The position numbers and the translations under genes are program-made. Source: Thermocoleostomius sinensis A174 (GTDB taxonomy: Bacteria; Cyanobacteriota; Cyanobacteriia; Elainellales; Elainellaceae). Taken from it: 64,000 bases of DNA. Below the pieces are notes generated by a model that saw only the letters and a program-made list of their open reading frames with translations, searched no databases and was not told where the DNA came from. The stretch spans positions 5,309,026-5,373,025 of the forward strand of contig NZ_CP113797.1 in the NCBI RefSeq assembly GCF_026802175.1, in the 5' to 3' direction. This document shows, in pieces, positions 1 through 64,000 of this stretch. Within the stretch, counting starts at the first letter, position 1. Every line of letters begins with the position of its first letter.

Positions 1-108
1 TTAAGGTACAAAGTTGGATTCGTAATTCCACAATACCTTGAACATCTTTGAGTGGTTCAACTTTGTTCATGAAGCTACACGCTGATGGTGAAGAGATCAG
101 AAAAGCCC

Positions 109-2895
109 CTATAGCCAGTTACCAATCAAAATAAAAGCTGACCAGAAAGCTGGATGAGCCGTCCTTCCACTCGATTGAAGCAGAGACAATTGGGCCGATC
201 GCAGTGCCTCAGCTTTAGTGGTGGTTGTGCTTGCTAAATTTTGATAGAACTGTGTCACCAATTGTGTGGTTGCCGGATCGTTAACGGACCATAGAGACGC
301 TAAAACACTGCGCGCGCCTGCTTGGGCAGCAATACCAGCCAAACCAAGGGCCGCTCGATCGTCTCCTGCCGCCGTTTGACAAGCACTGAGCACCAACAAA
401 TCAACTGGACTACGAGCGCTAATCTGACGAATAATGTCATCGAGGTCATTAATTGTCAGCTTTTGTGTGCTACTACGAGGATCATATCCTGTAACCAAGA
501 AAGCGTTCTCTGCTTCTGCACTAAATTGTCCGTGGGTGGCGATGTGAATAATCGGAAAAGTATCAGTGTCTAGTTGCTGCTGTAAGCGATCGCGGGTAAA
601 CTCCTGATTCAATAAACCCAAACTATCGGGCAAAGTTGTTTTAATGGCAGCAATTTCTGCATCGACATAGGCAAGTTCTGGAAAGCGCCGACCGTCCACC
701 GTCGCACTCTCCGTTAACCCCAGTGCCAAGGCCCGCAACTCTTGGCGACCAATGGGCTGAAAATCTGTTAGTGTTAAGCTAGGTGTGGTGGCAATTGCAT
801 AGCGCTCAATCAAAAACTGGTTGCCATCATAGAGAGCCGCCATGGGCACGCTACGAAAAATGCCATCTTGAACAAACACTAAGGTAGTAATTCCCTGATT
901 ATCCAAGAGGGGAACAAACGGACGAATAATCCAGTTATATATGCGCTGGGCTTGTTCCGGTCGATATCCTGCCAAGGTTGCACCAGGAATGGCATCGCGA
1001 ACTCGTTCCAAACTACGACGATATTGATTGATTTCCTCAGTCAATGCATCGCGGCTAACAAAGTTATCATTGTCATCTTTAATCCATTCAAATTGTTGTT
1101 GCAAGGATTGTTGATCACTACGAAAACTCATAATCACCGCTGCCTGATCGTCCAGAATAACTGTACTGAAAACGGCAGCCTGCGGATCGGTATCTGCTAA
1201 GTTGACTTCATCGGTCGTAACAGCCGTCAAGACGCAATCATTGCCAAAGTAATTTTGCAATTCAGCTAACTTTAAGGCATCCAGCGTATCGAGTGCTCGG
1301 TATAGATTGCGCTGACGATCGGTCAATTCTGTAATTACTACCGAAGGTTGTTCCTGGGTTAAGCGAAGTTCTACCAGTTCTCGATAAATGGGTTCAACCG
1401 TATCACGAAAATCAAAGCGAATTTCACGACTGGCAACTAGAATGTCATCTTGAATAGTATTGAGTGTCGCGATCGCTTCTTCATAGGCTTGAATGGCGAG
1501 ATCGGGCTTTTCTTGTTCCTTCGCTTTAAAAATGCGTCCGGCTTGCCATTGCCACAAATACAAACTATCTCTAGCCTGCAAGTCTTGATCGGCAGCCCAT
1601 TGTGCTTGTCGCGTCAGCGTCAGCGCCCGATCGTAATTTGCTTGGCATTCATAAATGTGTCCCAGTTCTCCCAAAGCAAACGATTCAGCCCGACGATTAT
1701 TAATCTGCTGGGCGATGGTGACGGCTTGTTCTAGCAACAATTCCGCTTGAGGATTGATGGTTTCATCGCACTGAGCAAAAGCAGAAACGGCTTCGGCTCC
1801 AGGAGCTAGCCGCAACAGCCGAGCCAAGTCGATCGCCGCGTAGACTTTCTCTTGCGAGCTAGATAAGTTCTGCCAGTGATCAAGAACCTGCTGCAAGGCT
1901 CGATCGCCTGCTGATTTGCCCTCTGTCCGATAAGCCGCTGGCACACTACTTAGCCGCAACCGCACTTGTCCGAGTCGATCATTGTGCGATTGTGCGACAT
2001 TGATGCCTCGCGTAAAGTATTGTAGGGCTTCTGCATCGTGGGTTAACCCTTGTTGTCTAAATGCTTCGGCCTCTCGATAGTCTTCAATTTGTTCTGAAGA
2101 CTGGGCGCGACGGTAATTGACTTGCGCTAAGCTCAAGTAGGCATTTCCTAAGCTGTTATAGGTAGAAATCAAATAGGCGGGTTTGTCCAGGCTTTGGCTG
2201 ATCTCCAGTCCAGCTTGTAGATATTGGATTGCTGGCTGATACTCTCCCCGCAGTCGATAGGCATCACCCAAACTGCCTAATGCAGCCGCTTCTCCGCTGC
2301 GATCGTTCGTCTCTTGCGCAATTTGGATAGCGCTACCATCATCGCAGGGCTGACCCGGATTAGGGGAACACAATAGCGTAATCGCATTGCGATATTGTCC
2401 TAGGCGACTGTAGACTTGGGCCTGTTCGGTCAGCATTCGCCCAACCTGCAATCGATTGTTGAGTTGTTGATAAATACGGTTGGCTTGCTGCCAATAACGA
2501 ATTTCAGCGTCAGTTTGTCCCAGCGACTGGTAAGCTCGGGCTAAGTTCTCCAGGACGATCGCCGTACTCTCTGCATCACCAACTGCCTGATAGGTGCTTA
2601 AAGCCGCTTGCCATTGCTCAATCGCCGCTGAATAGTCCCCGACTTGATAGCGTTCTACTCCTTGCTGCACTTGTCGAGTTGCAGTGGCGCGATCGGCAGG
2701 TGCTGTTTGCGCTTGTGCTGCCAAGCTCAGTTGCGGCAACGACCCATTCCACGACAGATGTCCAAGACTTAGACAAATCAACAAACCAGCGAGAAATAGG
2801 ATGCTCCGCCGATGAAAAGGAGAGCGAAAAAAGCGGCTCAGCACGGTGATGACTCCGATTATAGGATTACTAAGTAATTTACTACTGAGCGTCAA
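109..2895 (-). CDS. Secreted TPR-CHAT domain protein (caspase-like peptidase family)
   Basis: A 928-residue protein. The N-terminus has a basic stretch and one hydrophobic segment (about 30-48) followed by AQAQT, which looks like a signal peptide or anchor, so export is inferred. Residues about 70-480 are tetratricopeptide-type helical repeats. The C-terminal third is a CHAT domain with the His-Cys pair of the caspase/separase clan: His788 in ATHG and Cys839 in SACQT, so the active site looks intact. CHAT-TPR proteins are common in cyanobacteria; substrates are mostly unknown. No partner gene is visible downstream because the window ends. Confidence 0.9.
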   Translation of the reverse strand: MTLSSKLLSNPIIGVITVLSRFFRSPFHRRSILFLAGLLICLSLGHLSWNGSLPQLSLAAQAQTAPADRATATRQVQQGVERYQVGDYSAAIEQWQAALSTYQAVGDAESTAIVLENLARAYQSLGQTDAEIRYWQQANRIYQQLNNRLQVGRMLTEQAQVYSRLGQYRNAITLLCSPNPGQPCDDGSAIQIAQETNDRSGEAAALGSLGDAYRLRGEYQPAIQYLQAGLEISQSLDKPAYLISTYNSLGNAYLSLAQVNYRRAQSSEQIEDYREAEAFRQQGLTHDAEALQYFTRGINVAQSHNDRLGQVRLRLSSVPAAYRTEGKSAGDRALQQVLDHWQNLSSSQEKVYAAIDLARLLRLAPGAEAVSAFAQCDETINPQAELLLEQAVTIAQQINNRRAESFALGELGHIYECQANYDRALTLTRQAQWAADQDLQARDSLYLWQWQAGRIFKAKEQEKPDLAIQAYEEAIATLNTIQDDILVASREIRFDFRDTVEPIYRELVELRLTQEQPSVVITELTDRQRNLYRALDTLDALKLAELQNYFGNDCVLTAVTTDEVNLADTDPQAAVFSTVILDDQAAVIMSFRSDQQSLQQQFEWIKDDNDNFVSRDALTEEINQYRRSLERVRDAIPGATLAGYRPEQAQRIYNWIIRPFVPLLDNQGITTLVFVQDGIFRSVPMAALYDGNQFLIERYAIATTPSLTLTDFQPIGRQELRALALGLTESATVDGRRFPELAYVDAEIAAIKTTLPDSLGLLNQEFTRDRLQQQLDTDTFPIIHIATHGQFSAEAENAFLVTGYDPRSSTQKLTINDLDDIIRQISARSPVDLLVLSACQTAAGDDRAALGLAGIAAQAGARSVLASLWSVNDPATTQLVTQFYQNLASTTTTKAEALRSAQLSLLQSSGRTAHPAFWSAFILIGNWL

Positions 2896-3232
2896 GGCTT
2901 GCTGCTAGTTTTATTTCAGCTTTATATAGTGGTGTATGTAGTGGGGCGCTCTGGTGCTCTGGCTAGGACACCCGCGGCGCAGCAAATTAGCATGTAGTTT
3001 TGTGCCAGCATCCGATCGGATAATAGCTAACAACTTGGCAGAAATTGCAGCCTTTTTTCAAGCAAATTTCTTTAATCTAAAAATGTAGATGAATTCAGCC
3101 AAGCTTCTTCCCCATAAAAGACACTGGATGAATTTATCTGCCTAAGCTCTGTTTGCCTCGTGATGCTGTTTTAGAGGTAGTTGGTAGACTGCCTCTTTTT
3201 TCTGTTGTCGTCTGAGTTTACAGGAAGTGTTA
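2896..3232. other. Intergenic region upstream of the CHAT gene
   Basis: This 337-base stretch must hold the promoter of the minus-strand CHAT gene. No coding region was found; ATGs on the plus strand are followed quickly by stops. Near its right end lies a plus-strand terminator (listed separately) with no gene in front of it. The IS element begins immediately after, at its TTA target repeat. Confidence 0.5.
3174..3201 (+). terminator. Orphan intrinsic terminator
   Basis: GAGGTAG (3174-3180) pairs with CTGCCTC (3189-3195) across an 8-base loop, with one G-U pair, and six T follow directly. This is a standard rho-independent terminator on the plus strand, yet no plus-strand gene precedes it within the window. 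Confidence 0.6.
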
Positions 3233-3949
3233 GAGGGTGTTTGAGAAGCCAGGAAGGTCGTAAAAAAGCTCACTCAGTGTAGGCTGCGAATAGCAAATAT
3301 CTACAGCCCTGAGTGAGTCAGATGAGTAAAGCATATCCCAGTAACCTAACCCGCGCCCAATATGAGGTTTTGAGTGAATTAATTCCAGCAGCAAAGCCAG
3401 GTGGTCGTCCTCGCAGCGTTGACCTGTGGGAGGTGCTCAATGCCATGCTCTATGTTCTGGTTGAAGGCTGTCGTTGGCGTTCTTTACCTGGTGATTTCCC
3501 AGCCTGGCAGACGGTGTACACGTACTTCCGCAACTGGCGATTGGACGGCACCTGGATTTCCATTCATGACCAGTTGCACCAGTGGGTTCGCATCGATGCG
3601 CAACGCTATCCTAGTCCATCAGAAGCGATCATCGATAGCCAAAGCATCAAGAGTGCAGCAGGAGTTCATCAACAAGTTGGCTTTGATGGAGGCAAGCTGA
3701 TTACAGGACGCAAACGATTTTTAACGGTGGATACGTTAGGACTGGTTTTGCGGGTGTTTGTGAGTGCGGCAAACCTGGGGGAACGCGAAGGGGGCAAACG
3801 TGTCCTCAAACGAGTCAAACGGATGAAGAAAAAGGTTTCACGCTTAATCACCATTTGGGTAGACGGCGGGTTCGATGGCGCCCCTTTTCTGATGTGGGTG
3901 ATGGATGTTTGTCGTTAATTTGACACCTCAAATCTTTTCAAACACCCTC
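3233..3949 (+). mobile_element. IS5-family insertion sequence, internally deleted (717 bp)
   Basis: Both ends are intact: the left terminal inverted repeat starts GAGGGTGTTTGAGAAG and the right end is its complement with one mismatch. TTA is duplicated on each side (3230-3232 and 3950-3952), the 3-bp target repeat expected for this group. The only gene is a transposase cut short, and only about 30 bases separate its stop from the right end. Relatives are, from memory, some 100-200 bases longer, so the 3' part of the transposase gene has been lost. Confidence 0.85.
3322..3918 (+). pseudogene. IS5-family transposase, 3'-truncated
   Basis: DDE transposase of the type beginning SKAYPSNLTRAQYE, with the N-terminal region rich in W and R and the first two catalytic aspartates visible (AIIDSQS and WVDGGFDG). 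The reading frame ends after WVMDVCR at about 200 residues. Family members continue for roughly another 60-70 residues that include the third acidic residue in a WVVERTFGW-type motif; that part is absent here. The product is therefore probably inactive, but the element could be moved by a related transposase acting on its ends. An in-frame GTG at 3313 is an alternative start. Confidence 0.85.
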
Positions 3950-4110
3950 TTAGGTGATACTCCATCACTAGCCCTCCGTCTCACTTTGTACCTCAACAAA
4001 GATACTTTCGTAATAAATCGCTATGAAAAGTTTGCCGAGACAACCCCTCAATTGAAGACTAGATGACTATAATTTACTGGGCAGTAGAATATAGTTCATG
4101 AGTACTACCA

Positions 4111-4299
4111 ATGAAAACGACGTATACAGAATCCGAGTATCAGGTGCGGATAGTTCGATCGGCACATGACGAACAGGAAGTCATTCTTACGCGCCAAACG
4201 CAAGATGTGATCATTACCGAAGGTGCTCCGTGCGAAGTCCGAGGGCTGCGCGATGATGAAAAAGTCCCGACTCCAGAACCGCCATCTCCGCCACAATAA
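4111..4299 (+). CDS. Small hypothetical protein (62 aa)
   Basis: A 62-residue polar, acidic protein without membrane segment or signal peptide, ending in a proline-rich tail (PTPEPPSPPQ). The 5' half reads like a compact beta-rich domain (YQVRIVRS...VILTRQTQDVIITE). An ATG at 4098 is out of frame, so 4111 is the likely start. It converges on lipA with 18 bases between the stops. I do not recognise a family; the coding bias and clean start make it plausible but not certain. Confidence 0.5.
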   Translation: MKTTYTESEYQVRIVRSAHDEQEVILTRQTQDVIITEGAPCEVRGLRDDEKVPTPEPPSPPQ

Positions 4300-4317
4300 C
4301 ACTCCAACCACTCTAGC

Positions 4318-5259
4318 TCACGGTGCTTCTCCGGCGTGATACGAGCTACGCACCAGCGGTCCCGATCGCACATGTGAAAAGCCCAACTCACGAGCCATTG
4401 CACCCAAGCGATCGAATTCCTCTGGGGTCCAATACTTCTGAACTGGCAAATGCTCTAGGGATGGCCGCATATATTGCCCCAGAGTTACCCGATCGCACCC
4501 AACCGCTCGCAGATCTTGCAACGCGTCCAAAATTTCAGCTTCCGTTTCTCCATGCCCCAACATCAACCCTGACTTGGTGGGAATGCTAGCATCAAGTTCC
4601 TTAACAACTTGTAGCACTCGCAGCGATCGATCGTATTTTGCGCCGCGGCGCACTGGCCCTTGTAACCGCCGCACTGTTTCAAGATTGTGATTATAGCAAG
4701 CCGGACGTGCCTGTACAATCGCGGCAATCCGCTCTCGCTGACTGGCTTCTCCACCTGGACCACCCCAAAAGTCGGGCGTCAGTACCTCAATTTGCGTGTC
4801 GGGGTTCACCGATCGGATGGCTGTCATTGTCTCCACAAACCAAGTGGCTCCTTGATCGGGCAAATCATCTCGCGCGACCGACGTTAGCACCACATAGCGT
4901 AACTCCAGAAGCTGCACCGATTCTGCCACCTTCTTTGGCTCATTCGGGTCGATCGGCATCGGCGCATGTCCTTTATCCACTTGGCAAAAGGCGCAAGCAC
5001 GGGTGCAGGTTGGCCCCATCAACAGAAAAGTGGCCGTTTTTTGGGCATAGCATTCTCCCCGATTGGGACAGCGCCCTTCTTCGCAAATTGTGTGAATTTG
5101 CCGTTGTTTGATAATGCGCTGAACGGTCGAGATTTCGCTCGCTTTTCCGATTGGACGACGCAACCAGTTCGGCAAGTTCAAGGGAGCCATCGTGCTTGAC
5201 AGCGTCACATGTTGTTCTTCACTGGCAGTAGGTTCAGTTTGATAACTTTCTAAAGACAT
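4318..5259 (-). CDS. lipA: Lipoyl synthase
   Basis: Radical SAM enzyme that inserts two sulfurs into octanoyl groups on the E2 and H-protein lipoyl domains. The 313-residue sequence has both cluster motifs: Cys59, Cys64 and Cys70 in [12 protein letters not shown] bind the auxiliary cluster that donates sulfur, and Cys85, Cys89 and Cys92 in CTRACAFC bind the SAM cluster. The C-terminal RSSYHA segment is also typical. Length is normal for the family. It is divergent from the response regulator gene at 5593; several cyanobacteria carry two lipA copies and which one this is cannot be told here. Confidence 0.95.
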
Positions 5260-5592
5260 GGAGATTGGGTGGGTTCACAGCTAAGCATGTTCATATCGTG
5301 AATAGGCTCTCGGACAGTCCTCACCAGATTCTGAATAGATTCTGGATAGATTCTGGGCATTTTAGGGAATAGTAAGGTTGGCAGGCTGGCGATGGATTCG
5401 ACGCTGTTGCGCCATTTCTCTCAATCAATTTCTTCTTTTATTTTGGTTGACACCCTTCAGAACAGTCCACCGCTTATTGTTGCTCAGCATCGCCAAATTT
5501 TTGTCAGGCGGTTCTTATACAACCAGTTTAAGTGTTCCGTTCTTGTCTTTCTAGCCCTATCCCTTCCTAGTTAACCCTTACAGGAGTTCACC
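5260..5592. other. Divergent promoter region between lipA and a response regulator
   Basis: 333 bases that must contain the promoters of both divergent genes. The clearest structure is a triple 11-base direct repeat at 5326-5358 (listed separately). AGGAG at 5582-5586 is the ribosome binding site for the GTG start at 5593. A 60-codon plus-strand frame (5392-5574) lies here but has no recognisable product and is more likely untranslated leader. Confidence 0.5.
5326..5358. repeat. Three 11-bp direct repeats (possible OmpR/PhoB-type operator)
   Basis: AGATTCTGAAT, AGATTCTGGAT and AGATTCTGGGC follow one another without a gap. An 11-bp period puts the units on one face of the helix, which is the usual spacing for winged-helix OmpR/PhoB-family sites. 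No known consensus matches, so the function is inferred. Confidence 0.4.
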
Positions 5593-6141
5593 GTGGCAAG
5601 TCACAAAATTTTAGTCATCGATGACAGTCGAGTCATTCGCAACATGGTGCGAGATATGCTGCCCAAAGGTAACTTCGAAGTTCTAGAAGCAAAAGATGGG
5701 CTAGAGGGAATGAACTGCATCCGCCAAGAACGACCTAATTTAATCATGCTGGATTTTCTCCTACCTCGCATGAGCGGGTGGGAAGTGTTTCAGCAAATTC
5801 AAAATCAAACGGATTTACAAGCAATTCCACTAGTTCTGATGTCGGGGCGACGGGAAGAAGTCACCGAAAAAATTTCAGAGCCATTCGAGTATTTTGAGTT
5901 CATCGAAAAGCCATTTGAGCAAAAACAGTTGTTTGAGGCTATTAAGTCGGCAATGGTGAAGGCTAAATTACCGCGTCCACAAGCCACTCCTGCGGCAACG
6001 ATCGCCCCCATTGAACGAACAGAGTCCTCGGCTGAGGTGCAACGGTTGATACAGAAGATGGAGAAAATGCAAGCCGAAATTGACCTGCTGAAGAAGCAAA
6101 TGTCGCAACTGCTAACATTCATTAAGCAAAAGCTGAAGTAG
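5593..6141 (+). CDS. Response regulator with C-terminal coiled coil
   Basis: Receiver domain at residues about 5-120: acidic pair Asp10-Asp11, phosphoacceptor Asp54 (LDFLLPRMSGW), Ser84 and Lys106 (EKPFE). A Pro/Ala linker follows, then about 40 residues with heptad character (VQRLIQKMEKMQAEIDLLKK) and no DNA-binding domain. It therefore probably acts through protein contacts, with the coiled coil making dimers or docking a partner. The start is GTG preceded by AGGAG. No kinase is adjacent. Confidence 0.85.
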   Translation: MASHKILVIDDSRVIRNMVRDMLPKGNFEVLEAKDGLEGMNCIRQERPNLIMLDFLLPRMSGWEVFQQIQNQTDLQAIPLVLMSGRREEVTEKISEPFEYFEFIEKPFEQKQLFEAIKSAMVKAKLPRPQATPAATIAPIERTESSAEVQRLIQKMEKMQAEIDLLKKQMSQLLTFIKQKLK

Positions 6142-6153
6142 AAATCGAGGGTG

Positions 6154-6187
6154 GGGCTAGGGATTAAGTTTTAGCCTTCGTTTTTTA
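6154..6187 (+). terminator. Terminator after the response regulator gene
   Basis: GGCTA (6155-6159) pairs with TAGCC (6172-6176) and TTCGTTTTTT follows. The stem is short, and AGCCT/AGGCT on the other strand could give a terminator for the convergent DUF427 gene as well. Confidence 0.4.
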
Positions 6188-6198
6188 GGCTTCATTCC

Positions 6199-6693
6199 TC
6201 ACCATCCCCACGTTCCAACTCCGCCTTTAAAAGGGCCAACGATGTCATGGGTAATCCAGCCACCATAAAAATCTCCAGGTTGTGCGGTGACTTTTTCGCC
6301 TTCTACATAGCACGCTTCCATCTTGCTGGGATAAAAGGCCACATAGTCTTGAATTCCAGCAAAGGCAGGGGTAGGGCTAGGATAAAACCAAGCTGCATCG
6401 GAGACTGAGCGATCGCCCACTGTCACTGTATAGTAGGCAGCCTGTCCTTTCCATTCACAAAAGCTCGATCGCGAAGTGCGGGTTAAATACTGCTGTTGAA
6501 TATCTTCGGGTGGAATGTAATAGACGGGAGGGTGGCTTGTTTCTAATACGCGCTTAGCCCGACGAGTGTCAGCAATGACTTCACCATTGAATACCACCTG
6601 AATGTGTTTAGAGGACTCTTCTAAACGAGGTGGACGCGGATAATCCCAAACAGATTCTTGTCCAGGTCCGGGTTGGATGCGCTGAAGGCTCAT
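6199..6693 (-). CDS. DUF427 family protein
   Basis: A 164-residue soluble protein. Its central part (VVFNGEVIADTRRAKRVLETSHPPVYYIPPEDI) and the following SSFCEWKGQAAYYTV segment are hallmarks of the DUF427 family, small beta-barrel proteins without an established biochemical role. The W/Y/G-rich C-terminus (GDFYGGWITHDIVGPFKGG) is seen in cyanobacterial members. Gene order after infB is not conserved enough to suggest a function. Confidence 0.85.
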   Translation of the reverse strand: MSLQRIQPGPGQESVWDYPRPPRLEESSKHIQVVFNGEVIADTRRAKRVLETSHPPVYYIPPEDIQQQYLTRTSRSSFCEWKGQAAYYTVTVGDRSVSDAAWFYPSPTPAFAGIQDYVAFYPSKMEACYVEGEKVTAQPGDFYGGWITHDIVGPFKGGVGTWGW

Positions 6694-6733
6694 GTCACAA
6701 TCTCCTGATCAGTGCAATAAGGGGTAATAAAGC

Positions 6734-6759
6734 AAAAAAAGGGGCAGGCGAACCTACCC
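6734..6759 (-). terminator. infB: Terminator of the rimP-nusA-ylxR-infB operon
   Basis: On the minus strand GGGTAGG and CCTGCCC form a 7-bp stem (one G-U pair) closed by a TTCG tetraloop and followed by CTTTTTTT. It lies about 40 bases past the infB stop. Confidence 0.8.
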
Positions 6760-6795
6760 GAATAAACTTTGCGGCGATCGGACAGCCGCTAGGCA

Positions 6796-9700
6796 CTAAA
6801 CCGACAACGTCCGACGCTTACTAACCAAGCGGAAGGCTTCAATGATATCACCCTCGACCCAATCCTTGAAGCTGTCAACGCCAATGCCACATTCATAGCC
6901 AGCATTAACTTCGCGTGCGTCCTCTTTCATCCGTTTCAGAGAGTCGAGGTTGCCCGTGTGAAGCACTTCGCCCCGCCGAACGACTCGCACCTTACAGTTA
7001 CGAACCATCTTGCCAGACTGCACATAACAGCCAGCAACCGTACCGCGACCCACTGGAAAGACAGCCCGGACTTCTGCTTGCCCCAACGGTTCTTCCACCA
7101 TTTCCGGTTCCAGTAGACCTTCCATGGCGCCTTGCACATCTTCCAGCAGTTTGTAGATGATGTTGTAGTCTCGGACATCGACATCTAGCTCATCGGCTGC
7201 CTGACGAGCACCGCTGGCAAAGGTAGTGTTGAAGCCAATGATGACCGCAGAACTTGCCGCTGCTAAATCTACGTCTGTTTCGGTGATTTCACCCGGAGCC
7301 GCCAGCAGCACCCGCACCTGCACTTCCTTCTGCGGTAGTTGTTGCAACGCTCCTAGAATCGCTTCCACAGAACCTTGCACATCCGCCTTAAGGATCAAGT
7401 TGAGTTCCTTTAACTCACCTTCTTGAGCTTGAGCCGAAAGGGTGTTGAGGCTGACACGACGGGATGCCATCGCTTGCTGCAATCGAGACTGTCGCTGTTG
7501 ATCAACTCGAGTATTGGCAACCGCTCGCGCTTCTTTCTCGTCCTTGTAAACTTCAAACTCATCACCAGCGGCGGGTACATCTCCTAGCCCTAACACTTCA
7601 ACTGCGAAGGAGGGAGTGGCTTTGTCTACCCGCTTACCCCGATCGTCCACCATGGCTCGGACCTTGCCGAAGGCGGAACCTGCCACGAGTACATCCCCCA
7701 CTTTCAGCGTTCCGTTTTGTACAATCAGCGTCGCCACCGGACCTCTAGACTTATCCAAGTTGGCTTCAATCACGGTGCCTCTAGCTAACCGATCGGGGTT
7801 GGCATAGAGATCTTCTACTTCAGCTACCAGCAACAGCATTTCCAACAGGGTGTCCAGATTTTCTCCTTGAATGGCACTGACAGGAACCATGATGGTATCG
7901 CCACCCCACTCCTCAGGCACCAAGCCATATTCAGTTAATTCCTGCTTAACCCGATCGGGCGAAGCATCTTCTTTGTCGATTTTATTGATGGCAACCACAA
8001 TCGGAACTTGCGCGGCCTTAGCGTGGCTGATTGCTTCGATCGTCTGGGGGCGCACACCATCGTCGGCTGCCACTACCAGCACAGCAATATCTGTGACCCT
8101 TGCCCCCCGAGCCCGCATGGCTGTAAACGCTTCGTGTCCTGGCGTATCTAGGAAGACCACTTGCTGCACCTGACCGCCCATTTCCACGTCCACATGATAG
8201 GCTCCAATGTGTTGGGTAATGCCACCGGCCTCACCTTGAGCAACCTTAGTTTTACGGATAGAGTCAAGTAGGGTGGTTTTACCATGATCGACGTGCCCCA
8301 TGATGGTCACGACCGGAGGACGGCGCTGAAGCTTGTCAAGATCTGCTGCATCCAACATCTCTGTAACTTTTTTCGCTTCGGCTTCGGCTTCAGCAGTTGT
8401 TACTATCACATCAAATTCCTCCGCCACCATCGTAATGGTTGGAATGTCAAGAATCTGATTGATGTTAGCGGCGATTCCTTTGAAGAACAGCGCTTTAATG
8501 ATGTCGGTTTCAGGCACAACCAATAGATCCGCTAGATCGTGAACTGACATACTGCCCGTAATCACAACCTCCTCTGGTTTTTGCCGAATCTCTTCCTGAC
8601 GACGATCGCGTCTAAGATTGCGCGACTCGCCCGATCGCTTTGGCTTCTGCATGGGTGCAGATGGTGTAGCTGGCTTGCCCATCGGAGCGGTGCGTTTTGG
8701 CTTTGGCGGACGCATGAGCGAGAGATTCACCTGCGTAGCCGCATTTTCGTCCTCGTCTGCTTCATCCTCATCCTCAAATTCTTCAAGGATGTCTTCAATA
8801 TCCTCTTCTTCATCATCAATAACAGGCTGAGCGCGACGTTTGGCCTTCGGAACAGCTTTGCTAGCCTTGGCTGCTTCTTCGTCTTCTTCCTCTTCTTCCC
8901 ATCCCTTATGCCGTTTAGGTGGACGTGGAGGAGCAGGGCGACGCAACTCTAGGGGATCAACCTCAGACACCACACTAGTGGCCGAATCTCCCTCGGCGAT
9001 TCTAGTTGTCGCTGGTGCTTTATCATCACCGTCGCTCCCTTCAGCACTAGGGCGAGTAGGCTTGCGGCGTAGTTCTGGTACCGCTTTCGGTTTGATGAGC
9101 GTTGATGCTCCGGCAGTGTTGCCAATGCGACGCGGTCCATCCTTGGACCCTGAAGCCACTTCTCGACCAGAACGATCGCTCGTCTCTCGCCCTGAAGCCT
9201 TCTCTTGCGACGCGGAAGTCGAAGTCTCAATCTTAGTGCGCTTCAAAATTGGTCGGTTAGACAAATTGGTTGGTTGAGACTCTGATCGCACTGGTTCAGG
9301 CGATCGTGGTACAGGACGAGACGGTGGCGATACTAATTCGGGAGACACTTCTGCGACAGGTTCAGGCTTTACAGTTGGTGATACCGGCTCAGGCGCGCTC
9401 AAGTCTTGACTGAGGGATGACTCAGGCGAGGAATCCTCCGAATGCTCGGATGGATCTGGAGAATCTGGAGCCACAACCGATGGAGTCACTTCCGGCGTCT
9501 CAACGGGGGCTGTCAAATCCGCCTGATCTGTTTCTTCGACGTCTGGTGTCATTTCCTCCGGAGCATCCATCTTCACAGCGGGTCGATTGGGGGGCGGGGG
9601 CGGTGCTGGCTGGGAAGGTGGCACGGCTTTGGCATCGGTTGTGGGGCGTTTTGGGGGACCAACTAAAGGTTGATTCCGGCGAACCTCCAGAATCTGTTGT

Positions 9701-9945
9701 TTCTTGGCAGGTGGTTGCACAGCCGATGACTTAGAAGAACCATGTCCTCCAGAGGTTTTAGATGAGGTGTGGCTGTGGGCATACTTCTCAGCGGCAGTTC
9801 GAATGCGTGCAGCTTCATCCTCTGTGATCGTACTACTGTGACTTTTAACTGAAATGTTGAGCTTATCACAGACGGCTAAAATATCTCGATTGTCCAAATT
9901 CAATTCCTTTGATAACTCGTAAATTCTCACTTTGCCCGTATTCAT
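6796..9945 (-). CDS. infB: Translation initiation factor IF-2
   Basis: GTPase that brings formyl-Met-tRNA to the 30S subunit and promotes subunit joining. The 1049-residue protein has an IF2_N-like start ([24 protein letters not shown]), a long low-complexity region rich in Pro, Ser and acidic residues to about residue 460, a second IF2_N segment, then the G domain with GHVDHGKT (near 550), DTPGHEAF and NKID, and the beta-barrel and C-terminal tRNA-binding domains. The long disordered N-terminal part is common in cyanobacteria. It is the last gene of the operon and is followed by a strong terminator. Confidence 0.97.
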
Positions 9946-10500
9946 CCACTACCCTCTCTGCGTCCCGACTGATTCTTACATAGCAACCTGCTTTCAGTAA
10001 AACTACATGTGAACTTCAAGAACTTGAGCTACTCCCACTTTCAAACCAATCCACAGCGTTAATATCAGTATTCAGAATTTGCCAACTTTCAGTTCATGGC
10101 TGCTGCCTCCGATCAAATCATTACTTTCATTGTTACTTTCTATCTCAGGTTAGTGTAAAGCCGTTTTCACTTTTACAAACGGCCTTTTTCCCAATTTTGC
10201 ACAAACGCTTCAAAAAATGAAGAAATCTCCGCCGCTGGACGTAGGCCCGGCTATAAGGTTCCTTTGATTGATTTGCAGCACCCTTGCTACCATCGACTTT
10301 CCCTTCGTGAACCTTCTGCCTCCACAAACTGTTGCAACAGGCTACCTCAAATGTCTTGCTCTAGCAATAGCCCTACTTTAGTTACGTTCACTGCTTAGGA
10401 GTTATTCTACTATGGTGATTACACCAATCATTCTAGAACGATCGAGGCTCCAGCAGGAAAGCGCACATAGGGTTAGATTCAAGTTGGATCGGACTTCAAG
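9946..10500. other. Long gap between ylxR and infB
   Basis: 555 bases inside an otherwise co-directional operon. A ylxQ (L7Ae-like) gene, found here in Firmicutes, is absent. A 60-codon minus frame (10145-10327) has no credible product. The gap probably holds a separate infB promoter and leader; a plus-strand terminator at 10160-10188 lies in the middle. Confidence 0.45.
10160..10188 (+). terminator. Orphan plus-strand terminator in the infB leader
   Basis: GCCGTTT (10160-10166) pairs perfectly with AAACGGC (10177-10183) around a 10-base loop; CTTTTT follows. Read on the minus strand the hairpin is followed only by TTTACAC, so the plus direction is favoured. No plus-strand gene precedes it; a small RNA antisense to the infB leader is a possibility. 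Confidence 0.5.
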
Positions 10501-10782
10501 CTATTCCTCTAACTCTTTTTTCTCCAATGACGTAGATGACGATAGACGGTGCCAAAGCGTTTGATAAATTTCTGGGGGCACTGGTGTTTTAAGTGCACGC
10601 CCTAACCGATTTTTCTTTTGTGCCGTTTGTAAACACTCAATAGTGGGACATAGGTAGGACGATCGTCCCATCCCCTGATCTAATTGTACTGTGCCAGATG
10701 AAAAGACCCGAACAATTCTCCAAAAAGACTGTTTAGGAGCAACCCGACGACAACTGACACAGCGACGGTAATGAGGGGGCAT
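10501..10782 (-). CDS. ylxR: YlxR family RNA-binding protein (RnpM-like)
   Basis: A 93-residue basic protein of the YlxR/DUF448 family with the diagnostic RRCVSCRR start, the GRSSYLCP segment and CLQTAQKKNRLGRAL. In Bacillus the family member binds RNase P RNA and modulates its activity (RnpM); whether this applies in cyanobacteria is unknown. It sits in the usual place between nusA and infB, 182 bases after nusA. Confidence 0.92.
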   Translation of the reverse strand: MPPHYRRCVSCRRVAPKQSFWRIVRVFSSGTVQLDQGMGRSSYLCPTIECLQTAQKKNRLGRALKTPVPPEIYQTLWHRLSSSTSLEKKELEE

Positions 10783-10964
10783 AAACCGATACCAGGTCGA
10801 AACAGGGATTTAACCAGCAGCCAGCAGAGATAAAGGTGCGATTTCCCTAAGTAAACAAGAGTTCAGAACTTAGGTCAGAACTTAGGACTGATGCCGTTCA
10901 GCATTTCTTATCCCCTAGTCCTTAAGTTTAACCTTGATCTCAATTCGCTGGCTGCGTTAGCTGC

Positions 10965-12335
10965 TCAAACGTTCGGACGTTGCAGCGCTTCACGACTCTC
11001 TACACCAAATCCGTCGCTGCCTTGAGTTTGTGTATCCTCGGCTTCATCGAAGTAGTCTGAATCGGCTGCTTCCTCATCCAGCATGTCTAGCGCCTCCTGA
11101 TCTGAATTGAAATCATCCATTTCCTCATCATCGATCGCCTCGGCTTCGCGGGCTAACCGTCGTTCTTCAGCCAACGCTTGCATTTTGCGGGTTTCTGCTT
11201 CGTAATCGTACTTCGCTGAGTCTTTGATATCAATCTTCCATCCGGTGAGACGCGCTGCCAATCGCACGTTCTGCCCTTCCTTGCCGATCGCCAAACTCAA
11301 CTGATCTTCCGGCACTAACACATGGGCTTGTCGCTCGTCCGGGTTGATTAGCCGCACCTCCTCTACCCGAGCCGGACTGAGAGCATTAGCAATATAGGTA
11401 GCTGGGTCAGGAGACCAGCGAATCACGTCGATTTTCTCGCCGCGTAATTCATTAACTACCACTTGAATCCGAGAGCCGCGTGCTCCGATACAGGCTCCAA
11501 CTGGGTCTACGTCTCGTTCCAGGGTATCTACTGCAATCTTAGTCCGAGGACCGACCGATCGCGAAGGTGGATTTGCTTCTCGCGCCACCGCCACAATGCG
11601 AACAATTTCATCTTCAATTTCTGGAACTTCAGTGGCAAATAAATCTACAACCAAACCTGCATCTGCTCTTGAAACTAGCAATTGAGGTCCGCGATGAGAG
11701 CCTTCCAGCACCTTTTTCAGGTAAACCCGAAACGTGGCATTAGCTCGATAGTTATCATTGGGCAGCTGATCGCGCTTGGGCAATTCGGCTTCTACTTCTG
11801 GTTGACCGAACCCACTGCTAACCGCCATAATCACAGACTGCCGCTCAAACCGCAGGACTCGCGCCTGTAAAACTGTGCCCTCCAACTCCTGAAACTCTTC
11901 CTGCACCAACTTCCGCTGTTGGTCGCGTAGTTTTTGCGCCAGCACTTGTTTGGTTTGAATTGCCGCCATTCGACCAAATTCACCTTGATCGGGGGTGACA
12001 TCCAATACGACCGTATCTCCCAACTGCGCTTCTGCCGCAACCTCTTGAACTTCTTCCAGAGCAATTTGATGATCGGGGTTGGAAACCGCTTCTACGATCG
12101 TTTTGGTAGCCAGCACCCGGAAACCTTCATCTTCTACGTCTAGCTCTACCTCAAAATTATTGAAATATTCTTCATCAAAAATAGTGCTATCTGCCCGATG
12201 GGTACGCCGATAGCGTTCATACCCTTTCAATAGCGCTTCTCGCAACGCTGCTTGGACTGCATGTTTGGGGAGATTGCGTTCACGACTGATACTATCAATC
12301 ATTTCTTGTAAACCAGGCAAAGTAACCATCGACAT
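10965..12335 (-). CDS. nusA: Transcription termination/antitermination factor NusA
   Basis: RNA polymerase-binding elongation factor. Order of domains: N-terminal polymerase-binding domain (to about 125), S1 domain, KH1 and KH2 (GARGSRIQVVVNELRGEKIDVI and AIGKEGQNVRLAARLTGW). The C-terminus after about 370 is strongly acidic and lacks the repeats seen in E. coli, as is normal for cyanobacteria. I chose the ATG at 12335 because GAGG lies 8 bases upstream; an upstream TTG at 12341 is possible. Confidence 0.95.
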   Translation of the reverse strand: MSMVTLPGLQEMIDSISRERNLPKHAVQAALREALLKGYERYRRTHRADSTIFDEEYFNNFEVELDVEDEGFRVLATKTIVEAVSNPDHQIALEEVQEVAAEAQLGDTVVLDVTPDQGEFGRMAAIQTKQVLAQKLRDQQRKLVQEEFQELEGTVLQARVLRFERQSVIMAVSSGFGQPEVEAELPKRDQLPNDNYRANATFRVYLKKVLEGSHRGPQLLVSRADAGLVVDLFATEVPEIEDEIVRIVAVAREANPPSRSVGPRTKIAVDTLERDVDPVGACIGARGSRIQVVVNELRGEKIDVIRWSPDPATYIANALSPARVEEVRLINPDERQAHVLVPEDQLSLAIGKEGQNVRLAARLTGWKIDIKDSAKYDYEAETRKMQALAEERRLAREAEAIDDEEMDDFNSDQEALDMLDEEAADSDYFDEAEDTQTQGSDGFGVESREALQRPNV

Positions 12336-12523
12336 AAGCAAAACCTCAGTGCCATGTTGGACTTGTAAATTAGACGAAGGGAACTGGAATCGTGACTTTT
12401 AATAGTGATTCAATAGACGAATTAAGCAGCTATTCGTGCTTGCTGAGCGTTGCTCCCGATCGCAGACAAACAGCAAGCCACTGATAATAACCTCAACACC
12501 TCAGATGACAGATCCTCAAACTC

Positions 12524-12988
12524 TCATTCTGCTCGGTCAATGAGTTGAACTTGACTCACTAGATGACGCGGAATCGTGATTGGTCGCCCTTTTTGACTTA
12601 GATAGATCGACTCATGATCTCGCCGAATCAACTGCCCTGTCCAGATGGTATGACCGTTATGCGGCTCGGCCGTTGTCACTTCGACCGGAAATCCTTTAAA
12701 AGATGCAAACTCGCGATCGGTGGTCAGGGAACGAGGAACGCCAGGGCTAGAAATCTCTAGCACATAGGCATCTGGAATCAGTTCCGACGCATCCAAAGCC
12801 GCCTCTAGTGCCCGACTCATGCGTTCGCAATCATCCAGCCCAGTATCACCCGCTACATTTCGAATATCGACCCGCAGCACCGGAGGATGTTGATTGGTGT
12901 GAAAAACGGCCCCCACTACGTCTAACCCCAAAGAGTCCGCAACGGGTTTTGCCAAATCAATTATCTGGGGGATCAAAGGATGAGTCAT
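12524..12988 (-). CDS. rimP: Ribosome maturation factor RimP
   Basis: Needed for 30S subunit maturation. The sequence has the typical N-terminal alpha/beta domain (LGLDVVGAVFH...LRVDI), the central CERMSRALEAALD helix, the LEISSPGVPRSL motif and the C-terminal SH3-like domain. The frame is open back to 13033, but the ATG at 12988 (MTHPLIPQ) gives the family's normal length of about 154 residues. First gene of the rimP-nusA-ylxR-infB group, 188 bases before nusA. Confidence 0.93.
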   Translation of the reverse strand: MTHPLIPQIIDLAKPVADSLGLDVVGAVFHTNQHPPVLRVDIRNVAGDTGLDDCERMSRALEAALDASELIPDAYVLEISSPGVPRSLTTDREFASFKGFPVEVTTAEPHNGHTIWTGQLIRRDHESIYLSQKGRPITIPRHLVSQVQLIDRAE

Positions 12989-13050
12989 TGCTTCAAGCAG
13001 AAACCGGGCTATGCGCCGGGCAAAGGAAATCAAAAGTAACCAAAATTAAA

Positions 13051-13072
13051 AAAAGTGGGCACCGACCCACTT
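13051..13072 (-). terminator. Terminator for the 13205-14662 gene
   Basis: On the minus strand AAGTGGG, a 6-base loop, CCCACTT and then a run of T. It sits about 130 bases past the stop of the membrane protein gene and just ahead of rimP, so it separates the two units. Confidence 0.75.
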
Positions 13073-13204
13073 CCTAGTGACATAGCATCTATCTGGCTAG
13101 ATGTGACTAGCCACTAGATATGCACAAGTGTAGCGCATCTCTCCTGAGATCGTGTTAGTTTTTAGCAGGCTCTAGTAAGCTCCAACGAATCGATCGAATC
13201 GATG

Positions 13205-14662
13205 CTAATCGGTTAGTAGCCCTCGACTGACGCCCTGCGTTACGCCGTATAATTCCTTCTTGCGTTCTTGCAACACATCAACGTCTTCGGCCTCTACCCG
13301 TTTGATATAGTTAATTTTTATTTCATCTAACAGCGCGATCGACAGCGACTCTATCTCTTCAAGGGTATCATCCTGTTGAATTTCCGATCGAAATAGTTCG
13401 CCGAATCGGGTCATTAACTGCTTCATCAGCTTACTGCCCGTTTCATCTTCCAGCACTTGAGTCATGGCATGGTAGCTATTTTCTGAAACATCGGATACAA
13501 GGCGTTGTGTGAGTTGTTGAGACCAATCCTTCATTCCCGGTAGATTTTGCAGGCGACTAAACGTTGCAGAACTCCCTAAGGCTGTGGAGACAACATGTTG
13601 CAGCACAGCTTCCACCTCTGGGCGGATCTTAGGGAGAACTTGATACACCAACACTTGAGTCAAGTGGCCTGAAATCGCCTCAATTTCATTAATGCCATTG
13701 ATGTCAATATAGCGCCGTCCACCATCGGGACTCAAAAGCCAGCGTGTTGCCTCGCCCTGTCGAATCAGATCTTGCACTTGGTCGATAATGCGGACAACAA
13801 CAATTTCAGTGATTTCTACGGCGACGCCGGCTACCAAGCTGCGAATGATGCGGTTGTTGATTGGATCAAGATCCACCAAATTCGATTGGTTCAAACGTAC
13901 AGTTGTGGGAATAATGCGTAACCAGCGCCAAAATGGCAACAACAGCAGCAGATCATACCAGCGCCAAACCACTGCATCGAGCCAGCTAGTTCCCTGATAG
14001 CGCCGACTTAGATAAATAGTGCGGGCTAGAAATTCCAGGGCAAATAACCCAGTGAACCACAGGTCAATGCGCCAAAACCGATCGAGCGGGTTGCCATCAA
14101 AGCCAATTTGACGATGATAATTCGTTGCAATTAACGGGCTAATTTCTTGATTGAAGAATTCGATCGACTCTGTCCAGCCCGCTTCAGTTAAATAGTCCTG
14201 ACTCCAAAACACCGCGAAGGCCTCTTTAGCCGAATCGCGATCGAGCCGTTCACGCATTCGATGTTTGATCCGCTCCAGGGTTCCCGATTTGCCCGCCCCT
14301 TGGAATGGATCTTCATTCACCATTTGAGCACTGACCGTTTGTAATTCGTCTAGCAAGGCGGCCACTTGAGGGGATTGTACCCCTGATACAGCGACTTGAT
14401 CTTCCAACGCCTGCACTTTGTCGAGATAGTGGACTGTGAACCGCTCTTCACTGATGCCTTTGAACTGCTGTCCATACCATTGGGTAAATTGCGGAGCCTG
14501 CACCAAGTAAAAGTCGCGCCAGGGAACATAGCTGAGATCAAAGAGAACCAGCACAAAATTCAGCAGCACGATCGCCGCCATCAGCTTTTCGAACCAGAGC
14601 CGCTTAAACTTACTACGCTTCTCAGACGCAATTATTTTTTTGGGTTGCGATTGAATGGTCAT
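13205..14662 (-). CDS. Conserved membrane protein, unknown function (485 aa)
   Basis: A basic N-terminus is followed by a membrane segment (about 28-46), a long soluble helical part with DKVQALEDQ-type heptads, then two to three membrane segments (about 200-255) including FWRIDLWFTGLFALEFLARTIYL, and a long C-terminal helical domain with repeated acidic helices. The middle recalls the S1/S2 part of ion-transport proteins, but no pore or voltage-sensor pattern is clear. Cyanobacteria carry similar proteins annotated as hypothetical. It stands alone between terminators, so context gives no clue. Confidence 0.75.
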   Translation of the reverse strand: MTIQSQPKKIIASEKRSKFKRLWFEKLMAAIVLLNFVLVLFDLSYVPWRDFYLVQAPQFTQWYGQQFKGISEERFTVHYLDKVQALEDQVAVSGVQSPQVAALLDELQTVSAQMVNEDPFQGAGKSGTLERIKHRMRERLDRDSAKEAFAVFWSQDYLTEAGWTESIEFFNQEISPLIATNYHRQIGFDGNPLDRFWRIDLWFTGLFALEFLARTIYLSRRYQGTSWLDAVVWRWYDLLLLLPFWRWLRIIPTTVRLNQSNLVDLDPINNRIIRSLVAGVAVEITEIVVVRIIDQVQDLIRQGEATRWLLSPDGGRRYIDINGINEIEAISGHLTQVLVYQVLPKIRPEVEAVLQHVVSTALGSSATFSRLQNLPGMKDWSQQLTQRLVSDVSENSYHAMTQVLEDETGSKLMKQLMTRFGELFRSEIQQDDTLEEIESLSIALLDEIKINYIKRVEAEDVDVLQERKKELYGVTQGVSRGLLTD

Positions 14663-14806
14663 CCCCTATCCACTCCTCGTTCTAGTTTGGGTCAGGTTAG
14701 TTGGGAGGTGGGCTAGGCAAACCTACCGAGGCTACTCCCACGTTCATTCGTCCCGTACGCTAGGATAATTAACATTGCTTCACGTTCATTGGCGCTAAAC
14801 TTCACC

Positions 14807-15712
14807 ATGCAGGTAACTGTCTCCCCACAGACTGGCAATTATTGGCAGTGGCAAGGGCATTCTATTTACTACGTTAAGGCTAATTGCACATCAACGACTG
14901 AAACCTCCGCTAGCGATCGCCCGCCGCTGTTGCTGATTCATGGATTTGGTGCGTCAACCGATCACTGGCGCAAGAATATTACCGGCCTCAGCCAAGCCTT
15001 TGACGTATGGGCGATCGATTTATTAGGGTTTGGACGATCGGCAAAGCCAAATATTGACTATAACGGAAACGTTTGGCGTGACCAATTGCACGACTTTATT
15101 ACCGAAATCATTGGGCGATCGGTGGTACTAGTGGGAAACTCGTTAGGAGGCTATGCCTCACTCTGTGTTGCCGCCCAACGCCCACAATCGGCAGCCGGGT
15201 TAGTATTAATTAATTGTGCCGGTCCCTTCACTCCCACCGAGCCAGTTCCCCAACCCAATCCAGTGCAAAAATTTCTATCTGATGGTGCTCGTGCTCTATT
15301 ATTACAGCCGCTTCCCAGTTTTTTACTGTTTCAATACGTTCGGCAGAAGTCTGTAATTCGCAAAACTCTGCAAAATGTTTACCTCGATCAAACGGCTGTC
15401 ACGGATGAGCTAGTCGAGGACATCTATCGCCCATCTTGCGATCCTGGAGCCGCCCAGGTGTTTGCTTCTGTGTTCAAGGCCAGCCAGGGGGAAAAGAATG
15501 ATAAGCTTCTACAGCAGATTACCTGTCCGCTGCTGATGCTTTGGGGCGAGGGCGATCCCTGGATTAATGCTAGAAGCCAAGGGGCCAAATTTCGCCAATA
15601 TTATCCATCCCTGACAGAATATTATTTGCAAGCCGGGCACTGCCCCCATGATGAAGTCCCCGATCAAGTCAACGGACTCATTCAGAATTGGGTTCGTACA
15701 ATCGCTCAGTAG
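14807..15712 (+). CDS. Alpha/beta-fold hydrolase
   Basis: A 301-residue hydrolase with the oxyanion-hole motif LLIHGFGAS, nucleophile elbow VGNSLGG, acid GEGDPW and catalytic histidine in AGHCPHD. The opening (QTGNYWQWQGHSIYYV) matches a group of cyanobacterial and plastid hydrolases, some linked to pigment or lipid breakdown, but the substrate cannot be read from sequence. The frame is open to a TTG at 14789; the ATG at 14807 is the likelier start. Single gene, divergent from the membrane protein gene. Confidence 0.88.
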   Translation: MQVTVSPQTGNYWQWQGHSIYYVKANCTSTTETSASDRPPLLLIHGFGASTDHWRKNITGLSQAFDVWAIDLLGFGRSAKPNIDYNGNVWRDQLHDFITEIIGRSVVLVGNSLGGYASLCVAAQRPQSAAGLVLINCAGPFTPTEPVPQPNPVQKFLSDGARALLLQPLPSFLLFQYVRQKSVIRKTLQNVYLDQTAVTDELVEDIYRPSCDPGAAQVFASVFKASQGEKNDKLLQQITCPLLMLWGEGDPWINARSQGAKFRQYYPSLTEYYLQAGHCPHDEVPDQVNGLIQNWVRTIAQ

Positions 15713-15863
15713 TGGGGCACTTGCTAGCTGATTGAGCGAGGGGAGGCATGCAGAGTCAGATTTCGATTCAGCCATGCTGCAAGTTTTACTGCCCTTATTA
15801 GTTTCTTATCTTGTTGCTCTACTCTCGATAATATGAACAATCATTGTTGAGAGGAGCGCTGAG

Positions 15864-16619
15864 ATGCCGCTTGCAAAGCGCTGTTTTGCTGAATTTCTCG
15901 GTACTTTTTGGTTAGTATTTGGCGGATGTGGTAGTGCCGTTCTAGCTGCTATCTTTCCATATAGTAACGATGCAAATCCATTAGGTATTGCCTTGCTGGG
16001 TGTATCGTTGGCATTTGGTTTAACTGTTCTGACGATGGACTATGCCATTGCCCCCATTTCTGGCTGCCATCTCAATCCTGCTGTGTCCTTCGGTTTATGG
16101 GAAGGGAAGCGATTCCTAGGTTCAGACTTGCTGCCGTATATTGTGGCTCAGGTACTTGGAGCGATCGTAGCTGGTGGCACAATTTATGTCATTGCGAGTG
16201 GACGCGAAGGGTTCACTCTAACTGGCTCCACCCCTCTGGCGACCAATGGTTATGATGTGCACTCTCCCGATGGCTATGCCTTGGCAGCCTGTTTCTTGAT
16301 CGAAGTATTGCTTACCTTCTTTTTCTTGATTATTATTTTGGGTGCAGCCGATCGTCGTGCTCCGTCCGGCTTTGCCCCGGCTGCAATTGGTTTAGCCTTG
16401 ACGCTGATTCACCTAATCAGCATTCCTGTCACGAATACATCTGTGAATCCTGCTTGCAGTACAGGTATGGCGTTGTTCGCTGGATCTGAATTATTTGGAC
16501 AGGTATGGCTGTTTTGGGTTGCTCCTATCATTGGCGCACTCAGTGCAGGATGGTTATATGCAACGATGTTTGAGCAGGCTCCTATCACTGAATATGAGCG
16601 AGTGGAAGAAACCGTGTAG
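15864..16619 (+). CDS. aqpZ: Aquaporin Z-like water channel with altered selectivity filter
   Basis: Six-helix channel of the MIP family, 251 residues, close to E. coli AqpZ through long stretches ([36 protein letters not shown]). NPA motifs are at 71-73 and 195-197. The aromatic/arginine filter positions are Phe51, His183 and Thr192 as in AqpZ, but the fourth, Arg in AqpZ, is Cys198 here (NPAC, codon TGC, one base from the arginine codon CGC). An insertion between helices 1 and 2 (YSNDANPL) also differs. A change of permeability is inferred, not shown. Confidence 0.92.
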
Positions 16620-16877
16620 GGTAAGAACCGAATGTGGGTTTTAGGCAATGCGGGGCAAATGGTCATACATATGTTCCACAAGTAACTTCCATCAAAGATA
16701 ATTTAGTTGATTGACCCTGTCTTCATCATTCCTTTAATCATCTCTTGTTTATTTCTGCCGATTTATTCCTACCGATTGTTTTAGTTTGGCAAGGTGCAGT
16801 TCTACAGTGAAACTTGAAAACAAAACTTCAATCTAAACTAATGCAGGCTTTGTCAAACAAAGGTACGAGGCAGAAAG

Positions 16878-17282
16878 ATGACAAGCACATCAGCTAAGAC
16901 AATTTTGTTAATTGATGATGAAGCAAGTGTTCGAGAGTTAGTTCATGCTTGCCTGAGCGACTTAGCCGGATGGAATGTGATTACCGTTGCCTCTGCCCAG
17001 GAAGGACTCAATCAGATAGCTGTTGCTCACCCAGATGCGATTCTTCTTGACGTTCTGATGCCTGGCATGGATGCTATCACCTTTGTTCAACGGCTTCATC
17101 AGAACCCCTTAACTCAATCGATTCCAGTCTTGCTTTTAACAGTTCGAGCACGCTGGTTCACACCTGGAAAGCTGCAACAACTTGGAATTGTCACCGCAAT
17201 CGCTAAACCGTTTAACCCGGTTACGCTCCCTGACATCATTGCTGGTGCTCTGAGGTGGGATACCCAAAGCGTTGATTGTTAG
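16878..17282 (+). CDS. Single-domain response regulator
   Basis: A 134-residue stand-alone receiver domain: Asp13-Asp14, phosphoacceptor Asp58 (LLDVLMPGMD), Thr88 and Lys110 (AKPF). No output domain. Such proteins work in phosphorelays or by binding partners. It lies 241 bases ahead of the AAA-like ATPase gene; no kinase is adjacent. Confidence 0.9.
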   Translation: MTSTSAKTILLIDDEASVRELVHACLSDLAGWNVITVASAQEGLNQIAVAHPDAILLDVLMPGMDAITFVQRLHQNPLTQSIPVLLLTVRARWFTPGKLQQLGIVTAIAKPFNPVTLPDIIAGALRWDTQSVDC

Positions 17283-17454
17283 GCTAGAACTTGCTTGACG
17301 GCAACGTTGCCAACACTTTGCTTAGGTGTAAGTGTAAGTCCTGTATCATATCGGCTACTGAATTAGGACTGCCAATTGTTCAAGTTAGAACGATCGGATC
17401 AAGAATTCGCCTCAACCTGCTAGTTCCCTAAGATTATTTCTTCAATTCATTAGT

Positions 17455-17476
17455 TAAAAGTTCAATAAAAGTTCAC
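17455..17476. repeat. Tandem 11-bp direct repeat upstream of the AAA-like gene
   Basis: TAAAAGTTCAA is followed directly by TAAAAGTTCAC, 48 bases before the ATG at 17524. The spacing suits an OmpR/PhoB-type regulator such as RpaB or SphR, but the bases do not match their known boxes well. Confidence 0.35.
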
Positions 17477-17523
17477 TTATTAACTCGTTTGTATCACTCG
17501 CAGCTAACACCTTCAACAACAGG

Positions 17524-18693
17524 ATGACCTTTCCAATGGAGATGAAATACCAGATTGGAGGAAGCCTTCGGAATAATGATCCAACCTATGTCGTGCGTCA
17601 AGCTGATGACCAACTTTACCATGCTCTAAAAAGAGGCGAATTTTGCTATGTGTTGAATTCGCGCCAAATGGGCAAGTCATCACTTCTACAGCGCACTAGC
17701 GATCGGTTGCAGAAGGAAGGGTTTGCTTGTGTGTATCTAGACATGACTCAATTTGCAGGTGAAGCCGTGACTCCGATGCAGTGGTATCGCGGTATCGTCA
17801 CCACCTTATACTATACCTTGAACTTAACAGAATCCTTCAACCTCCAAAGCTGGTGGGCAAAACAACAGCATTTATCATTTGTGCAACAGTTGCATCAATT
17901 TATTGAAACCAAAGTTTTACCTTCAATTCAAGCCCAACGACTGTTCATCTTCATTGATGAAATTGATAGTCTTTTACACCTCCAGTTTTCACTGAATGAC
18001 TTTTTTGCATGGATTGATTATTGCTATCAGCAGCGCGCTGACAATTCCGTATTCAATCGACTAGACTTTGCCGTATTTGGAGTCGCGACCCCCACCGACT
18101 TAGTGGCAAGCGGTCAGAACACTCTCTTTGAGTCAGGTACTGCGATCGAATTGCATGAATTTCAATTGCATGAGGCAACCCCCCTGATTAGGCAACTAGA
18201 ACCCTATATCAACCGTCCAGAAGCGGTTTTTCAGGAAATTCTCTACTGGACTCAAGGGCAACCATTTTTAACCCAAAAGCTTTGCCAACTTGCCTTGCAA
18301 GCGGCATGGAGCACAACTGAAAAAGGTGTTAGTCTCGTTCCAGGCACAGAAGCGTTCTGGGTAGAACAGATAGTGCGATCTCACGTTATTCAACATTGGG
18401 AATTGCACGATGATCCCGAACATCTGCGCACCATTCGCGATCGGTTGCTGGCGAATAAACAATACAATATTTCGCTATTGGAGCTATATCAACAGGTATT
18501 ACTATCGGAATCTTTTTCCTCCTTTGCTGCCGTTCCTTTGGATGGTTCCTCTAAGCAAGAACAGCTTTTTTTGACAGGTTTGGTGACAAAGCGCTGTGGT
18601 TATTTATGCACCAAAAATCCAATTTATCGATCGGTTTTTGATGTTGAATGGATCAGCAAGCAATTTAATTGCTTGTATGCGTTGGCGTGTTAG
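17524..18693 (+). CDS. Stand-alone AAA-like (AAA_35-type) ATPase
   Basis: A 389-residue P-loop protein of the kind usually found at the N-terminus of cyanobacterial WD40 or sensor proteins. It opens with YQIGGSLRNNDPTYVVRQAD, has a Walker A variant SRQMGKSS (46-53), a Walker B FIFIDEIDSL (Asp145, Glu146), and the later WTQGQPFLTQKLCQL helix. After the nucleotide-binding module and its helical lid the protein ends, with no WD40, kinase or membrane domain. It may act in trans with a separate effector. Confidence 0.85.
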   Translation: MTFPMEMKYQIGGSLRNNDPTYVVRQADDQLYHALKRGEFCYVLNSRQMGKSSLLQRTSDRLQKEGFACVYLDMTQFAGEAVTPMQWYRGIVTTLYYTLNLTESFNLQSWWAKQQHLSFVQQLHQFIETKVLPSIQAQRLFIFIDEIDSLLHLQFSLNDFFAWIDYCYQQRADNSVFNRLDFAVFGVATPTDLVASGQNTLFESGTAIELHEFQLHEATPLIRQLEPYINRPEAVFQEILYWTQGQPFLTQKLCQLALQAAWSTTEKGVSLVPGTEAFWVEQIVRSHVIQHWELHDDPEHLRTIRDRLLANKQYNISLLELYQQVLLSESFSSFAAVPLDGSSKQEQLFLTGLVTKRCGYLCTKNPIYRSVFDVEWISKQFNCLYALAC

Positions 18694-18709
18694 GTGTATA
18701 GAGGTGTAC

Positions 18710-21229
18710 CTAATAGCCTGATTCATTCTCAGCGATAGATGGACTAATTTTGATACCCAAAAATCGATCGAGCAAGGCATGTCTCCAGAAGAAGCGTACC
18801 ACGAGTGCCCACAGCACGGCTGCTAATCCGATGCCTAGATAGTGAATAAACTCAAGCGGATATAGTTCAAAAAAGTTGCGTAAACCAGGAACAGCAAGAA
18901 TCACTAGATAAATCAATAAAACTATCCCCGCCAGCAGGGTATAGCGCCAATCTCGGCTCAGCGGTTCTCCCCCCACCCAGGCGGTTGTTGGCGGTTTGAG
19001 GAATGGCAACAGTAGCAATCCTCCGAACACTTGCAGGGTAATCAGCGCTGTTTCAGCCACTCGTTGTGCTCTGACAATATCGGCTCTAGTAATTTGCCGA
19101 CCCAGTTCATCAAAGGGAATCTGTCCATTCAGCCACTCAAAAATCGGGCCGATGTTTTCCGCTAAGAAGAAAAGATACACCAAAATACTCATCAACGATA
19201 AGGTCAACGTGGCAGGAAGCACAAAATGTAAAAACGGGTCGCCATCACTGCTGCGAGGTTTTTCGGGCGTGGCCCATAGCGTGACAAAGAACGGCGGAAT
19301 CCCAACAGTGAGAAAGGTAACGATCGTGCTGGCTTTAATGCCAAAGGGAAACGACAGGACAATCATGCCGATTGCGACGATTGCCAGCGTAAACGAGAAG
19401 ATACGCACCATAAACAGCTTGGTGATGTCAGCTACGCCATTGCGAATCCGTTGCCCCTCCAAAAAGATTTTGGGCAGCGCCCTGAATGTGTCCTTGAGCA
19501 AAACAATATCAGCCACACCCCGAGTTGCCTGACTGCCGCTTTCCATGGCCACGCCCACATTCGCCTGCTTCAGCGACAGCACATCATTCACCCCATCTCC
19601 CATCATGGCAACATAGTGATTGCGAGACTGAAGGCTTTTCACAAGACGAGCCTTTTGTTCGGGAGTAATGCGCCCAAAAATCGTGCCGTCTTCTGCCGTT
19701 TGGGTGAACACAGCCTCGTCCATCTCTGCTAAATCTTGGCCCGACACGGCAATAATATCTTGGCTTAAGCCAGCTTGTTTGGCCAACGCGGCTACAGTGG
19801 TGGGATTGTCACCAGAAATGACTTTGACTTGAATGCCAGCCTGACGAAATTCTGCCAAAGTTTCACGGGCATCCGGACGCAGTTCATCGCCAAAGTAGAG
19901 GATTCCCAACGGTTGCAAATTCGGTGGTAATACTGGATTTCCAGCCGCATCCTGTCGATCGCTCACCATAGGACTATGGGCAAACAGCAGCACTCGCAAA
20001 CCTTGATCGGCTCCTTGGCGAATGGACTCTTGAAGATCTTCAGACAAGGGAAGCACCGTTGCCAATATTTCAGGCGCACCCAGGATATAGATTCCGGGAC
20101 GATCGGCAAAGATCATACCGCTCCATTTGTGGGCAGAGCCGAAGGGCACTTCCAGCTTCACCGATCGCTTGACAGAGGGTAGGGCTGTGGCAATGGCGTC
20201 ATTGGTTTTGTTACTGGATGAGGCGCTGGCTGCAAAATCGCCTAAGGCGGTTTCTAATTCTGTTCGATCGATGTCAATGGGCTGTACCGTTTGTAGATTA
20301 ATGCGATTCGCCGTCAGGGTTCCTGTTTTGTCCAAACACATAACATCGACATTGCTAATCGATTCCACTGCATTGGACTGTTGCACCAACGCGCTTTGTT
20401 CAGCAATCCGCACAGCCCCCAACGCATAGGTAAGGGTAATCATGAAATATAACCCGATTGGCACCAATCCTACAATGACTGCCAAGTTTTGTACGCCAGT
20501 TGTAATCGAGGTGATACCAAGCGCCATCCGTAACAGTGTAATTAATCCCAGCACGATCGCCACGCCCAACAATAGACGAATCATCAAATTGATGCGATGC
20601 TGCAACGGAGTCATCACTTTACGAAACTTTCGAGCCTCGGCGGTCATTTTACTGGCTAGGCTTTCTGCCCCAACCTTTTCAGCTGCATAGCAAGCGGAGC
20701 CGCTGACGCAAAAACTGCCGGAATAGACGGGCTTACCCACCTGCTTGGCAATCAAATCCGATTCCCCTGTTAACAACGACTCATCGACTTTGATTGCTCC
20801 ATCCCCAACGATAACCCCATCGACAACAATCTGATCTCCCGGACGCACCACTAACACATCGCCCACCACAATCTCACTAGGATCGATCGATCGTTCCTGT
20901 CCTTCTCGAATCACGCTGGCTTTTGGTCGAGTAATTAACGCAATCTGATCAAGTTTTTGCTTAGCGCGAATTTCCTGCACCACATTGATGACGACATTCA
21001 ACAAAACAACAGACGCCAACACCAGCACATCGCTAGCTCGCCCCAGCGCAATCAGCACCAGACTCAGGAAAAAATACGCACCGTTAATGAACGTGAAGAG
21101 ATTGTCTCGCAAAATCTCCCAGTAGGTACGACTGGTTTGCGATGGCAAATCGTTACCTTGCCCGTTGGCGCGACGATGGGCTGCTTCGGCATGGCTAAGT
21201 CCTTGAGGGTGACTGGTAGTAACTTGCAT
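18710..21229 (-). CDS. P-type cation-transporting ATPase (CtpE-like)
   Basis: An 839-residue P-type ATPase. Actuator motif TGES at 154-157, phosphorylation site Asp300 in DKTGTLT, hinge motif GDGVND, and about ten membrane segments. The M4 motif is GLVPIGL (254-260), not PEGL of typical Ca2+ pumps and not CPC of heavy-metal pumps, which fits the CtpE subgroup. CtpE of mycobacteria has been linked to calcium uptake; applying that here is inference. Last gene of a minus-strand run of envelope genes, converging with the AAA-like gene at 16 bases. Confidence 0.88.
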   Translation of the reverse strand: MQVTTSHPQGLSHAEAAHRRANGQGNDLPSQTSRTYWEILRDNLFTFINGAYFFLSLVLIALGRASDVLVLASVVLLNVVINVVQEIRAKQKLDQIALITRPKASVIREGQERSIDPSEIVVGDVLVVRPGDQIVVDGVIVGDGAIKVDESLLTGESDLIAKQVGKPVYSGSFCVSGSACYAAEKVGAESLASKMTAEARKFRKVMTPLQHRINLMIRLLLGVAIVLGLITLLRMALGITSITTGVQNLAVIVGLVPIGLYFMITLTYALGAVRIAEQSALVQQSNAVESISNVDVMCLDKTGTLTANRINLQTVQPIDIDRTELETALGDFAASASSSNKTNDAIATALPSVKRSVKLEVPFGSAHKWSGMIFADRPGIYILGAPEILATVLPLSEDLQESIRQGADQGLRVLLFAHSPMVSDRQDAAGNPVLPPNLQPLGILYFGDELRPDARETLAEFRQAGIQVKVISGDNPTTVAALAKQAGLSQDIIAVSGQDLAEMDEAVFTQTAEDGTIFGRITPEQKARLVKSLQSRNHYVAMMGDGVNDVLSLKQANVGVAMESGSQATRGVADIVLLKDTFRALPKIFLEGQRIRNGVADITKLFMVRIFSFTLAIVAIGMIVLSFPFGIKASTIVTFLTVGIPPFFVTLWATPEKPRSSDGDPFLHFVLPATLTLSLMSILVYLFFLAENIGPIFEWLNGQIPFDELGRQITRADIVRAQRVAETALITLQVFGGLLLLPFLKPPTTAWVGGEPLSRDWRYTLLAGIVLLIYLVILAVPGLRNFFELYPLEFIHYLGIGLAAVLWALVVRFFWRHALLDRFLGIKISPSIAENESGY

Positions 21230-21298
21230 AGAGTGATGACCTAAGCGGAAAGTAAGAAGACAGGAGAGGTTTTTGTCAACTTCCCTTGTTTCAAAATA

Positions 21299-21686
21299 CT
21301 ATGGGCAATTGAGGACTGAGTCCAACTGGGATTGGGCCGCTTCTACGGCTGCGACTTGGGGGGCTGATTGAGTCTCTAGCTTGAGCGAGGGTGGCGGTCT
21401 TAGGAACAGCGGATACGGCGCGATCGAGATCTTGATAGGTCTGCTCTAGCTCAGTCACTTTTGCTTCCTGCACCGTTTGGGCTGACTGCTTCACATCATT
21501 AAACGTTGTTCGCACTTGATCCCGCGCTTGTTGCAAATCTCCTACGGTAGAACTGGGGCTGATGCTCTTAAGCGTAGCCACGGCTGTGTTGAATCGAGCT
21601 AAATTGGTGCACAACTCTGCTTTCTTGTCCTACGTAGATTGAGGCGATTCAGTCGTACAGCCGACCAAGAGAACGAGCGACAACAT
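21299..21686 (-). pseudogene. Broken small lipoprotein gene (nonsense plus frameshift)
   Basis: Starting at ATG 21686 the minus strand reads MLSLVLLVGC, a lipobox, then TTESPQST, an in-frame TAG, and continues DKKAELCTNLARFNTAV through a helical domain (TVGDLQQARDQVRTTF). Near 21355-21360 a run of six G (six C in the coding strand) shifts the frame: removing one base restores PQVAAVEAAQSQLDSVLNCP and a stop at 21299. Two lesions, 388 bases in total. The product would have been a helical outer-surface lipoprotein. The second lesion is in a homopolymer and could be a sequencing error; the TAG is not of that kind. Confidence 0.75.
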
Positions 21687-21849
21687 TGCCAAACATAAAT
21701 TAAATGCACGATTAGTAATTATAAAAAACCTTGGTTTAGAATAAATTAAGTAGATAGGTAGAACTAACGTCAAAACCTAGCACGCAAATCCTAGCGAAAA
21801 GTTATATGAAACTCATAGGTAACAGCACGAACCGTTATGGAGCACTCAC

Positions 21850-23508
21850 CTACTCATAGCTAGCTCTTTCAGGTAGCTTACAAAATGCCTGGGCCGGATA
21901 TTTAGGCAAGGTGGCCGCCAGCATCAAACAAATTCCTGTACATAGCAGAGCAATCAGCAAGGAGGTTCGCATTCCTACCAGCGCTGCTTCTAGCCCGATC
22001 GGGCGAATTAACGGAGCAATCGAGGGCGGCAATTGGCTAGATAATGTAGCTTCAAGTTCTTGGCGTGACAGCGTTTGAATCATTTCCTGCAATTGCGCAA
22101 TGATCTGATTGCGTTGAACAGGAGGTAAAGTTCTACCCATCTTTTCTAGAAGACCGTCTACAATGTTTCGAGAGGCAAAGGAAATCAAAGCTGTGCCTAG
22201 AATAGCTCGTCCTAGGGAACTACCCAAATTCTGTACTGGGTTATAGATTCCTGAACCTTCTGGTTTTTCATCGGCTGTGGCAGCAGAATAAGTCAGTTTA
22301 CTAATATAGGATAGAAATAAACCAGAGCCAATACCCATCACAATTAATCCTGGCATTAAATCTAAGGATGTGATTTGCGTCTGTAAGCTACGATAAAGTA
22401 ATCCAATTCCGATCGCAATTAGAACAATGCCAGTATGTACAATATATTTTGGTGGGATGCGATCGCCTAACATCAAACACTTGAGAATTACAATCACAAC
22501 AATAATCATCGTAATGTTGTAGGGAATAATAGTAAGCGCAGTCTGAAACGGATTTAGTGACAGCGCTACAGGCACAAATTGAAATAAATTAAACTGTAAT
22601 CCAGTTGTAATTAATGTATGCAGCATAGCAGTCAGCAAGCCTAATACGAAACCACGCTTGCGTAATAGTCCGGCTCGTAATAACGAGGCCATGCGTCGAT
22701 CTGCCTGCCGTCGCTGCCAGAAGATAAAGAACCCCAACAAAATTATGCCAACCGCAATTAGGGTGGGGACGATCGACAGGGCAAAGGGAGGAATCACCAC
22801 ACCAGCAATTGTAAACAGGCGCTTGGGTTGCCACCAGCCAAACTCAGCCGATAGGCTAATGCCGATTAAAATAAAGCCCAGTCCCCAAAAGGACAGTAAC
22901 CCGCCGACCCAATCGATCGGTTGTTGATAGCGGGTCACTAGCCTGGGGAGCGATCGGTGCAACAGTCCAACCACCACTAAAACGACCAAAGCTGGTGCAA
23001 AGGCCCAACGCCAACTAAACTGCGACGCCAAATAGCCGCCTAGCAACGCGCCAGACAGTCCCCCCAAGGACGAGGCCACAATCAGCGCTACATTCGCTTG
23101 CTCTTCTGCTTTGCCATCAAACGCCAAGTCAGCAATGGCCCAGGGGGTGCTAATCAACGGGGTTGCAGCTACCCCAGTCAACAGCGAAAAACTGACGGCG
23201 AGCATTCCCATCGCAGGGCTGAGGGCAGTCAGCGCAATGCCAATGCCATACAGCATCAACCCCAAGAGAAAGACGGGCGTTCGGCCATAGAAGCGACACA
23301 GGTTCTCAGTCGTAGGAGCGAAGGAAGCTGTCACAAGCGAAAATAGTACTAGAATACTTTGAATGTAACCAATACTGGAATTGAAATCAGACACGATCGC
23401 TGGCATGATTGCTGGCATGACGCTCACACTATAGGCAATCATGAATAACGTCAAACTGATTGCCCAAAATCCTTTTCGTCCTAGCTGTACGGTTCCTGGT
23501 TGATTCAT
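21850..23508 (-). CDS. MFS transporter, 14-TM DHA2-type
   Basis: A 552-residue membrane protein with about 14 hydrophobic segments, the length and layout of the DHA2 drug:proton antiporter group. The loop between helices 2 and 3 (ENLCRFYGRTPVFLLG) is the motif A region in altered form, and the helix 5 region GGLSGALLGGYLASQFSWRWAF is the antiporter motif C. Substrate unknown. Its start overlaps the yihY stop by 4 bases (ATGA), so the two are translationally coupled. Confidence 0.88.
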   Translation of the reverse strand: MNQPGTVQLGRKGFWAISLTLFMIAYSVSVMPAIMPAIVSDFNSSIGYIQSILVLFSLVTASFAPTTENLCRFYGRTPVFLLGLMLYGIGIALTALSPAMGMLAVSFSLLTGVAATPLISTPWAIADLAFDGKAEEQANVALIVASSLGGLSGALLGGYLASQFSWRWAFAPALVVLVVVGLLHRSLPRLVTRYQQPIDWVGGLLSFWGLGFILIGISLSAEFGWWQPKRLFTIAGVVIPPFALSIVPTLIAVGIILLGFFIFWQRRQADRRMASLLRAGLLRKRGFVLGLLTAMLHTLITTGLQFNLFQFVPVALSLNPFQTALTIIPYNITMIIVVIVILKCLMLGDRIPPKYIVHTGIVLIAIGIGLLYRSLQTQITSLDLMPGLIVMGIGSGLFLSYISKLTYSAATADEKPEGSGIYNPVQNLGSSLGRAILGTALISFASRNIVDGLLEKMGRTLPPVQRNQIIAQLQEMIQTLSRQELEATLSSQLPPSIAPLIRPIGLEAALVGMRTSLLIALLCTGICLMLAATLPKYPAQAFCKLPERASYE

Positions 23509-24476
23509 GAGGTTCTATGCCGACGACTACCAAAAAGTTGTGCATATACATAAGAAAATACGCAGCCTAGCAAGAAAATTTGACAGGTCAGGAAAATCCA
23601 CAGTAACAGGATCATGACGCTGCCAATGACTCCATAGGAGAGAAAGTGACTTCCGATCGTAATGACGCTATTGCTAACCAATTGCTGCAATCCCACGAGT
23701 AACAGAGCAGTCAGCAGTGCACCCAACCACACATCTTGCCAACTGACATAAACCGAGGGCAAAATTTTGAACAAAATGCAAAACGCAATGGCCAATAGCA
23801 AAAACGATGAGCTAGTTTGCAAGCCGCGCGTCAGTTGCAATTCATCGACCTCAATAAATGAAAACGTATGCTGAAAATTACTAACTAGTTGAAGAATAGT
23901 TTTAATAACAATGTTGGAGATTAATGAAGTCAGTAACAAGAGCGCCACTCCTAGCACCAACAGAAATGCAAACAATCGATTTGCAACAAAGAAAAGCACC
24001 ATTCTAGACACCGAACCAACCTCGGATGCCCGACTTGGCGATCGCCAAATTCTATTGACTGAACTTCTAAGAATGGTGAAGACGGCGCTAGAAGTCCACA
24101 CCAAAAGGCCAAAGCCAATCAGTCCGGCTCCGACACTGTTTTGGTTCAAGGCAATCACCGTATCCCGAACAAGATCATGCACTTCCGGGGGCAAAAATCG
24201 CTGGGCAGCTTCTTGAATGGTTTGAAATGCTTCCGTGTTGGGACCAATCACGGCTCCAATCACACTCAGAATGACTAACAGCATCGGAAATAGGGAAAAC
24301 AGCGCAAAGTAGGCAAGCGAGGCTGCCATACCGGGGCCGTTATCTTGATCCCACTTGATGCCCGTTTGAATCAAGAGTTGAGCTGGTCTTGAGGGCAGAA
24401 CTGTCGATCGAATGTAGGGTAGAACCGTGGACTGAAGATGTCGCATCATTGGTTTGATATCAGGCTGTACCATCAT
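23505..24476 (-). CDS. YihY/BrkB family inner-membrane protein
   Basis: A 323-residue protein with about six membrane segments. The motif DNGPGMAASLAYFALFSLFPMLLV is the signature of the family, once misannotated as RNase BN. The role is not settled; some members have been linked to envelope or anionic lipid transport. It begins 7 bases after the DUF3124 gene and overlaps the MFS gene. Confidence 0.9.
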   Translation of the reverse strand: MMVQPDIKPMMRHLQSTVLPYIRSTVLPSRPAQLLIQTGIKWDQDNGPGMAASLAYFALFSLFPMLLVILSVIGAVIGPNTEAFQTIQEAAQRFLPPEVHDLVRDTVIALNQNSVGAGLIGFGLLVWTSSAVFTILRSSVNRIWRSPSRASEVGSVSRMVLFFVANRLFAFLLVLGVALLLLTSLISNIVIKTILQLVSNFQHTFSFIEVDELQLTRGLQTSSSFLLLAIAFCILFKILPSVYVSWQDVWLGALLTALLLVGLQQLVSNSVITIGSHFLSYGVIGSVMILLLWIFLTCQIFLLGCVFSYVYAQLFGSRRHRTS

Positions 24477-24483
24477 TAGTTGA

Positions 24484-25020
24484 CTAGTTTGGAGTAGGTG
24501 GGCTACTGGTTCGATCGCGAATGACTCGTCCGGGACTGATCAAAGAAATTCCTTGGTTGCCGCTGGCATTTAGCATGACCGATTCAATCACTGGAGTAGA
24601 AACCGCTTGCCGAGCCACCCATTCGACAACAAACGCTGCTCCCACTCCGCCGCTAGCATCTTCTTGCTCCACCACAAAACTGGTTGACGCCAACGGTTCC
24701 AGTTCTATCGGTTGCTCTAAATAGCTGCGAACCAGTTCACCAGCGTCATTGTAATACTCGACCGAGGCAACAATCATGGCATGGGTTAGGTCTGTGTTGC
24801 GGACGCTGAGTGTGGCAGTCAGGTCAATCGTTTGGCTCTGCTGCCACATGTAAATTTGCGAGTAGATGGGAACGTAAACAGTTTGCCCTGCAACGAGTTG
24901 GTCGGTACTATCTAGGGAAACCGTTTTCAGTGGAGTGGTTGGTGCCGGTGGTGGAGGGGAAGCACAGGCTGTCAGCGATATCATCAGAGTTGCAACATAA
25001 CCAAAAACCGATCGCTTCAT
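24484..25020 (-). CDS. DUF3124 family lipoprotein
   Basis: A 178-residue protein with a short signal peptide ending in the lipobox LTAC, a Pro-rich spacer and a single beta-rich domain containing QTVYVPIYSQIY and the ATLSVRNTD strand, both typical of DUF3124. Expected to be anchored by lipid in the periplasm or at the outer membrane. It lies 68 bases after the C45 fusion gene and is tightly followed by yihY. Confidence 0.85.
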   Translation of the reverse strand: MKRSVFGYVATLMISLTACASPPPPAPTTPLKTVSLDSTDQLVAGQTVYVPIYSQIYMWQQSQTIDLTATLSVRNTDLTHAMIVASVEYYNDAGELVRSYLEQPIELEPLASTSFVVEQEDASGGVGAAFVVEWVARQAVSTPVIESVMLNASGNQGISLISPGRVIRDRTSSPPTPN

Positions 25021-25088
25021 TGGAAGTAGCTATGGAGGTATGAGGGCTGTCAGACAGAATTCGTGTTGATTTCCCATGCAATTCACGG

Positions 25089-27707
25089 CTACAGTGCCGG
25101 AGATTCACACGGTGTTGCATCTGGGAAGTTCAGCATCTCTCCTAAGGAAAAGCAGACAAACGGATTCTCAGGGACAGGAGGTTGCCCCGCTGCCACCCAA
25201 AGCAGAAGTCTATCGGGATCATAGATACCTTGCCGCATCGACCCATTACCGCCCGGGCTGGCATCATCATCAAACACCTTTAAGGGGCTAGCCTCTAGGG
25301 TGTCAGGATTCACGCGATCGCGCCCGATTTTGGCCATGGCAGCCGGATCAATAGTGCCATAAAGTGAGCTAACGCCATTTGGTTCCATCAGTTGGGCAAA
25401 GCGATCGAAGCGAGACAGGCTGGATTGACTGAGGGGAAAGCGCTGGCGATCGAACATCTCTTCTAAAACAATGTGATTAGTGACATACACCACACCGTTG
25501 TCTTGCAGTTCTCGCACGCCCAAATTGCGACCTGTAAACTCAAAGGCTCCCGCTTGTTTGGATTTACCATCAGTGATCATAATCAGATTAGCGTGAACGC
25601 GGGGTTCGCTATCCATGATCTGTCGCGCTTCTGCAAAGCTGGTGGCGGTGTTCAAAATTTGCGCCATGATCTGCACATTACTGCCGCCTTCAAACGATAG
25701 TTCGTTGTGCCCAGCGTGGACAGTATCCAGTCCTACCGTAATTCCCGCTGTATTCAGCCCCCAATTCGGCCAGATCATACCGGGATAGGTAATAAATACA
25801 TGTGGCAAACCATCATTTGGCTGACGTACAAACACCACTGGATTGTTCATGATGTAATCTACTGGCTTTTTATTATTATCCAGCGTGCTGCCGTGATACA
25901 GCCGTCCATCTTTCGTAGCGTCTCCGGTTGCCACCCACTGAGCGCATCCATCCCAAAACAGCACATCGGGTAAAGCGGTGCCAAAGATGGCTTGATAGAC
26001 ATCGCCGTAGGCCAAAACTAGACAGGCTTCGATCGTCATACCAATATCCTGAGTTGCATCTGTTAAGCCCTGACACTCTTGGGCAATCTCAGGATAGGAG
26101 CGATGAGCCGCTAATCGTCCCAATGCCAGCCCTCGACCTGCAAACCGTAGTGCTCCCATGATGTCACTACCCAACGACGCAATCTCGTCATGTAGGTATT
26201 GCCCGTGTTGATAGCCCATCTCGTAGGGGGTGCCTTGCAACCAAACCACTTTGATGATTCCTTGATCTTCGCGATGGGGGGCAACTGGCTGCCAGTTGGC
26301 GGGTAAAAATTGAGCGCGTTCGATCGGATCAAGGGTAGGAGTTGTCATCACCGTCGCCATCGCTGGGCCAATCGGAGGTTGCTCTCCAACGGGTTGGTCA
26401 CACGTACAGAGGGTTTCAGCGGCCGAGGCTTGCAGTTGCACCAACCAGTCTTCAATGCTAACAGCGGTGGCTCTCACTCCTCCTTGAGCTTGAAAGCGGC
26501 TAGCGTTACGCCCCAATCTGGCTAATCGTGCTCCATTGATCGTCACCTGTGGAGTGGGATACCGCTGTAAAATTTCGAGCAACGACAGGTGATTGTCATC
26601 GGCGGCCGATAGCACACTCGCCGATCGCAGTGCTTGAATGTTGGCAGTATTCGATCGCGTTTGTATCACCTGCCCCACTTGGTAGAGCAAATATTCCCCG
26701 AGCAGATTATTCAGCGTTTGATCGAGGAATCTTAAACTCACAGACACTTCTTGGGTCAGCGCCGATCGAACGATCTCTGGGTCAACTCCCGCCACATTAA
26801 AGAAAAATCCCCAACCCGAAGGCAATTCCCCCGTTTCAGCAAAGCGCGTCAGATCTTGCATCGACATCGATCGACCAAACGGGCCAAACCGGAACCGCAG
26901 TTCTTTATTAGCCAGCGCCGGAGAATCGCTGGGTTCTAGAGCAATCAGTGCTGGATCGGTCGAATCGATCGTTCGAGCCTCCACTAGTTTTTCATTCCCT
27001 AGTTTGGTGGTTGGTGCGGCGATTGGCAGTAGGGCAGCGATATCACGGCGTGCTTGATTATAGTCAATCCTAGCTTGGGACAGCGATACATCAGGCGATT
27101 CTGTCGGTAGATTACAGTCGCACAGAAGTTCTGGTAGCAGTGCTTGCGCGATGTTTAAAAGGGGTTCAATGCGTGTCACCAACGAGTTTACATCCGTATA
27201 CACTTGTTCAAGACGATGCACCTCTAGTCGAACACTCGATTCAGGATAGTTCTCTAAAACATTCAAGATCGAGAAGGAATTATCGTCTTTTAGGGCACGC
27301 TCGAAGGCGGTACGCAAGGGTTCCAGACTTTCTCGTCCAAGGGGATCGCCCACCACTTTATTAATTTGCAATAAGACAAATTCGGAACCGACCTGACGCA
27401 CTTCTGGTGGTGGCGTGATCTCGGTGGTCAGCCATTGTTTCACGTCAGCCGGATTGTGATTGGTCTCTTGCCAAAACTGCTGTAGCTCAGGCGACGTTGC
27501 TTCATCGGCAATAAACGCTTGTAGCTCTGCTAATGCGATCGTCATCCTGACATCGCGCGATTGCAGCAGCACGGTTCCAGAGGCAGAAACCGGACGAATC
27601 AAGAACAAAAAACTGATCCCAATTCCCAGAAGTAGATACACACCCGATCGCTTCCAGCGAATGGTGAGACGATAGAGAATAGCAAATACGCTAAATAGGT
27701 GCAGCAT
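25089..27707 (-). CDS. Double DUF1400 plus C45 peptidase/acyltransferase fusion
   Basis: An 872-residue exported or anchored protein with a hydrophobic segment at about 24-42. Residues about 43-165 and 285-410 are two DUF1400-type domains, a cyanobacterial domain normally placed ahead of alpha/beta hydrolases; the second has the clear GEYLLYQVGQVIQ...ALRSASVLSA pattern. The C-terminal 370 residues belong to the C45 Ntn-hydrolase family (acyl-CoA:6-APA acyltransferase/phospholipase B-like): ...WLQGTPYEMGYQHG early, candidate self-cleavage and nucleophile Cys588 in DGCAQW, then NWGLNTAGI. Cleavage at Gly587/Cys588 is inferred. No alpha/beta hydrolase triad was seen. It leads the envelope gene run. 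Confidence 0.82.
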   Translation of the reverse strand: MLHLFSVFAILYRLTIRWKRSGVYLLLGIGISFLFLIRPVSASGTVLLQSRDVRMTIALAELQAFIADEATSPELQQFWQETNHNPADVKQWLTTEITPPPEVRQVGSEFVLLQINKVVGDPLGRESLEPLRTAFERALKDDNSFSILNVLENYPESSVRLEVHRLEQVYTDVNSLVTRIEPLLNIAQALLPELLCDCNLPTESPDVSLSQARIDYNQARRDIAALLPIAAPTTKLGNEKLVEARTIDSTDPALIALEPSDSPALANKELRFRFGPFGRSMSMQDLTRFAETGELPSGWGFFFNVAGVDPEIVRSALTQEVSVSLRFLDQTLNNLLGEYLLYQVGQVIQTRSNTANIQALRSASVLSAADDNHLSLLEILQRYPTPQVTINGARLARLGRNASRFQAQGGVRATAVSIEDWLVQLQASAAETLCTCDQPVGEQPPIGPAMATVMTTPTLDPIERAQFLPANWQPVAPHREDQGIIKVVWLQGTPYEMGYQHGQYLHDEIASLGSDIMGALRFAGRGLALGRLAAHRSYPEIAQECQGLTDATQDIGMTIEACLVLAYGDVYQAIFGTALPDVLFWDGCAQWVATGDATKDGRLYHGSTLDNNKKPVDYIMNNPVVFVRQPNDGLPHVFITYPGMIWPNWGLNTAGITVGLDTVHAGHNELSFEGGSNVQIMAQILNTATSFAEARQIMDSEPRVHANLIMITDGKSKQAGAFEFTGRNLGVRELQDNGVVYVTNHIVLEEMFDRQRFPLSQSSLSRFDRFAQLMEPNGVSSLYGTIDPAAMAKIGRDRVNPDTLEASPLKVFDDDASPGGNGSMRQGIYDPDRLLLWVAAGQPPVPENPFVCFSLGEMLNFPDATPCESPAL

Positions 27708-27752
27708 AAACAGAAGTAATCAGCGGCAGTGATCAACAGAACTCCACAAGCG

Positions 27753-28239
27753 CTACTCTCGACTCAAGCAACCCAAGCAAGGCACGCAACTTGTAAATGA
27801 TTCAAATTTTTCTAGAAATTCGATTGAATTTAACTTATTTGAAACATTGCTTAGCAAAACTCGTTGTGGAATGCCAATTTGAATGTAATGGCGATCGAAA
27901 GCAATTTTCAGTCGCCGTCGTGACTCCCGTGCAATGGCCCACTGTTTCAGCGGGGCCGCTTTAATTCAAACCCAAATCACGTTACTCGTACGCGAGAGTT
28001 GTTCAACGCCCAACAATCCATGGGTATCCAGAATGCTCGAGCGCCACTCGGAAGCATGGGCTAGGCGATCAACGGTTTCACGAACCACTACCAGCGCAAA
28101 GTCAATGTCGGTATTATACGCGACTTCAATCTGAAAATCTGTCCATGCCCCTGTTCGGGACATATTTTCCACTTGAGGTCGTTAAGCTATTGGCTAGCGT
28201 TATCCATTTACCATCATCACTGCGAATTTGCGTAATTCT
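27753..28239 (-). pseudogene. Relic of an MscS-type mechanosensitive channel gene
   Basis: Only the C-terminal cytoplasmic part remains. Reading on the minus strand: RITQIRSDDGKWITLANSL, then a shift of frame near 28170-28178, then VENMSRTGAWTDFQIEVAYNTD...GLLGVEQLS, an in-frame TGA at 27966-27968 where related proteins have Trp, then IKAAPLKQWAIARESRRRL and IGIPQRV. These are the beta and alpha/beta domains of MscS-family channels. The membrane half is missing and a TGA precedes the first recognisable codons. At least two lesions and one large deletion. Confidence 0.75.
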
Positions 28240-28380
28240 TCAATTTAAATTTCGGCAGAAAATTCTGACAAAAAAGTAGCTCGATACGCTTGTGCAACCC
28301 GATCGAGTTGGTTTATGCTATGGCGATGCTGGTTCTTTCGCAGGACGAGAGGAACGGCTGAACGGCTCAAGGTACTGGCG

Positions 28381-28428
28381 CTGATTAGGGAAGTTTGGCC
28401 GCAACCCTAACCAGCTAACCTAACTTCC
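28381..28428 (+). other. Possible structured RNA leader
   Basis: CTGATTAGGG (28381-28390) can pair with CCCTAACCAG (28405-28414), one mismatch, and GGAAGTT (28389-28395) with AACTTCC (28422-28428). The two stems share bases and so exclude each other, as in switching leaders. It lies 140 bases before the 66-aa gene. No known riboswitch consensus fits. Confidence 0.3.
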
Positions 28429-28568
28429 TGTATCCACCAGGAGGCTAGGCTGTGTTGATTGTAGACCAGGTGTCTGCGATCGGCACACCTTGCTGATGCA
28501 TGGTTGGGTGACACCCATGCCTTGGGCCGTTCTTAACCCAATAGAAAACATCAGCAAGGAATACAACC

Positions 28569-28769
28569 ATGACTGGAGAATGGAATCGCGAATTGCCCGT
28601 TCAGGAAAGCGATCGGGTACAGATTTGGATTATTGGGACACGCGACCAAGTGATACATCAGATCAATGAGTTCTATGTGCGCAAGATTGCCACCGACCGA
28701 GTGCAGTTTACGCCGATCGTTCCGGCTCCGTTTGCCACAGGCAAGTACATGACCGTGCTGGTGCGGTAG
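28569..28769 (+). CDS. Small hypothetical protein (66 aa)
   Basis: A 66-residue soluble protein with a likely beta-alpha-beta layout (RVQIWIIGTRDQVIHQINEFYV). AAGGA lies 10 bases before the ATG. No family recognised. It precedes petL by 120 bases on the same strand, so shared transcription is possible, but a link to the cytochrome b6f complex is only a guess from position. Confidence 0.65.
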   Translation: MTGEWNRELPVQESDRVQIWIIGTRDQVIHQINEFYVRKIATDRVQFTPIVPAPFATGKYMTVLVR

Positions 28770-28888
28770 GGACAGGGAGTGGTGGATGGTGAATCAGCCA
28801 TCCACCCATCTAGGAGTAGCCGCCGGGAACCGAAGATGCTTCAATAAGCGGTATGACGATTTATATAAAGTGATTGGGAGATCGATCG

Positions 28889-28984
28889 ATGTCTGGAGTT
28901 ATTGTTTACTTTGTTCTGTTGGGTGGCGCCTTTGCGACGGCTATGGGGCTGTATTTTGGACTCAAAGCCGTTAAATTGATTTAA
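28889..28984 (+). CDS. petL: Cytochrome b6f complex subunit PetL
   Basis: A 31-residue single-helix membrane protein: MSGVIVYFVLL, then GGAFATAMGLYFGLKAVKLI. Length, the MSG start, the one membrane helix and the basic end fit PetL, a peripheral small subunit that stabilises the b6f dimer in the thylakoid membrane. GGGAG lies 9 bases before the ATG. Assigned by recall of the family; identity is likely but short proteins carry little signal. Confidence 0.75.
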   Translation: MSGVIVYFVLLGGAFATAMGLYFGLKAVKLI

Positions 28985-29005
28985 GTTCAACGGAGTTCGT
29001 CGTTT

Positions 29006-29173
29006 TCTTGTAGGGTGGGTATCCTGTCTATCTAAACCCAGTTGGGCCCATGCATATGCTATCTGCCCAAGCTCAAATGGGCTGATTGACTGACCAAAGG
29101 TTTCCACCCTCACCCGGCATCCCTCTTCCACAGCCAGAGAGGGACGTTTGGGTGAGGTGTCCATCCTACAAGA
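29006..29173. repeat. MITE-like element with inverted ends (168 bp)
   Basis: TCTTGTAGG at 29006-29014 is matched exactly by its complement CCTACAAGA at 29165-29173, and the match continues inward with transitions (TGGGTATC against TGGACACC). Inside lies a CCCTCACCC...GGGTGAGG fold (29106-29157) of the dispersed repeat family. No coding frame and no clear target duplication. Confidence 0.55.
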
Positions 29174-29237
29174 CAGTGAAGCCTTCTTGCAGGCATCTAG
29201 CCATTGCTAAGTCAATACCTGAACGATCGCCAAAGCA

Positions 29238-29714
29238 CTAGTCCTGATCCTTCCACTCGCTGTAGGGGTGTTTGGCCAGTTGAGCGTTGTAATAGCGCGG
29301 GTCATACGAAACTTCTTTGCCGATCCACGCTGGCAACGAGACCAATTGCTCAGGATCGCTTAGCTCAACTTCTGCTATCACTAGCCCTTGATTGGCTCCA
29401 GCAAATTCATCGACTTCCCACACCAGTCCTTGCCACGGAATGCGGTAACGAACTTTCTCAATTAGAGGACGCTCACAAAGGGTATCAAGTAATTCAGCCG
29501 CATCATTGGCAGGAATGGCATACTCAAATTCTGTTCTGGAAATGCCGTCTGTTGCGCCTTTAATGGTGAGATAGCCAGTATCACCAGCCATGCGGACACG
29601 CACGGTTAGGTGTTTGTTTGAGAGAAGATAGCCTTGCCGATAAGCCACCCCGATCGCCAACGATCGCCAGGCATCACCTACTACCAGAAATTTTCGTTCA
29701 ATTTCCATTGCCAT
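29238..29714 (-). CDS. CYTH domain protein (inorganic triphosphatase-like)
   Basis: A 158-residue single CYTH domain. The N-terminal EIERKFLV motif and the inward-facing charged residues of the tunnel (RVRMAGDTGYLTIKG, RTEFEYAI, KVRYRIPW, VWEVDEF, VIAEVEL) are present. Single-domain bacterial members mostly hydrolyse tripolyphosphate with Mg2+ or Mn2+; some annotations of adenylate cyclase exist but are less likely. Divergent from the membrane protein gene at 29765. Confidence 0.9.
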   Translation of the reverse strand: MAMEIERKFLVVGDAWRSLAIGVAYRQGYLLSNKHLTVRVRMAGDTGYLTIKGATDGISRTEFEYAIPANDAAELLDTLCERPLIEKVRYRIPWQGLVWEVDEFAGANQGLVIAEVELSDPEQLVSLPAWIGKEVSYDPRYYNAQLAKHPYSEWKDQD

Positions 29715-29764
29715 CGTGTTTGCGCTCCTAGTCCCGATCGAGTGCTCGCAGTTGCTTCTAGCCT

Positions 29765-30424
29765 ATGACAATTACAGAACCCACCACAATGTTGACAGAT
29801 TATGCCCTCGCTGTAGCGGCAATGGTGTTTGCGGTGCGGCTGTTTCAACTCAGTCTGCGGCAGAAGCATCGAGCAATTGGGTTATGGGCGATCGCATTTG
29901 GACTTGTCGCCATAGCGGCAGGACTAGGCGGAACCTGTCATGGCTTTACCCATTACCTGAGCAATACCATGCTTCATCGGCTGTGGTACGCTATGCTCTA
30001 TGCCCTCAGCGGCGCGAGCTTTTTCATGCTGACGGCAACACTGAGTAGCTCCCTACCTCGACGCTGGCAGCGCTGGCTATGGTTGGCCATTGCAACCAAA
30101 ACACTTCTGTATTTAACCGGCGTGACGGTTCATCACAACTTTGCCTACGCGATCGCAGATTACCTCTCAGCCATGTTTATCATGTTGATTGTAGAAACAC
30201 GATCGCTGTACCAAGGAAACCAGGTTGAGTCTGCTCGATGGATTGTGGCAGGCATTCTTGTATCTGTTGTAGCGGTGGGTGTGCAAGGATTGGGGGTGAC
30301 AACTGCCGGACTCAACCACAACGATTGGTATCATCTGGTGCAACTGGTAGGCTTATATTTACTCTATCGCGGTGCTAGTTGCCAATCTCCACAATACTCT
30401 TACAACGAATCCAAAACCTGGTAG
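29765..30424 (+). CDS. Seven-TM membrane protein, ceramidase-like (CREST) features
   Basis: A 219-residue protein with about seven membrane helices. Histidines spaced as in alkaline ceramidase-like hydrolases are visible: HGFTHYL in helix 3, HHNFAYAIADY, and HNDWYHLVQLVGLYLLYRG near the C-terminus. That arrangement suggests a metal-bound hydrolase of the CREST superfamily, but several expected residues cannot be confirmed by eye. The gene ends 89 bases before mscL. Confidence 0.7.
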   Translation: MTITEPTTMLTDYALAVAAMVFAVRLFQLSLRQKHRAIGLWAIAFGLVAIAAGLGGTCHGFTHYLSNTMLHRLWYAMLYALSGASFFMLTATLSSSLPRRWQRWLWLAIATKTLLYLTGVTVHHNFAYAIADYLSAMFIMLIVETRSLYQGNQVESARWIVAGILVSVVAVGVQGLGVTTAGLNHNDWYHLVQLVGLYLLYRGASCQSPQYSYNESKTW

Positions 30425-30513
30425 CGTGTGTTGTCTAGGTGCGATCGTTAGGTTGACAGATACCAAAGTTTTTGATACTCAAGTTAAGGTCAGCTTTAGG
30501 AAATCAAGTAATT

Positions 30514-30954
30514 ATGACAGTCGAACGCGGAAGAAGAGTTGTTACCGGCTTCTGGGCAGAGTTTTGGGAATTCATTAAACGTGGTAATGTGGTCGATCTT
30601 GCCGTTGCCGTTGTCATTGGTAGCGCATTTGCTAGGATTGTTGACTCGTTAGTGACAGATATCATCACACCTGCCATTGTTAGCCCAGCGCTAGCAGCTG
30701 CCAACGTAGACAGCATTCAAGAATGGACGGTGGGCAATGGCATTAAGATCGGACTATTTCTAGCGGCTGTGTTAAATTTCCTCATCATTGCACTGGCTGT
30801 TTTTGCAGCTATTCGTCTTTACGAAACCTTTCGGCATCGAGTGCTGGGGATGGAAGAAGCTGATGCTCCGCCTGATCCAGTGGTTGAATCTCAAGAAAGA
30901 TTGACCGGAGCCATCGAGCGATTGACAACGGCTGTGGAGCGGCGAACTCCCTAA
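30514..30954 (+). CDS. mscL: Large-conductance mechanosensitive channel MscL
   Basis: Emergency pressure valve of the inner membrane. 146 residues: amphipathic N-terminal helix (FWAEFWEFIKRGNVVDLAVAVVIG), pore helix TM1 with AFARIVDSLVTDIITP, periplasmic loop, TM2 (FLAAVLNFLIIALAVF) and a C-terminal helix. The frame is open to a TTG at 30472, but ATG 30514 gives the standard start. The C-terminal tail is slightly longer than in E. coli. Confidence 0.95.
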   Translation: MTVERGRRVVTGFWAEFWEFIKRGNVVDLAVAVVIGSAFARIVDSLVTDIITPAIVSPALAAANVDSIQEWTVGNGIKIGLFLAAVLNFLIIALAVFAAIRLYETFRHRVLGMEEADAPPDPVVESQERLTGAIERLTTAVERRTP

Positions 30955-30975
30955 AGCGCGTTTCCAATAGGTTCT

Positions 30976-31329
30976 TCAAAAATATGTCCAAACTGAGTAT
31001 CGATCGACTTTGAACTGATTTTGAGAAGATCTTGTTGTACAAGATACAGCACTAGCAATGATAGGCTTTCTAAGCGCTGAATATTTACCTGGTTTGTTTA
31101 GCATCAAATAAAAGAGGGAGGAGACACTTGGTTCTCTTCCCTCTCGCTCTTTCTGATTAGTGTTGAATTTGTGTTGACTAGTTGATGAGCCAATTTCACC
31201 TTGCTTCAGCTTCTTGGACAAATTCTTCAGTTGCTTCTGTCGTTGTCGCTTACGAGCCGTGCCGCCTCTGCCTTTGTTGTTTCGGCCTTCGCGGCGTGGT
31301 GATTCCCATCGCTTCAATTGTCGAGCCAT
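30976..31329 (-). CDS. Basic hypothetical protein, doubtful 3' end
   Basis: The N-terminal 45 residues are strongly basic and helical (GTARKRQRQKQLKNLSKKLKQG), preceded by AGGATG 9 bases before the ATG. The second half looks non-coding, and a minus-strand terminator (31104-31144) lies inside it, upstream of the stop codon. Either the true gene ends earlier or the frame is not real. Confidence 0.25.
   Translation of the reverse strand: MARQLKRWESPRREGRNNKGRGGTARKRQRQKQLKNLSKKLKQGEIGSSTSQHKFNTNQKEREGREPSVSSLFYLMLNKPGKYSALRKPIIASAVSCTTRSSQNQFKVDRYSVWTYF
31104..31144 (-). terminator. Intrinsic terminator on the minus strand
   Basis: AGAGGGA and TCCCTCT form a 7-bp stem followed by TTTATTT on the minus strand. 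It is the first terminator downstream of the 31436-31876 gene. Confidence 0.5.
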
Positions 31330-31435
31330 TCTTGATCATCCTTAGACTGATTCTCTGGGTCTATTTTAACTACAAGACAATTCTCAACAATTTCGGAAAT
31401 ACGAACTGGTTTTTCTAGTCTATGAATAAATACGG

Positions 31436-31876
31436 CTAGCTCACTAGGGCTTCCACCTTATTTTCCCACACACGACGAATCAGCCTACGATCGTACCGTT
31501 GTTCTCGTAACCGGCGTTTCGTACCCTCTAGGCGAATGGTTTCTTCATACTTACCAACCGACATCACCAATGTATTCTCATCCGCCATGCGGTATTGATA
31601 AATTTGAGGAACACTATCAGACGCTAATCCTTTATTGGTGAATACTAAACCAGGCTGATTAGCACTCACACACCAAGACATATGACCAATTCCTGATTTA
31701 GTGTAATATTCCCAGCTTAATTTCACTCCAAATTCAACCTGTGTTAATTGATGGATTTGGCTGAGCTCAAACAATTCTTGCTGATTCAAAAAGCTAACTG
31801 TTACCTTAACTAATTTGCATAACCAAACACTTTGCGATCGCCGCCAAAAATTATAAAGATTCTGATGAGTGAACAT
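31436..31876 (-). CDS. Possible CpcS/CpeS-like phycobiliprotein lyase (divergent)
   Basis: A 146-residue protein. The opening (HQNLYNFWRRSQSVWLCKLVK) recalls the start of CpcS/CpeS chromophore lyases (a helix then W.C or W.SQRT), and the rest alternates short strands (LSWEYYT, LVFTNKG, YQYRMADENTLVMSVGKYEETIRLEG) as in their lipocalin-like barrel. The family's conserved YWF/R segment near the C-terminus is not clear, so this could be another cyanobacterial family. Its position 2 kb from apcABC, whose products need such lyases, is suggestive only. Confidence 0.45.
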   Translation of the reverse strand: MFTHQNLYNFWRRSQSVWLCKLVKVTVSFLNQQELFELSQIHQLTQVEFGVKLSWEYYTKSGIGHMSWCVSANQPGLVFTNKGLASDSVPQIYQYRMADENTLVMSVGKYEETIRLEGTKRRLREQRYDRRLIRRVWENKVEALVS

Positions 31877-32358
31877 TTCTATTTTCTGTCAATCAGTGAT
31901 AAAACAAACGTAATCAACCATTTACAAATAAATAAAAACAACTAAGATTTCAAAAATTTTGAATCATAGTCATAGGCAAGGCAATAAAAACTAGTTGTTA
32001 ACTTTTCTGCTAATCTACTATGGTGTTCGATGGTGTTGTATCGCTCTTATATTGCCATCTGCTGTCATAGTTATAGATTAAATATGAACGATCGAAATAG
32101 GCTCTGACAGTACCCGCATGGGTACATTTTCAGAACCAATCAAATATTTTCTTCGTGTGTTTAATTTGCTAATTGACTGATAATTTTTTGCCCCTCATTC
32201 CCTAACCCTTACTTCCAGATGCGGCGAAGGGAGTCGAGACAATTGAGCAATTTTCAATATCTCTCGTCCTTGCGGAGAGAAATTTAGGGTGAGGGAAATC
32301 GAGGGGTATCAATCAATTTTGTGTATTTAATCTGTATACAAAGAGAGGTTAATTGAAC
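31877..32358. other. Intergenic region with dispersed palindromic repeat
   Basis: 482 bases without a credible gene. The right part (32190-32295) is one copy of the CCCTCATCCC...GGGTGAGGG repeat family. The left part is AT-rich and must contain the promoter of the minus-strand gene ending at 31436. Confidence 0.5.
32190..32295. repeat. Dispersed palindromic repeat, copy B
   Basis: Begins GCCCCTCATTCCCTAACCC and ends AATTTAGGGTGAGGG, so its ends pair. Related copies lie at 29106, 37537 and 56061. Confidence 0.55.
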
Positions 32359-33366
32359 TCAGGACAGGGTTCGTTTTCGCTTCAAGTTATAGAGTGGACT
32401 CAAAAAACTACTCACTAGCAGTTCCATTTCGCACGCAACAACCACGTCTGTTTTGAGATGCTGTCGGTATTTCAAGAAATATGCAACCGCTTTGTAGAAA
32501 TCGTTCATTAAGTAACCGATCGTCACAAACGGAATTTGCCAGCGTTTATAGTTCAGCATTCGCAGAGAATGTTTGGCTAACCCCACACCGCGCACTAGTT
32601 GAAGTAAATAGTCTCGCTCTAAGCGCCAAGCTGGAATTGCATGATAAATATGCATCTCCGGGTTATTCCAAATTTCCCAACCCGCTTGCCGAAGATAGGT
32701 GAGCACTTCAATATCCTCTCCCTTTGAGGCGATCGACGCTCCGGTTGGTCCTTGAATCACCTGAGTTAGGGGAATACTCTCTAGCCAAGCCTGTTTGCGG
32801 ATCACTAACCCGGCTCCGGGTGGTAAAACCCTATCGGTTTTGCGACCATTGGCTTTCGAGTTATAGCAAAACGGCTGCCGTCGCTCAACAATGGCCAAGA
32901 AGCAGGCAATTCGACCAAAATTCTGAGGAGGTAACTGTTCATATTGCCCATGAATTTGTCCACCAAAGGCCCCAGCTTTCGCATGTGCTTGCCCAAACCC
33001 ATAAGCTGCTGCTACCCAGTTTGGAGCGGGAAGATTGTCATCATCTAGAAACCCCACCCACTCACCTTGCGCTTCCTGCATGGCTCTGCGTCGGGCAATC
33101 GCGGCTCCCTGCTGTGGTTCGAACACATACCGCAGTGCACAGATCGCCCCCCAACTAGCTTGATAGGCTTGCACCAGCGCGGCTGTATTGTCGCAGCTAT
33201 TGTTGTCTACAACCAACACTTCCCAAACAAAGCTTTCGGTGTGGGTTTGTACTTTCAGATGATCGAGCAGAACTGGCAAGCGATCGCCCGCATTGTAAGC
33301 TCTGATAGCAACGGTAAAGTTGACCATAGGAAGATCGTCGGCAGGGGACGGAAGCACGCAAGTCAT
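32359..33366 (-). CDS. Family 2 glycosyltransferase, HpsE-like
   Basis: A 335-residue GT-A enzyme. N-terminal nucleotide-binding motif TVAIRAYNAGDRLPVLL, then VVDNNSCDNTA, and the DXD-type metal site FLDDDNLP. The middle KGEDIEVLTYLRQAGWEIW is the acceptor-side ED motif, and the helical C-terminus may touch the membrane. Layout and length match enzymes named HpsE in the hormogonium polysaccharide system of filamentous cyanobacteria. It is divergent from apcA and separate from the glycosyltransferase group at 39-41.6 kb. Confidence 0.85.
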   Translation of the reverse strand: MTCVLPSPADDLPMVNFTVAIRAYNAGDRLPVLLDHLKVQTHTESFVWEVLVVDNNSCDNTAALVQAYQASWGAICALRYVFEPQQGAAIARRRAMQEAQGEWVGFLDDDNLPAPNWVAAAYGFGQAHAKAGAFGGQIHGQYEQLPPQNFGRIACFLAIVERRQPFCYNSKANGRKTDRVLPPGAGLVIRKQAWLESIPLTQVIQGPTGASIASKGEDIEVLTYLRQAGWEIWNNPEMHIYHAIPAWRLERDYLLQLVRGVGLAKHSLRMLNYKRWQIPFVTIGYLMNDFYKAVAYFLKYRQHLKTDVVVACEMELLVSSFLSPLYNLKRKRTLS

Positions 33367-33920
33367 TCATATAGACATTCAAACGCGCTTCCTGCACTCA
33401 GAATGCCCTGAAGCAACCCCTGCCGTAACGATCAACCAGACTAATTCTTGAAGAGAATGCCCAAAACAAAAGGGCACTCAAACTGAGTGCACCCGATTCG
33501 TCAGAGTATTGATGACGTAGCTGTTATGACTCGATCTGATACTAGAATAGGGGCAGCCAAGCGGATACTCTGTAAAAACAGATACTTAACGATGATCAGT
33601 CACGCTTATTCACAAATCATTACAAACTCTCAGAACAGAGCTTGAAGTCAAGAAATTGTGCTTTTCGCTGCTGCATCAAGCTTCACGATCGGTTTCAAAG
33701 CGCCATTTTCATCTTGAATGAGGAAGAGTATTACAAAATGTTGCGAATGCCCTAAGAGTGTGAACTCAATGCCGGAAAATATTTGCGGAAGATAACTGAG
33801 TGCAGACCGAAAGAGCACCCTGAGAAAGGTTGACTTTTCCTGTTGAAAGCTCAGTTACTCGATGGTGAACGCCAGTTTAATCATCTTTGGTTACATTTTG
33901 CTTTTCGGAGGAATCCATCA
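33367..33920. other. Divergent region between HpsE-like gene and apcA
   Basis: 554 bases. It must hold the strong light-driven apc promoter(s), but no convincing -35/-10 pair could be picked by eye. GGAGGA at 33906-33911 is the apcA ribosome binding site. The hairpin at 33474-33490 and a second copy of AACTGAGTGCA at 33794-33804 are the only repeats seen. Confidence 0.45.
33474..33490 (-). promoter_or_regulatory. Hairpin in the HpsE-like gene leader
   Basis: GCACTCA and TGAGTGC pair perfectly around AAC. On the minus strand it is followed by CCTTTTGTTTT, like a terminator, 108 bases upstream of the glycosyltransferase start. It could attenuate that gene or block transcription leaking from the apc region. 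Confidence 0.4.
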
Positions 33921-34406
33921 ATGAGTGTTGTCACGAAGTCAATCGTGAATGCTGATGCTGAGGCTCGCTACCTGAGTCCTGGCGAACTAGACCAGATTCG
34001 TAGCTTTGTTACCTCTGGCGAACGTCGTCTGCGGATTGCTCAAGTGTTGACCGATTCTCGTGAGCGCATTGTCAAGCAAGCAGGAGATCAGTTGTTCCAA
34101 AAGCGCCCTGATGTTGTTTCTCCTGGTGGAAACGCTTATGGCGAAGAAATGACCGCAACCTGTCTGCGCGACCTCGACTACTACCTGCGTTTGATCACCT
34201 ACGGTGTAGTGTCTGGTGATGTCACCCCGATCGAAGAGATCGGTATCGTTGGCGTGCGCGAGATGTACAAGTCTTTAGGAACTCCAATCGACGCGGTGGC
34301 AGAAGGTGTCCGTGCTATGAAGAACGCAGCGTTGTCACTCATGTCTGGTGAGGATGCTGCTGAGGCAGGTTCCTACTTCGACTATGTGATTGGTGCAATG
34401 AGCTAA
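33921..34406 (+). CDS. apcA: Allophycocyanin alpha subunit
   Basis: Core pigment protein of the phycobilisome, which passes energy to photosystem II. 161 residues, the standard length, starting [20 protein letters not shown]. The chromophore-binding cysteine is in [14 protein letters not shown]. The reading frame is open upstream to 33843, but homology and GGAGGA ten bases upstream fix the start at 33921. First gene of apcA-apcB-apcC; apcE is not adjacent. Confidence 0.98.
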
Positions 34407-34529
34407 TTGAGTTTTAGTGTTCAGTGCCAACGCTTGATGTCAGGCGCTCCATTCAAAACCAAAAACTCAATCCTTTTTTCACCCGAATTTAGTTTCGTAG
34501 ACAGTAACGAAATTTAAGGAAGCGAAATC

Positions 34530-35015
34530 ATGCAAGACGCAATTACTGCTGTTATTAACTCTGCTGACGTTCAGGGTAAGTACCTGGACACTGGCGCACT
34601 GGAAAAGCTAAAGAGCTATTTTTCTAGCGGTGAACTGCGCGTTCGGGCTGCAACCACCATCAGCGCTAATGCGGCTGCGATCGTAAAAGAGGCTGTTGCT
34701 AAGTCTCTGCTTTACTCGGATATCACTCGTCCCGGTGGCAATATGTATACCACCCGTCGCTATGCTGCTTGCATCCGCGACCTCGACTACTACCTCCGCT
34801 ACGGCACCTACGCCATGCTGGCTGGCGATCCGTCCATCCTAGATGAGCGTGTGCTCAATGGTTTGAAGGAAACCTACAATTCCTTGGGTGTACCTATTGC
34901 TGCAACTGTGCAAGCTATCCAAGCGATGAAGGAAGTCACCGCTAGCTTGGTTGGTGCTGATGCCGGTAAGGAAATGGGTGTTTACCTCGACTACATCTGC
35001 TCTGGTCTGAGCTAA
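34530..35015 (+). CDS. apcB: Allophycocyanin beta subunit
   Basis: Partner of ApcA in the core trimer. 161 residues with the chromophore cysteine in [14 protein letters not shown] and the asparagine in [10 protein letters not shown] that is methylated in this family. AAGGAAG precedes the ATG. The 123-base gap after apcA has no clear terminator, consistent with co-transcription. Confidence 0.98.
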
Positions 35016-35373
35016 TGAATAGTTAGTTTTGAGTTTTGAGTTTTGAGGATCAAATTGCTCAGCAATTTAGAGACTTGAAGCTAAAAATTGAAGACTAGAA
35101 ACTGGAGGACTGGGAAGTTTGGGGTGAGTGTTAGATGGTTGATGGCAACTCGGAGGAGTTTGCTATAGCGATCTAAGATTGACTCTAGACTCCCAGCCTT
35201 GAAGTAATTAACCAAATATCATCGCGGTTTTGGATTTTTAGAGTTTGGACAGGTGCGATCGAGTCACTGCACAGCTTGAGGACCGTCTAAAGTCGGTGAT
35301 CTGAGATCCAAAATTACAAAGGTCTACATTCAACAAAAATTTTCAGTCTGATCTGACATTAGGAGAGATATCC
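35016..35373. other. apcB-apcC spacer with heptamer repeats
   Basis: 358 bases without a gene. It begins with AGTTTTG repeated three times (35025-35045), a short tandemly repeated heptamer of the cyanobacterial type. AGGAGAG 10 bases before 35374 is the apcC ribosome binding site. The long spacer could set the lower level of ApcC relative to ApcA/ApcB. Confidence 0.5.
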
Positions 35374-35577
35374 ATGCGGATGTTCAAAGTCACAGCCTGC
35401 GTTCCCAGCCAAACTAGAATTCGGACTCAGCGCGAATTGCAAAACACCTACTTTACCAAGTTGGTTCCCTACGACAACTGGTTTAAAGAGCAACAACGAA
35501 TTCAAAAAATGGGTGGCAAAATTGTCAAAGTGGAATTGGCAACGGGCAAACCTGGTACCAACGCTGGTTTGGGCTAG
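35374..35577 (+). CDS. apcC: Phycobilisome core linker (Lc 7.8)
   Basis: A 67-residue linker that caps allophycocyanin trimers in the core cylinders. The sequence, from MRMFKVTACVPSQTRIRTQ to GKPGTNAGLG, is of standard length and closely matches other cyanobacterial ApcC proteins. Last gene of the apc operon, followed by a strong terminator. Confidence 0.98.
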   Translation: MRMFKVTACVPSQTRIRTQRELQNTYFTKLVPYDNWFKEQQRIQKMGGKIVKVELATGKPGTNAGLG

Positions 35578-35669
35578 AGCGCGCCACTATCGACGTATCT
35601 TGTTGACCGCTCGACGGCTGATTGTCTTCGCTCATGATCATAGACAGGTCGCGATCGGTTGTATGCGCT

Positions 35670-35694
35670 GAGGTCTGATTAGACCTCTTTTTTT
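35670..35694 (+). terminator. apcC: Terminator of the apcABC operon
   Basis: GAGGTCT and AGACCTC form a perfect 7-bp stem around GATT and are followed by seven T. Confidence 0.9.
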
Positions 35695-35789
35695 ATGGCA
35701 GCTTCCATGGAAGTGTTGAACCAATTGGGCTGACTTGCGTTACCGTTAGTAGACTGTTTCTGCCTTCTGCATTTTTACGCTAACCGATT

Positions 35790-36959
35790 GTGAATCTTTG
35801 CAAGTTCATTACATTTTTCACGCCCTCTACCAACGAATGGGGTCTCGAAGCGCGGCTGCTGCACTGGATGACCTTCCTGTGGCTCTTTATTGGGCTAGTG
35901 ATCATGTTTTCTGCGTCCTATGCCATTGCTGAAGCGACCTTAGACGACGGTCTCTATTTTTTTAAGGTACAAATTCTCTGGATTTGCTTGGCGCTGATTG
36001 GATTTAGTATTCTCGTTCACTCCCCCTTGAGATATGTGTTAGGACTGGCTAGTTGGCTGGTGCTGATCATGTTGGGGTTACTCATGCTGACGCTGGTGAT
36101 GGGCGTCAATGTCAATGGTGCAACGCGCTGGCTATTCATTGGACCTATGAATTTGCAAGCGTCAGAACTGATCAAACCGTTTTTGGTCTTGCAAGGGGCC
36201 CGCATTTTTGGACGATGGGAACAGCTAACCTGGTCTACACGCCTCAGTTGGCTGGGAATCTTTGTTTTGGTGTTGGTGGGAATTTTGTTTCAACCCAATC
36301 TCAGTACCGCCGCGCTGTGCGGCATGATGCTTTGGCTGATGGCAATGGCAGCCGGGCTTCCCTATAGCTACCTTGCGAGCGCAGCCACATCAGGGCTGTT
36401 GGCGGCAATCATTAGTGTTAGTATCAAAACCTATCAACGACGACGATTGATTTCGTTTCTCAATCCCTGGGCCGATCCGAGACAAGATGGCTACCAACTG
36501 ATTCAAAGTTTACTGGCGATCGGTTCGGGTGGATTTTGGGGAACTGGGTTTGGGCTTTCCCATCAAAAGTTGTTCTATCTGCCGATTCAATACACTGATT
36601 TTATTTTTGCTGTGTTTGCCGAAGAGTTTGGTTTTGTGGGATCGGTGCTGCTGCTGTTGATGTTGGCGGCTTACGGCACGATCGCACTTCGAGTTGCCAT
36701 CAAAACTAAAAACCGGATTCATCAATTGATTGCTGTAGGAGCCACCATCTTAATGGTGGGGCAATCACTATTGAATATTGGCGTTGCGACGGGGGCTTTG
36801 CCAACCACGGGGTTGCCATTTCCCTTAATCAGCTATGGCGGCAACTCAATGATGGCTAGCTTGGCCACGGCTGCGTTACTGATTCGCGTAGCTCGTGAAA
36901 ACTGTGGGGCAGCGGTGCTACCCTTACACGAGCGACGAGCAACCTCAAAACAGGTATGA
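35790..36959 (+). CDS. ftsW: FtsW/RodA-type septal peptidoglycan polymerase
   Basis: SEDS-family glycosyltransferase that polymerises lipid II at the septum together with a class B PBP. 389 residues, about ten membrane helices. Typical motifs: GATRWLFIGPMNLQASELIKP, LNPWADPRQDGYQLIQS (loop with the catalytic Asp region), FAVFAEEFGFVG and TTGLPFPLISYGGNSMM. FtsW is preferred to RodA because of the PxxxSYGGNS end and the similarity to cyanobacterial FtsW starts. The start is GTG; no strong ribosome site is seen. Confidence 0.9.
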   Translation: MNLCKFITFFTPSTNEWGLEARLLHWMTFLWLFIGLVIMFSASYAIAEATLDDGLYFFKVQILWICLALIGFSILVHSPLRYVLGLASWLVLIMLGLLMLTLVMGVNVNGATRWLFIGPMNLQASELIKPFLVLQGARIFGRWEQLTWSTRLSWLGIFVLVLVGILFQPNLSTAALCGMMLWLMAMAAGLPYSYLASAATSGLLAAIISVSIKTYQRRRLISFLNPWADPRQDGYQLIQSLLAIGSGGFWGTGFGLSHQKLFYLPIQYTDFIFAVFAEEFGFVGSVLLLLMLAAYGTIALRVAIKTKNRIHQLIAVGATILMVGQSLLNIGVATGALPTTGLPFPLISYGGNSMMASLATAALLIRVARENCGAAVLPLHERRATSKQV

Positions 36960-37262
36960 TTGCAATCGATGGATGGCTAGCTGATGCCAACTCCAAGGGG
37001 CGTTGCTGAGCGCAGATATAATTGCCCTCTCTGCCATACTGGGTGACTGTTAAGACCGATACTGGTAGCTGCTCTATCTAGCGATGGCTGGAATTTCCTG
37101 ATTTGTGCGAAAAATCTTTTACAAATCTGGAATTGCCTCGCTCGAACGTGAGGACACCTAATGTGCCTATCCAAAAACTGGATAGTTGGTTGCTATTTGT
37201 TGGGTTTTGGACGCTTGAATAGCTTGTAGGCACACAAAACTGCATGAAACCGTGGTGGTGGT
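36960..37262. other. Spacer after ftsW
   Basis: 303 bases. Neither a terminator nor a coding region could be supported; short frames here lack starts with ribosome sites. Confidence 0.4.
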
Positions 37263-37412
37263 ATGGAAATGTCCATTTATGAACGGATTTTTACCAGCGT
37301 ACTAATGCTAGTCATGGTGGCGGCCGTCATTGCCCTCATTCATGCTCTGGATACTGCCGAGCCAGCTAGCCGCGCTGGAAAGCCAGTTGCCATTGAACGA
37401 TCGCGACTTTGA
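37263..37412 (+). CDS. Small single-TM protein (49 aa)
   Basis: Reads MEMSIYERIFTSVLMLVM, then VAAVIALIHALDT and a charged tail ending AIERSRL. One hydrophobic helix of about 20 residues, with the polar tail after it. GGTGG lies about 7 bases before the ATG; an ATG at 37269 is also possible. No family recognised. Small membrane proteins of this kind often attach to larger complexes, and ftsW is the upstream neighbour. Confidence 0.5.
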   Translation: MEMSIYERIFTSVLMLVMVAAVIALIHALDTAEPASRAGKPVAIERSRL

Positions 37413-37745
37413 TATCCCTGATTTTTCTCTTTCAGTTGGCTCTTTCAGTTCCCTGTTCTCGCTTCAACTTCGTATTTTTGCCACGCTCGATTGTCGTCGA
37501 ACTCCTAGAAGGCCTTGCTGCATTCAAGTCGGAGTTGCCCTCATCCCCACTCCTGCTTCCTCCGGGAGCGGACTAGGGTGAGGGGCAGTCCAATTCAGGT
37601 CTCGATTCAGCGATGCCTTCCTAGCGATTGGATTCGCCTCCTACTTAGCTGGTTGCCTCACTTCATCAAATCTGGCTATTCAGACAACATAAATTAAGCG
37701 AAATTCATCATAGAATGACTCGGTTGTCTTTGTCTGACGTTCACT
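37413..37745. other. Spacer with dispersed repeat, copy C
   Basis: 333 bases. The only structure is the palindromic repeat at 37537-37586 (GCCCTCATCCCC ... AGGGTGAGGGGC). Overlapping plus-strand frames (37330-37697) run through the repeat and the small gene and look like chance. Confidence 0.45.
37537..37586. repeat. Dispersed palindromic repeat, copy C
   Basis: The shortest copy: GCCCTCATCCCC at one end and its near complement AGGGTGAGGGGC at the other, with ACTCCTGCTTCC inside. Confidence 0.5.
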
Positions 37746-39005
37746 ATGGTCGCAACTGTGATTGACCCTGAGCAGTGGCAAGCCACCTACGAAGCTGCCT
37801 CTCTGACGCGACAATACGAGATGCTGCTAGAAGTGATGGCTCAGCCCCTCTCGCTGGATCTGATCGAGGAACTAGATCTAGAAATGCTCGTCCTGACTAT
37901 GCGAGATGAGCTAGTGAATCGCCACTTGTTTGACCAGGCGATCGCTTTGATTCAGACTGTGCAGCAACAACAACCCAGTTTGCATCAGCAAGAATTTGCT
38001 GTTCTAGATAGCTTTTTGGTTGAGTATTATCTTTATTGCAACCATCCGCAACAGGTTCGGGCAGCTTTGCAACAGTTTTTGCAATATCCTGCCGCCGATA
38101 TTGATCAAACGTTGGCCATTCTCGACTATTTAAAGTTTTACAACGCTACCTCCCTGGCGGTGGAATTGAGTCAAGTCGCCTACGAAGCCGTCCAAGCATC
38201 AGCCAATCGGGTGCTGGGCGTTGAAATGCAATTCAGTGATGTTTTATTGGGTAACTGGATGCAGCAGGCCCATCAACAATTGAAACAAGGCCATTCCGTT
38301 GATTGGAACACATTCTTGGCAGAATCTGTCAAGTACGAGTTTGATAAATACGAGTTTGGTAACAAAGCGCAGTGGATCAAGGAACTTGAGCAGCATCTAA
38401 CTCGTGAGGTGCAAAATAGCCCAGAGTTTGTTGCCCAGTTCAGACACGATCGCAGCGAGGCGTTGCGCACAACATCACTGGGGTTTTGTCAGTACATGGC
38501 GGAAGAAAAGCAGGTGAGCTTTATCTGTAGTCGCGCTCTTTGGGAAAGTATTTACACTTTTTTAGAACATCGAGAGACTTCTGGCACGAAGCTGGCTCAA
38601 CCAGAGAGCTATTTTGCTTTTTCACTCCTAGAGTTGGAAATCTATGTGGCTCAGAAAATTGGAGCGCTACTGTCTACGCAGCAATCTGTTGGTGTTGCCG
38701 TGTTATGGGGCATTCCCTATGTGTATGACTTTCTGCGATCGAAGCAAATTATTTCAAGGGATCTACATCAGCAAGCCATAAAGAGTGTTGCTGCGCTGAA
38801 AACTGCGTTGATAAACAATTATGCCCATTTGTGGAAGTATAGTTTTGTGCATCGATGGTTGCCGCCTGATAGTGTTGCCACTGCCGAGTTTGAAGCAGAA
38901 AAACAATGCTTTGCTGCTAGCTTCGAGCGAGTGGTTGCATTGGATGCTACCCTAGATCCGCTCCTGAATCCATTGGTTGCTGTCTATCCATCTGTCTATC
39001 CATAA
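37746..39005 (+). CDS. Hypothetical helical protein (419 aa)
   Basis: A soluble, almost entirely alpha-helical protein, rich in Gln and Leu (HQQEFAVLDSFLVEYYLYCNHPQQVRAALQQFL). The N-terminal half has helix pairs like TPR or HAT repeats, without a clean consensus. No catalytic motif, signal peptide or membrane helix. The end carries a short duplication, VAVYPSVYP. I do not recognise the family. It converges with the acetyltransferase gene at 12 bases. Confidence 0.75.
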   Translation: MVATVIDPEQWQATYEAASLTRQYEMLLEVMAQPLSLDLIEELDLEMLVLTMRDELVNRHLFDQAIALIQTVQQQQPSLHQQEFAVLDSFLVEYYLYCNHPQQVRAALQQFLQYPAADIDQTLAILDYLKFYNATSLAVELSQVAYEAVQASANRVLGVEMQFSDVLLGNWMQQAHQQLKQGHSVDWNTFLAESVKYEFDKYEFGNKAQWIKELEQHLTREVQNSPEFVAQFRHDRSEALRTTSLGFCQYMAEEKQVSFICSRALWESIYTFLEHRETSGTKLAQPESYFAFSLLELEIYVAQKIGALLSTQQSVGVAVLWGIPYVYDFLRSKQIISRDLHQQAIKSVAALKTALINNYAHLWKYSFVHRWLPPDSVATAEFEAEKQCFAASFERVVALDATLDPLLNPLVAVYPSVYP

Positions 39006-39017
39006 TTTGTTGGGTCT

Positions 39018-39659
39018 CTAATTTATTGGGTCTCTCACTGGCAGCGTCACGTCTGCAATAGTGCGACGGTACTGAAACTGGCATGGGTTTCCCCAACAAA
39101 CTGACTGTTCAGGCAACGTCTTCAAAACATTACTGCGTGCCCCAACTACCGTATTTGCCCCAATCTTCACTCCTGGTGCCACAAAACAGTCTGTTGCTAT
39201 CCAAACACCGTTACCGACTTGAATTGGTGCTGTGGTTAATCCAAAGGCAGGATCGTCAATGTTGTGGCTACCCGTGCAAAGATAACTTCGTTGGGAAATC
39301 ACGCAATGTGCTCCAATGGCAATGCGATCGAGGCTATAGAGCACCACATCATCTCCAATCCAACTGTAGTCACCAATAGTGATTTTCCAGGGATAGGTGA
39401 AGCGAGCCGTAGGCCGTATAATCACACCGTGCCCGATGGTTGCACCAAACCAACGCAGCACCGCAATACGAGGAGCATGAACTGAATGAGGAGTCAGCGG
39501 AAACACGATTGCCTGCACCAACCACCACAACAGAATGACCCAACCGGGACGGCCGCGATCGAAATGGGATTGATTGTAGCGCCGCAGATCAACCAGTGCA
39601 GGTGAGGTGAGATCAGGGCTATCCAATTGAGAATCTAGTTGAAAGTTGGAAATCGTCAT
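39018..39659 (-). CDS. Hexapeptide-repeat acetyltransferase (WcaF/HpsU-like)
   Basis: A 213-residue left-handed beta-helix acyltransferase. The hexapeptide pattern runs from about residue 85 to 190 (GATIGHGVIIRPTARFTYPWKITIGD, IAIGAHCVISQRSYLCTG, GNGVWIATDCFVAPGVKIGANTVVGARS), with the catalytic His in TGSHNID. It is close to enzymes named putative colanic acid acetyltransferase and HpsU. It probably acetylates a sugar of the exopolysaccharide made with the two upstream glycosyltransferases, 15 bases away. Confidence 0.88.
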   Translation of the reverse strand: MTISNFQLDSQLDSPDLTSPALVDLRRYNQSHFDRGRPGWVILLWWLVQAIVFPLTPHSVHAPRIAVLRWFGATIGHGVIIRPTARFTYPWKITIGDYSWIGDDVVLYSLDRIAIGAHCVISQRSYLCTGSHNIDDPAFGLTTAPIQVGNGVWIATDCFVAPGVKIGANTVVGARSNVLKTLPEQSVCWGNPCQFQYRRTIADVTLPVRDPIN

Positions 39660-39674
39660 AATGATGGAGAGTTC

Positions 39675-40598
39675 CTACACCTCCGTTTGAGGAATGGGCT
39701 GAACCATCGTGATTGGCACAGACGTTTTGTTGAGTTGCCCACCGAATTGCTGTAGCTCAAACAGTTTGACGCCAATCTGGTATTCGTATTGGCTTAGCAG
39801 CCGCGCATAAATATAGCCAGCTTTGCCATCCAGAAATCCCAACCGCAAAAAATAAGACAAGAGGAAGCGTAACAGTGGCTTAAAGGGCAACCGCACCCAA
39901 ATTCGCTTCAAAAAGCGCTTGCGTTGGACTGAATCACCGAATAGATTTGCGCCGATTGTGTCGCGCTCTGCCATACCCGTTAGCAGGTTATAGTACACTC
40001 TTGCTTCCCAGTTAGAATAGCGATTGTGCCGCTCCAACCACTGAAAAATATCGCGAAAATCAATATGCAACATATCCTGTTTGAGATAGCCAGCCGTTCC
40101 CTGTAGCATTACATGTTCATGAACTTCGTTATCTCCGGTGTTGCGAATGTCCTCAGTGTTGAGGTTTTCATAACGCCCTTGTTGATGGCGAAATAGCCGC
40201 AGGTTCCAGTCTGGATATTTGCCGCCATGTCGAATCCACTGACCTAGAAAAAATACTCGGCGGTTGAGATAGTAGCCACTATAGGCTGGGTTTTGAATAG
40301 CTTCGGCTATTTCCTCCCACAGTTCTGGGGGAATGCGCTCGTCGCAGTCTACAATCAATACCCATTCGTTGCGAAAGGGGAGGGTTTCCAGTGACCAATT
40401 TTTTTTCTTGGGCCAGCGACCATTGAATTGAAACTGTACGACCGTAGCACCATATTGTTCAGCAATTTCCACCGATCGATCGTTGCTTTGTGAATCGACG
40501 ACAAAGACTTCGTCGGCTTGAGCAACGCTGGCGAGACAGGCTGGCAAATTAGCTTCTTCGTTTTTAGCTGGGATCAAAACAGAGACTGGAATTTTCAT
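39675..40598 (-). CDS. Family 2 glycosyltransferase (WaaE-like)
   Basis: A 307-residue GT-A enzyme: VSVLIPAKNEEANLPACLASV, VVDSQSNDRSVEIA, metal site LIVDCDERIP, and a KYPDWNLRLFRHQQGRYEN segment as in WaaE/KdtX-type enzymes. A basic patch (RKRFLKRIWVRLPFKPLLRF) suggests membrane contact. Middle gene of a three-gene minus-strand polysaccharide group. Confidence 0.88.
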   Translation of the reverse strand: MKIPVSVLIPAKNEEANLPACLASVAQADEVFVVDSQSNDRSVEIAEQYGATVVQFQFNGRWPKKKNWSLETLPFRNEWVLIVDCDERIPPELWEEIAEAIQNPAYSGYYLNRRVFFLGQWIRHGGKYPDWNLRLFRHQQGRYENLNTEDIRNTGDNEVHEHVMLQGTAGYLKQDMLHIDFRDIFQWLERHNRYSNWEARVYYNLLTGMAERDTIGANLFGDSVQRKRFLKRIWVRLPFKPLLRFLLSYFLRLGFLDGKAGYIYARLLSQYEYQIGVKLFELQQFGGQLNKTSVPITMVQPIPQTEV

Positions 40599-40607
40599 AG
40601 GAGGTAA

Positions 40608-40631
40608 GGAGTAGGGAGTAGGGAGTAGGGA
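40608..40631. repeat. Heptamer tandem repeat (GGAGTAG)
   Basis: GGAGTAG is repeated three times and begins a fourth, in the spacer between two glycosyltransferase genes. Short tandem heptamers of this kind are typical of filamentous cyanobacteria. Confidence 0.7.
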
Positions 40632-40670
40632 TGAAAGGAAGGATAAACAATAAAAAACGAATCCAACCCT

Positions 40671-41606
40671 TTAGCCTTTAGCCGTCTGCCTTCTGAAGGC
40701 TATGCCCTGAATTGCAGCTTTGAGGTAGCCGATTTGCCCATAGGCGTAGGCAAGGCTGTCAAATCGTTGAGCAGGATCGTGAATGTATCTCAGCGATCGA
40801 TATACCCCTCGGAGACAGCGTTCTGAACCACGTGCGAGTTGGTTCCAGCCTGTTTGACCCGCTAGCTGTTCGCGATAACATTCACTAATGCCTTGCCACC
40901 AACCACGATTGAGAAACCAGGAATGTTTGAGGCGTTCGGGTGCAACATGGTGGGCAACGAGCGCATCAGGCAGATAGGCAACTTTCCACCCTTGAGCTAG
41001 TGCCAGTTCAGTCATGTGCAGTTCTTCGTTGGACAATAGGGTTTTGCCAACGCGACCCAACTTGAGATCAAATCCACCGACTTGATCCAGAAAATGACGG
41101 CGAATCGAGTAGTTTAATCCCCTTGGAGTTAGACTGGGGCGATCGACATAGAGCATAGTTTCACCTAGGTCATAAGCTCCTAAATTGCCAGCGAGTCCGG
41201 GTGAGAGCCAACGCGGAGGGCAACTTCCTGCTGCCCACAGCAAGGTTACTTTTCCGCCCGCGATCGCCAATTGGGGATCACGTTCATAAGCTGCATAAAT
41301 TGTCTGCAACCACTGAGGGCTGGCAACCGCATCATCATCGAGATAGGCCAAAATGGGGCTATGGGCAACCGATGCCCCTGTGTTGCGGGCAACCGAGAGT
41401 CCCATCGTAGCTTCGTAGATGTAGTGAAGCTGGGGGTGCTTCCGCGCTTTGACAATTTCACGGGTGCGATCGCTGGAGGCGTTGTCTACAACAATAATTT
41501 CATACGGTTCAGCAAAGGTTTGGGCCAGCAAACTATCGATTGCGGCTCCCAGGTATGTCTCGCGGTTGTGGGTGCAAATAATGGCCGAGATCTGCGGTTC
41601 GGGCAT
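40671..41606 (-). CDS. Family 2 glycosyltransferase
   Basis: A 311-residue GT-A enzyme with ISAIICTHNRETYLGAAIDSLL, VVDNASSDRT, the acidic site AYLDDDAVASPQW and the later ED-type motif LSNEELHMTELALAQGWKVAYLP. The long C-terminal helical part has RGWWQGISECYREQL. Substrate unknown; the layout resembles exopolysaccharide enzymes near hps genes. I chose ATG 41606 (MPEPQIS) over the upstream start at 41636. First gene of the group that continues with two more polysaccharide genes. Confidence 0.87.
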   Translation of the reverse strand: MPEPQISAIICTHNRETYLGAAIDSLLAQTFAEPYEIIVVDNASSDRTREIVKARKHPQLHYIYEATMGLSVARNTGASVAHSPILAYLDDDAVASPQWLQTIYAAYERDPQLAIAGGKVTLLWAAGSCPPRWLSPGLAGNLGAYDLGETMLYVDRPSLTPRGLNYSIRRHFLDQVGGFDLKLGRVGKTLLSNEELHMTELALAQGWKVAYLPDALVAHHVAPERLKHSWFLNRGWWQGISECYREQLAGQTGWNQLARGSERCLRGVYRSLRYIHDPAQRFDSLAYAYGQIGYLKAAIQGIAFRRQTAKG

Positions 41607-41753
41607 AACGCAAGCCTTGCAGACAAAGGTGAACATTAACCTTTAGAATGCCCAAGCTTGGTGGCTGACTAACGGTTTGTGAGATGCCAAAGCGCAGAGA
41701 AAATTTCTGCCGCTTTCTGTGCATCATATTGACCTTGTTAATTTCCAGGTTGC

Positions 41754-43115
41754 TTACACCTCAACGGGCGATTTTGCGCTGGCTGCTGCCCGATAATCGC
41801 TAGCTTCATCACTAGTTACCTGTCCTAGCGTTCCTTCTCCCGTGATCAGACGCGCCCCTCGATTGCGGGTGAAGTAGTTCCATCCCCATTGCAACAGCAC
41901 AATCAGCTTGTTGTCGAACTCAATCAGATAATAGATGTGCGCAAACACCCAGATTAGCCAAGCTAAGGGGCCAGAGAGTTTTAGTCGTCCCAGGTCGGCC
42001 ACTGCTTTGTTTTGTCCAATGACGGCAAGACTACCAGAGTTGTTGTAGCGGAAGGGAGGAATGGTTTTACCGTTCAGCCGTTCTTTGATGAGCCGAGCCA
42101 CATATTGACCTTCTTGTACGGCTACGGGGGCAACCCCTGGCAACGGTTTTCCGTCTTGATGCGTATAGTTTGCTAGATCTCCCACAACGAAAATGTTGGG
42201 ATAGTTGGCAATGCTGAGATCTGGCTCAACAATTACTCGGCCGGAACGATCGAGACTTGCCCCGGTGCGTTGCTCTAAGACTTTGCCCATTGCAGAAGCC
42301 TTGACACCAGCTGCCCAGAGAATCGTTTGGGCTGGAATCTGCTCAAGGTGATCTCCCTGTTTTGCCGTAACCACATTGTTTTCAATGTTTGTCACCAAGG
42401 TGTTGGTGCAGATGGTAACACCCAAGTCTGTCAGGGATTCGGCCGCTTTGGCAGAAAGATCGGGCGGATAGGGCGGTAAAATCCGATCCATGCCTTCCAG
42501 AAGCAGAATTCTGGCGTCGCTAGTGTCAATATCGCGAAAGTCTTGTTTCAAAGTCTTAAAGGCTAATTCGGCGATCGCCCCAGCTAATTCAACCCCAGTC
42601 GGGCCTCCCCCCACAATCACAAACGTCAACCAGGCTTTGCGCTTCTCTGGGTCGGTTTCTTGTTCTGCCGCTTCAAAGGCCATGAAGATGCGCCGACGCA
42701 TCTCTAGGGCATCTTCCACAGTTTTTAAGCCTGGAGCCGTAGGTTTCCAATGATCGTTCCCGAAATAGTGATGGCTGACCCCAGTGGCCACAATCAGCGT
42801 ATCGTATTCCAACTCACCACCTCGCAACATCACCTTTTGCTGAGTAGGGTCAACATCCACCACTTCATCCATCAGCACCTTCGTGTTTCGGTTTCTACTC
42901 AGAATGCCTCGCAAGGGAGAGGAAATATCAGCTGGCGAAAGTGTACCTGTTGCGACTTGATATAGCAAGGGTTGAAACAGATGAAAATTGCGTTTGTCTA
43001 CCAGCGTTACCTGAACCGGAACCCGCCCAAGCTCCTTTGCAGCATAGAGTCCGCCAAATCCACCGCCAACAATGACCACGCGCTGAGAAAATTGCTTTCC
43101 AGCAATATCTGCCAT
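41754..43115 (-). CDS. ndb: Type II NADH dehydrogenase (NDH-2)
   Basis: Single-subunit, non-pumping flavoprotein passing electrons from NAD(P)H to quinone. 453 residues with the FAD-binding VVIVGGGFGGLYAAKELG, the NADH-binding FVIVGGGPTGVELAGAIAE, and NIFVVGDLANYTHQDGKPLPGVAPVAVQEG. A C-terminal amphipathic helix region (AWLIWVFAHIYYLIEFDNKLIVLLQWGWNYF) is the membrane anchor. AAGGAG lies 6 bases before ATG 43115. Which of the cyanobacterial ndbA/B/C types it is cannot be settled by eye. Confidence 0.92.
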   Translation of the reverse strand: MADIAGKQFSQRVVIVGGGFGGLYAAKELGRVPVQVTLVDKRNFHLFQPLLYQVATGTLSPADISSPLRGILSRNRNTKVLMDEVVDVDPTQQKVMLRGGELEYDTLIVATGVSHHYFGNDHWKPTAPGLKTVEDALEMRRRIFMAFEAAEQETDPEKRKAWLTFVIVGGGPTGVELAGAIAELAFKTLKQDFRDIDTSDARILLLEGMDRILPPYPPDLSAKAAESLTDLGVTICTNTLVTNIENNVVTAKQGDHLEQIPAQTILWAAGVKASAMGKVLEQRTGASLDRSGRVIVEPDLSIANYPNIFVVGDLANYTHQDGKPLPGVAPVAVQEGQYVARLIKERLNGKTIPPFRYNNSGSLAVIGQNKAVADLGRLKLSGPLAWLIWVFAHIYYLIEFDNKLIVLLQWGWNYFTRNRGARLITGEGTLGQVTSDEASDYRAAASAKSPVEV

Positions 43116-43391
43116 CTTCAACTCCTTTTATCTGCTGTTTTGAGTGCCACAAAAATCAGACAAGTGAACCAGGACAAGGTTGACGAGAAATGTTGCTTGT
43201 TCTTTACAAACGCTTCTAAGCTTAGTTATAGCCCGAGCGCGGTTAGGTCTAAGTAACTCCTGCTACGAGGCTCAAGAATTTTATGTGAACTTTTTCGCTT
43301 AACTCAACCAACTAAAGGGGGAGGTTGAGGTAGTAGAAGTTGGGAATTGGGAGGTGGAGAATTGATGTACAAAGTAAAGGGGGACGGGTAA

Positions 43392-43934
43392 GTGAGATTA
43401 AGTCGAATGCAATATGGTTCATTAGTAGCTTTCGCACTGGGGCTGTTTGGTTGTACGATCGCCATGCCACCTCAACATTCGATGGATTTTAATTCTGTGG
43501 CAAACAAAGCTGAACAAGATACGTCTCAACGGGCTGACGATCAAGGCATTCAAGGCACAGTGCAACGATTGACAGGTGACTTTATGCCGCGTATTGGTGA
43601 ACCTGGTATTGGAACTCGATCGCCTCAAGCCCGTATTGAACCTGTGCAAACTACCGTTTGGATTTTTACAGGACGCATTCCCAGTCACGGCTCACCGCGT
43701 TGGGCTGTTAGTGAAGCTCAGCAGCATCCTGCCCTGTTACAACAGCTAGAAACTGATGCTAATGGCCAGTTTTCAGTGGCATTGCCACCCGGCGAGTATA
43801 CGGTTTTCGCTCAATATGAAGACGAGTTATATTTGAATGGATTTTTGGGCGACGGCAGCTATGCCACGGTAGAGATAGAACCCGGACAAACGATCGAGGT
43901 TCTGTTGGAGAATACTGAAGCTGCCGTTTTCTAG
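43392..43934 (+). CDS. Lipoprotein with carboxypeptidase-regulatory-like domain
   Basis: A 180-residue exported lipoprotein: signal segment QYGSLVAFALGLFGC with lipobox LFGC, an acidic spacer, then a beta-sandwich. IQGTVQRLTGDFMPRIG opens it and DANGQFSVALPPGEYTVFAQYEDELY is the Gly-x-Phe, PPGxY core of carboxypeptidase-regulatory-like domains. Probably a surface or periplasmic binding protein; ligand unknown. Start is GTG; ATG 43407 is an alternative. Confidence 0.78.
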   Translation: MRLSRMQYGSLVAFALGLFGCTIAMPPQHSMDFNSVANKAEQDTSQRADDQGIQGTVQRLTGDFMPRIGEPGIGTRSPQARIEPVQTTVWIFTGRIPSHGSPRWAVSEAQQHPALLQQLETDANGQFSVALPPGEYTVFAQYEDELYLNGFLGDGSYATVEIEPGQTIEVLLENTEAAVF

Positions 43935-44558
43935 TTTGATGGCGTTTGCTAGCAACGAATCACAACGTGAGAACAACTAGGTTGCCTTGTAAGAAACAGA
44001 GAGAATTGGAACCCTCTCAACCTCTTAAACGTTCTAAATGAATTATTTAGCATCACACAGGTCAAACTGTGTTAAGTGTTACACATTGTCCAAATTTCTA
44101 CCTCGGAAGAGTTGCAGAAATTCTATAACTGAGTCAAAGTTCTTTTGTCCAACTGGCACTGTCTGGTTAGAGAAGAACGCAAAGATAGTAGTAGCATCGA
44201 AGTACTCCTTCTTCACCTGTATCGAAAACTGGCATGACCCGTGTTGACATAGTTGATTAGCTGTCGCATCTACAGCTAATTGGCAATGTTGCTGACATGG
44301 TTGTTCCGTTTCGTTCAGCTTTCAGATGGGTAGCATATTGCACCTGTCATGAGGCAGCGCGGTTAAATAGCAAACTACTGAATTGAAATGACATTCAATG
44401 CCCGTTTTATCTCAACTTCGATCGCCTGCTTGAAAATGAAAGATGTTCCGTGGGATCAACCCATTGACAATCAACCGATCGACATGGGTCAGGGTTGAAG
44501 TCGTTAGCGTTAAAGTTGGATGACCGGGATTGAATAGCGCTCAAACTTTGTCTTCAAT
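43935..44558. other. Long intergenic region with a perfect hairpin
   Basis: 624 bases. A 69-codon frame at 44038-44247 is Cys/Ser/Lys-rich without a ribosome site and is not credible. A perfect 9-bp inverted repeat (ATTAGCTGT / ACAGCTAAT, 44256-44280) is flanked by TTGACATAG and CTGACATGG. No T-run follows, so it is an operator or RNA structure candidate, not a terminator. Confidence 0.4.
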
Positions 44559-46097
44559 ATGGAGGGTTATGTGAGGAAGTGGTCGGCTGAACGCAAGAGG
44601 GCAAAAGCAAGAAATTGGTCGATCGAACTGAAGAAGGCGGCATTTACGCACGTTGTTTTGATCGGTGTTTCTACGTTTTTTTTCTATAGCCTCCGCTTGG
44701 CTGGGTGGGATTTGATTGACCTGCACCTAGCGATCGGTACGGTTTATTTGGTTGGCGCATTGATTCTACTATTGGAATCCTCTACCGCCATGTTTCGGCG
44801 CTTTGCCACCGATGCCTATAAACAGCAGTTAGCAGCAGGAACTCTCAATCCACTGCGTTATTCTCTTAAGGTGGCGCTGGGGATAGCAGGAGCGCGACTT
44901 CCGGTGTCTAAACACCCAGTTCCGCGCTGTTCATTAGTGATTGCGGCCTATCTTCCCAATGAGCAGGACATTATTTTAGAGACGATCGAACATATTTTGT
45001 TGAACGTTCATCGACCTCAAGCTGGACTTGAAGTTATTCTGTCCTACAACACGCCGATGGACTTGCCCATTGAAGGTAATTTGCGCTGCTTGGCTCAACG
45101 CTATCCAGAATTGCAGTTACTAAGAGTAGAAGGTAGTTGCTCTAAAGCTGAAAACCTCAATGCTGCCTTGGAAATTGTCACTGGGGAAATCACTTGCATT
45201 TTGGATGCCGATCATCATCCGGCTCCCGATTGTTTTGCGCGGGCTTGGCGCTGGATTGAACAGGGATATGATGTAGTGCAAGGGCGCAGCGTCATTCGCA
45301 ATCATGGCCAAAATTTATTAACTGAAACGATCGCCGTTGAGTTTGAAATGATGTATGGTATTGTTCACGCTGCCAAATCATTTCTCACCGATTCCAGTAT
45401 TTTTGGCGGTTCCAATGGCTATTGGCGCACCTCGGTGTTGCGGCAAATTCGCTTTAATCCGGTAATGCTGACTGAAGATATTGATGCATCAATGCGGACT
45501 CTGCTGACGGGATATCATATCTTGCACGATCGCAGCATTATCAGTACCGAACTGGCTCCTGTTGATATTCAATCTTTCTGGTTTCAGCGCAAACGTTGGG
45601 CCCAAGGCTGGCTGGAAGTGGCATTGAAGTATCAGCCGCGTATTTGGCAGTCGCACAAGCTCAATCTGTGGCAAAAAATCTTCTGGACGTATCTGCTGTG
45701 TTATTGCGAATTCTATGCTTTGATTGCTATTCAAATTATTCCGCTGGGGCTAAGCCTGTCGCTGTATCGCGGCACCATTCCCCCGGCGATCGACCAGTAC
45801 CTCTGGTTTAGCACCCTCCTGACTTTCTTTAGCGGCATATATCAGACGTTGATGACAGCGAAAGTTGCTTCTACCCGCTACCCAGTCATCTATTACATCA
45901 AACATATGCTGCTGCTGGTTCCCTACATTTCCTTCAAAAATGTGATTGCCATGGTTGGTATTTATGATCTGCTGCGTGGTAATCATGATTGGTTGGTGAC
46001 GCCTCGCGGAAAACAAGATCGCTATAGCTCTATTCTGCAAGAAGCGGCAATTTCCACGTCCGATACTTCCGCGATCGATTCTTCGGACCGGATGTAG
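44559..46097 (+). CDS. Processive membrane glycosyltransferase (cellulose synthase-like GT2)
   Basis: A 512-residue membrane enzyme. Two helices at about 32-80, a GT-A domain, then about three helices at 385-480. All processive-GT2 signatures are present: CILDADHHPAP (first Asp motif), MLTEDIDASMR (TED) and QRKRWAQGW (Q-x-x-R-W). Such enzymes make and export linear polysaccharides such as cellulose-like chains, hyaluronan-like chains or poly-GlcNAc; which one is not visible. The stop lies 35 bases before rsmB. Confidence 0.9.
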   Translation: MEGYVRKWSAERKRAKARNWSIELKKAAFTHVVLIGVSTFFFYSLRLAGWDLIDLHLAIGTVYLVGALILLLESSTAMFRRFATDAYKQQLAAGTLNPLRYSLKVALGIAGARLPVSKHPVPRCSLVIAAYLPNEQDIILETIEHILLNVHRPQAGLEVILSYNTPMDLPIEGNLRCLAQRYPELQLLRVEGSCSKAENLNAALEIVTGEITCILDADHHPAPDCFARAWRWIEQGYDVVQGRSVIRNHGQNLLTETIAVEFEMMYGIVHAAKSFLTDSSIFGGSNGYWRTSVLRQIRFNPVMLTEDIDASMRTLLTGYHILHDRSIISTELAPVDIQSFWFQRKRWAQGWLEVALKYQPRIWQSHKLNLWQKIFWTYLLCYCEFYALIAIQIIPLGLSLSLYRGTIPPAIDQYLWFSTLLTFFSGIYQTLMTAKVASTRYPVIYYIKHMLLLVPYISFKNVIAMVGIYDLLRGNHDWLVTPRGKQDRYSSILQEAAISTSDTSAIDSSDRM

Positions 46098-46132
46098 TGG
46101 GGAGTTGGGAATAGGGAAGGGGGAAGGGGGAC

Positions 46133-47464
46133 ATGGGAAAGGATGCAGATCCTCGACAATTAGCATTTTTGGCGTTGCGATCGGTGCAGCAGGGAGCCTA
46201 TGCCGATGTGGCGCTCGATCGAGTGTTGCAACCTCAGATGGCGGAGGTTGATCGGCGGTTAGTGACGGAATTAGTGTACGGCTGTTTACGGCGTCAGCGG
46301 ACTTTGGATGTTTTGATTGATCAGTTGGCAACGAAGAAATCCCAGCCACCCGACTTGCGCTTAATTTTGCAGATGGGGTTGTATCAGTTGCGCTATCTGC
46401 ACCAGATTCCTGCTTCCGCCGCCGTCGATACAACGGTCGAGTTGGCCAAGGAAAACGGGTTCAGAGGCTTAGCGGGATTTGTCAATGGACTGTTGCGTCA
46501 ATATATTCGATTGCTGCCCACTCCGCTTCAGTTACCGGATGAGCCGATCGCCCGACTTGGCATTCAGCACAGCTATCCCGATTGGATAGTGGCAGTATGG
46601 CTCCAGCAGTTTGGGGAGGCAGAAACAGAGCGGTTATGTGAGTGGCTAAATCAACCGGCTCGCATTCACCTACGCATTAATCCGCGGCAAACGACGATCG
46701 ATCAAGTAGAAGCGGCGATGCAACAGCAGGAAATTCAGGTACAGCGAATTCCTGGCTTACCACAGGCGTTGTGCCTACCGCCCAGTGTTGGATCAGTGCG
46801 ATCGTTACCGGGATTTGCCGCTGGCTGGTGGGTGGTGCAAGATGGCAGTGCCCAGTTGGTCAGTCATTTGCTTGATCCACAACCGGGAGAAGTGGTAATT
46901 GATGCCTGTGCGGCCCCCGGCGGCAAAAGTACCCATTTGGCGGAACTGATGCAGGATCGCGGTACCGTTTGGGCCCTCGATCGCCATGCCTCACGGTTGA
47001 AAAAGGTGCAGGAAAATGCCGATCGGTTGCAACTTAGCTGTATTCGCACCTTGGTAGGGGACAGTCGCCGTCAACCTCAATTTGTTCGACAAGCCGATCG
47101 TGTTTTGTTAGATGCTCCCTGCTCTGGGTTGGGAACCCTGCACCGTCATGCCGATGCCCGTTGGCGGCAAACACCTGAAACCGTCACAGAATTAGCGCAT
47201 CTGCAAACTGAGTTGTTGTCCGAGGCAGCAACCTGGGTCAAACCCGGCGGCATCCTAGTCTATGCTACCTGTACGCTGCATCCCGCTGAAAACGAAGCGA
47301 TGGTTGAATGGTTTTTGGCCGAGCATTCCGATTGGACAATTGCTGGCCCACCTTCCTCTTCCTTGGCAGCTAGTTTGGTTGGCGATCGAGGTTGGATTAA
47401 AGTGTTACCTCATCAACACCAAATGGATGGATTCTTTATGATTAAGCTAGAGAAACAGCTATGA
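46133..47464 (+). CDS. rsmB: 16S rRNA (cytosine-967-C5) methyltransferase
   Basis: RsmB/Sun, 443 residues. An N-terminal NusB-like domain (RQLAFLALRSVQQGAYADVALDRVL) is joined to a SAM-dependent methyltransferase with VIDACAAPGGKSTHLAEL, the catalytic motif DAPCSGLGTLHRH and the second active cysteine in YATCTLHPAENE. Preceded by AAGGGGG. Confidence 0.93.
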   Translation: MGKDADPRQLAFLALRSVQQGAYADVALDRVLQPQMAEVDRRLVTELVYGCLRRQRTLDVLIDQLATKKSQPPDLRLILQMGLYQLRYLHQIPASAAVDTTVELAKENGFRGLAGFVNGLLRQYIRLLPTPLQLPDEPIARLGIQHSYPDWIVAVWLQQFGEAETERLCEWLNQPARIHLRINPRQTTIDQVEAAMQQQEIQVQRIPGLPQALCLPPSVGSVRSLPGFAAGWWVVQDGSAQLVSHLLDPQPGEVVIDACAAPGGKSTHLAELMQDRGTVWALDRHASRLKKVQENADRLQLSCIRTLVGDSRRQPQFVRQADRVLLDAPCSGLGTLHRHADARWRQTPETVTELAHLQTELLSEAATWVKPGGILVYATCTLHPAENEAMVEWFLAEHSDWTIAGPPSSSLAASLVGDRGWIKVLPHQHQMDGFFMIKLEKQL

Positions 47465-47516
47465 GACATGTAACGCTTTACCCCCTCTAATTTCTAACTC
47501 CTAACCCCCAACTTCC

Positions 47517-47771
47517 ATGAGCTTCCTCATCTTTTTGCTCCTCGGCATCGCGATTCTCTGGCTAGGTCGTAAAGCCACTGATGATATTCCCGTGATTGCT
47601 GTCTCTCTTAGCAGCATAATTCTACTGATTTGGAGTTTTGCTATTGCACCGGCTTCAGTGCAACTGCTAGTGGAACTACCATTGGTAGGCATCGCTTTTT
47701 CACTATGTGTGCAGTGCTGTCGCTGTGAGGATGGGTCGTTGCCGCGATCGTCAGCCCGTCTCGATCGGTAG
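47517..47771 (+). CDS. Small membrane protein (84 aa)
   Basis: Three hydrophobic segments in the first 65 residues (MSFLIFLLLGIAILWLG, IPVIAVSLSSIILLIWSFAIA, VELPLVGIAFSLCV) and a short charged tail with CCRC. No family recognised; it lies 52 bases after rsmB on the same strand. The hydrophobic pattern supports translation. Confidence 0.55.
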   Translation: MSFLIFLLLGIAILWLGRKATDDIPVIAVSLSSIILLIWSFAIAPASVQLLVELPLVGIAFSLCVQCCRCEDGSLPRSSARLDR

Positions 47772-47797
47772 ACACCCTTAAAAAAACCAACAGACAT

Positions 47798-47823
47798 AAA
47801 AAAGAGGCAGGTTGGCTGCCCCT
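47798..47823 (-). terminator. ndhD: Terminator after ndhD
   Basis: On the minus strand AGGGGCAG and CTGCCTCT pair (one G-U) around CCAAC, followed by six T less one interruption. Located 57-82 bases past the ndhD stop. Confidence 0.75.
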
Positions 47824-47879
47824 GGCATCATTGCTGAATCGATGGAATAAGTAGAACTCTCAATAAACTAACTTACAGG

Positions 47880-49466
47880 TCAGTGAATGCTGGGAGCTTC
47901 CAGAGGTCGCTGGGCTAATGGTCTCGATCGCATTTGTTGATCGGCTAGGGTGGTCAATGAGTTTTCTAACTTATCGGTAATAGCCAGCGTCTTCACATCA
48001 TAAATTTGGGTGAGTAGCTTGGGATACAAGCCAATGCCAATGATCGGAATCAGCAGACAAGCAATGATGAACACTTCACGCGGCTCAGCATCAACCAAAA
48101 CCTCGTGTTCGACTAGCTCTTTGTTTTCAGGTCCGTAGAAGATCTCGCGCAGCATCGACAGCAAATAAATTGGCGTCAAAATCACGCCTACGGCCGCCAA
48201 TAGCACCACGATCGTCTTAAACACCAGTCCATAGGCATCACTAGTCGCAAAGCCAACAAACACCATCAACTCCGCTACGAACCCGCTCATACCCGGCAGA
48301 GCCAGGGATGCTAAGGAACAAGCGGTGAACATGGCAAAAATCTTCGGCATCTTCTTGCCCACGCCGCCCATTTCATCCAGGATTAACGTATGAGTGCGAT
48401 CGTAGGTTGCCCCCACCAAAAAGAAGAGGCTGGCTCCAATCAAACCATGTGACACCATTTGCAGAATGGCTCCGCTCAAACCCAGATCGGTAAAGGACGC
48501 GATCCCAATCAGCACAAATCCCATGTGGGAAATTGATGAATAGGCAATCTTGCGCTTCAGGTTGCGCTGGGCAAAGGAGGTCAGCGCCGCATAGATAATG
48601 TTGACAATGCCCAAAATAATTAAGGCCGGCGCAAAATACACGTGCGCATCGGGCAACATCTCGACATTCATGCGGATCAACGCATAGCCACCCATTTTCA
48701 GCAGAATCCCTGCCAGCAGCATATGCACTGGAGCCGTCGCTTCACCGTGGGCATCGGGCAACCAGGTGTGCAACGGAAAAATCGGCAATTTCACTGCATA
48801 GGCGATTAGAAACGCGCCATACAGCAATAGCTGCATGTTGATGGGGAAGTCTTTCTGCATCAGCGATCGCATATCAAAGGTAACAGTGTCGCCGTAGAAG
48901 GCCATCGCCAAGGCTGCCACGAGAATGAACAGCGATCCACCTGCCGTATACAAAATGAACTTCGTCGCTGCATATTGCCGCTTCTTGCCGCCCCAGATTG
49001 ACAGCAGCAAGTAAACCGGAATCAGTTCCAGTTCCCACATTAAGAAGAACAACAGCATATCCTGCACCGCAAACACCCCAATTTGACCACCATACATGGC
49101 CAACATCAGAAAATAGAACAGTTTGGGTTTGAGGGTAACGGGCCACGAAGCCAAAATTGCCAGTGTTGTGATAAAGCTGGTCAGCAGAATCAACGGCATC
49201 GACAGTCCGTCTGCTCCTACCGACCAGTTGAGATCGAGCGAGGGAACCCAGGCATAGCTTTCAAACAGTTGCATTCCTGGGTCAGACAAGTCATAGCGCG
49301 TGGCGAAGGCATAGGCTGTGATGACAAAATCAATTAAGCCCACGATCAAGGCATACCAACGCACAGTCTTACCATCTCCCTTATCCGGAACTAGGGGAAT
49401 GAGGAGGGCTGCCACAATAGGCAAGAGTATAACCGTCGTCAACCAAGGAAAATCGGCTGTATTCAT
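47880..49466 (-). CDS. ndhD: NAD(P)H-quinone oxidoreductase chain 4 (NdhD1-type)
   Basis: Antiporter-like proton-pumping subunit of the thylakoid NDH-1 complex. 528 residues, about 14 membrane helices, with the conserved acidic helix [17 protein letters not shown], the lysine/histidine helix [41 protein letters not shown], and the broken helix. It follows ndhF by 158 bases, the order of the respiratory NDH-1L pair ndhF1-ndhD1, so it is probably NdhD1 and not the CO2-uptake form. Confidence 0.95.
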
Positions 49467-49624
49467 AGATGATTTGTTATGAAAATTCTTTGGGTGGTGT
49501 AGAGGATGGGAATAGTAACAACTGGCTTGGAGCAGGTTGATGACGCTAAAGCTACGCAGTATGAATACACGATTTAGTTTGTTCTCAACCTGCCCTACTC
49601 GATCGCCCGTCTGGAACCTCAGCT

Positions 49625-51697
49625 TTAGGTAATGCCAGACACGAGCACTAGGCCCAGCACAGCACCAAACACAATCAGCGCATAGAACTGAACCCGTCCA
49701 TTTTCTAGGTACTTCAACCCTTCCCCTGTCACCAGTGTCACAAACCCTGCCAAGTTAACCAGTCCATCGACAATGCGCACATCCACTTCTAGTACCTGTC
49801 TCGCGAGGCGACGGCTGCCCTGCACAAACAGAACCTCGTAAATATCATCGAAATACCACTTGTTCAACGACAGGTTGTATAGCGGCTTGATGGTGTTGGC
49901 GATCGCCGCCGGGTCAATCTTGCCGCGCAGATACATCAATGAAGCCAGCGTAATGCCAATCAACGAAATGCCGACCGAACTGCCACCCATAATCAGGAAC
50001 TCAGCTAGATCGACTTCCGAAGGAATGCCTTCAATCACTTCGCCAGGTGGATGAATGAATGCTTCAAAGTAGTTAGCGAAGGGAGTTCCTACCAAGCCAA
50101 TGAAAATTGATGGAATCGCCAGAGCAATTAGCGGAATCGTCATGCTCCAAGGAGACTCGTGCGGCGAATCGCTGTGATGACCGTGGTCGTCATGATTATC
50201 ACCATGGGTGTCTGCGTCCATCGTCAGTTCTTGTGGGTTCATTGCTCCCGGCCCCAGCGATAACCCCATTTTTTGGAGTTGCGCCACCTTCAACTGCCGC
50301 TTGATCTCACCATCATTGCCCCGGAAGGAGCCTTCAAAGGTGCTGAAATACATGCGGAACATGTAGAAAGCGGTAATGCCTGCTGTCAGCCAGGCCACCC
50401 CCCACATCAGCGGATTCACCTCGAAGGTGGAGCCAATAATTTCATCTTTCGACCAAAATCCTGCAAACGGTGGAATGCCGCAGATCGCCAAATTGCCAAT
50501 CAAGAAGGTAATGGCAGTAATGGGCATATACTTGCGCAAACCACCCATTAAGCGCATATCTTGTGCCAACGCGGGATCATGTCCTACCACGCCTTCCATA
50601 CCGTGAATCACTGAACCTGATCCCAGAAACAGCATGGCTTTGAAATAAGCGTGGGTCATCAGGTGAAACAATCCGGCACCGTAAGCTCCAACCCCCATTG
50701 CCATTACCATGTAGCCCAACTGCGACATGGTAGAGTACGCGAGTCCCTTCTTGATATCGTTTTGGGTAATAGCGATCGTCGCACCAATGAAGGCGGTGAC
50801 AGTTCCCGTCCAAGCAATCACCGTCATTGCCGAGGGAATATGCTCAAACACAGGATACATGCGAGCAATTAGGAACACCCCGGCTGCCACCATTGTTGCA
50901 GCATGAATCAGAGCGGAAATTGGCGTGGGGCCTTCCATCGCGTCAGGCAACCACACATGCAAGGGAACCTGTGCCGACTTGGCCACCGGACCCATGAACA
51001 CCAGCACCGCAAAGAAAGCGGCCAATCCGCCCCCGATCGCTCCGGTTTGCACTAGTTCCAGCAATCGATCGCCCATGATTTCAAAGTCAAAGCTGCCCGT
51101 GGCCCAAAATAGCCCCAACATGCCCAGCAGCAAGCCAAAGTCACCGACGCGGTTGGTCACAAAGGCTTTTTGACAGGCATCAGCAGCGGCTTTGCGATCG
51201 TACCAGAAGCCGATCAAGAGGTAGGAACACATGCCCACCAATTCCCAAAACACATACACCTGCAACAAGTTAGGGCTGACGACCAGGCCCAACATGGAGG
51301 AACTGAACAAACTAAGGTATGCATAGAAGCGAACATAACCGGGATCATGCGCCATGTAGCCATCGGTGTAGATCATGACGAAGAAGGCTACTGTTGTCAC
51401 AATCACCAACATCAACGAGGTGAGGTGATCGACCACATAGCCCATCGTCAGTCGAAAATCTCCCGCTGCGGCCCACTCAATCGATCGAGCATAGGGAGCA
51501 TGTCCGTGAATTTGACTCCACAACAGCGCAAACGACAGCACCATCGTTGCTCCCATCAGAGAAACGATGAAAACTGCACTTGGTTGACGTAATTTACTCA
51601 CGGTCTTGCCGTAAGAGATCAGACCTAAGCCTAGGATCATCGCCCCTGCCAGCGGCAGGACGGGGATTAACCAGGCATACTCATATATAAATTCCAT
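49625..51697 (-). CDS. ndhF: NAD(P)H-quinone oxidoreductase chain 5 (NdhF1-type)
   Basis: The largest antiporter-like subunit of NDH-1, 690 residues, about 16 helices including the long lateral helix at the C-terminus. Motifs [48 protein letters not shown] and [19 protein letters not shown] His/Asp-rich loop at about 490-510 ([19 protein letters not shown]) is an insertion between late helices and could bind metal, though this is a guess. Confidence 0.95.
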
Positions 51698-52248
51698 GAC
51701 TCACGCCTACTTCAAAGCATTCATTCAAGTTGGCAAAACCGTCTACATTGTGACATACACGCGCTTAAGAAGTTTCTTAAACCAACGTAAAGTTGCCTAA
51801 AGTCGCTTTCTATTCTACATAGTGTGATATGGCAAGTTCGTCTACCATACGTCTCAGTGTGGATGTTTCAGCAAATTTAGACTGTTCATAGACAACACCA
51901 TACACGGGGATAAGGGAATCGTTTGATGCTGTTGCTGAACACAATTCCCTTGGAGACATTAAGGATGTTTATACCTGAAGGCACTAGCAGGGCTAAAGCA
52001 AGCTTCTCTCAATCAAGTTTTGAATGAGGCGATCGATATTTAGAAGACTTAGGAGACAAGGAGAATCAGGAGTTGATCCAGCGTCACAATCTGGAAGAGC
52101 AAAGTTAAAAGTTAATAATAAAGCAAGGCGCAATCAGAAAAAGAAGTAAGGGCACACATTTACCCGTGTGCCCATGTTCACCACCCAAAACTATCAATTT
52201 TGTTAGCAGGAGCGTAGATCTTGTCCTGATTCAAACTCGCAATGGATG
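51698..52248. other. Intergenic region upstream of ndhF
   Basis: 551 bases. Contains the ndhF promoter and leader (no clear boxes), a perfect 8-bp inverted repeat AAGGGAAT/ATTCCCTT with a 24-base loop (51912-51951), and the terminator of the neighbouring minus-strand gene at 52150-52173. No gene found. Confidence 0.45.
52150..52173 (-). terminator. Terminator after the 135-aa gene
   Basis: GGGCACAC and GTGTGCCC form a perfect 8-bp stem with an 8-base loop; on the minus strand TTACTTCTTTTT follows. It lies 75-100 bases past the stop at 52249. Confidence 0.65.
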
Positions 52249-52656
52249 CTATGCCAAGGTCTCAGGACAATATCCCAAGCCTTGTACAAACTGCTTGCGA
52301 AACTCTTCAATCTCTTGGCGATCGGGATGTCCATGAGACACAACAGCTACTTGATATCGCCGCATGACTTCCACCGGAGACTGTCCGGTTTCTAGCCCCC
52401 AAAGCGCCATTCTGACGCGGATCTCTGGTTCGTAAGAAATTCCTAGTTCGTTTAGGAAGGCACGAAAGTCCTTATCTTCCTGTGGATCTAACGGGCGATG
52501 CAATTTAATTTTGACAACCCATCCGTCAATCTGGTGAATGACGGTCATGAAGCGAACTGGAAGCCAGGGCATAGTATGGAGGTACTCAACTACCCTCAAC
52601 GTTAAACTGGCATTCGCAAGGTAATAGAGGTAGTCCACGATCGGCACTCTCGGCAA
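52249..52656 (-). CDS. Conserved cyanobacterial hypothetical protein
   Basis: A soluble protein of up to 135 residues. The core (MTVIHQIDGWVVKIKLHRPLDPQEDKDFRAFLNELGISYEP...RVRMALWGLETGQSPVEVMRRYQVAVVSHGHPDR) looks well conserved in style, with a tight beta-hairpin and helices, and ends GLGYCPETLA. Internal ATGs at residues 29 and 37 may be the true start. No function can be given. Confidence 0.7.
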   Translation of the reverse strand: MPRVPIVDYLYYLANASLTLRVVEYLHTMPWLPVRFMTVIHQIDGWVVKIKLHRPLDPQEDKDFRAFLNELGISYEPEIRVRMALWGLETGQSPVEVMRRYQVAVVSHGHPDRQEIEEFRKQFVQGLGYCPETLA

Positions 52657-52913
52657 ATGCTACAGTTCTATCTTCGCTAGAAGCGACCTGCTCTACTAGG
52701 GGAGAAGCCCCCGACCTTATATGGGTGGATTTACCCAATCTATAAGAAAGCATTAATTTTAGCCGCAAGACGCTTCAACGCACCTTTTGCCTATTCCTAA
52801 AGCTTAGACAAAGCAGGGTTACGAGGTAATTTTGAGGCGTTGGGGTTGATTGAACGGATGAATTAATTAAGGTAAAAATGCCTGGCTATACTCTGTAGAC
52901 GTTGCCGCAGACT

Positions 52914-53204
52914 TTAGTCTTCAGCCACTTGCGACTCTCCGACCCACAAGAGCTTTACCGCCATCAACGCAAATCCGATCGCGGCAACCGCTTTGACCCA
53001 GCGGGTCGGCAATAGCTGCGACGCCCCTCCCCCTAGTACTACTCCCAAGAAACTGGCTAGTAACAGGGCCGCTGTGGTTCCCAAAAATACAGCCCGCAAT
53101 GATTTTCCCTTACCGCTGAGAGCGATCGCTGCCAGTTGGCTTTTATCACCTAGCTCTGACAAAAAAACCGTGATAAAACTTAGACCTAACAAATGCCAGT
53201 CCAT
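52914..53204 (-). CDS. Half-size GDT1/TMEM165 (UPF0016) transporter, second subunit
   Basis: 96 residues, three membrane helices and one copy of the family motif, here ELGDKSQ near residue 17. Full-length members (such as Mnx of Synechocystis) have two such halves in opposite orientation and export Mn2+ or Ca2+ in exchange for protons. Here the halves are separate genes 34 bases apart and are expected to form a heterodimer. Called hemi-manganese exchangers in some cyanobacteria. Confidence 0.88.
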   Translation of the reverse strand: MDWHLLGLSFITVFLSELGDKSQLAAIALSGKGKSLRAVFLGTTAALLLASFLGVVLGGGASQLLPTRWVKAVAAIGFALMAVKLLWVGESQVAED

Positions 53205-53238
53205 GCTCTTTGTTCCTCGTTCTGGGCAATTTTTGAGT

Positions 53239-53661
53239 CTATCCTTGCACCACGTCCCACAGCAGCATCACAGCAATCAGTAACAGCATCGCACCAGCAG
53301 CGGTTTCCAGCGTTCTGGTTGATATCCGCTTCGATAGCCAATGACCGAGCCATACCCCTAATAAACTAGTAGCCACCAAAGCGGCTCCGGCTCCTAGAAA
53401 CACGACCCAAGGAGATTGAGACTCGGCACTCATTAACAGAGTTGTGACTTGAGTTTTGTCGCCGAGTTCTGCTAGAAAAATTGTGATGAAGGTAGACAAA
53501 AAGACTCGAAGCGCTTGGCGAAAATTGTTCTGCTGTACCGGGGGCGAAAGTTGAACATTTGCAGAGTGGGAAGAAGGAGGAGACGGCAAAGAATGCGTAG
53601 GAGAACCCTCCAGGGTGGGAGTAGCAGACCGAGAAATCACAGATAGTTCCACAGGCAGCAA
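53239..53661 (-). CDS. Half-size GDT1/TMEM165 (UPF0016) transporter, first subunit
   Basis: 140 residues. A polar Ser/Pro-rich N-terminal extension of about 45 residues precedes the same three-helix unit with ELGDKTQVTT near residue 67. A shorter form could start later, as the extension is unlike the family. It is paired with the downstream half gene; together they provide the two motifs needed for one ion site. Confidence 0.87.
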   Translation of the reverse strand: MLPVELSVISRSATPTLEGSPTHSLPSPPSSHSANVQLSPPVQQNNFRQALRVFLSTFITIFLAELGDKTQVTTLLMSAESQSPWVVFLGAGAALVATSLLGVWLGHWLSKRISTRTLETAAGAMLLLIAVMLLWDVVQG

Positions 53662-53734
53662 ACCTAGGCTAAGTTTTTCATATTCCTTTCATTTTTTCAT
53701 ACCCCTACAGCAAAGTGCAAGATCGTTCCGCCAT

Positions 53735-54085
53735 TTAAATCCCTACAGCGCGATCAAACCGCAAAAGTTCCAAACTGCGATCGCCATAGACTCCTTCAAT
53801 TTGCTGACGGCAACAGTCAATAGCAAAATCATTCAATTCTTCCGGTTCAATATCATAGAGGTCCTTAAAAACCTCGGTTTCTACCCGACAAAAACGCGGC
53901 CGATCGAAATAAATGTTGCACTGTCGAGTCTCGGCATTGAAATGAATACACCAGCCGTCCTTCCCCACTAAGCTGAGGTACTGCTCTAATTCGGCTGGAG
54001 TGAGATAGTGATCCAAATCTGGCCGATCGATCGGATCAAGATGGCAGCAAGCGCCGCACTGTTTTACACACTGCCAAGTAGCCAT
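53735..54085 (-). CDS. YkgJ-type cysteine-cluster protein
   Basis: 116 residues starting MATWQCVKQCGACC. The C-x3-C-x2-CC cluster, later GWCIHFN, CNIYFDRPRFCRVE and DCCRQ match the YkgJ (zinc- or iron-chelating cysteine cluster) family. Metal and role are not established. I chose ATG 54085 because AAGGAA lies about 9 bases upstream; the open frame to 54148 adds residues unlike the family. Confidence 0.85.
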   Translation of the reverse strand: MATWQCVKQCGACCHLDPIDRPDLDHYLTPAELEQYLSLVGKDGWCIHFNAETRQCNIYFDRPRFCRVETEVFKDLYDIEPEELNDFAIDCCRQQIEGVYGDRSLELLRFDRAVGI

Positions 54086-54280
54086 ACGGTTGATTTCCTT
54101 ACTAACGCTTAATCTGCTCAACGAAAAACGGCGAAAAATTTCATTCAAAATTCCACCGTTAAAAACCCACTTCTACCTGAGAATGGCCGTCCGCTTACCG
54201 GGTACAATATGAGACAGACATTACTCGTCGAAACATCACTTAATAACCCTTAGTAAAGATAGTGGGACTTGGGAGGAACA

Positions 54281-54412
54281 ATGGATTTCATTACAAACAT
54301 AGCTGGCGGTATCAATTGGGAAGTTATTGCTCAACTAACAATGTTGGCGCTCATCGTCATTGCTGGCCCCGCCGTTATATTTGTGTTGGCATTTCGGGGT
54401 GGCGATCTGTAA
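54281..54412 (+). CDS. psb30: Photosystem II subunit Psb30 (Ycf12)
   Basis: A 43-residue single-helix protein: [20 protein letters not shown] followed by [20 protein letters not shown] and GDL. The GPAVIF motif and the GGDL end are typical of Psb30/Ycf12, a peripheral PSII core subunit near PsbJ and cytochrome b559. GGGAGG lies 5 bases before the ATG. Alone on its strand between the YkgJ-type gene and prs. Confidence 0.88.
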
Positions 54413-55005
54413 ATTGCCTGCCTTTAATCTAATTTCTGACCTGAGTTGTTCTCAAGGTTGAATCAAATGGCGTACTTTCAGCTTAAGCGATACATCGGTT
54501 TCTTGACAGAATTCGATCAAGTACACCATTCGATTCAACACGATCCAATTCAACCAAGCAATAGTAAGAGATGCAAGGTTGAGTCTGACATCTGAGGCTG
54601 GAGGGAGTTGTGGTAAGGATAGTTGCTCTGACAGAAGGCTCCCTCTTTCAATTCTTGAATTAACACAGTTTCAAAGGGTCGCCTGGAAACTAGCTGGCAG
54701 TGGCTGAGCCTAACTGCTGTAAAAAGCAAGCTCCAATTACAAGCTCCAGCCAAGCGAGTTGAACTTAAGGGGCAATCCTTAGAAAATAGCAAAGTATTAC
54801 TAATTCTTAAACTTTTAAAGCATTAATGATAGGTGAGGCCTTTAAGAGAGCTTGTGGCATTTAGATGGAACTGTTCAAACGTTGCAAGCATAAATTATGC
54901 TGAGCTACAGAAAAAGCATCGCGTTTAGTATCCGAGAAAACTACAAGAGATGTTTATCGACTATTGGTGCTAATATTTCGGTGACTATCACGTCGAGGAC
55001 CTGTT
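54413..55005. other. Intergenic region between psb30 and prs
   Basis: 593 bases. A minus-strand frame at 54550-54792 has no ribosome site and no recognisable sequence. No terminator with a T-run was found for psb30. The right part is AT-rich and probably holds the prs promoter. Confidence 0.4.
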
Positions 55006-55998
55006 GTGATCCGCACTGCCACTCCTCCTCTCCAGCATCCCCTGTCTCACATTGCCGACAATAGCCGCCTTCGGTTGTTCTCTGGTTCGGCAAATGTAGC
55101 ACTTTCTCAGGAAGTTGCTCGCTACCTAGGCATGGATTTAGGGCCGATGGTGCGCAAACGTTTTGCGGATGGGGAAATTTACGTTCAAATTCAAGAATCG
55201 ATACGCGGCTGTGATGTTTACCTGATGCAGCCCTCTTGTTACCCGGTTAATGATCACCTCATGGAATTGCTGATCATGGTCGATGCCTGTCGTCGAGCTT
55301 CGGCTCGTCAGATTACGGCGGTCATTCCTTATTATGGCTATGCTCGGGCCGATCGCAAAACCGCTGGGCGCGAATCAATTACGGCGAAACTGGTCGCCAA
55401 CCTGATTACCGAAGCAGGAGCTAGTCGAGTTTTGGCCATGGATTTGCATTCTGCCCAAATTCAGGGATATTTCGATATTCCTTTCGATCATGTCTATGGG
55501 TTACCTGTGATTCTTGACTATCTGTTGAGCAAGAATCTAGATGATCTAGTAGTAGTATCCCCCGATGTGGGAGGCGTGGCTCGTGCTAGAGCTTTTGCCA
55601 AAAAACTCAATGATGCGCCCTTGGCGATTATTGACAAGCGTCGGCAAGCTCACAATGTGGCTGAAGTTCTGAACGTGATTGGGGATGTAGAAGGGAAGAC
55701 CGCCATCTTGGTAGACGATATGATCGATACGGCTGGCACGATTTGCGAAGGGGCAAGGCTGCTACGCGACAGTGGAGCCCGGCAAATCTATGCGTGTGCC
55801 ACTCATGCGGTGTTTTCCCCGCCTGCTGTGGAACGGTTGGCCGCAGGAATTTTTGAAGAAGTGATTGTTACGAACACCATTCCAGTTCCTGAGGAGAAGC
55901 AGTTTGCTCAACTGACCGTTCTGTCTGTGGCAAATCTACTAGGCGAGGCGATCTGGCGCATCCATGAGGATAGCTCGGTGAGCAGTATGTTTCGCTAG
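55006..55998 (+). CDS. prs: Ribose-phosphate pyrophosphokinase
   Basis: Makes PRPP from ribose 5-phosphate and ATP for nucleotide, His and Trp synthesis. 330 residues with the ATP loop FADGEIYVQIQESIRG, the DLHSAQIQGYF motif, the flexible catalytic loop IDKRRQ and the PRPP-binding site LVDDMIDTAGTI. GTG start; GAGGAC lies 7 bases upstream. Confidence 0.95.
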   Translation: MIRTATPPLQHPLSHIADNSRLRLFSGSANVALSQEVARYLGMDLGPMVRKRFADGEIYVQIQESIRGCDVYLMQPSCYPVNDHLMELLIMVDACRRASARQITAVIPYYGYARADRKTAGRESITAKLVANLITEAGASRVLAMDLHSAQIQGYFDIPFDHVYGLPVILDYLLSKNLDDLVVVSPDVGGVARARAFAKKLNDAPLAIIDKRRQAHNVAEVLNVIGDVEGKTAILVDDMIDTAGTICEGARLLRDSGARQIYACATHAVFSPPAVERLAAGIFEEVIVTNTIPVPEEKQFAQLTVLSVANLLGEAIWRIHEDSSVSSMFR

Positions 55999-56060
55999 AG
56001 AGTCGCCTTGAAATAGGTCAACGGGCTGGTTGACTGACCAATCTTTGCCCGATCTTTTTT

Positions 56061-56152
56061 CCCTCATCCCTCATCCCTGCTTCCACAAGGGGCGAAGGGA
56101 CAGCAAAGCGTAACCCCGGAACGAAAGCCCCTCTCCGGCTTCCTCGATGGGA
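56061..56152. repeat. Dispersed palindromic repeat, copy D
   Basis: CCCTCATCCCTCATCCCTGCTTCC opens it, with GGGGCGAAGGGA and CCCCTCTCCGGCTTCC inside. The preceding GGGCTGGTTGACTGACCA (56023-56040) has a near copy at 29079-29096. Confidence 0.5.
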
Positions 56153-56179
56153 GTTTAACTGACGTTTAGTTTTGATCCG

Positions 56180-58192
56180 TTAACCGATCGCAGAAGGTTC
56201 ACTGATGGGCTGGCTATCTTGAATTGGTTCAAGCTGAGGCGGTTCTACAATGGGCATGGCAATTGTAACTGTAGTGCCGTGCCCCACACCGTCACTGTAA
56301 AGGGTGATTTGCCCACCCATCATCTCAATCAGGTTGCGAGAAATGGCCAGCCCCAACCCGGTTCCTTCAAACTTACGGGTAGTGGTGCCATCGACCATCA
56401 CAAAGGGGCGGAATAGCTTGTGCTGTTGGGTGGGGTCAATGCCAATCCCTGTGTCTTTAATGGCCATAATTACCCAAGGTTTGGAGGTAGCGCTACCCAT
56501 TTCGCTACGTTCGCCATTGCGTTCACTTAAAGGGGGATGAGTCGTCAGTTCTGTTCGGACATTAATGCTGATGCCGCCCTGATCAGTAAACTTAATAGCG
56601 TTGTAAATCACATTTAAGAGCACCTGCTTTAGCCGGGCCGGATCGGCCTGCACCAAGATCGACTCCGTTAAGGGGGTCGCAGTGAGATGCAACCCCTTTT
56701 GCTGTGCCTGCACAATTTCCAAATCGATCGCCTCCTTCAGAATCTGTCGTAGGTCGATCGTTTCAATGGTTAGAGGGAGTTTTTTCTCTTCAATCCGCTG
56801 AATATCCAAAATATCATTGATGATTTTCAGCAGGTGAATGGCTGCTTTGTCCGCTTGATCCAAAAACTCTACTTCCTCTTCGCGGGTATCGCAGCAATCA
56901 TCTTTCACTAGACGAATACAGCCGATGATGGCATTCAGCGGAGTTCTCAACTCATGGGACGTATTGGCCAAAAACTCGCTTTTGAGTTGATTAGCGGCTC
57001 GTGCTTCTTGCCAAGCAGACTCTAGCTCTTTTGCCCGTTCTTCTAAACGCCCTACCATGCTGTCAAGCACTTCCGCCAAGTTATTGAGTTCGCGAATGCG
57101 GAAGTTTTTGGGTGCTCGTTCTTGGGGATTACGCTTATGAATGCGTAGAGCATATTTGCCTAATTGCTCGATCGGCAGCGCCAAGTCTCGGGCCATATAG
57201 AGCATTGCCAACAGATGAGCAGCCAACAGCCCTGCCGTGAGAATCAGCAAGACTTGGGTAATTTCCTTTAGACCTTGTAACGCGCTATCTAGGGGTGTTA
57301 CAGACAGAACTGTCCAGGTTTGGGTAATGCCCGGAGCCGTCGTAATGTTAATCGGGCTAAATCCAGCGAGCCATTCTACTCCATCAAAATCAATGAACCC
57401 GTACAAATGGCGAGTGCCCGGTGCTCCTCGCATTGCGTTGCTTAAGATTTCTTGAAAGCGATCTTCTCCAGGCTGGTAGGAAATGTTTTGCCGCACGCGA
57501 TCGGCCATTGGATGGGCTAGAAACGTGCCGTTGGCGTCCATAATCACGGTATAGCCCTGTAGCACCCAAGGGTCTACATTTTCAATTTGTCGGATAATGG
57601 TCTGTGCCGTCAGGCTATAGCGCAGATTGCCACTAGGATCGTATACGGGAATGCCCATCACCAAATTCAATTGGCTAGTAAAGTCAGCTTGGTCGGGCGG
57701 ATTGATGCGGTTGAGAGTCAATGTGTAGAGTTGCAAGCGATCGGGAGCCGCTGTTTCCCGCCGATTGGTCCAATTGCGGGTTGAGATTGGATCAAACACC
57801 CGATTGCCACAAGTGCTGGCAATTAAGCGATTGGTGCTCAAATCTCGCAGTTGCAGGCAGCGGACATCGGTGGGTAGCTGGGGCTGTAGCTGGGTTAATA
57901 GCACCTTTGAAGAAACGGGTGAGCCAAATTGCAACGCTGCTGTTTCACTGGCGATCGCTAAGCTGGTCTGAAGGGCTTGAATTTCACTATTGATGGTTTC
58001 TGCTTTCCGCATCGCGCTCTGTTGCAGGTTAACGCGGGCTGTATTCAGCAAACTGGTACGAGCTTTGCGAAAGGTGACAGCCATCCCCAAAAACAGAATG
58101 GGAATGCTGAGTAGCAGAATCCGTAGAAGTAAAATCCGGCGAAAGGAAGACTGACCAAACATAACGATGACCACTTGATCAAGGTGAGGCAA
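56180..58192 (-). CDS. CACHE-HAMP sensor histidine kinase
   Basis: A 670-residue membrane kinase. TM1 at about 18-40, an extracytoplasmic double-CACHE-like domain (about 45-305, with VYDPSGNLRYSL and IMDANGTFLAHP), TM2 at 309-332, HAMP, a coiled coil, HisKA with His413 in NTSHELRTPLN, then HATPase with NVIYNAIKFTDQGG, DTGIGI and GTGLGLAIS. The sensed ligand is unknown; CACHE domains bind small molecules. No receiver gene is adjacent. Start is TTG behind GGAGGA with close spacing; ATG at residue 11 is an alternative. Confidence 0.92.
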   Translation of the reverse strand: MPHLDQVVIVMFGQSSFRRILLLRILLLSIPILFLGMAVTFRKARTSLLNTARVNLQQSAMRKAETINSEIQALQTSLAIASETAALQFGSPVSSKVLLTQLQPQLPTDVRCLQLRDLSTNRLIASTCGNRVFDPISTRNWTNRRETAAPDRLQLYTLTLNRINPPDQADFTSQLNLVMGIPVYDPSGNLRYSLTAQTIIRQIENVDPWVLQGYTVIMDANGTFLAHPMADRVRQNISYQPGEDRFQEILSNAMRGAPGTRHLYGFIDFDGVEWLAGFSPINITTAPGITQTWTVLSVTPLDSALQGLKEITQVLLILTAGLLAAHLLAMLYMARDLALPIEQLGKYALRIHKRNPQERAPKNFRIRELNNLAEVLDSMVGRLEERAKELESAWQEARAANQLKSEFLANTSHELRTPLNAIIGCIRLVKDDCCDTREEEVEFLDQADKAAIHLLKIINDILDIQRIEEKKLPLTIETIDLRQILKEAIDLEIVQAQQKGLHLTATPLTESILVQADPARLKQVLLNVIYNAIKFTDQGGISINVRTELTTHPPLSERNGERSEMGSATSKPWVIMAIKDTGIGIDPTQQHKLFRPFVMVDGTTTRKFEGTGLGLAISRNLIEMMGGQITLYSDGVGHGTTVTIAMPIVEPPQLEPIQDSQPISEPSAIG

Positions 58193-58458
58193 TATCCTCC
58201 AAAAAGAAGATAAACCCGCGTACTTTAAACAGTAGAGTAATATTCAAATTACTCTTCATAAGTAGAGATTAATACCCATTTGTCTTAGATGAGGGATACT
58301 TCTACGGATGAGCGTCTGTTCTTAAAGGATTCTTCATTTACATCAGCCAATCTTAGATTTTAAGCGAATCATTGAGAATTACTCCTGACTAGCCTGTTTT
58401 AAACTCCAAGCCCTGGGATGGAAATTCTGACGGCGATGTCCCCCATATTTTTATCTCT

Positions 58459-59139
58459 ATGCGTCCTCATACAACCGTTGTTTTAGCAATGAGTGCCGAC
58501 GGCAAAATAGCAGATGCTTGGCGATCGGCGGCTCGGTTTGGCTCTACGGCAGACAAACGTCATCTAGAAGCGCAAGTTGCCCAAGTAGACGGAGTGCTAT
58601 TTGGAGCGGAAACCTTGCGGGCCTATGGAACCACGCTCAGGGTATCTCAGCCGGATTTGCTTCAGCAACGGCAGCACCAAGGGCGGCCTCCTCAACCCAC
58701 TCATATTGTTTGTTCACGATCGGCTCAACTCAACCCGGACTTTCCGTTCTTTCGACAAGCGGTTCCCCGATGGTTAATTACGACCACCGCCGGAGCCAAA
58801 CTGTGGTCATGTCGCCCTGAGTTCGATCGTATTCTCGCTCCATTTCCACCGAATGCGCAACTAAACTGGGTCTTAATTCTCGAACAACTCGCTGAGCTAG
58901 AACTTAAAACCCTGGCAGTTCTGGGTGGAGGACAACTAGTTGCCTCCCTACTAGCAGCCGAATGTATCGATGAACTCTGGCTCACCGTATGTCCCCTGAT
59001 TCTAGGTGGCACGAATGCCCCGACTCCGGTAGCGGGTGATGGGTTCCCTGCGAAGCTAGCTCCCCGTTTAAACTTGCTATCTGTTCACACCCTAGATCAC
59101 GAAGTTCTGCTGCATTATTCTGTGAAACGAGAATCCTAA
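58459..59139 (+). CDS. RibD C-terminal domain / dihydrofolate reductase-like protein
   Basis: A 226-residue reductase of the RibD_C fold: TTVVLAMSADGKIAD, GVLFGAETLRAYG, HIVCSRSAQLNPDFPFF, VLGGGQLVASLLAAECIDELWLTVCPLILGG. RibD-type enzymes reduce the ribosyl side chain of a pyrimidine intermediate in riboflavin synthesis using NADPH. No deaminase domain is attached, so it is either the separate reductase or a related enzyme. Neighbours are unrelated to riboflavin. Confidence 0.88.
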   Translation: MRPHTTVVLAMSADGKIADAWRSAARFGSTADKRHLEAQVAQVDGVLFGAETLRAYGTTLRVSQPDLLQQRQHQGRPPQPTHIVCSRSAQLNPDFPFFRQAVPRWLITTTAGAKLWSCRPEFDRILAPFPPNAQLNWVLILEQLAELELKTLAVLGGGQLVASLLAAECIDELWLTVCPLILGGTNAPTPVAGDGFPAKLAPRLNLLSVHTLDHEVLLHYSVKRES

Positions 59140-59309
59140 CAAGCTTCCTTCCACCTTCCCTGCCCCTGAATTTCCCATCTCTCTTCTACTTGTTTCCAAT
59201 GGTAGAAGCTACTGCATTATCTGCCTATGTCTCTCGAGCGATGGTGACTTGACAGATACCCATTACTGTAGCAGTGGGACACAAATATTAACGAAACTGC
59301 TATTCTATT

Positions 59310-60833
59310 ATGGTACAACTTGCAGGAAAGCCTATTTCTTACTGGATTGATTCAACTCCTACGAATAATTTCCCAACGTTGGTGCGGGAAACCTTTGAAG
59401 GCGTGTCGGTAGACGTTGCGATCGTGGGAGCGGGTATTGCTGGAATTACAGCGGCTTACCAACTGAAACAAGCTGGCAAAACTGTCGCTGTACTGGAAGC
59501 TGATCAAATTTCTGTCGGAACCAGTGGTCACACGACTGCTAAAGTTACCTCACTGCATCAGCTAATCTATGCAGATTTGATCAAGCAAATTGGCGAAGCC
59601 AAAGCCCGCTTGTATGCCGAATCGAACCAAGCGGCGGTAGAGTGGGTTGCATCGCTAGTGGAGAACGAGCAGATTGATTGTGACTTCAGTCGCCAAAGCA
59701 CATTCACCTTTGCTGAGTCAGAAGCAACTCTCTCTGAGGTCAAAGACGAAGTGGAAGCAGCCGTCACATTAGGATTGCCGGCTTCCTTTGTTACTGAGAC
59801 TACGTTGCCTTTTCCAATTGTCGGAGCCGTCAAGTTTGATAACCAGGCGCAGTTTCATTCACGCAAATATTTACTACATTTGGCCAAGACCATCGACGGA
59901 GATGGCAGTTACGTGTTTGAAAAAACCCGAGTGCAGCAGGTAGAAGAAGGCGATCCCTGCCAGGTGATCACTGATCAAGGAGTGGTGAGTGCTAAGGATG
60001 TCTTGGTTACGACCAATGCTCCGATTTTGGATCAAGGCTTATTCTTTGCCAAAACCTATGCCAAGCGCTCTTACATTATTGGGGCACGCATCTCGCCCGA
60101 TCGCGCTCCACAAGGGATGTTTATTGGTACTGGGCAAAATTATCGATCGATTCGTACCACTCCCTTCAACGGCGATTTGTTACTGTTAATTGGTGGCGAA
60201 GGGCACAAAGTGGGCAGTACCTCTGACACCGAAGAGAAGTATCAGAAGTTGGAGGACTATGCTCGATCGCGGTTTGGCGTCGAAACTATTGACTATCGCT
60301 GGTCTACGCAGGATCTTGTGTCCTTCGATCGGTTGCCCTTTATTGGCAAGTTAACTCCGTTCAATCAGCATGTTTACGTTGCGACTGGGTTTAGCCTTTG
60401 GGGGATGAGCAACGGTACCCTGTCAGGGCTGTTGCTTGCTGACACGATTTTAGGTCAAGAAAACCGCTGGGCTGAGCTTTACGATGCCACCCGCGCAACA
60501 CCCTTTGTGAAGCCACAATCGCTGAAGGAAAACATCGATGTAGGAGTGCACTGGATCGGCGATCGGCTGAAAGGATTACGGCACCAATCCTTTGATGATG
60601 TGGCAGTCGGGGACGGTAAGCTGGTGACGATCAAGGGCAAACAGATTGCAGCGTATCGAGACGAAACGGGCACATTGCACGCAGTTTCTGCAACGTGTAC
60701 TCACCTTGGCTGTATTGTTAATTGGAACAGCGCTGAGAAAAGTTGGGATTGTCCTTGCCACGGGGGGCGGTTTGACTGTGATGGCAAGGTACTACATGGC
60801 CCACCGATTAAAGATTTAGAACCGTACTCTTAG
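59310..60833 (+). CDS. FAD-dependent oxidoreductase with C-terminal Rieske domain
   Basis: A 507-residue fusion. Residues about 36-400 form a DAO-type FAD domain (VDVAIVGAGIAGITAAYQLK near the start and YVATGFSLWGMSNGTL near the end). The last 100 residues are a Rieske [2Fe-2S] domain with CTHLGCIV and CPCHGGRFDCDGKVLHGPP. This architecture occurs in bacilli and cyanobacteria; the substrate is unknown. Electron transfer between flavin and cluster is inferred. Converges with the DUF6671 gene at 32 bases. Confidence 0.92.
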   Translation: MVQLAGKPISYWIDSTPTNNFPTLVRETFEGVSVDVAIVGAGIAGITAAYQLKQAGKTVAVLEADQISVGTSGHTTAKVTSLHQLIYADLIKQIGEAKARLYAESNQAAVEWVASLVENEQIDCDFSRQSTFTFAESEATLSEVKDEVEAAVTLGLPASFVTETTLPFPIVGAVKFDNQAQFHSRKYLLHLAKTIDGDGSYVFEKTRVQQVEEGDPCQVITDQGVVSAKDVLVTTNAPILDQGLFFAKTYAKRSYIIGARISPDRAPQGMFIGTGQNYRSIRTTPFNGDLLLLIGGEGHKVGSTSDTEEKYQKLEDYARSRFGVETIDYRWSTQDLVSFDRLPFIGKLTPFNQHVYVATGFSLWGMSNGTLSGLLLADTILGQENRWAELYDATRATPFVKPQSLKENIDVGVHWIGDRLKGLRHQSFDDVAVGDGKLVTIKGKQIAAYRDETGTLHAVSATCTHLGCIVNWNSAEKSWDCPCHGGRFDCDGKVLHGPPIKDLEPYS

Positions 60834-60865
60834 GTTTGGTTCTGCGGCGATAACAGCAAAGGCAT

Positions 60866-61729
60866 CTAGGGATTGCACAATGCACACTGAGCCGGATCAG
60901 CCGCCGTTTTGCCATCGGGATACAACAACGATCGCTGAAAGCCACAGTATTGACAGCCATAAATTGCCTGTAGCGTCAGATCAGTGGGGGAACCGCACCA
61001 TTCGCAGGGCAAGCCACCTTGACGCTCAACCACATCAAAACCGGGATACCGACACTGGGGGCAGCGTTGCTTTAGTTTGCGAACGAGATCGCGAGTCGCA
61101 TCGCCTATCACCTGCATTCGAGTGGGATTATGCATCGCTCGCATATCCGTTTCCAGCCATGCCTGCCCGAACTGCTCCAGTGTGCGCTTGACAATCTCAA
61201 TCAACTCAGCTTCCTGGTGAATGCCTTTGACGATTGTCTCTGATTGAATTCGATCGGCGTCAGACATCACCACTAATCCGTGGTCTGGAAATCCTGCTTT
61301 TTGGGCAAACTCTAGGGCCGTATTGAGATCAAACACCAATTGATGGCGAAAGTTGGTCTGAGTGGACACGGTTTCGCCCACCAATTCCAGACCATGCTCT
61401 GCATCAATCAAAATTACAAGTTCGCGATTGCAAGCCAGATAGGGCAGCAGCGGATGTGGGCTGAACGTACCTTCGCTGGCTAGCGCCAATGAATGTCCCG
61501 TGAGATCGATCGCCGCCTTTGCTTTCAGGCGAGCCGCCTCCAGTTGTGTCCCTGGTCGATCGATCTCACGGGTAAAGGTGCCAAATTGATCCGTGTTTAA
61601 ACTTGCGACCTGAAGTTGCAGTCCGACTTCCGTCAACAAAATGGGAGCCATGACCGTTTCTTTTTGGTGCATACTGGCCAACACTCCCACTCTGCCATCG
61701 AAGGAAATTGGATAGGGGAACTCAATCAT
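60866..61729 (-). CDS. DUF6671 family protein coupled to nrtD
   Basis: A 287-residue soluble protein. The N-terminal 200 residues form an alpha/beta domain (VGVLASMHQKETVMAPIL, LASEGTFSPHP, LVVMSDAD). The C-terminal 70 residues carry four CxxC pairs (CPQC, CEWC, CQYC, CALC), two zinc-ribbon-like units. Its ATG shares the A of the nrtD stop (TAATG), so translation is coupled to the nitrate transporter. Role unknown; in many cyanobacteria narB lies at this position. Confidence 0.8.
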   Translation of the reverse strand: MIEFPYPISFDGRVGVLASMHQKETVMAPILLTEVGLQLQVASLNTDQFGTFTREIDRPGTQLEAARLKAKAAIDLTGHSLALASEGTFSPHPLLPYLACNRELVILIDAEHGLELVGETVSTQTNFRHQLVFDLNTALEFAQKAGFPDHGLVVMSDADRIQSETIVKGIHQEAELIEIVKRTLEQFGQAWLETDMRAMHNPTRMQVIGDATRDLVRKLKQRCPQCRYPGFDVVERQGGLPCEWCGSPTDLTLQAIYGCQYCGFQRSLLYPDGKTAADPAQCALCNP

Positions 61730-62685
61730 TACTCATCATCATGGGCAAAACGATTATAGAGATAATCTAAGATATAGTTCCGCAGTTTGTAAAATTCAGG
61801 GTCTTCCATAATCCGTCCCCGATCGCGAGGACGAGGAAAGGGAATATCAATAATTTCGCCAATGGTGGCGGCTGGCCCATTAGTCATCATCACCAAGCGA
61901 TCGGCCAAAAACAGAGCCTCATCAATATCGTGCGTAATCATCAGTACAGTACAGCGATGATCATTCCAAATCTTCAGCAATTCTTCTTGCAGTTCTTCCT
62001 TGGTGATGGCATCGAGTGCGCCAAAGGGTTCATCCAAAATCAATACTTCTGGACGAATCGCCAACGCACGGGCAATTGAGACACGCTGTTTCATCCCGCC
62101 CGATAGTTGACCAGGACGCTTGTGGGCTGCTTCCGATAGCCCCACTAAATGCAGATGCTCTCGCGTGATTTGCTTCTTCTCGGCTTCTGATTTTTGCGGA
62201 TGCACCGAGTCTACGGCTAAGTAAACATTCTCGTAAGCCGTGAGCCAAGGCAACAGGGCATAGCCTTGAAACACAACCATTCGATCGGGACCAGGAGAGG
62301 TAATTTTTTTACCGTTTAACGTCACAACACCGCTACTGGGTTTGGAGAAGCCTCCTACCATATTGAGTAAGGTAGTTTTACCACAGCCAGAGTGACCAAT
62401 GACGCAGATAAACTCGCCTGCTTGTACGCTAAGATTAATGTCTTCCAAAACCACATAGTCACCCTTTGGAGTGGGGTAGATTTTAGAAACACCATCAATC
62501 GTAAGGAAGGCATCTGAAGCAGGAGCCAAAGCAGTCCGAGACCGATCGCGAGGCTGAGCATTGAGAACAGAGAGGGCTTCTTGACTGGAAGGTTGAGCGT
62601 GCAGCGAATTACGAATAGACGAGCGATTAGAATCGGACGAAAAGGCAACGGAATGGTTATTGAGGTTCATGCGTTTCAGGTTCAT
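61729..62685 (-). CDS. nrtD: Nitrate ABC transporter ATP-binding protein NrtD
   Basis: One of two ATPase subunits of the NrtABCD nitrate/nitrite importer. 318 residues: a variable N-terminal extension of about 60 residues, then Walker A GHSGCGKTT, signature LSGGMKQR, Walker B VLILDEPFGALD and the switch histidine THDIDEA. Unlike NrtC it has no substrate-binding-like tail. It follows nrtC by 65 bases. Expression of this operon is usually NtcA-controlled, but the promoter lies outside the window. Confidence 0.93.
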   Translation of the reverse strand: MNLKRMNLNNHSVAFSSDSNRSSIRNSLHAQPSSQEALSVLNAQPRDRSRTALAPASDAFLTIDGVSKIYPTPKGDYVVLEDINLSVQAGEFICVIGHSGCGKTTLLNMVGGFSKPSSGVVTLNGKKITSPGPDRMVVFQGYALLPWLTAYENVYLAVDSVHPQKSEAEKKQITREHLHLVGLSEAAHKRPGQLSGGMKQRVSIARALAIRPEVLILDEPFGALDAITKEELQEELLKIWNDHRCTVLMITHDIDEALFLADRLVMMTNGPAATIGEIIDIPFPRPRDRGRIMEDPEFYKLRNYILDYLYNRFAHDDE

Positions 62686-62750
62686 GAGGATTATCCAAAG
62701 TAAGACAGAAGTGAGAATGACTAAAGATAGCTAGCGGCTCAGAGACGTCA

Positions 62751-64000
62751 CTAAGCAGATTTAGGCGTACGATTGTCTAAAATGACGTCAGCAACACTGA
62801 AATCATGTTTGATAGATAACTGATTGAGATACCCGATCGGATCATCCGCGCTGAAAGTGGTGCCATCAAATAGCTGAATTGGTCCGCGACTGTAAGTGAT
62901 TTCGGTTAAACCCAATTCTCGGGCGGCCGTACTGAAGATGTTGACACGACAAACTCGCTCCAAAATTTCCACCCAGTTGCGCGGAAATGGTACATCCCCC
63001 CATCGCGCCATTTGTGCCATCATCCACAGGTGCTCGGTACGGCTAGGACGATTGACACCTTGTCCATAAAATTGGTGGTGCGCATATTCCCGTGGCGACG
63101 GATGCAGGCTGCACACATGGGGATTGGGATCGCCCAAGTAGATGTAAGACAAATCTGTCCCCAAATACTCGCGTCGTGACAAAATTTCGCGAATCTCTTC
63201 GTGATTGGCTTCGTCCATGCAGTAGGCACAGGCTTCCAACAGCGCTTTAACCAAAGCAATGTGCGTATTGGGATAGGACTGGGCCCAGTCTTCCCGGACC
63301 CCTAACACTTTACCGGGATGTCCGTTCCACACTTCCAGATCGGTAGCGATCGTGTAGCCAATCCCCTCCACAGCGGCCCGTACATTCCAGGGTTCACCGA
63401 CGCAATACCCATCAATATTTCCCGCTTGCAAATTAGCAATCATTTGCGCTGGTGGAATGGTGGACAGTTCTACATTGCGATCGGGGTGAATCCCACCTGC
63501 GGCGAGCCAGTAGCGTAACAGCAAATTGTGCATCGACGCGGGATGAACGACTCCGAAGGTATGGCGCTTGTCGGAGGTTTCTAATAGCAAATGCTTGAGG
63601 TTTTGCAAGGTATGAATACCCTGATCGTAGAAGCGTTTATCAAGGGTAATAGCGTTACCATTACGGGTTAAGGTGAGGGCGGACACAACAGGCAGCGGTG
63701 TACCATCCATACCCCCCAGCGTTAACCAAATTGGCATTCCGGCTGGCATTTGGGCTGCATCGAGATAGCCTCCAGCGATTCCATCTTGAATGCCACGCCA
63801 ACTCGCTTCGCGCACCAACGACACTTCATCTAAACCGTGATGCGTAAAGAATCCCTTTTCTTTGGCCACCGCCAACGGTGCACAGGCTGTCAATGGCACA
63901 AAGCCAATATCCAGATTCACCTTTTCCAACCCATGACGAGCGATCGCTCCCTGCTTACCAGCCCGCAGTTTCTTGATTTGCTTTTGCTGATTGAGAAAAT
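62751..64000 (-). CDS. nrtC: Nitrate ABC transporter ATPase NrtC, C-terminal part (cut by the window edge)
   Basis: The open frame continues off the right edge; the visible 416 codons are the linker (FLNQQKQIKKLRAGKQG) and the NrtA-like regulatory domain, beginning LEKVNLDIGFVPLTACAPLA. That domain, with YCVGEPWNVRAAVEGIGYT and DLSYIYLGDP, senses nitrate and mediates ammonium-promoted inhibition in the Synechococcus protein. The N-terminal ATPase half must lie beyond position 64000. Confidence 0.92.
   Translation of the reverse strand, partial: FLNQQKQIKKLRAGKQGAIARHGLEKVNLDIGFVPLTACAPLAVAKEKGFFTHHGLDEVSLVREASWRGIQDGIAGGYLDAAQMPAGMPIWLTLGGMDGTPLPVVSALTLTRNGNAITLDKRFYDQGIHTLQNLKHLLLETSDKRHTFGVVHPASMHNLLLRYWLAAGGIHPDRNVELSTIPPAQMIANLQAGNIDGYCVGEPWNVRAAVEGIGYTIATDLEVWNGHPGKVLGVREDWAQSYPNTHIALVKALLEACAYCMDEANHEEIREILSRREYLGTDLSYIYLGDPNPHVCSLHPSPREYAHHQFYGQGVNRPSRTEHLWMMAQMARWGDVPFPRNWVEILERVCRVNIFSTAARELGLTEITYSRGPIQLFDGTTFSADDPIGYLNQLSIKHDFSVADVILDNRTPKSA

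Follow-up and report, generated by a model that had tools for sequence, protein, structure and literature searches.

IAT, NAAA and acid ceramidase, the nearest relatives in fold of the catalytic part described below, are enzymes that act on acyl amides. To our knowledge, lipid movement and remodelling across the cyanobacterial double envelope are poorly understood. An account of acid ceramidase (PMC5915598) states that the enzyme requires saposin-D, a separate protein that aids it with lipid, for full activity, and gives Arg159 as the proposed autocleavage base. AsmA-like proteins, a group with YhdP, TamB and YdbH, are proposed phospholipid transporters (PMC8593681), and PMC11878206 describes the removal of DUF1400 from an alpha/beta-hydrolase set as a preceding domain. 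In the PMC literature searched, DUF1400 is named in only 3 papers and its Pfam accession PF07176 in 2, and papers on IAT-like enzymes or C45 proteins of cyanobacteria contained nothing on the fused architecture among the matches listed (titles and abstract starts). New here are the split C45/double-DUF1400 pairs, their co-occurrence, the operon origin of the double domain as read from its tree, and a link to AsmA/TamB-like proteins.

We analysed a 64,000-nucleotide stretch of the Thermocoleostomius sinensis A174 genome (hereafter, the window). An open reading frame on its minus strand, with ATG at 27707, a stop ending at 25089 and 0 internal stops, codes for the fusion protein. The features are as follows.

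25089..27707, minus strand: whole gene, signal peptide - DUF1400 (D1) - linker - DUF1400 (D2) - linker - C45 Ntn-hydrolase, 872 aa
27582..27707, minus strand: likely Sec signal peptide, aa 1-42 (hydropathy and eye)
27204..27584, minus strand: DUF1400 copy 1 (D1), aa 42-168 (55.7 bits against a cut-off of 23.4; tree)
27114..27122, minus strand: C-x-C motif after D1 (C196, C198; alignment)
26517..26912, minus strand: DUF1400 copy 2 (D2), aa 266-397 (118.9 bits against a cut-off of 23.4; tree)
26400..26408, minus strand: C-x-C motif after D2 (C434, C436; alignment)
25122..26276, minus strand: C45 Ntn-hydrolase domain, aa 478-862 (NCBIfam match 491-832; profile and predicted fold)
25944..25946, minus strand: Cys588 codon, predicted N-terminal nucleophile, with candidate cleavage Gly587/Cys588 (34/34 C45 rows; structural equivalence)
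25887..25889, minus strand: Ser607 codon, 3 residues before Asp610 (Ser in 12/12 fused-clade rows)
25878..25880, minus strand: Asp610 codon, conserved active-site Asp, equivalent by motif to acid ceramidase Asp162 (34/34 rows)
25476..25478, minus strand: Asn744 codon, probable oxyanion-hole Asn, aligned to IAT residue 246 (alignment)
25410..25412, minus strand: Arg766 codon, conserved Arg, aligned to IAT residue 268 (alignment)
24484..25020, minus strand: DUF3124 protein with a lipobox-like N-terminus, downstream and co-directional (context, outside the fusion)

A sequence-only reading had proposed two DUF1400 domains fused to a C45 Ntn-hydrolase, and profile searches with domain boundaries bore this out. 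Pfam DUF1400 matched both N-terminal segments (whole-protein E 9.4e-49), and each copy exceeded the gathering score in the genome profile search. NCBIfam C45_proenzyme NF040521 matched aa 491-832 with 122.1 bits (cut-off 85) and Pfam AAT PF03417 matched aa 626-777 with 42 bits (cut-off 23.2), with Cys588 at the nucleophile position; the Gly587-Cys588 numbering of that reading was right. A signal-peptide-like start was also present, with a hydrophobic stretch from near aa 23, an end at ..PVSA/SG and Ala at -1 in 10/10 aligned fused proteins. Here and below, signal peptides were judged from hydropathy and by eye, the weakest calls being those for the C45 protein of genome G425 and the DUF1400 proteins of G444 and G319.

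The C45 core around Cys588 was conserved. Cys588, Asp610 and Asn744 occurred in all 34 C45 rows of the alignment, Arg766 was likewise conserved, and Gly587 was found in 32/34; the Cys588 count refers to C45 rows only, as six double-DUF1400 rows put their last Cys into this column of the wider alignment. When the predicted fold was compared with solved structures, the best matches were IAT (2x1c, Z 36.0, rmsd 2.5 Å over 328 residues), NAAA (Z 29.5) and acid ceramidase (Z 29.1), and residue 588 of the model superposed on the first mature residue of NAAA (126), acid ceramidase (143) and penicillin V acylase (1). The window protein resembles IAT (C45, NF040521/PF03417) in profile, fold, nucleophilic Cys and the conserved residues aligned to IAT 246 and 268, but differs from it in predicted export and in carrying two DUF1400 domains, at 20% identity. 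Acid ceramidase and NAAA share the catalytic fold (Z about 29) and an N-terminal Cys after cleavage, which is predicted here; however, their Pfam family had no match in the fusion protein at E up to 1, only DUF1400 and AAT being found. The position of acid ceramidase Arg159, an equivalence inferred from the R-x-x-D motif, was Ser607 in all 12 fused-clade rows, Arg, Gly or Trp in split enzymes and Arg in 5/5 outgroup rows. By sequence, membership in the acid-ceramidase family was rejected. In IAT the residue three positions before the Asp is presumably Gln. Autocleavage at 587/588 is plausible and fits the family, but the Ser in place of the autocleavage-base Arg argues caution and leaves this step a prediction.

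A survey across cyanobacteria detected the fused architecture in several genera, all in one clade of the C45 tree with support 100/100, which on this phylogeny reflects one fusion event. The tree was built from 34 selected rows, with a midpoint root used for drawing, and omitted the truncated copies G305:C28 and G292, L182 as a near-duplicate and the majority of the distant C45 loci. Nine other fused proteins were aligned, so the fusion is not an assembly artefact. Since the fusion, Cys852 and Ser607 each represent a single event on the tree, correlations among them carry little independent weight.

In relatives, the two parts were also found as separate adjacent genes. Ten loci had both on one strand, C45 first and double-DUF1400 second, which is the reverse of the fusion order, and one further locus had them as divergent neighbours. 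A single-frame double-DUF1400 was detected in 19 of 388 sampled genomes, all of them within the 21 that had a full-length C45; the two exceptions, G293 and G306, possessed a C45 with in-frame stops upstream, no signal peptide and no double-DUF1400. Within the order of the source genome (Elainellales), Fisher tests of C45 against double-DUF1400 gave counts of 14/2/0/20 by genome (p 3e-8, with the G292 and G321 fragments of C45 scored as absent) and 9/2/0/10 by genus (p 2e-4); here and below, relatedness was addressed by the genus-level versions only. The class searches scored about 4 candidates per genome, such that a weak second copy could escape, and double-DUF1400 was counted only as one stop-free frame, excluding stop-crossing matches (two-gene operons of G502, G313, G294, G002 and G066, and the second G302 locus). 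Genomic linkage of C45 and double-DUF1400 is thus seen as adjacency in several arrangements, as fusion and as co-occurrence in the sampled genomes. The split neighbouring genes suggest that the two parts work together in the cell envelope. C45 genes without nearby DUF1400 were present in many phyla, which, together with G293 and G306, indicates that DUF1400 is not needed for the chemistry in general.

In the DUF1400 tree, D1 of fused and split proteins grouped with gene 1, and D2 with gene 2, of a DUF1400 operon pair, that is, of two separate neighbouring genes found in many cyanobacteria. Judged from this grouping, the double domain derives from the two-gene operon. The tree was a quick one with SH-aLRT support only and many weak inner branches; it excluded the partial G303 D2 and a Mastigocoleus MO_188.B34 protein broken after D1. 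The C-x-C motif (rows with a DUF1400 envelope >100 aa) was present in 20/20 domains of fused proteins, 20/20 of split double proteins, 27/34 of operon pairs and both broken G303 pieces, and in 0/19 singles, 0/5 alpha/beta-hydrolase proteins and 0/1 AsmA-fused domains. Six of the seven operon-pair domains that lacked it retained one Cys at this site, and the seventh had CDEC.

The predicted DUF1400 domain is about 130 aa long and consists of a beta-hairpin followed by helices and one short strand (pLDDT >90 in the core of the D2 model). No known fold was found for it in PDB or viral models: the D2 model had no PDB match below E 1.9 and none with Z >=2 among the chains compared, and the sequence gave only weak PDB matches to one designed and one chimeric protein (E 0.01 and 0.83). 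We do not claim a new fold. Both this model and the existence of stand-alone DUF1400 proteins of 172-221 aa led us to reject DUF1400 as an alpha/beta hydrolase, and its name in Pfam, 'alpha/beta hydrolase of unknown function', is misleading. The domain had been described as an N-terminal companion of alpha/beta hydrolases, and five such proteins (PF07176 plus Abhydrolase) occur in the source genome, three of them scanned and the other two grouped by sequence. They resemble the window protein in having DUF1400 N-terminal to a hydrolase, but they have a single DUF1400 and lack C-x-C; C45 is unrelated to their catalytic fold, in agreement with the statement that DUF1400 here precedes a different hydrolase class.

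Another type of partner was a short AsmA-like (DUF748/TamB) protein, detected in 11 genomes, 7 with an adjoining DUF1400 gene and 3 with a C-terminal DUF1400 fusion; unlike the fusion protein, the AsmA-like/TamB group contains no hydrolase. Their initial selection was by frame length (mapped truncated AsmA frames of G297, G299, G305, G309, G310, G320 and G323 proved to be the long paralogue); by sequence, 10 of the 11 were clear members, and that of G295, which has no DUF1400, was doubtful, with about equal scores to the two paralogues (390 and 407 bits). All 11 genomes carried C45 and double-DUF1400, with counts of 11/3/0/22 by genome and 6/3/0/12 by genus (p 0.0015), or 5/4/0/12 by genus when G295 was removed (p 0.006, hand calculation). 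G011, G309 and G319 had C45 and double-DUF1400 without the short AsmA-like protein. A VTT/DedA gene adjoined the AsmA-like cluster in 10/11 genomes, G300 being the one without it. In the source genome, 2.3 Mb separate this cluster from the fusion. Among the scanned neighbours of the operon pairs and of most single DUF1400 genes, none was recognisably lipid-related, and no paper on BrkB/YihY as a functional neighbour was among the matches listed.

The best reading is that DUF1400 acts as an exported lipid-handling partner and that the window protein is a predicted envelope acyl-amidase or acyltransferase. In our judgement, there is about an even chance that this protein is an exported Ntn amidase/acyltransferase of the C45 kind carrying a dedicated DUF1400-pair partner on the same chain. 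It would be exported by Sec and lose its signal peptide, and cleavage before Cys588, as expected from family and fold, would free the catalytic amino group and yield a 285-aa beta chain as well as an alpha chain comprising D1, D2 and the pro-region. D1 and D2 may form a pseudo-heterodimer, possibly held via the C-x-C cysteines. Working in the periplasm or on a membrane surface, this module would, by analogy with saposin-D and acid ceramidase, bind or extract an acyl lipid and present it to the C45 active site, where Cys588 would transfer or hydrolyse an amide-linked acyl group. As the DUF1400 model matched none of the solved structures searched, the comparison with saposin extends to role only.

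More tentatively, and again by analogy, DUF1400 might be a hitherto unrecognised cyanobacterial periplasmic lipid-shuttle adaptor. In this scheme, short AsmA-like bridges and DedA-type partners would bring lipids across the envelope, and DUF1400, single or as a Cys-linked D1:D2, would pick them up and pass them on to acyl-processing enzymes whose folds are unrelated (alpha/beta esterases and C45 Ntn amidases). If so, it would be a bacterial counterpart of lysosomal saposins in role, not in fold, caught here as a fusion. The earlier suggestion of a targeting or substrate-presenting module survives in its presenting, or partner, half, which the split and fused pairs and the AsmA-like fusions favour. 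A purely targeting role is disfavoured: split C45 enzymes (10 inspected) and their double-DUF1400 partners (9 inspected) each had their own signal-peptide-like N-terminus, and targeting as the main role was set aside for this reason. Nor is the module shared by hydrolases only, as had been supposed, since stand-alone proteins, operon pairs and AsmA/TamB-like fusions exist as well.

It is rather unlikely that DUF1400 is instead a folding or maturation factor for exported hydrolases (an intramolecular chaperone or inhibitory pro-domain) with no lipid of its own. In fused hydrolases it precedes the catalytic domain, which is consistent with such a role, and the absence of DUF1400 from G293 and G306, whose C45 lacks a signal peptide, would be expected if the export route needs help. 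C562 and C852 were conserved in 27/27 DUF1400-associated C45 enzymes, which would fit periplasmic oxidative folding; in the two C45 proteins without a signal peptide they were replaced by Ala/Ser and Gly, respectively, and in the outgroup they occurred in 4/5 and 0/5. However, DUF1400 is also found C-terminal on AsmA-like proteins, alone, and as an operon pair with no recognised hydrolase neighbour, and deltaproteobacterial C45 proteins with lipobox-like N-termini had no DUF1400 in the examined loci. It is unlikely that DUF1400 serves for localisation, binding at a fixed place in the envelope (peptidoglycan, an outer-membrane protein or the S-layer) and tethering different proteins there: at least three unrelated partners have DUF1400 in common, but split C45 enzymes, with signal peptides of their own, have no covalent tie to double-DUF1400, such that tethering would need a stable complex, and for DUF1400 proteins that stand alone there would be nothing to hold in place.

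Quite improbable is a secreted amidase that degrades signals or antibiotics (N-acyl-homoserine-lactone or beta-lactam acylase type) in defence or quorum quenching, with DUF1400 as a passive accessory; the fold does match cephalosporin acylase and the AHL acylase MacQ, but more weakly (Z 21-25) than IAT, NAAA and acid ceramidase (Z 29-36), and the AsmA association points toward membrane lipids. That the fusion is a neutral accident without functional coupling, as its single origin and the G303 copy broken by a stop codon might suggest, is hardly credible and largely refuted by the genome searches, considering that the fusion has been kept across a divergent clade (other members 51-67% identical to the window protein), that adjacency recurs in other arrangements and that co-occurrence is 19/19.

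With the split and fused pairs, the alpha/beta hydrolases already known as DUF1400 partners are joined by two concrete new ones, a short AsmA-like protein and a C45 Ntn amidase, and the role of the domain becomes directly testable. DUF1400 was present in 27/27 good-quality genomes of Elainellales.

The fusion of two DUF1400 domains (PF07176) to a C45 Ntn-hydrolase, proposed in the sequence-only reading, was confirmed by profile searches, in which all three domains scored above the curated cut-offs. The Gly587-Cys588 numbering of that reading was also correct, its sole omission being the strand. The features of the protein are as follows.

27707 down to 25089, minus strand: fusion ORF, 872 aa
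aa 1-42: signal-peptide-like stretch; the residue preceding the inferred cleavage site is Ala in 10 of 10 aligned fused proteins
aa 42-168: DUF1400 copy 1 (D1)
between aa 168 and 266: linker D1-D2, low-confidence
aa 266-397: DUF1400 copy 2 (D2)
between D2 and the C45 domain: second linker
aa 478-862: C45 Ntn-hydrolase domain

An AlphaFold model of the protein had a mean pLDDT of 83, with values >90 over most of the C45 part.

When 292 sampled genomes of the phylum were searched with the whole protein, only the window's genome and G011 gave full-length matches. Within its own order (36 genomes), the fusion occurred in G000, G011, G295, G300, G301, G302, G304, G309 and G317, the last with two copies; the G303 fusion was interrupted by a stop and the G305 copy was cut off at a contig edge. 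A class-wide search also detected it in a genome of another family (G345). Named carriers include Pegethrix bostrychoides GSE-TBD4-15B, Elainella saxicola E1, Elainella sp. Prado103 and Leptolyngbyaceae SL_7_1. Since all fused proteins formed one clade in the C45 tree (support 100/100), the phylogeny indicates that fusion was one event.

The main evidence of our analysis is the occurrence of the same partners as separate genes. At 10 loci, a co-directional gene for a double-DUF1400 protein comes next after the C45 gene: G296, G298 (an Oscillatoriophycideae record), G425, G426, G444, Calothrix MO_192.B10, Leptolyngbyaceae MO_188.B28, Nostocaceae MO_167.B47, M. testarum BC008 and Mastigocoleus MO_188.B34, in which the DUF1400 gene was broken after D1. 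This order is the reverse of that in the fusion. In Oculatella LEGE 06141 (G319) the two genes adjoined but were divergent, and in G536 only a DUF1400 remnant lay beside the C45 gene, with an intact copy elsewhere in the genome. Signal-peptide-like N-termini were present on the separate proteins inspected (10 C45 and 9 double-DUF1400). Full-length C45 proteins of this type were detected in 21 of 388 genomes of the class (a 22nd, in G292, was a fragment), and single-frame double-DUF1400 proteins in 19 of 388, all 19 among these 21. Because 10 of the 19 keep the parts separate (3 of the 10 also having a fused, broken or truncated copy), the correlation is not merely a trivial effect of fusion. 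The two C45 genomes lacking the double-DUF1400 protein, G293 (only 69% complete) and G306 (100%), had in-frame stops just upstream of the C45 gene and no signal peptide, and their C45 proteins were sister to all others with 93/93 support, slightly below the usual threshold. Within the order, counts of C45 versus double-DUF1400 were 14/2/0/20 (p 3e-8), and 9/2/0/10 by genus (p 2e-4).

In many cyanobacteria, two single-DUF1400 genes lie side by side in an invariant order (17 operon pairs among the fetched loci). A tree of 100 DUF1400 domains placed D1 of fused and split proteins with gene 1 of the operon pair (SH-aLRT 86); D2 fell with gene 2 (SH-aLRT 93), in a group that also included alpha/beta-hydrolase- and AsmA-linked domains. 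The ten labelled groups required ten changes, against a shuffled mean of 68. A C-x-C motif ended the paired domains in 20/20 fused, 20/20 split and 27/34 operon cases, the other 7 operon domains keeping at least one Cys at the site, and was absent outside pairs (0/19 single DUF1400 genes, 0/5 alpha/beta-hydrolase fusions, 0/1 AsmA fusion). From the tree grouping and this motif, the D1:D2 pair, possibly joined through the C-x-C cysteines, is probably the older unit.

The C45 class is already known. The closest structure to the C45 model, in structural alignment (Foldseek was also run), was isopenicillin N acyltransferase (IAT; Z 36.0, rmsd 2.5 A, 328 residues), followed by NAAA precursor (Z 29.5), acid ceramidase (29.1) and the 66.3-kDa phospholipase-B-like protein (25.4). 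The first residue of mature NAAA, acid ceramidase and penicillin V acylase chains superposed on residue 588 of the model. Cys588, Asp610, Asn744 and Arg766 were conserved in 34/34 aligned C45 proteins, Asn744 and Arg766 aligning with IAT residues 246 and 268. Putative self-cleavage, also proposed in the earlier reading, remains the natural expectation. In acid ceramidase, the proposed autocleavage base is Arg159 (PMC5915598), which the R-x-x-D motif equates with the position three residues before Asp610; in contrast, this position was Ser in 12/12 fused-clade enzymes, and therefore the base would be another. Arg was present there in 5/5 outgroup C45 enzymes and both enzymes without signal peptide, and split enzymes had R (6), W (5) or G (4). 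Cys852 (25152-25154) was present in 27/27 DUF1400-associated C45 enzymes, whereas both enzymes that lack a signal peptide and all 5 of the outgroup had Gly; it may belong to a disulfide gained along with the DUF1400 partnership, in what the tree presents as a single event. Closely related C45 enzymes of Deltaproteobacteria (L183, L185, L187, L189) had lipobox-like N-termini by eye, which suggests membrane-anchored lipoproteins; DUF1400 was not found in these fetched loci.

The window's genome encodes nine DUF1400 domains in eight proteins. Besides the fusion, five longer proteins form one sequence group, of which the three scanned were all alpha/beta hydrolases, one (L160:5582-8188) with an additional C-terminal SBP_bac_3 (solute-binding) domain; the remaining two are single-domain. 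One of the latter genes is flanked by a VTT (DedA-type) gene and a gene for a 1205-aa DUF748/AsmA-like protein, whose DUF748 score was below the Pfam cut-off, the TamB score of its G298 homolog being above it. AsmA-like proteins are proposed phospholipid transporters (PMC8593681). This short AsmA-like protein occurred in 11 genomes of the order, 7 with an adjoining DUF1400 gene and 3 (G296, G298, G317) with DUF1400 fused to its C-terminus; the G295 protein, of doubtful membership by sequence, had no DUF1400 at its gene. VTT adjoined in 10 of 11 (missing in G300). All 11 were within the 14 genomes with C45 and double-DUF1400, compared with 0 of 22 others (genus level 6/3/0/12, p 0.0015; without G295, 5/4/0/12, p 0.006, worked by hand). 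The AsmA and C45 clusters adjoined in G298 and were one gene apart in G296. Truncated AsmA frames in other genomes were, on checking, assigned to the long paralogue.

In the literature searched, DUF1400 appeared in three papers and its Pfam accession in two, and the excerpts consulted describe it as a domain ahead of, or a kind of, alpha/beta hydrolase; these searches brought up neither the C45 partnership nor its split/fused evolution nor a connection with AsmA. PMC11878206 gives PF07176 to PhaC_N in one passage of section 2.9 but PF07167 elsewhere, apparently a transposed number. What the recognized DUF1400 partners have in common is acyl-lipid handling outside the cytoplasm, and we therefore favor DUF1400 as a putative partner that binds or presents lipid, with the C45 protein as a putative exported acyl-amidase or acyltransferase. 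The strongest rival is that DUF1400 is a folding or maturation factor. No lipid-related neighbor was recognized at most stand-alone DUF1400 genes, for which a minority of neighbors was scanned. The favored lipid-partner reading resembles acid ceramidase with saposin-D (PMC5915598), in role only: the DUF1400 model (core pLDDT >90) matched none of the solved structures searched.

Downstream of the fusion and co-directional with it (21850-25020, minus strand), nearly gapless genes encode a DUF3124 protein whose N-terminus is lipobox-like, a BrkB/YihY-family protein and an MFS transporter; G301, G302 and G295 likewise have a BrkB-cluster gene close to the fusion. Separately, a same-cluster gene was near a single-DUF1400 gene at nine fetched cyanobacterial loci (L132-L136, L138, L140, L142, L143); the one member scanned was translation initiation factor IF-2, a conserved synteny with single-DUF1400 genes.
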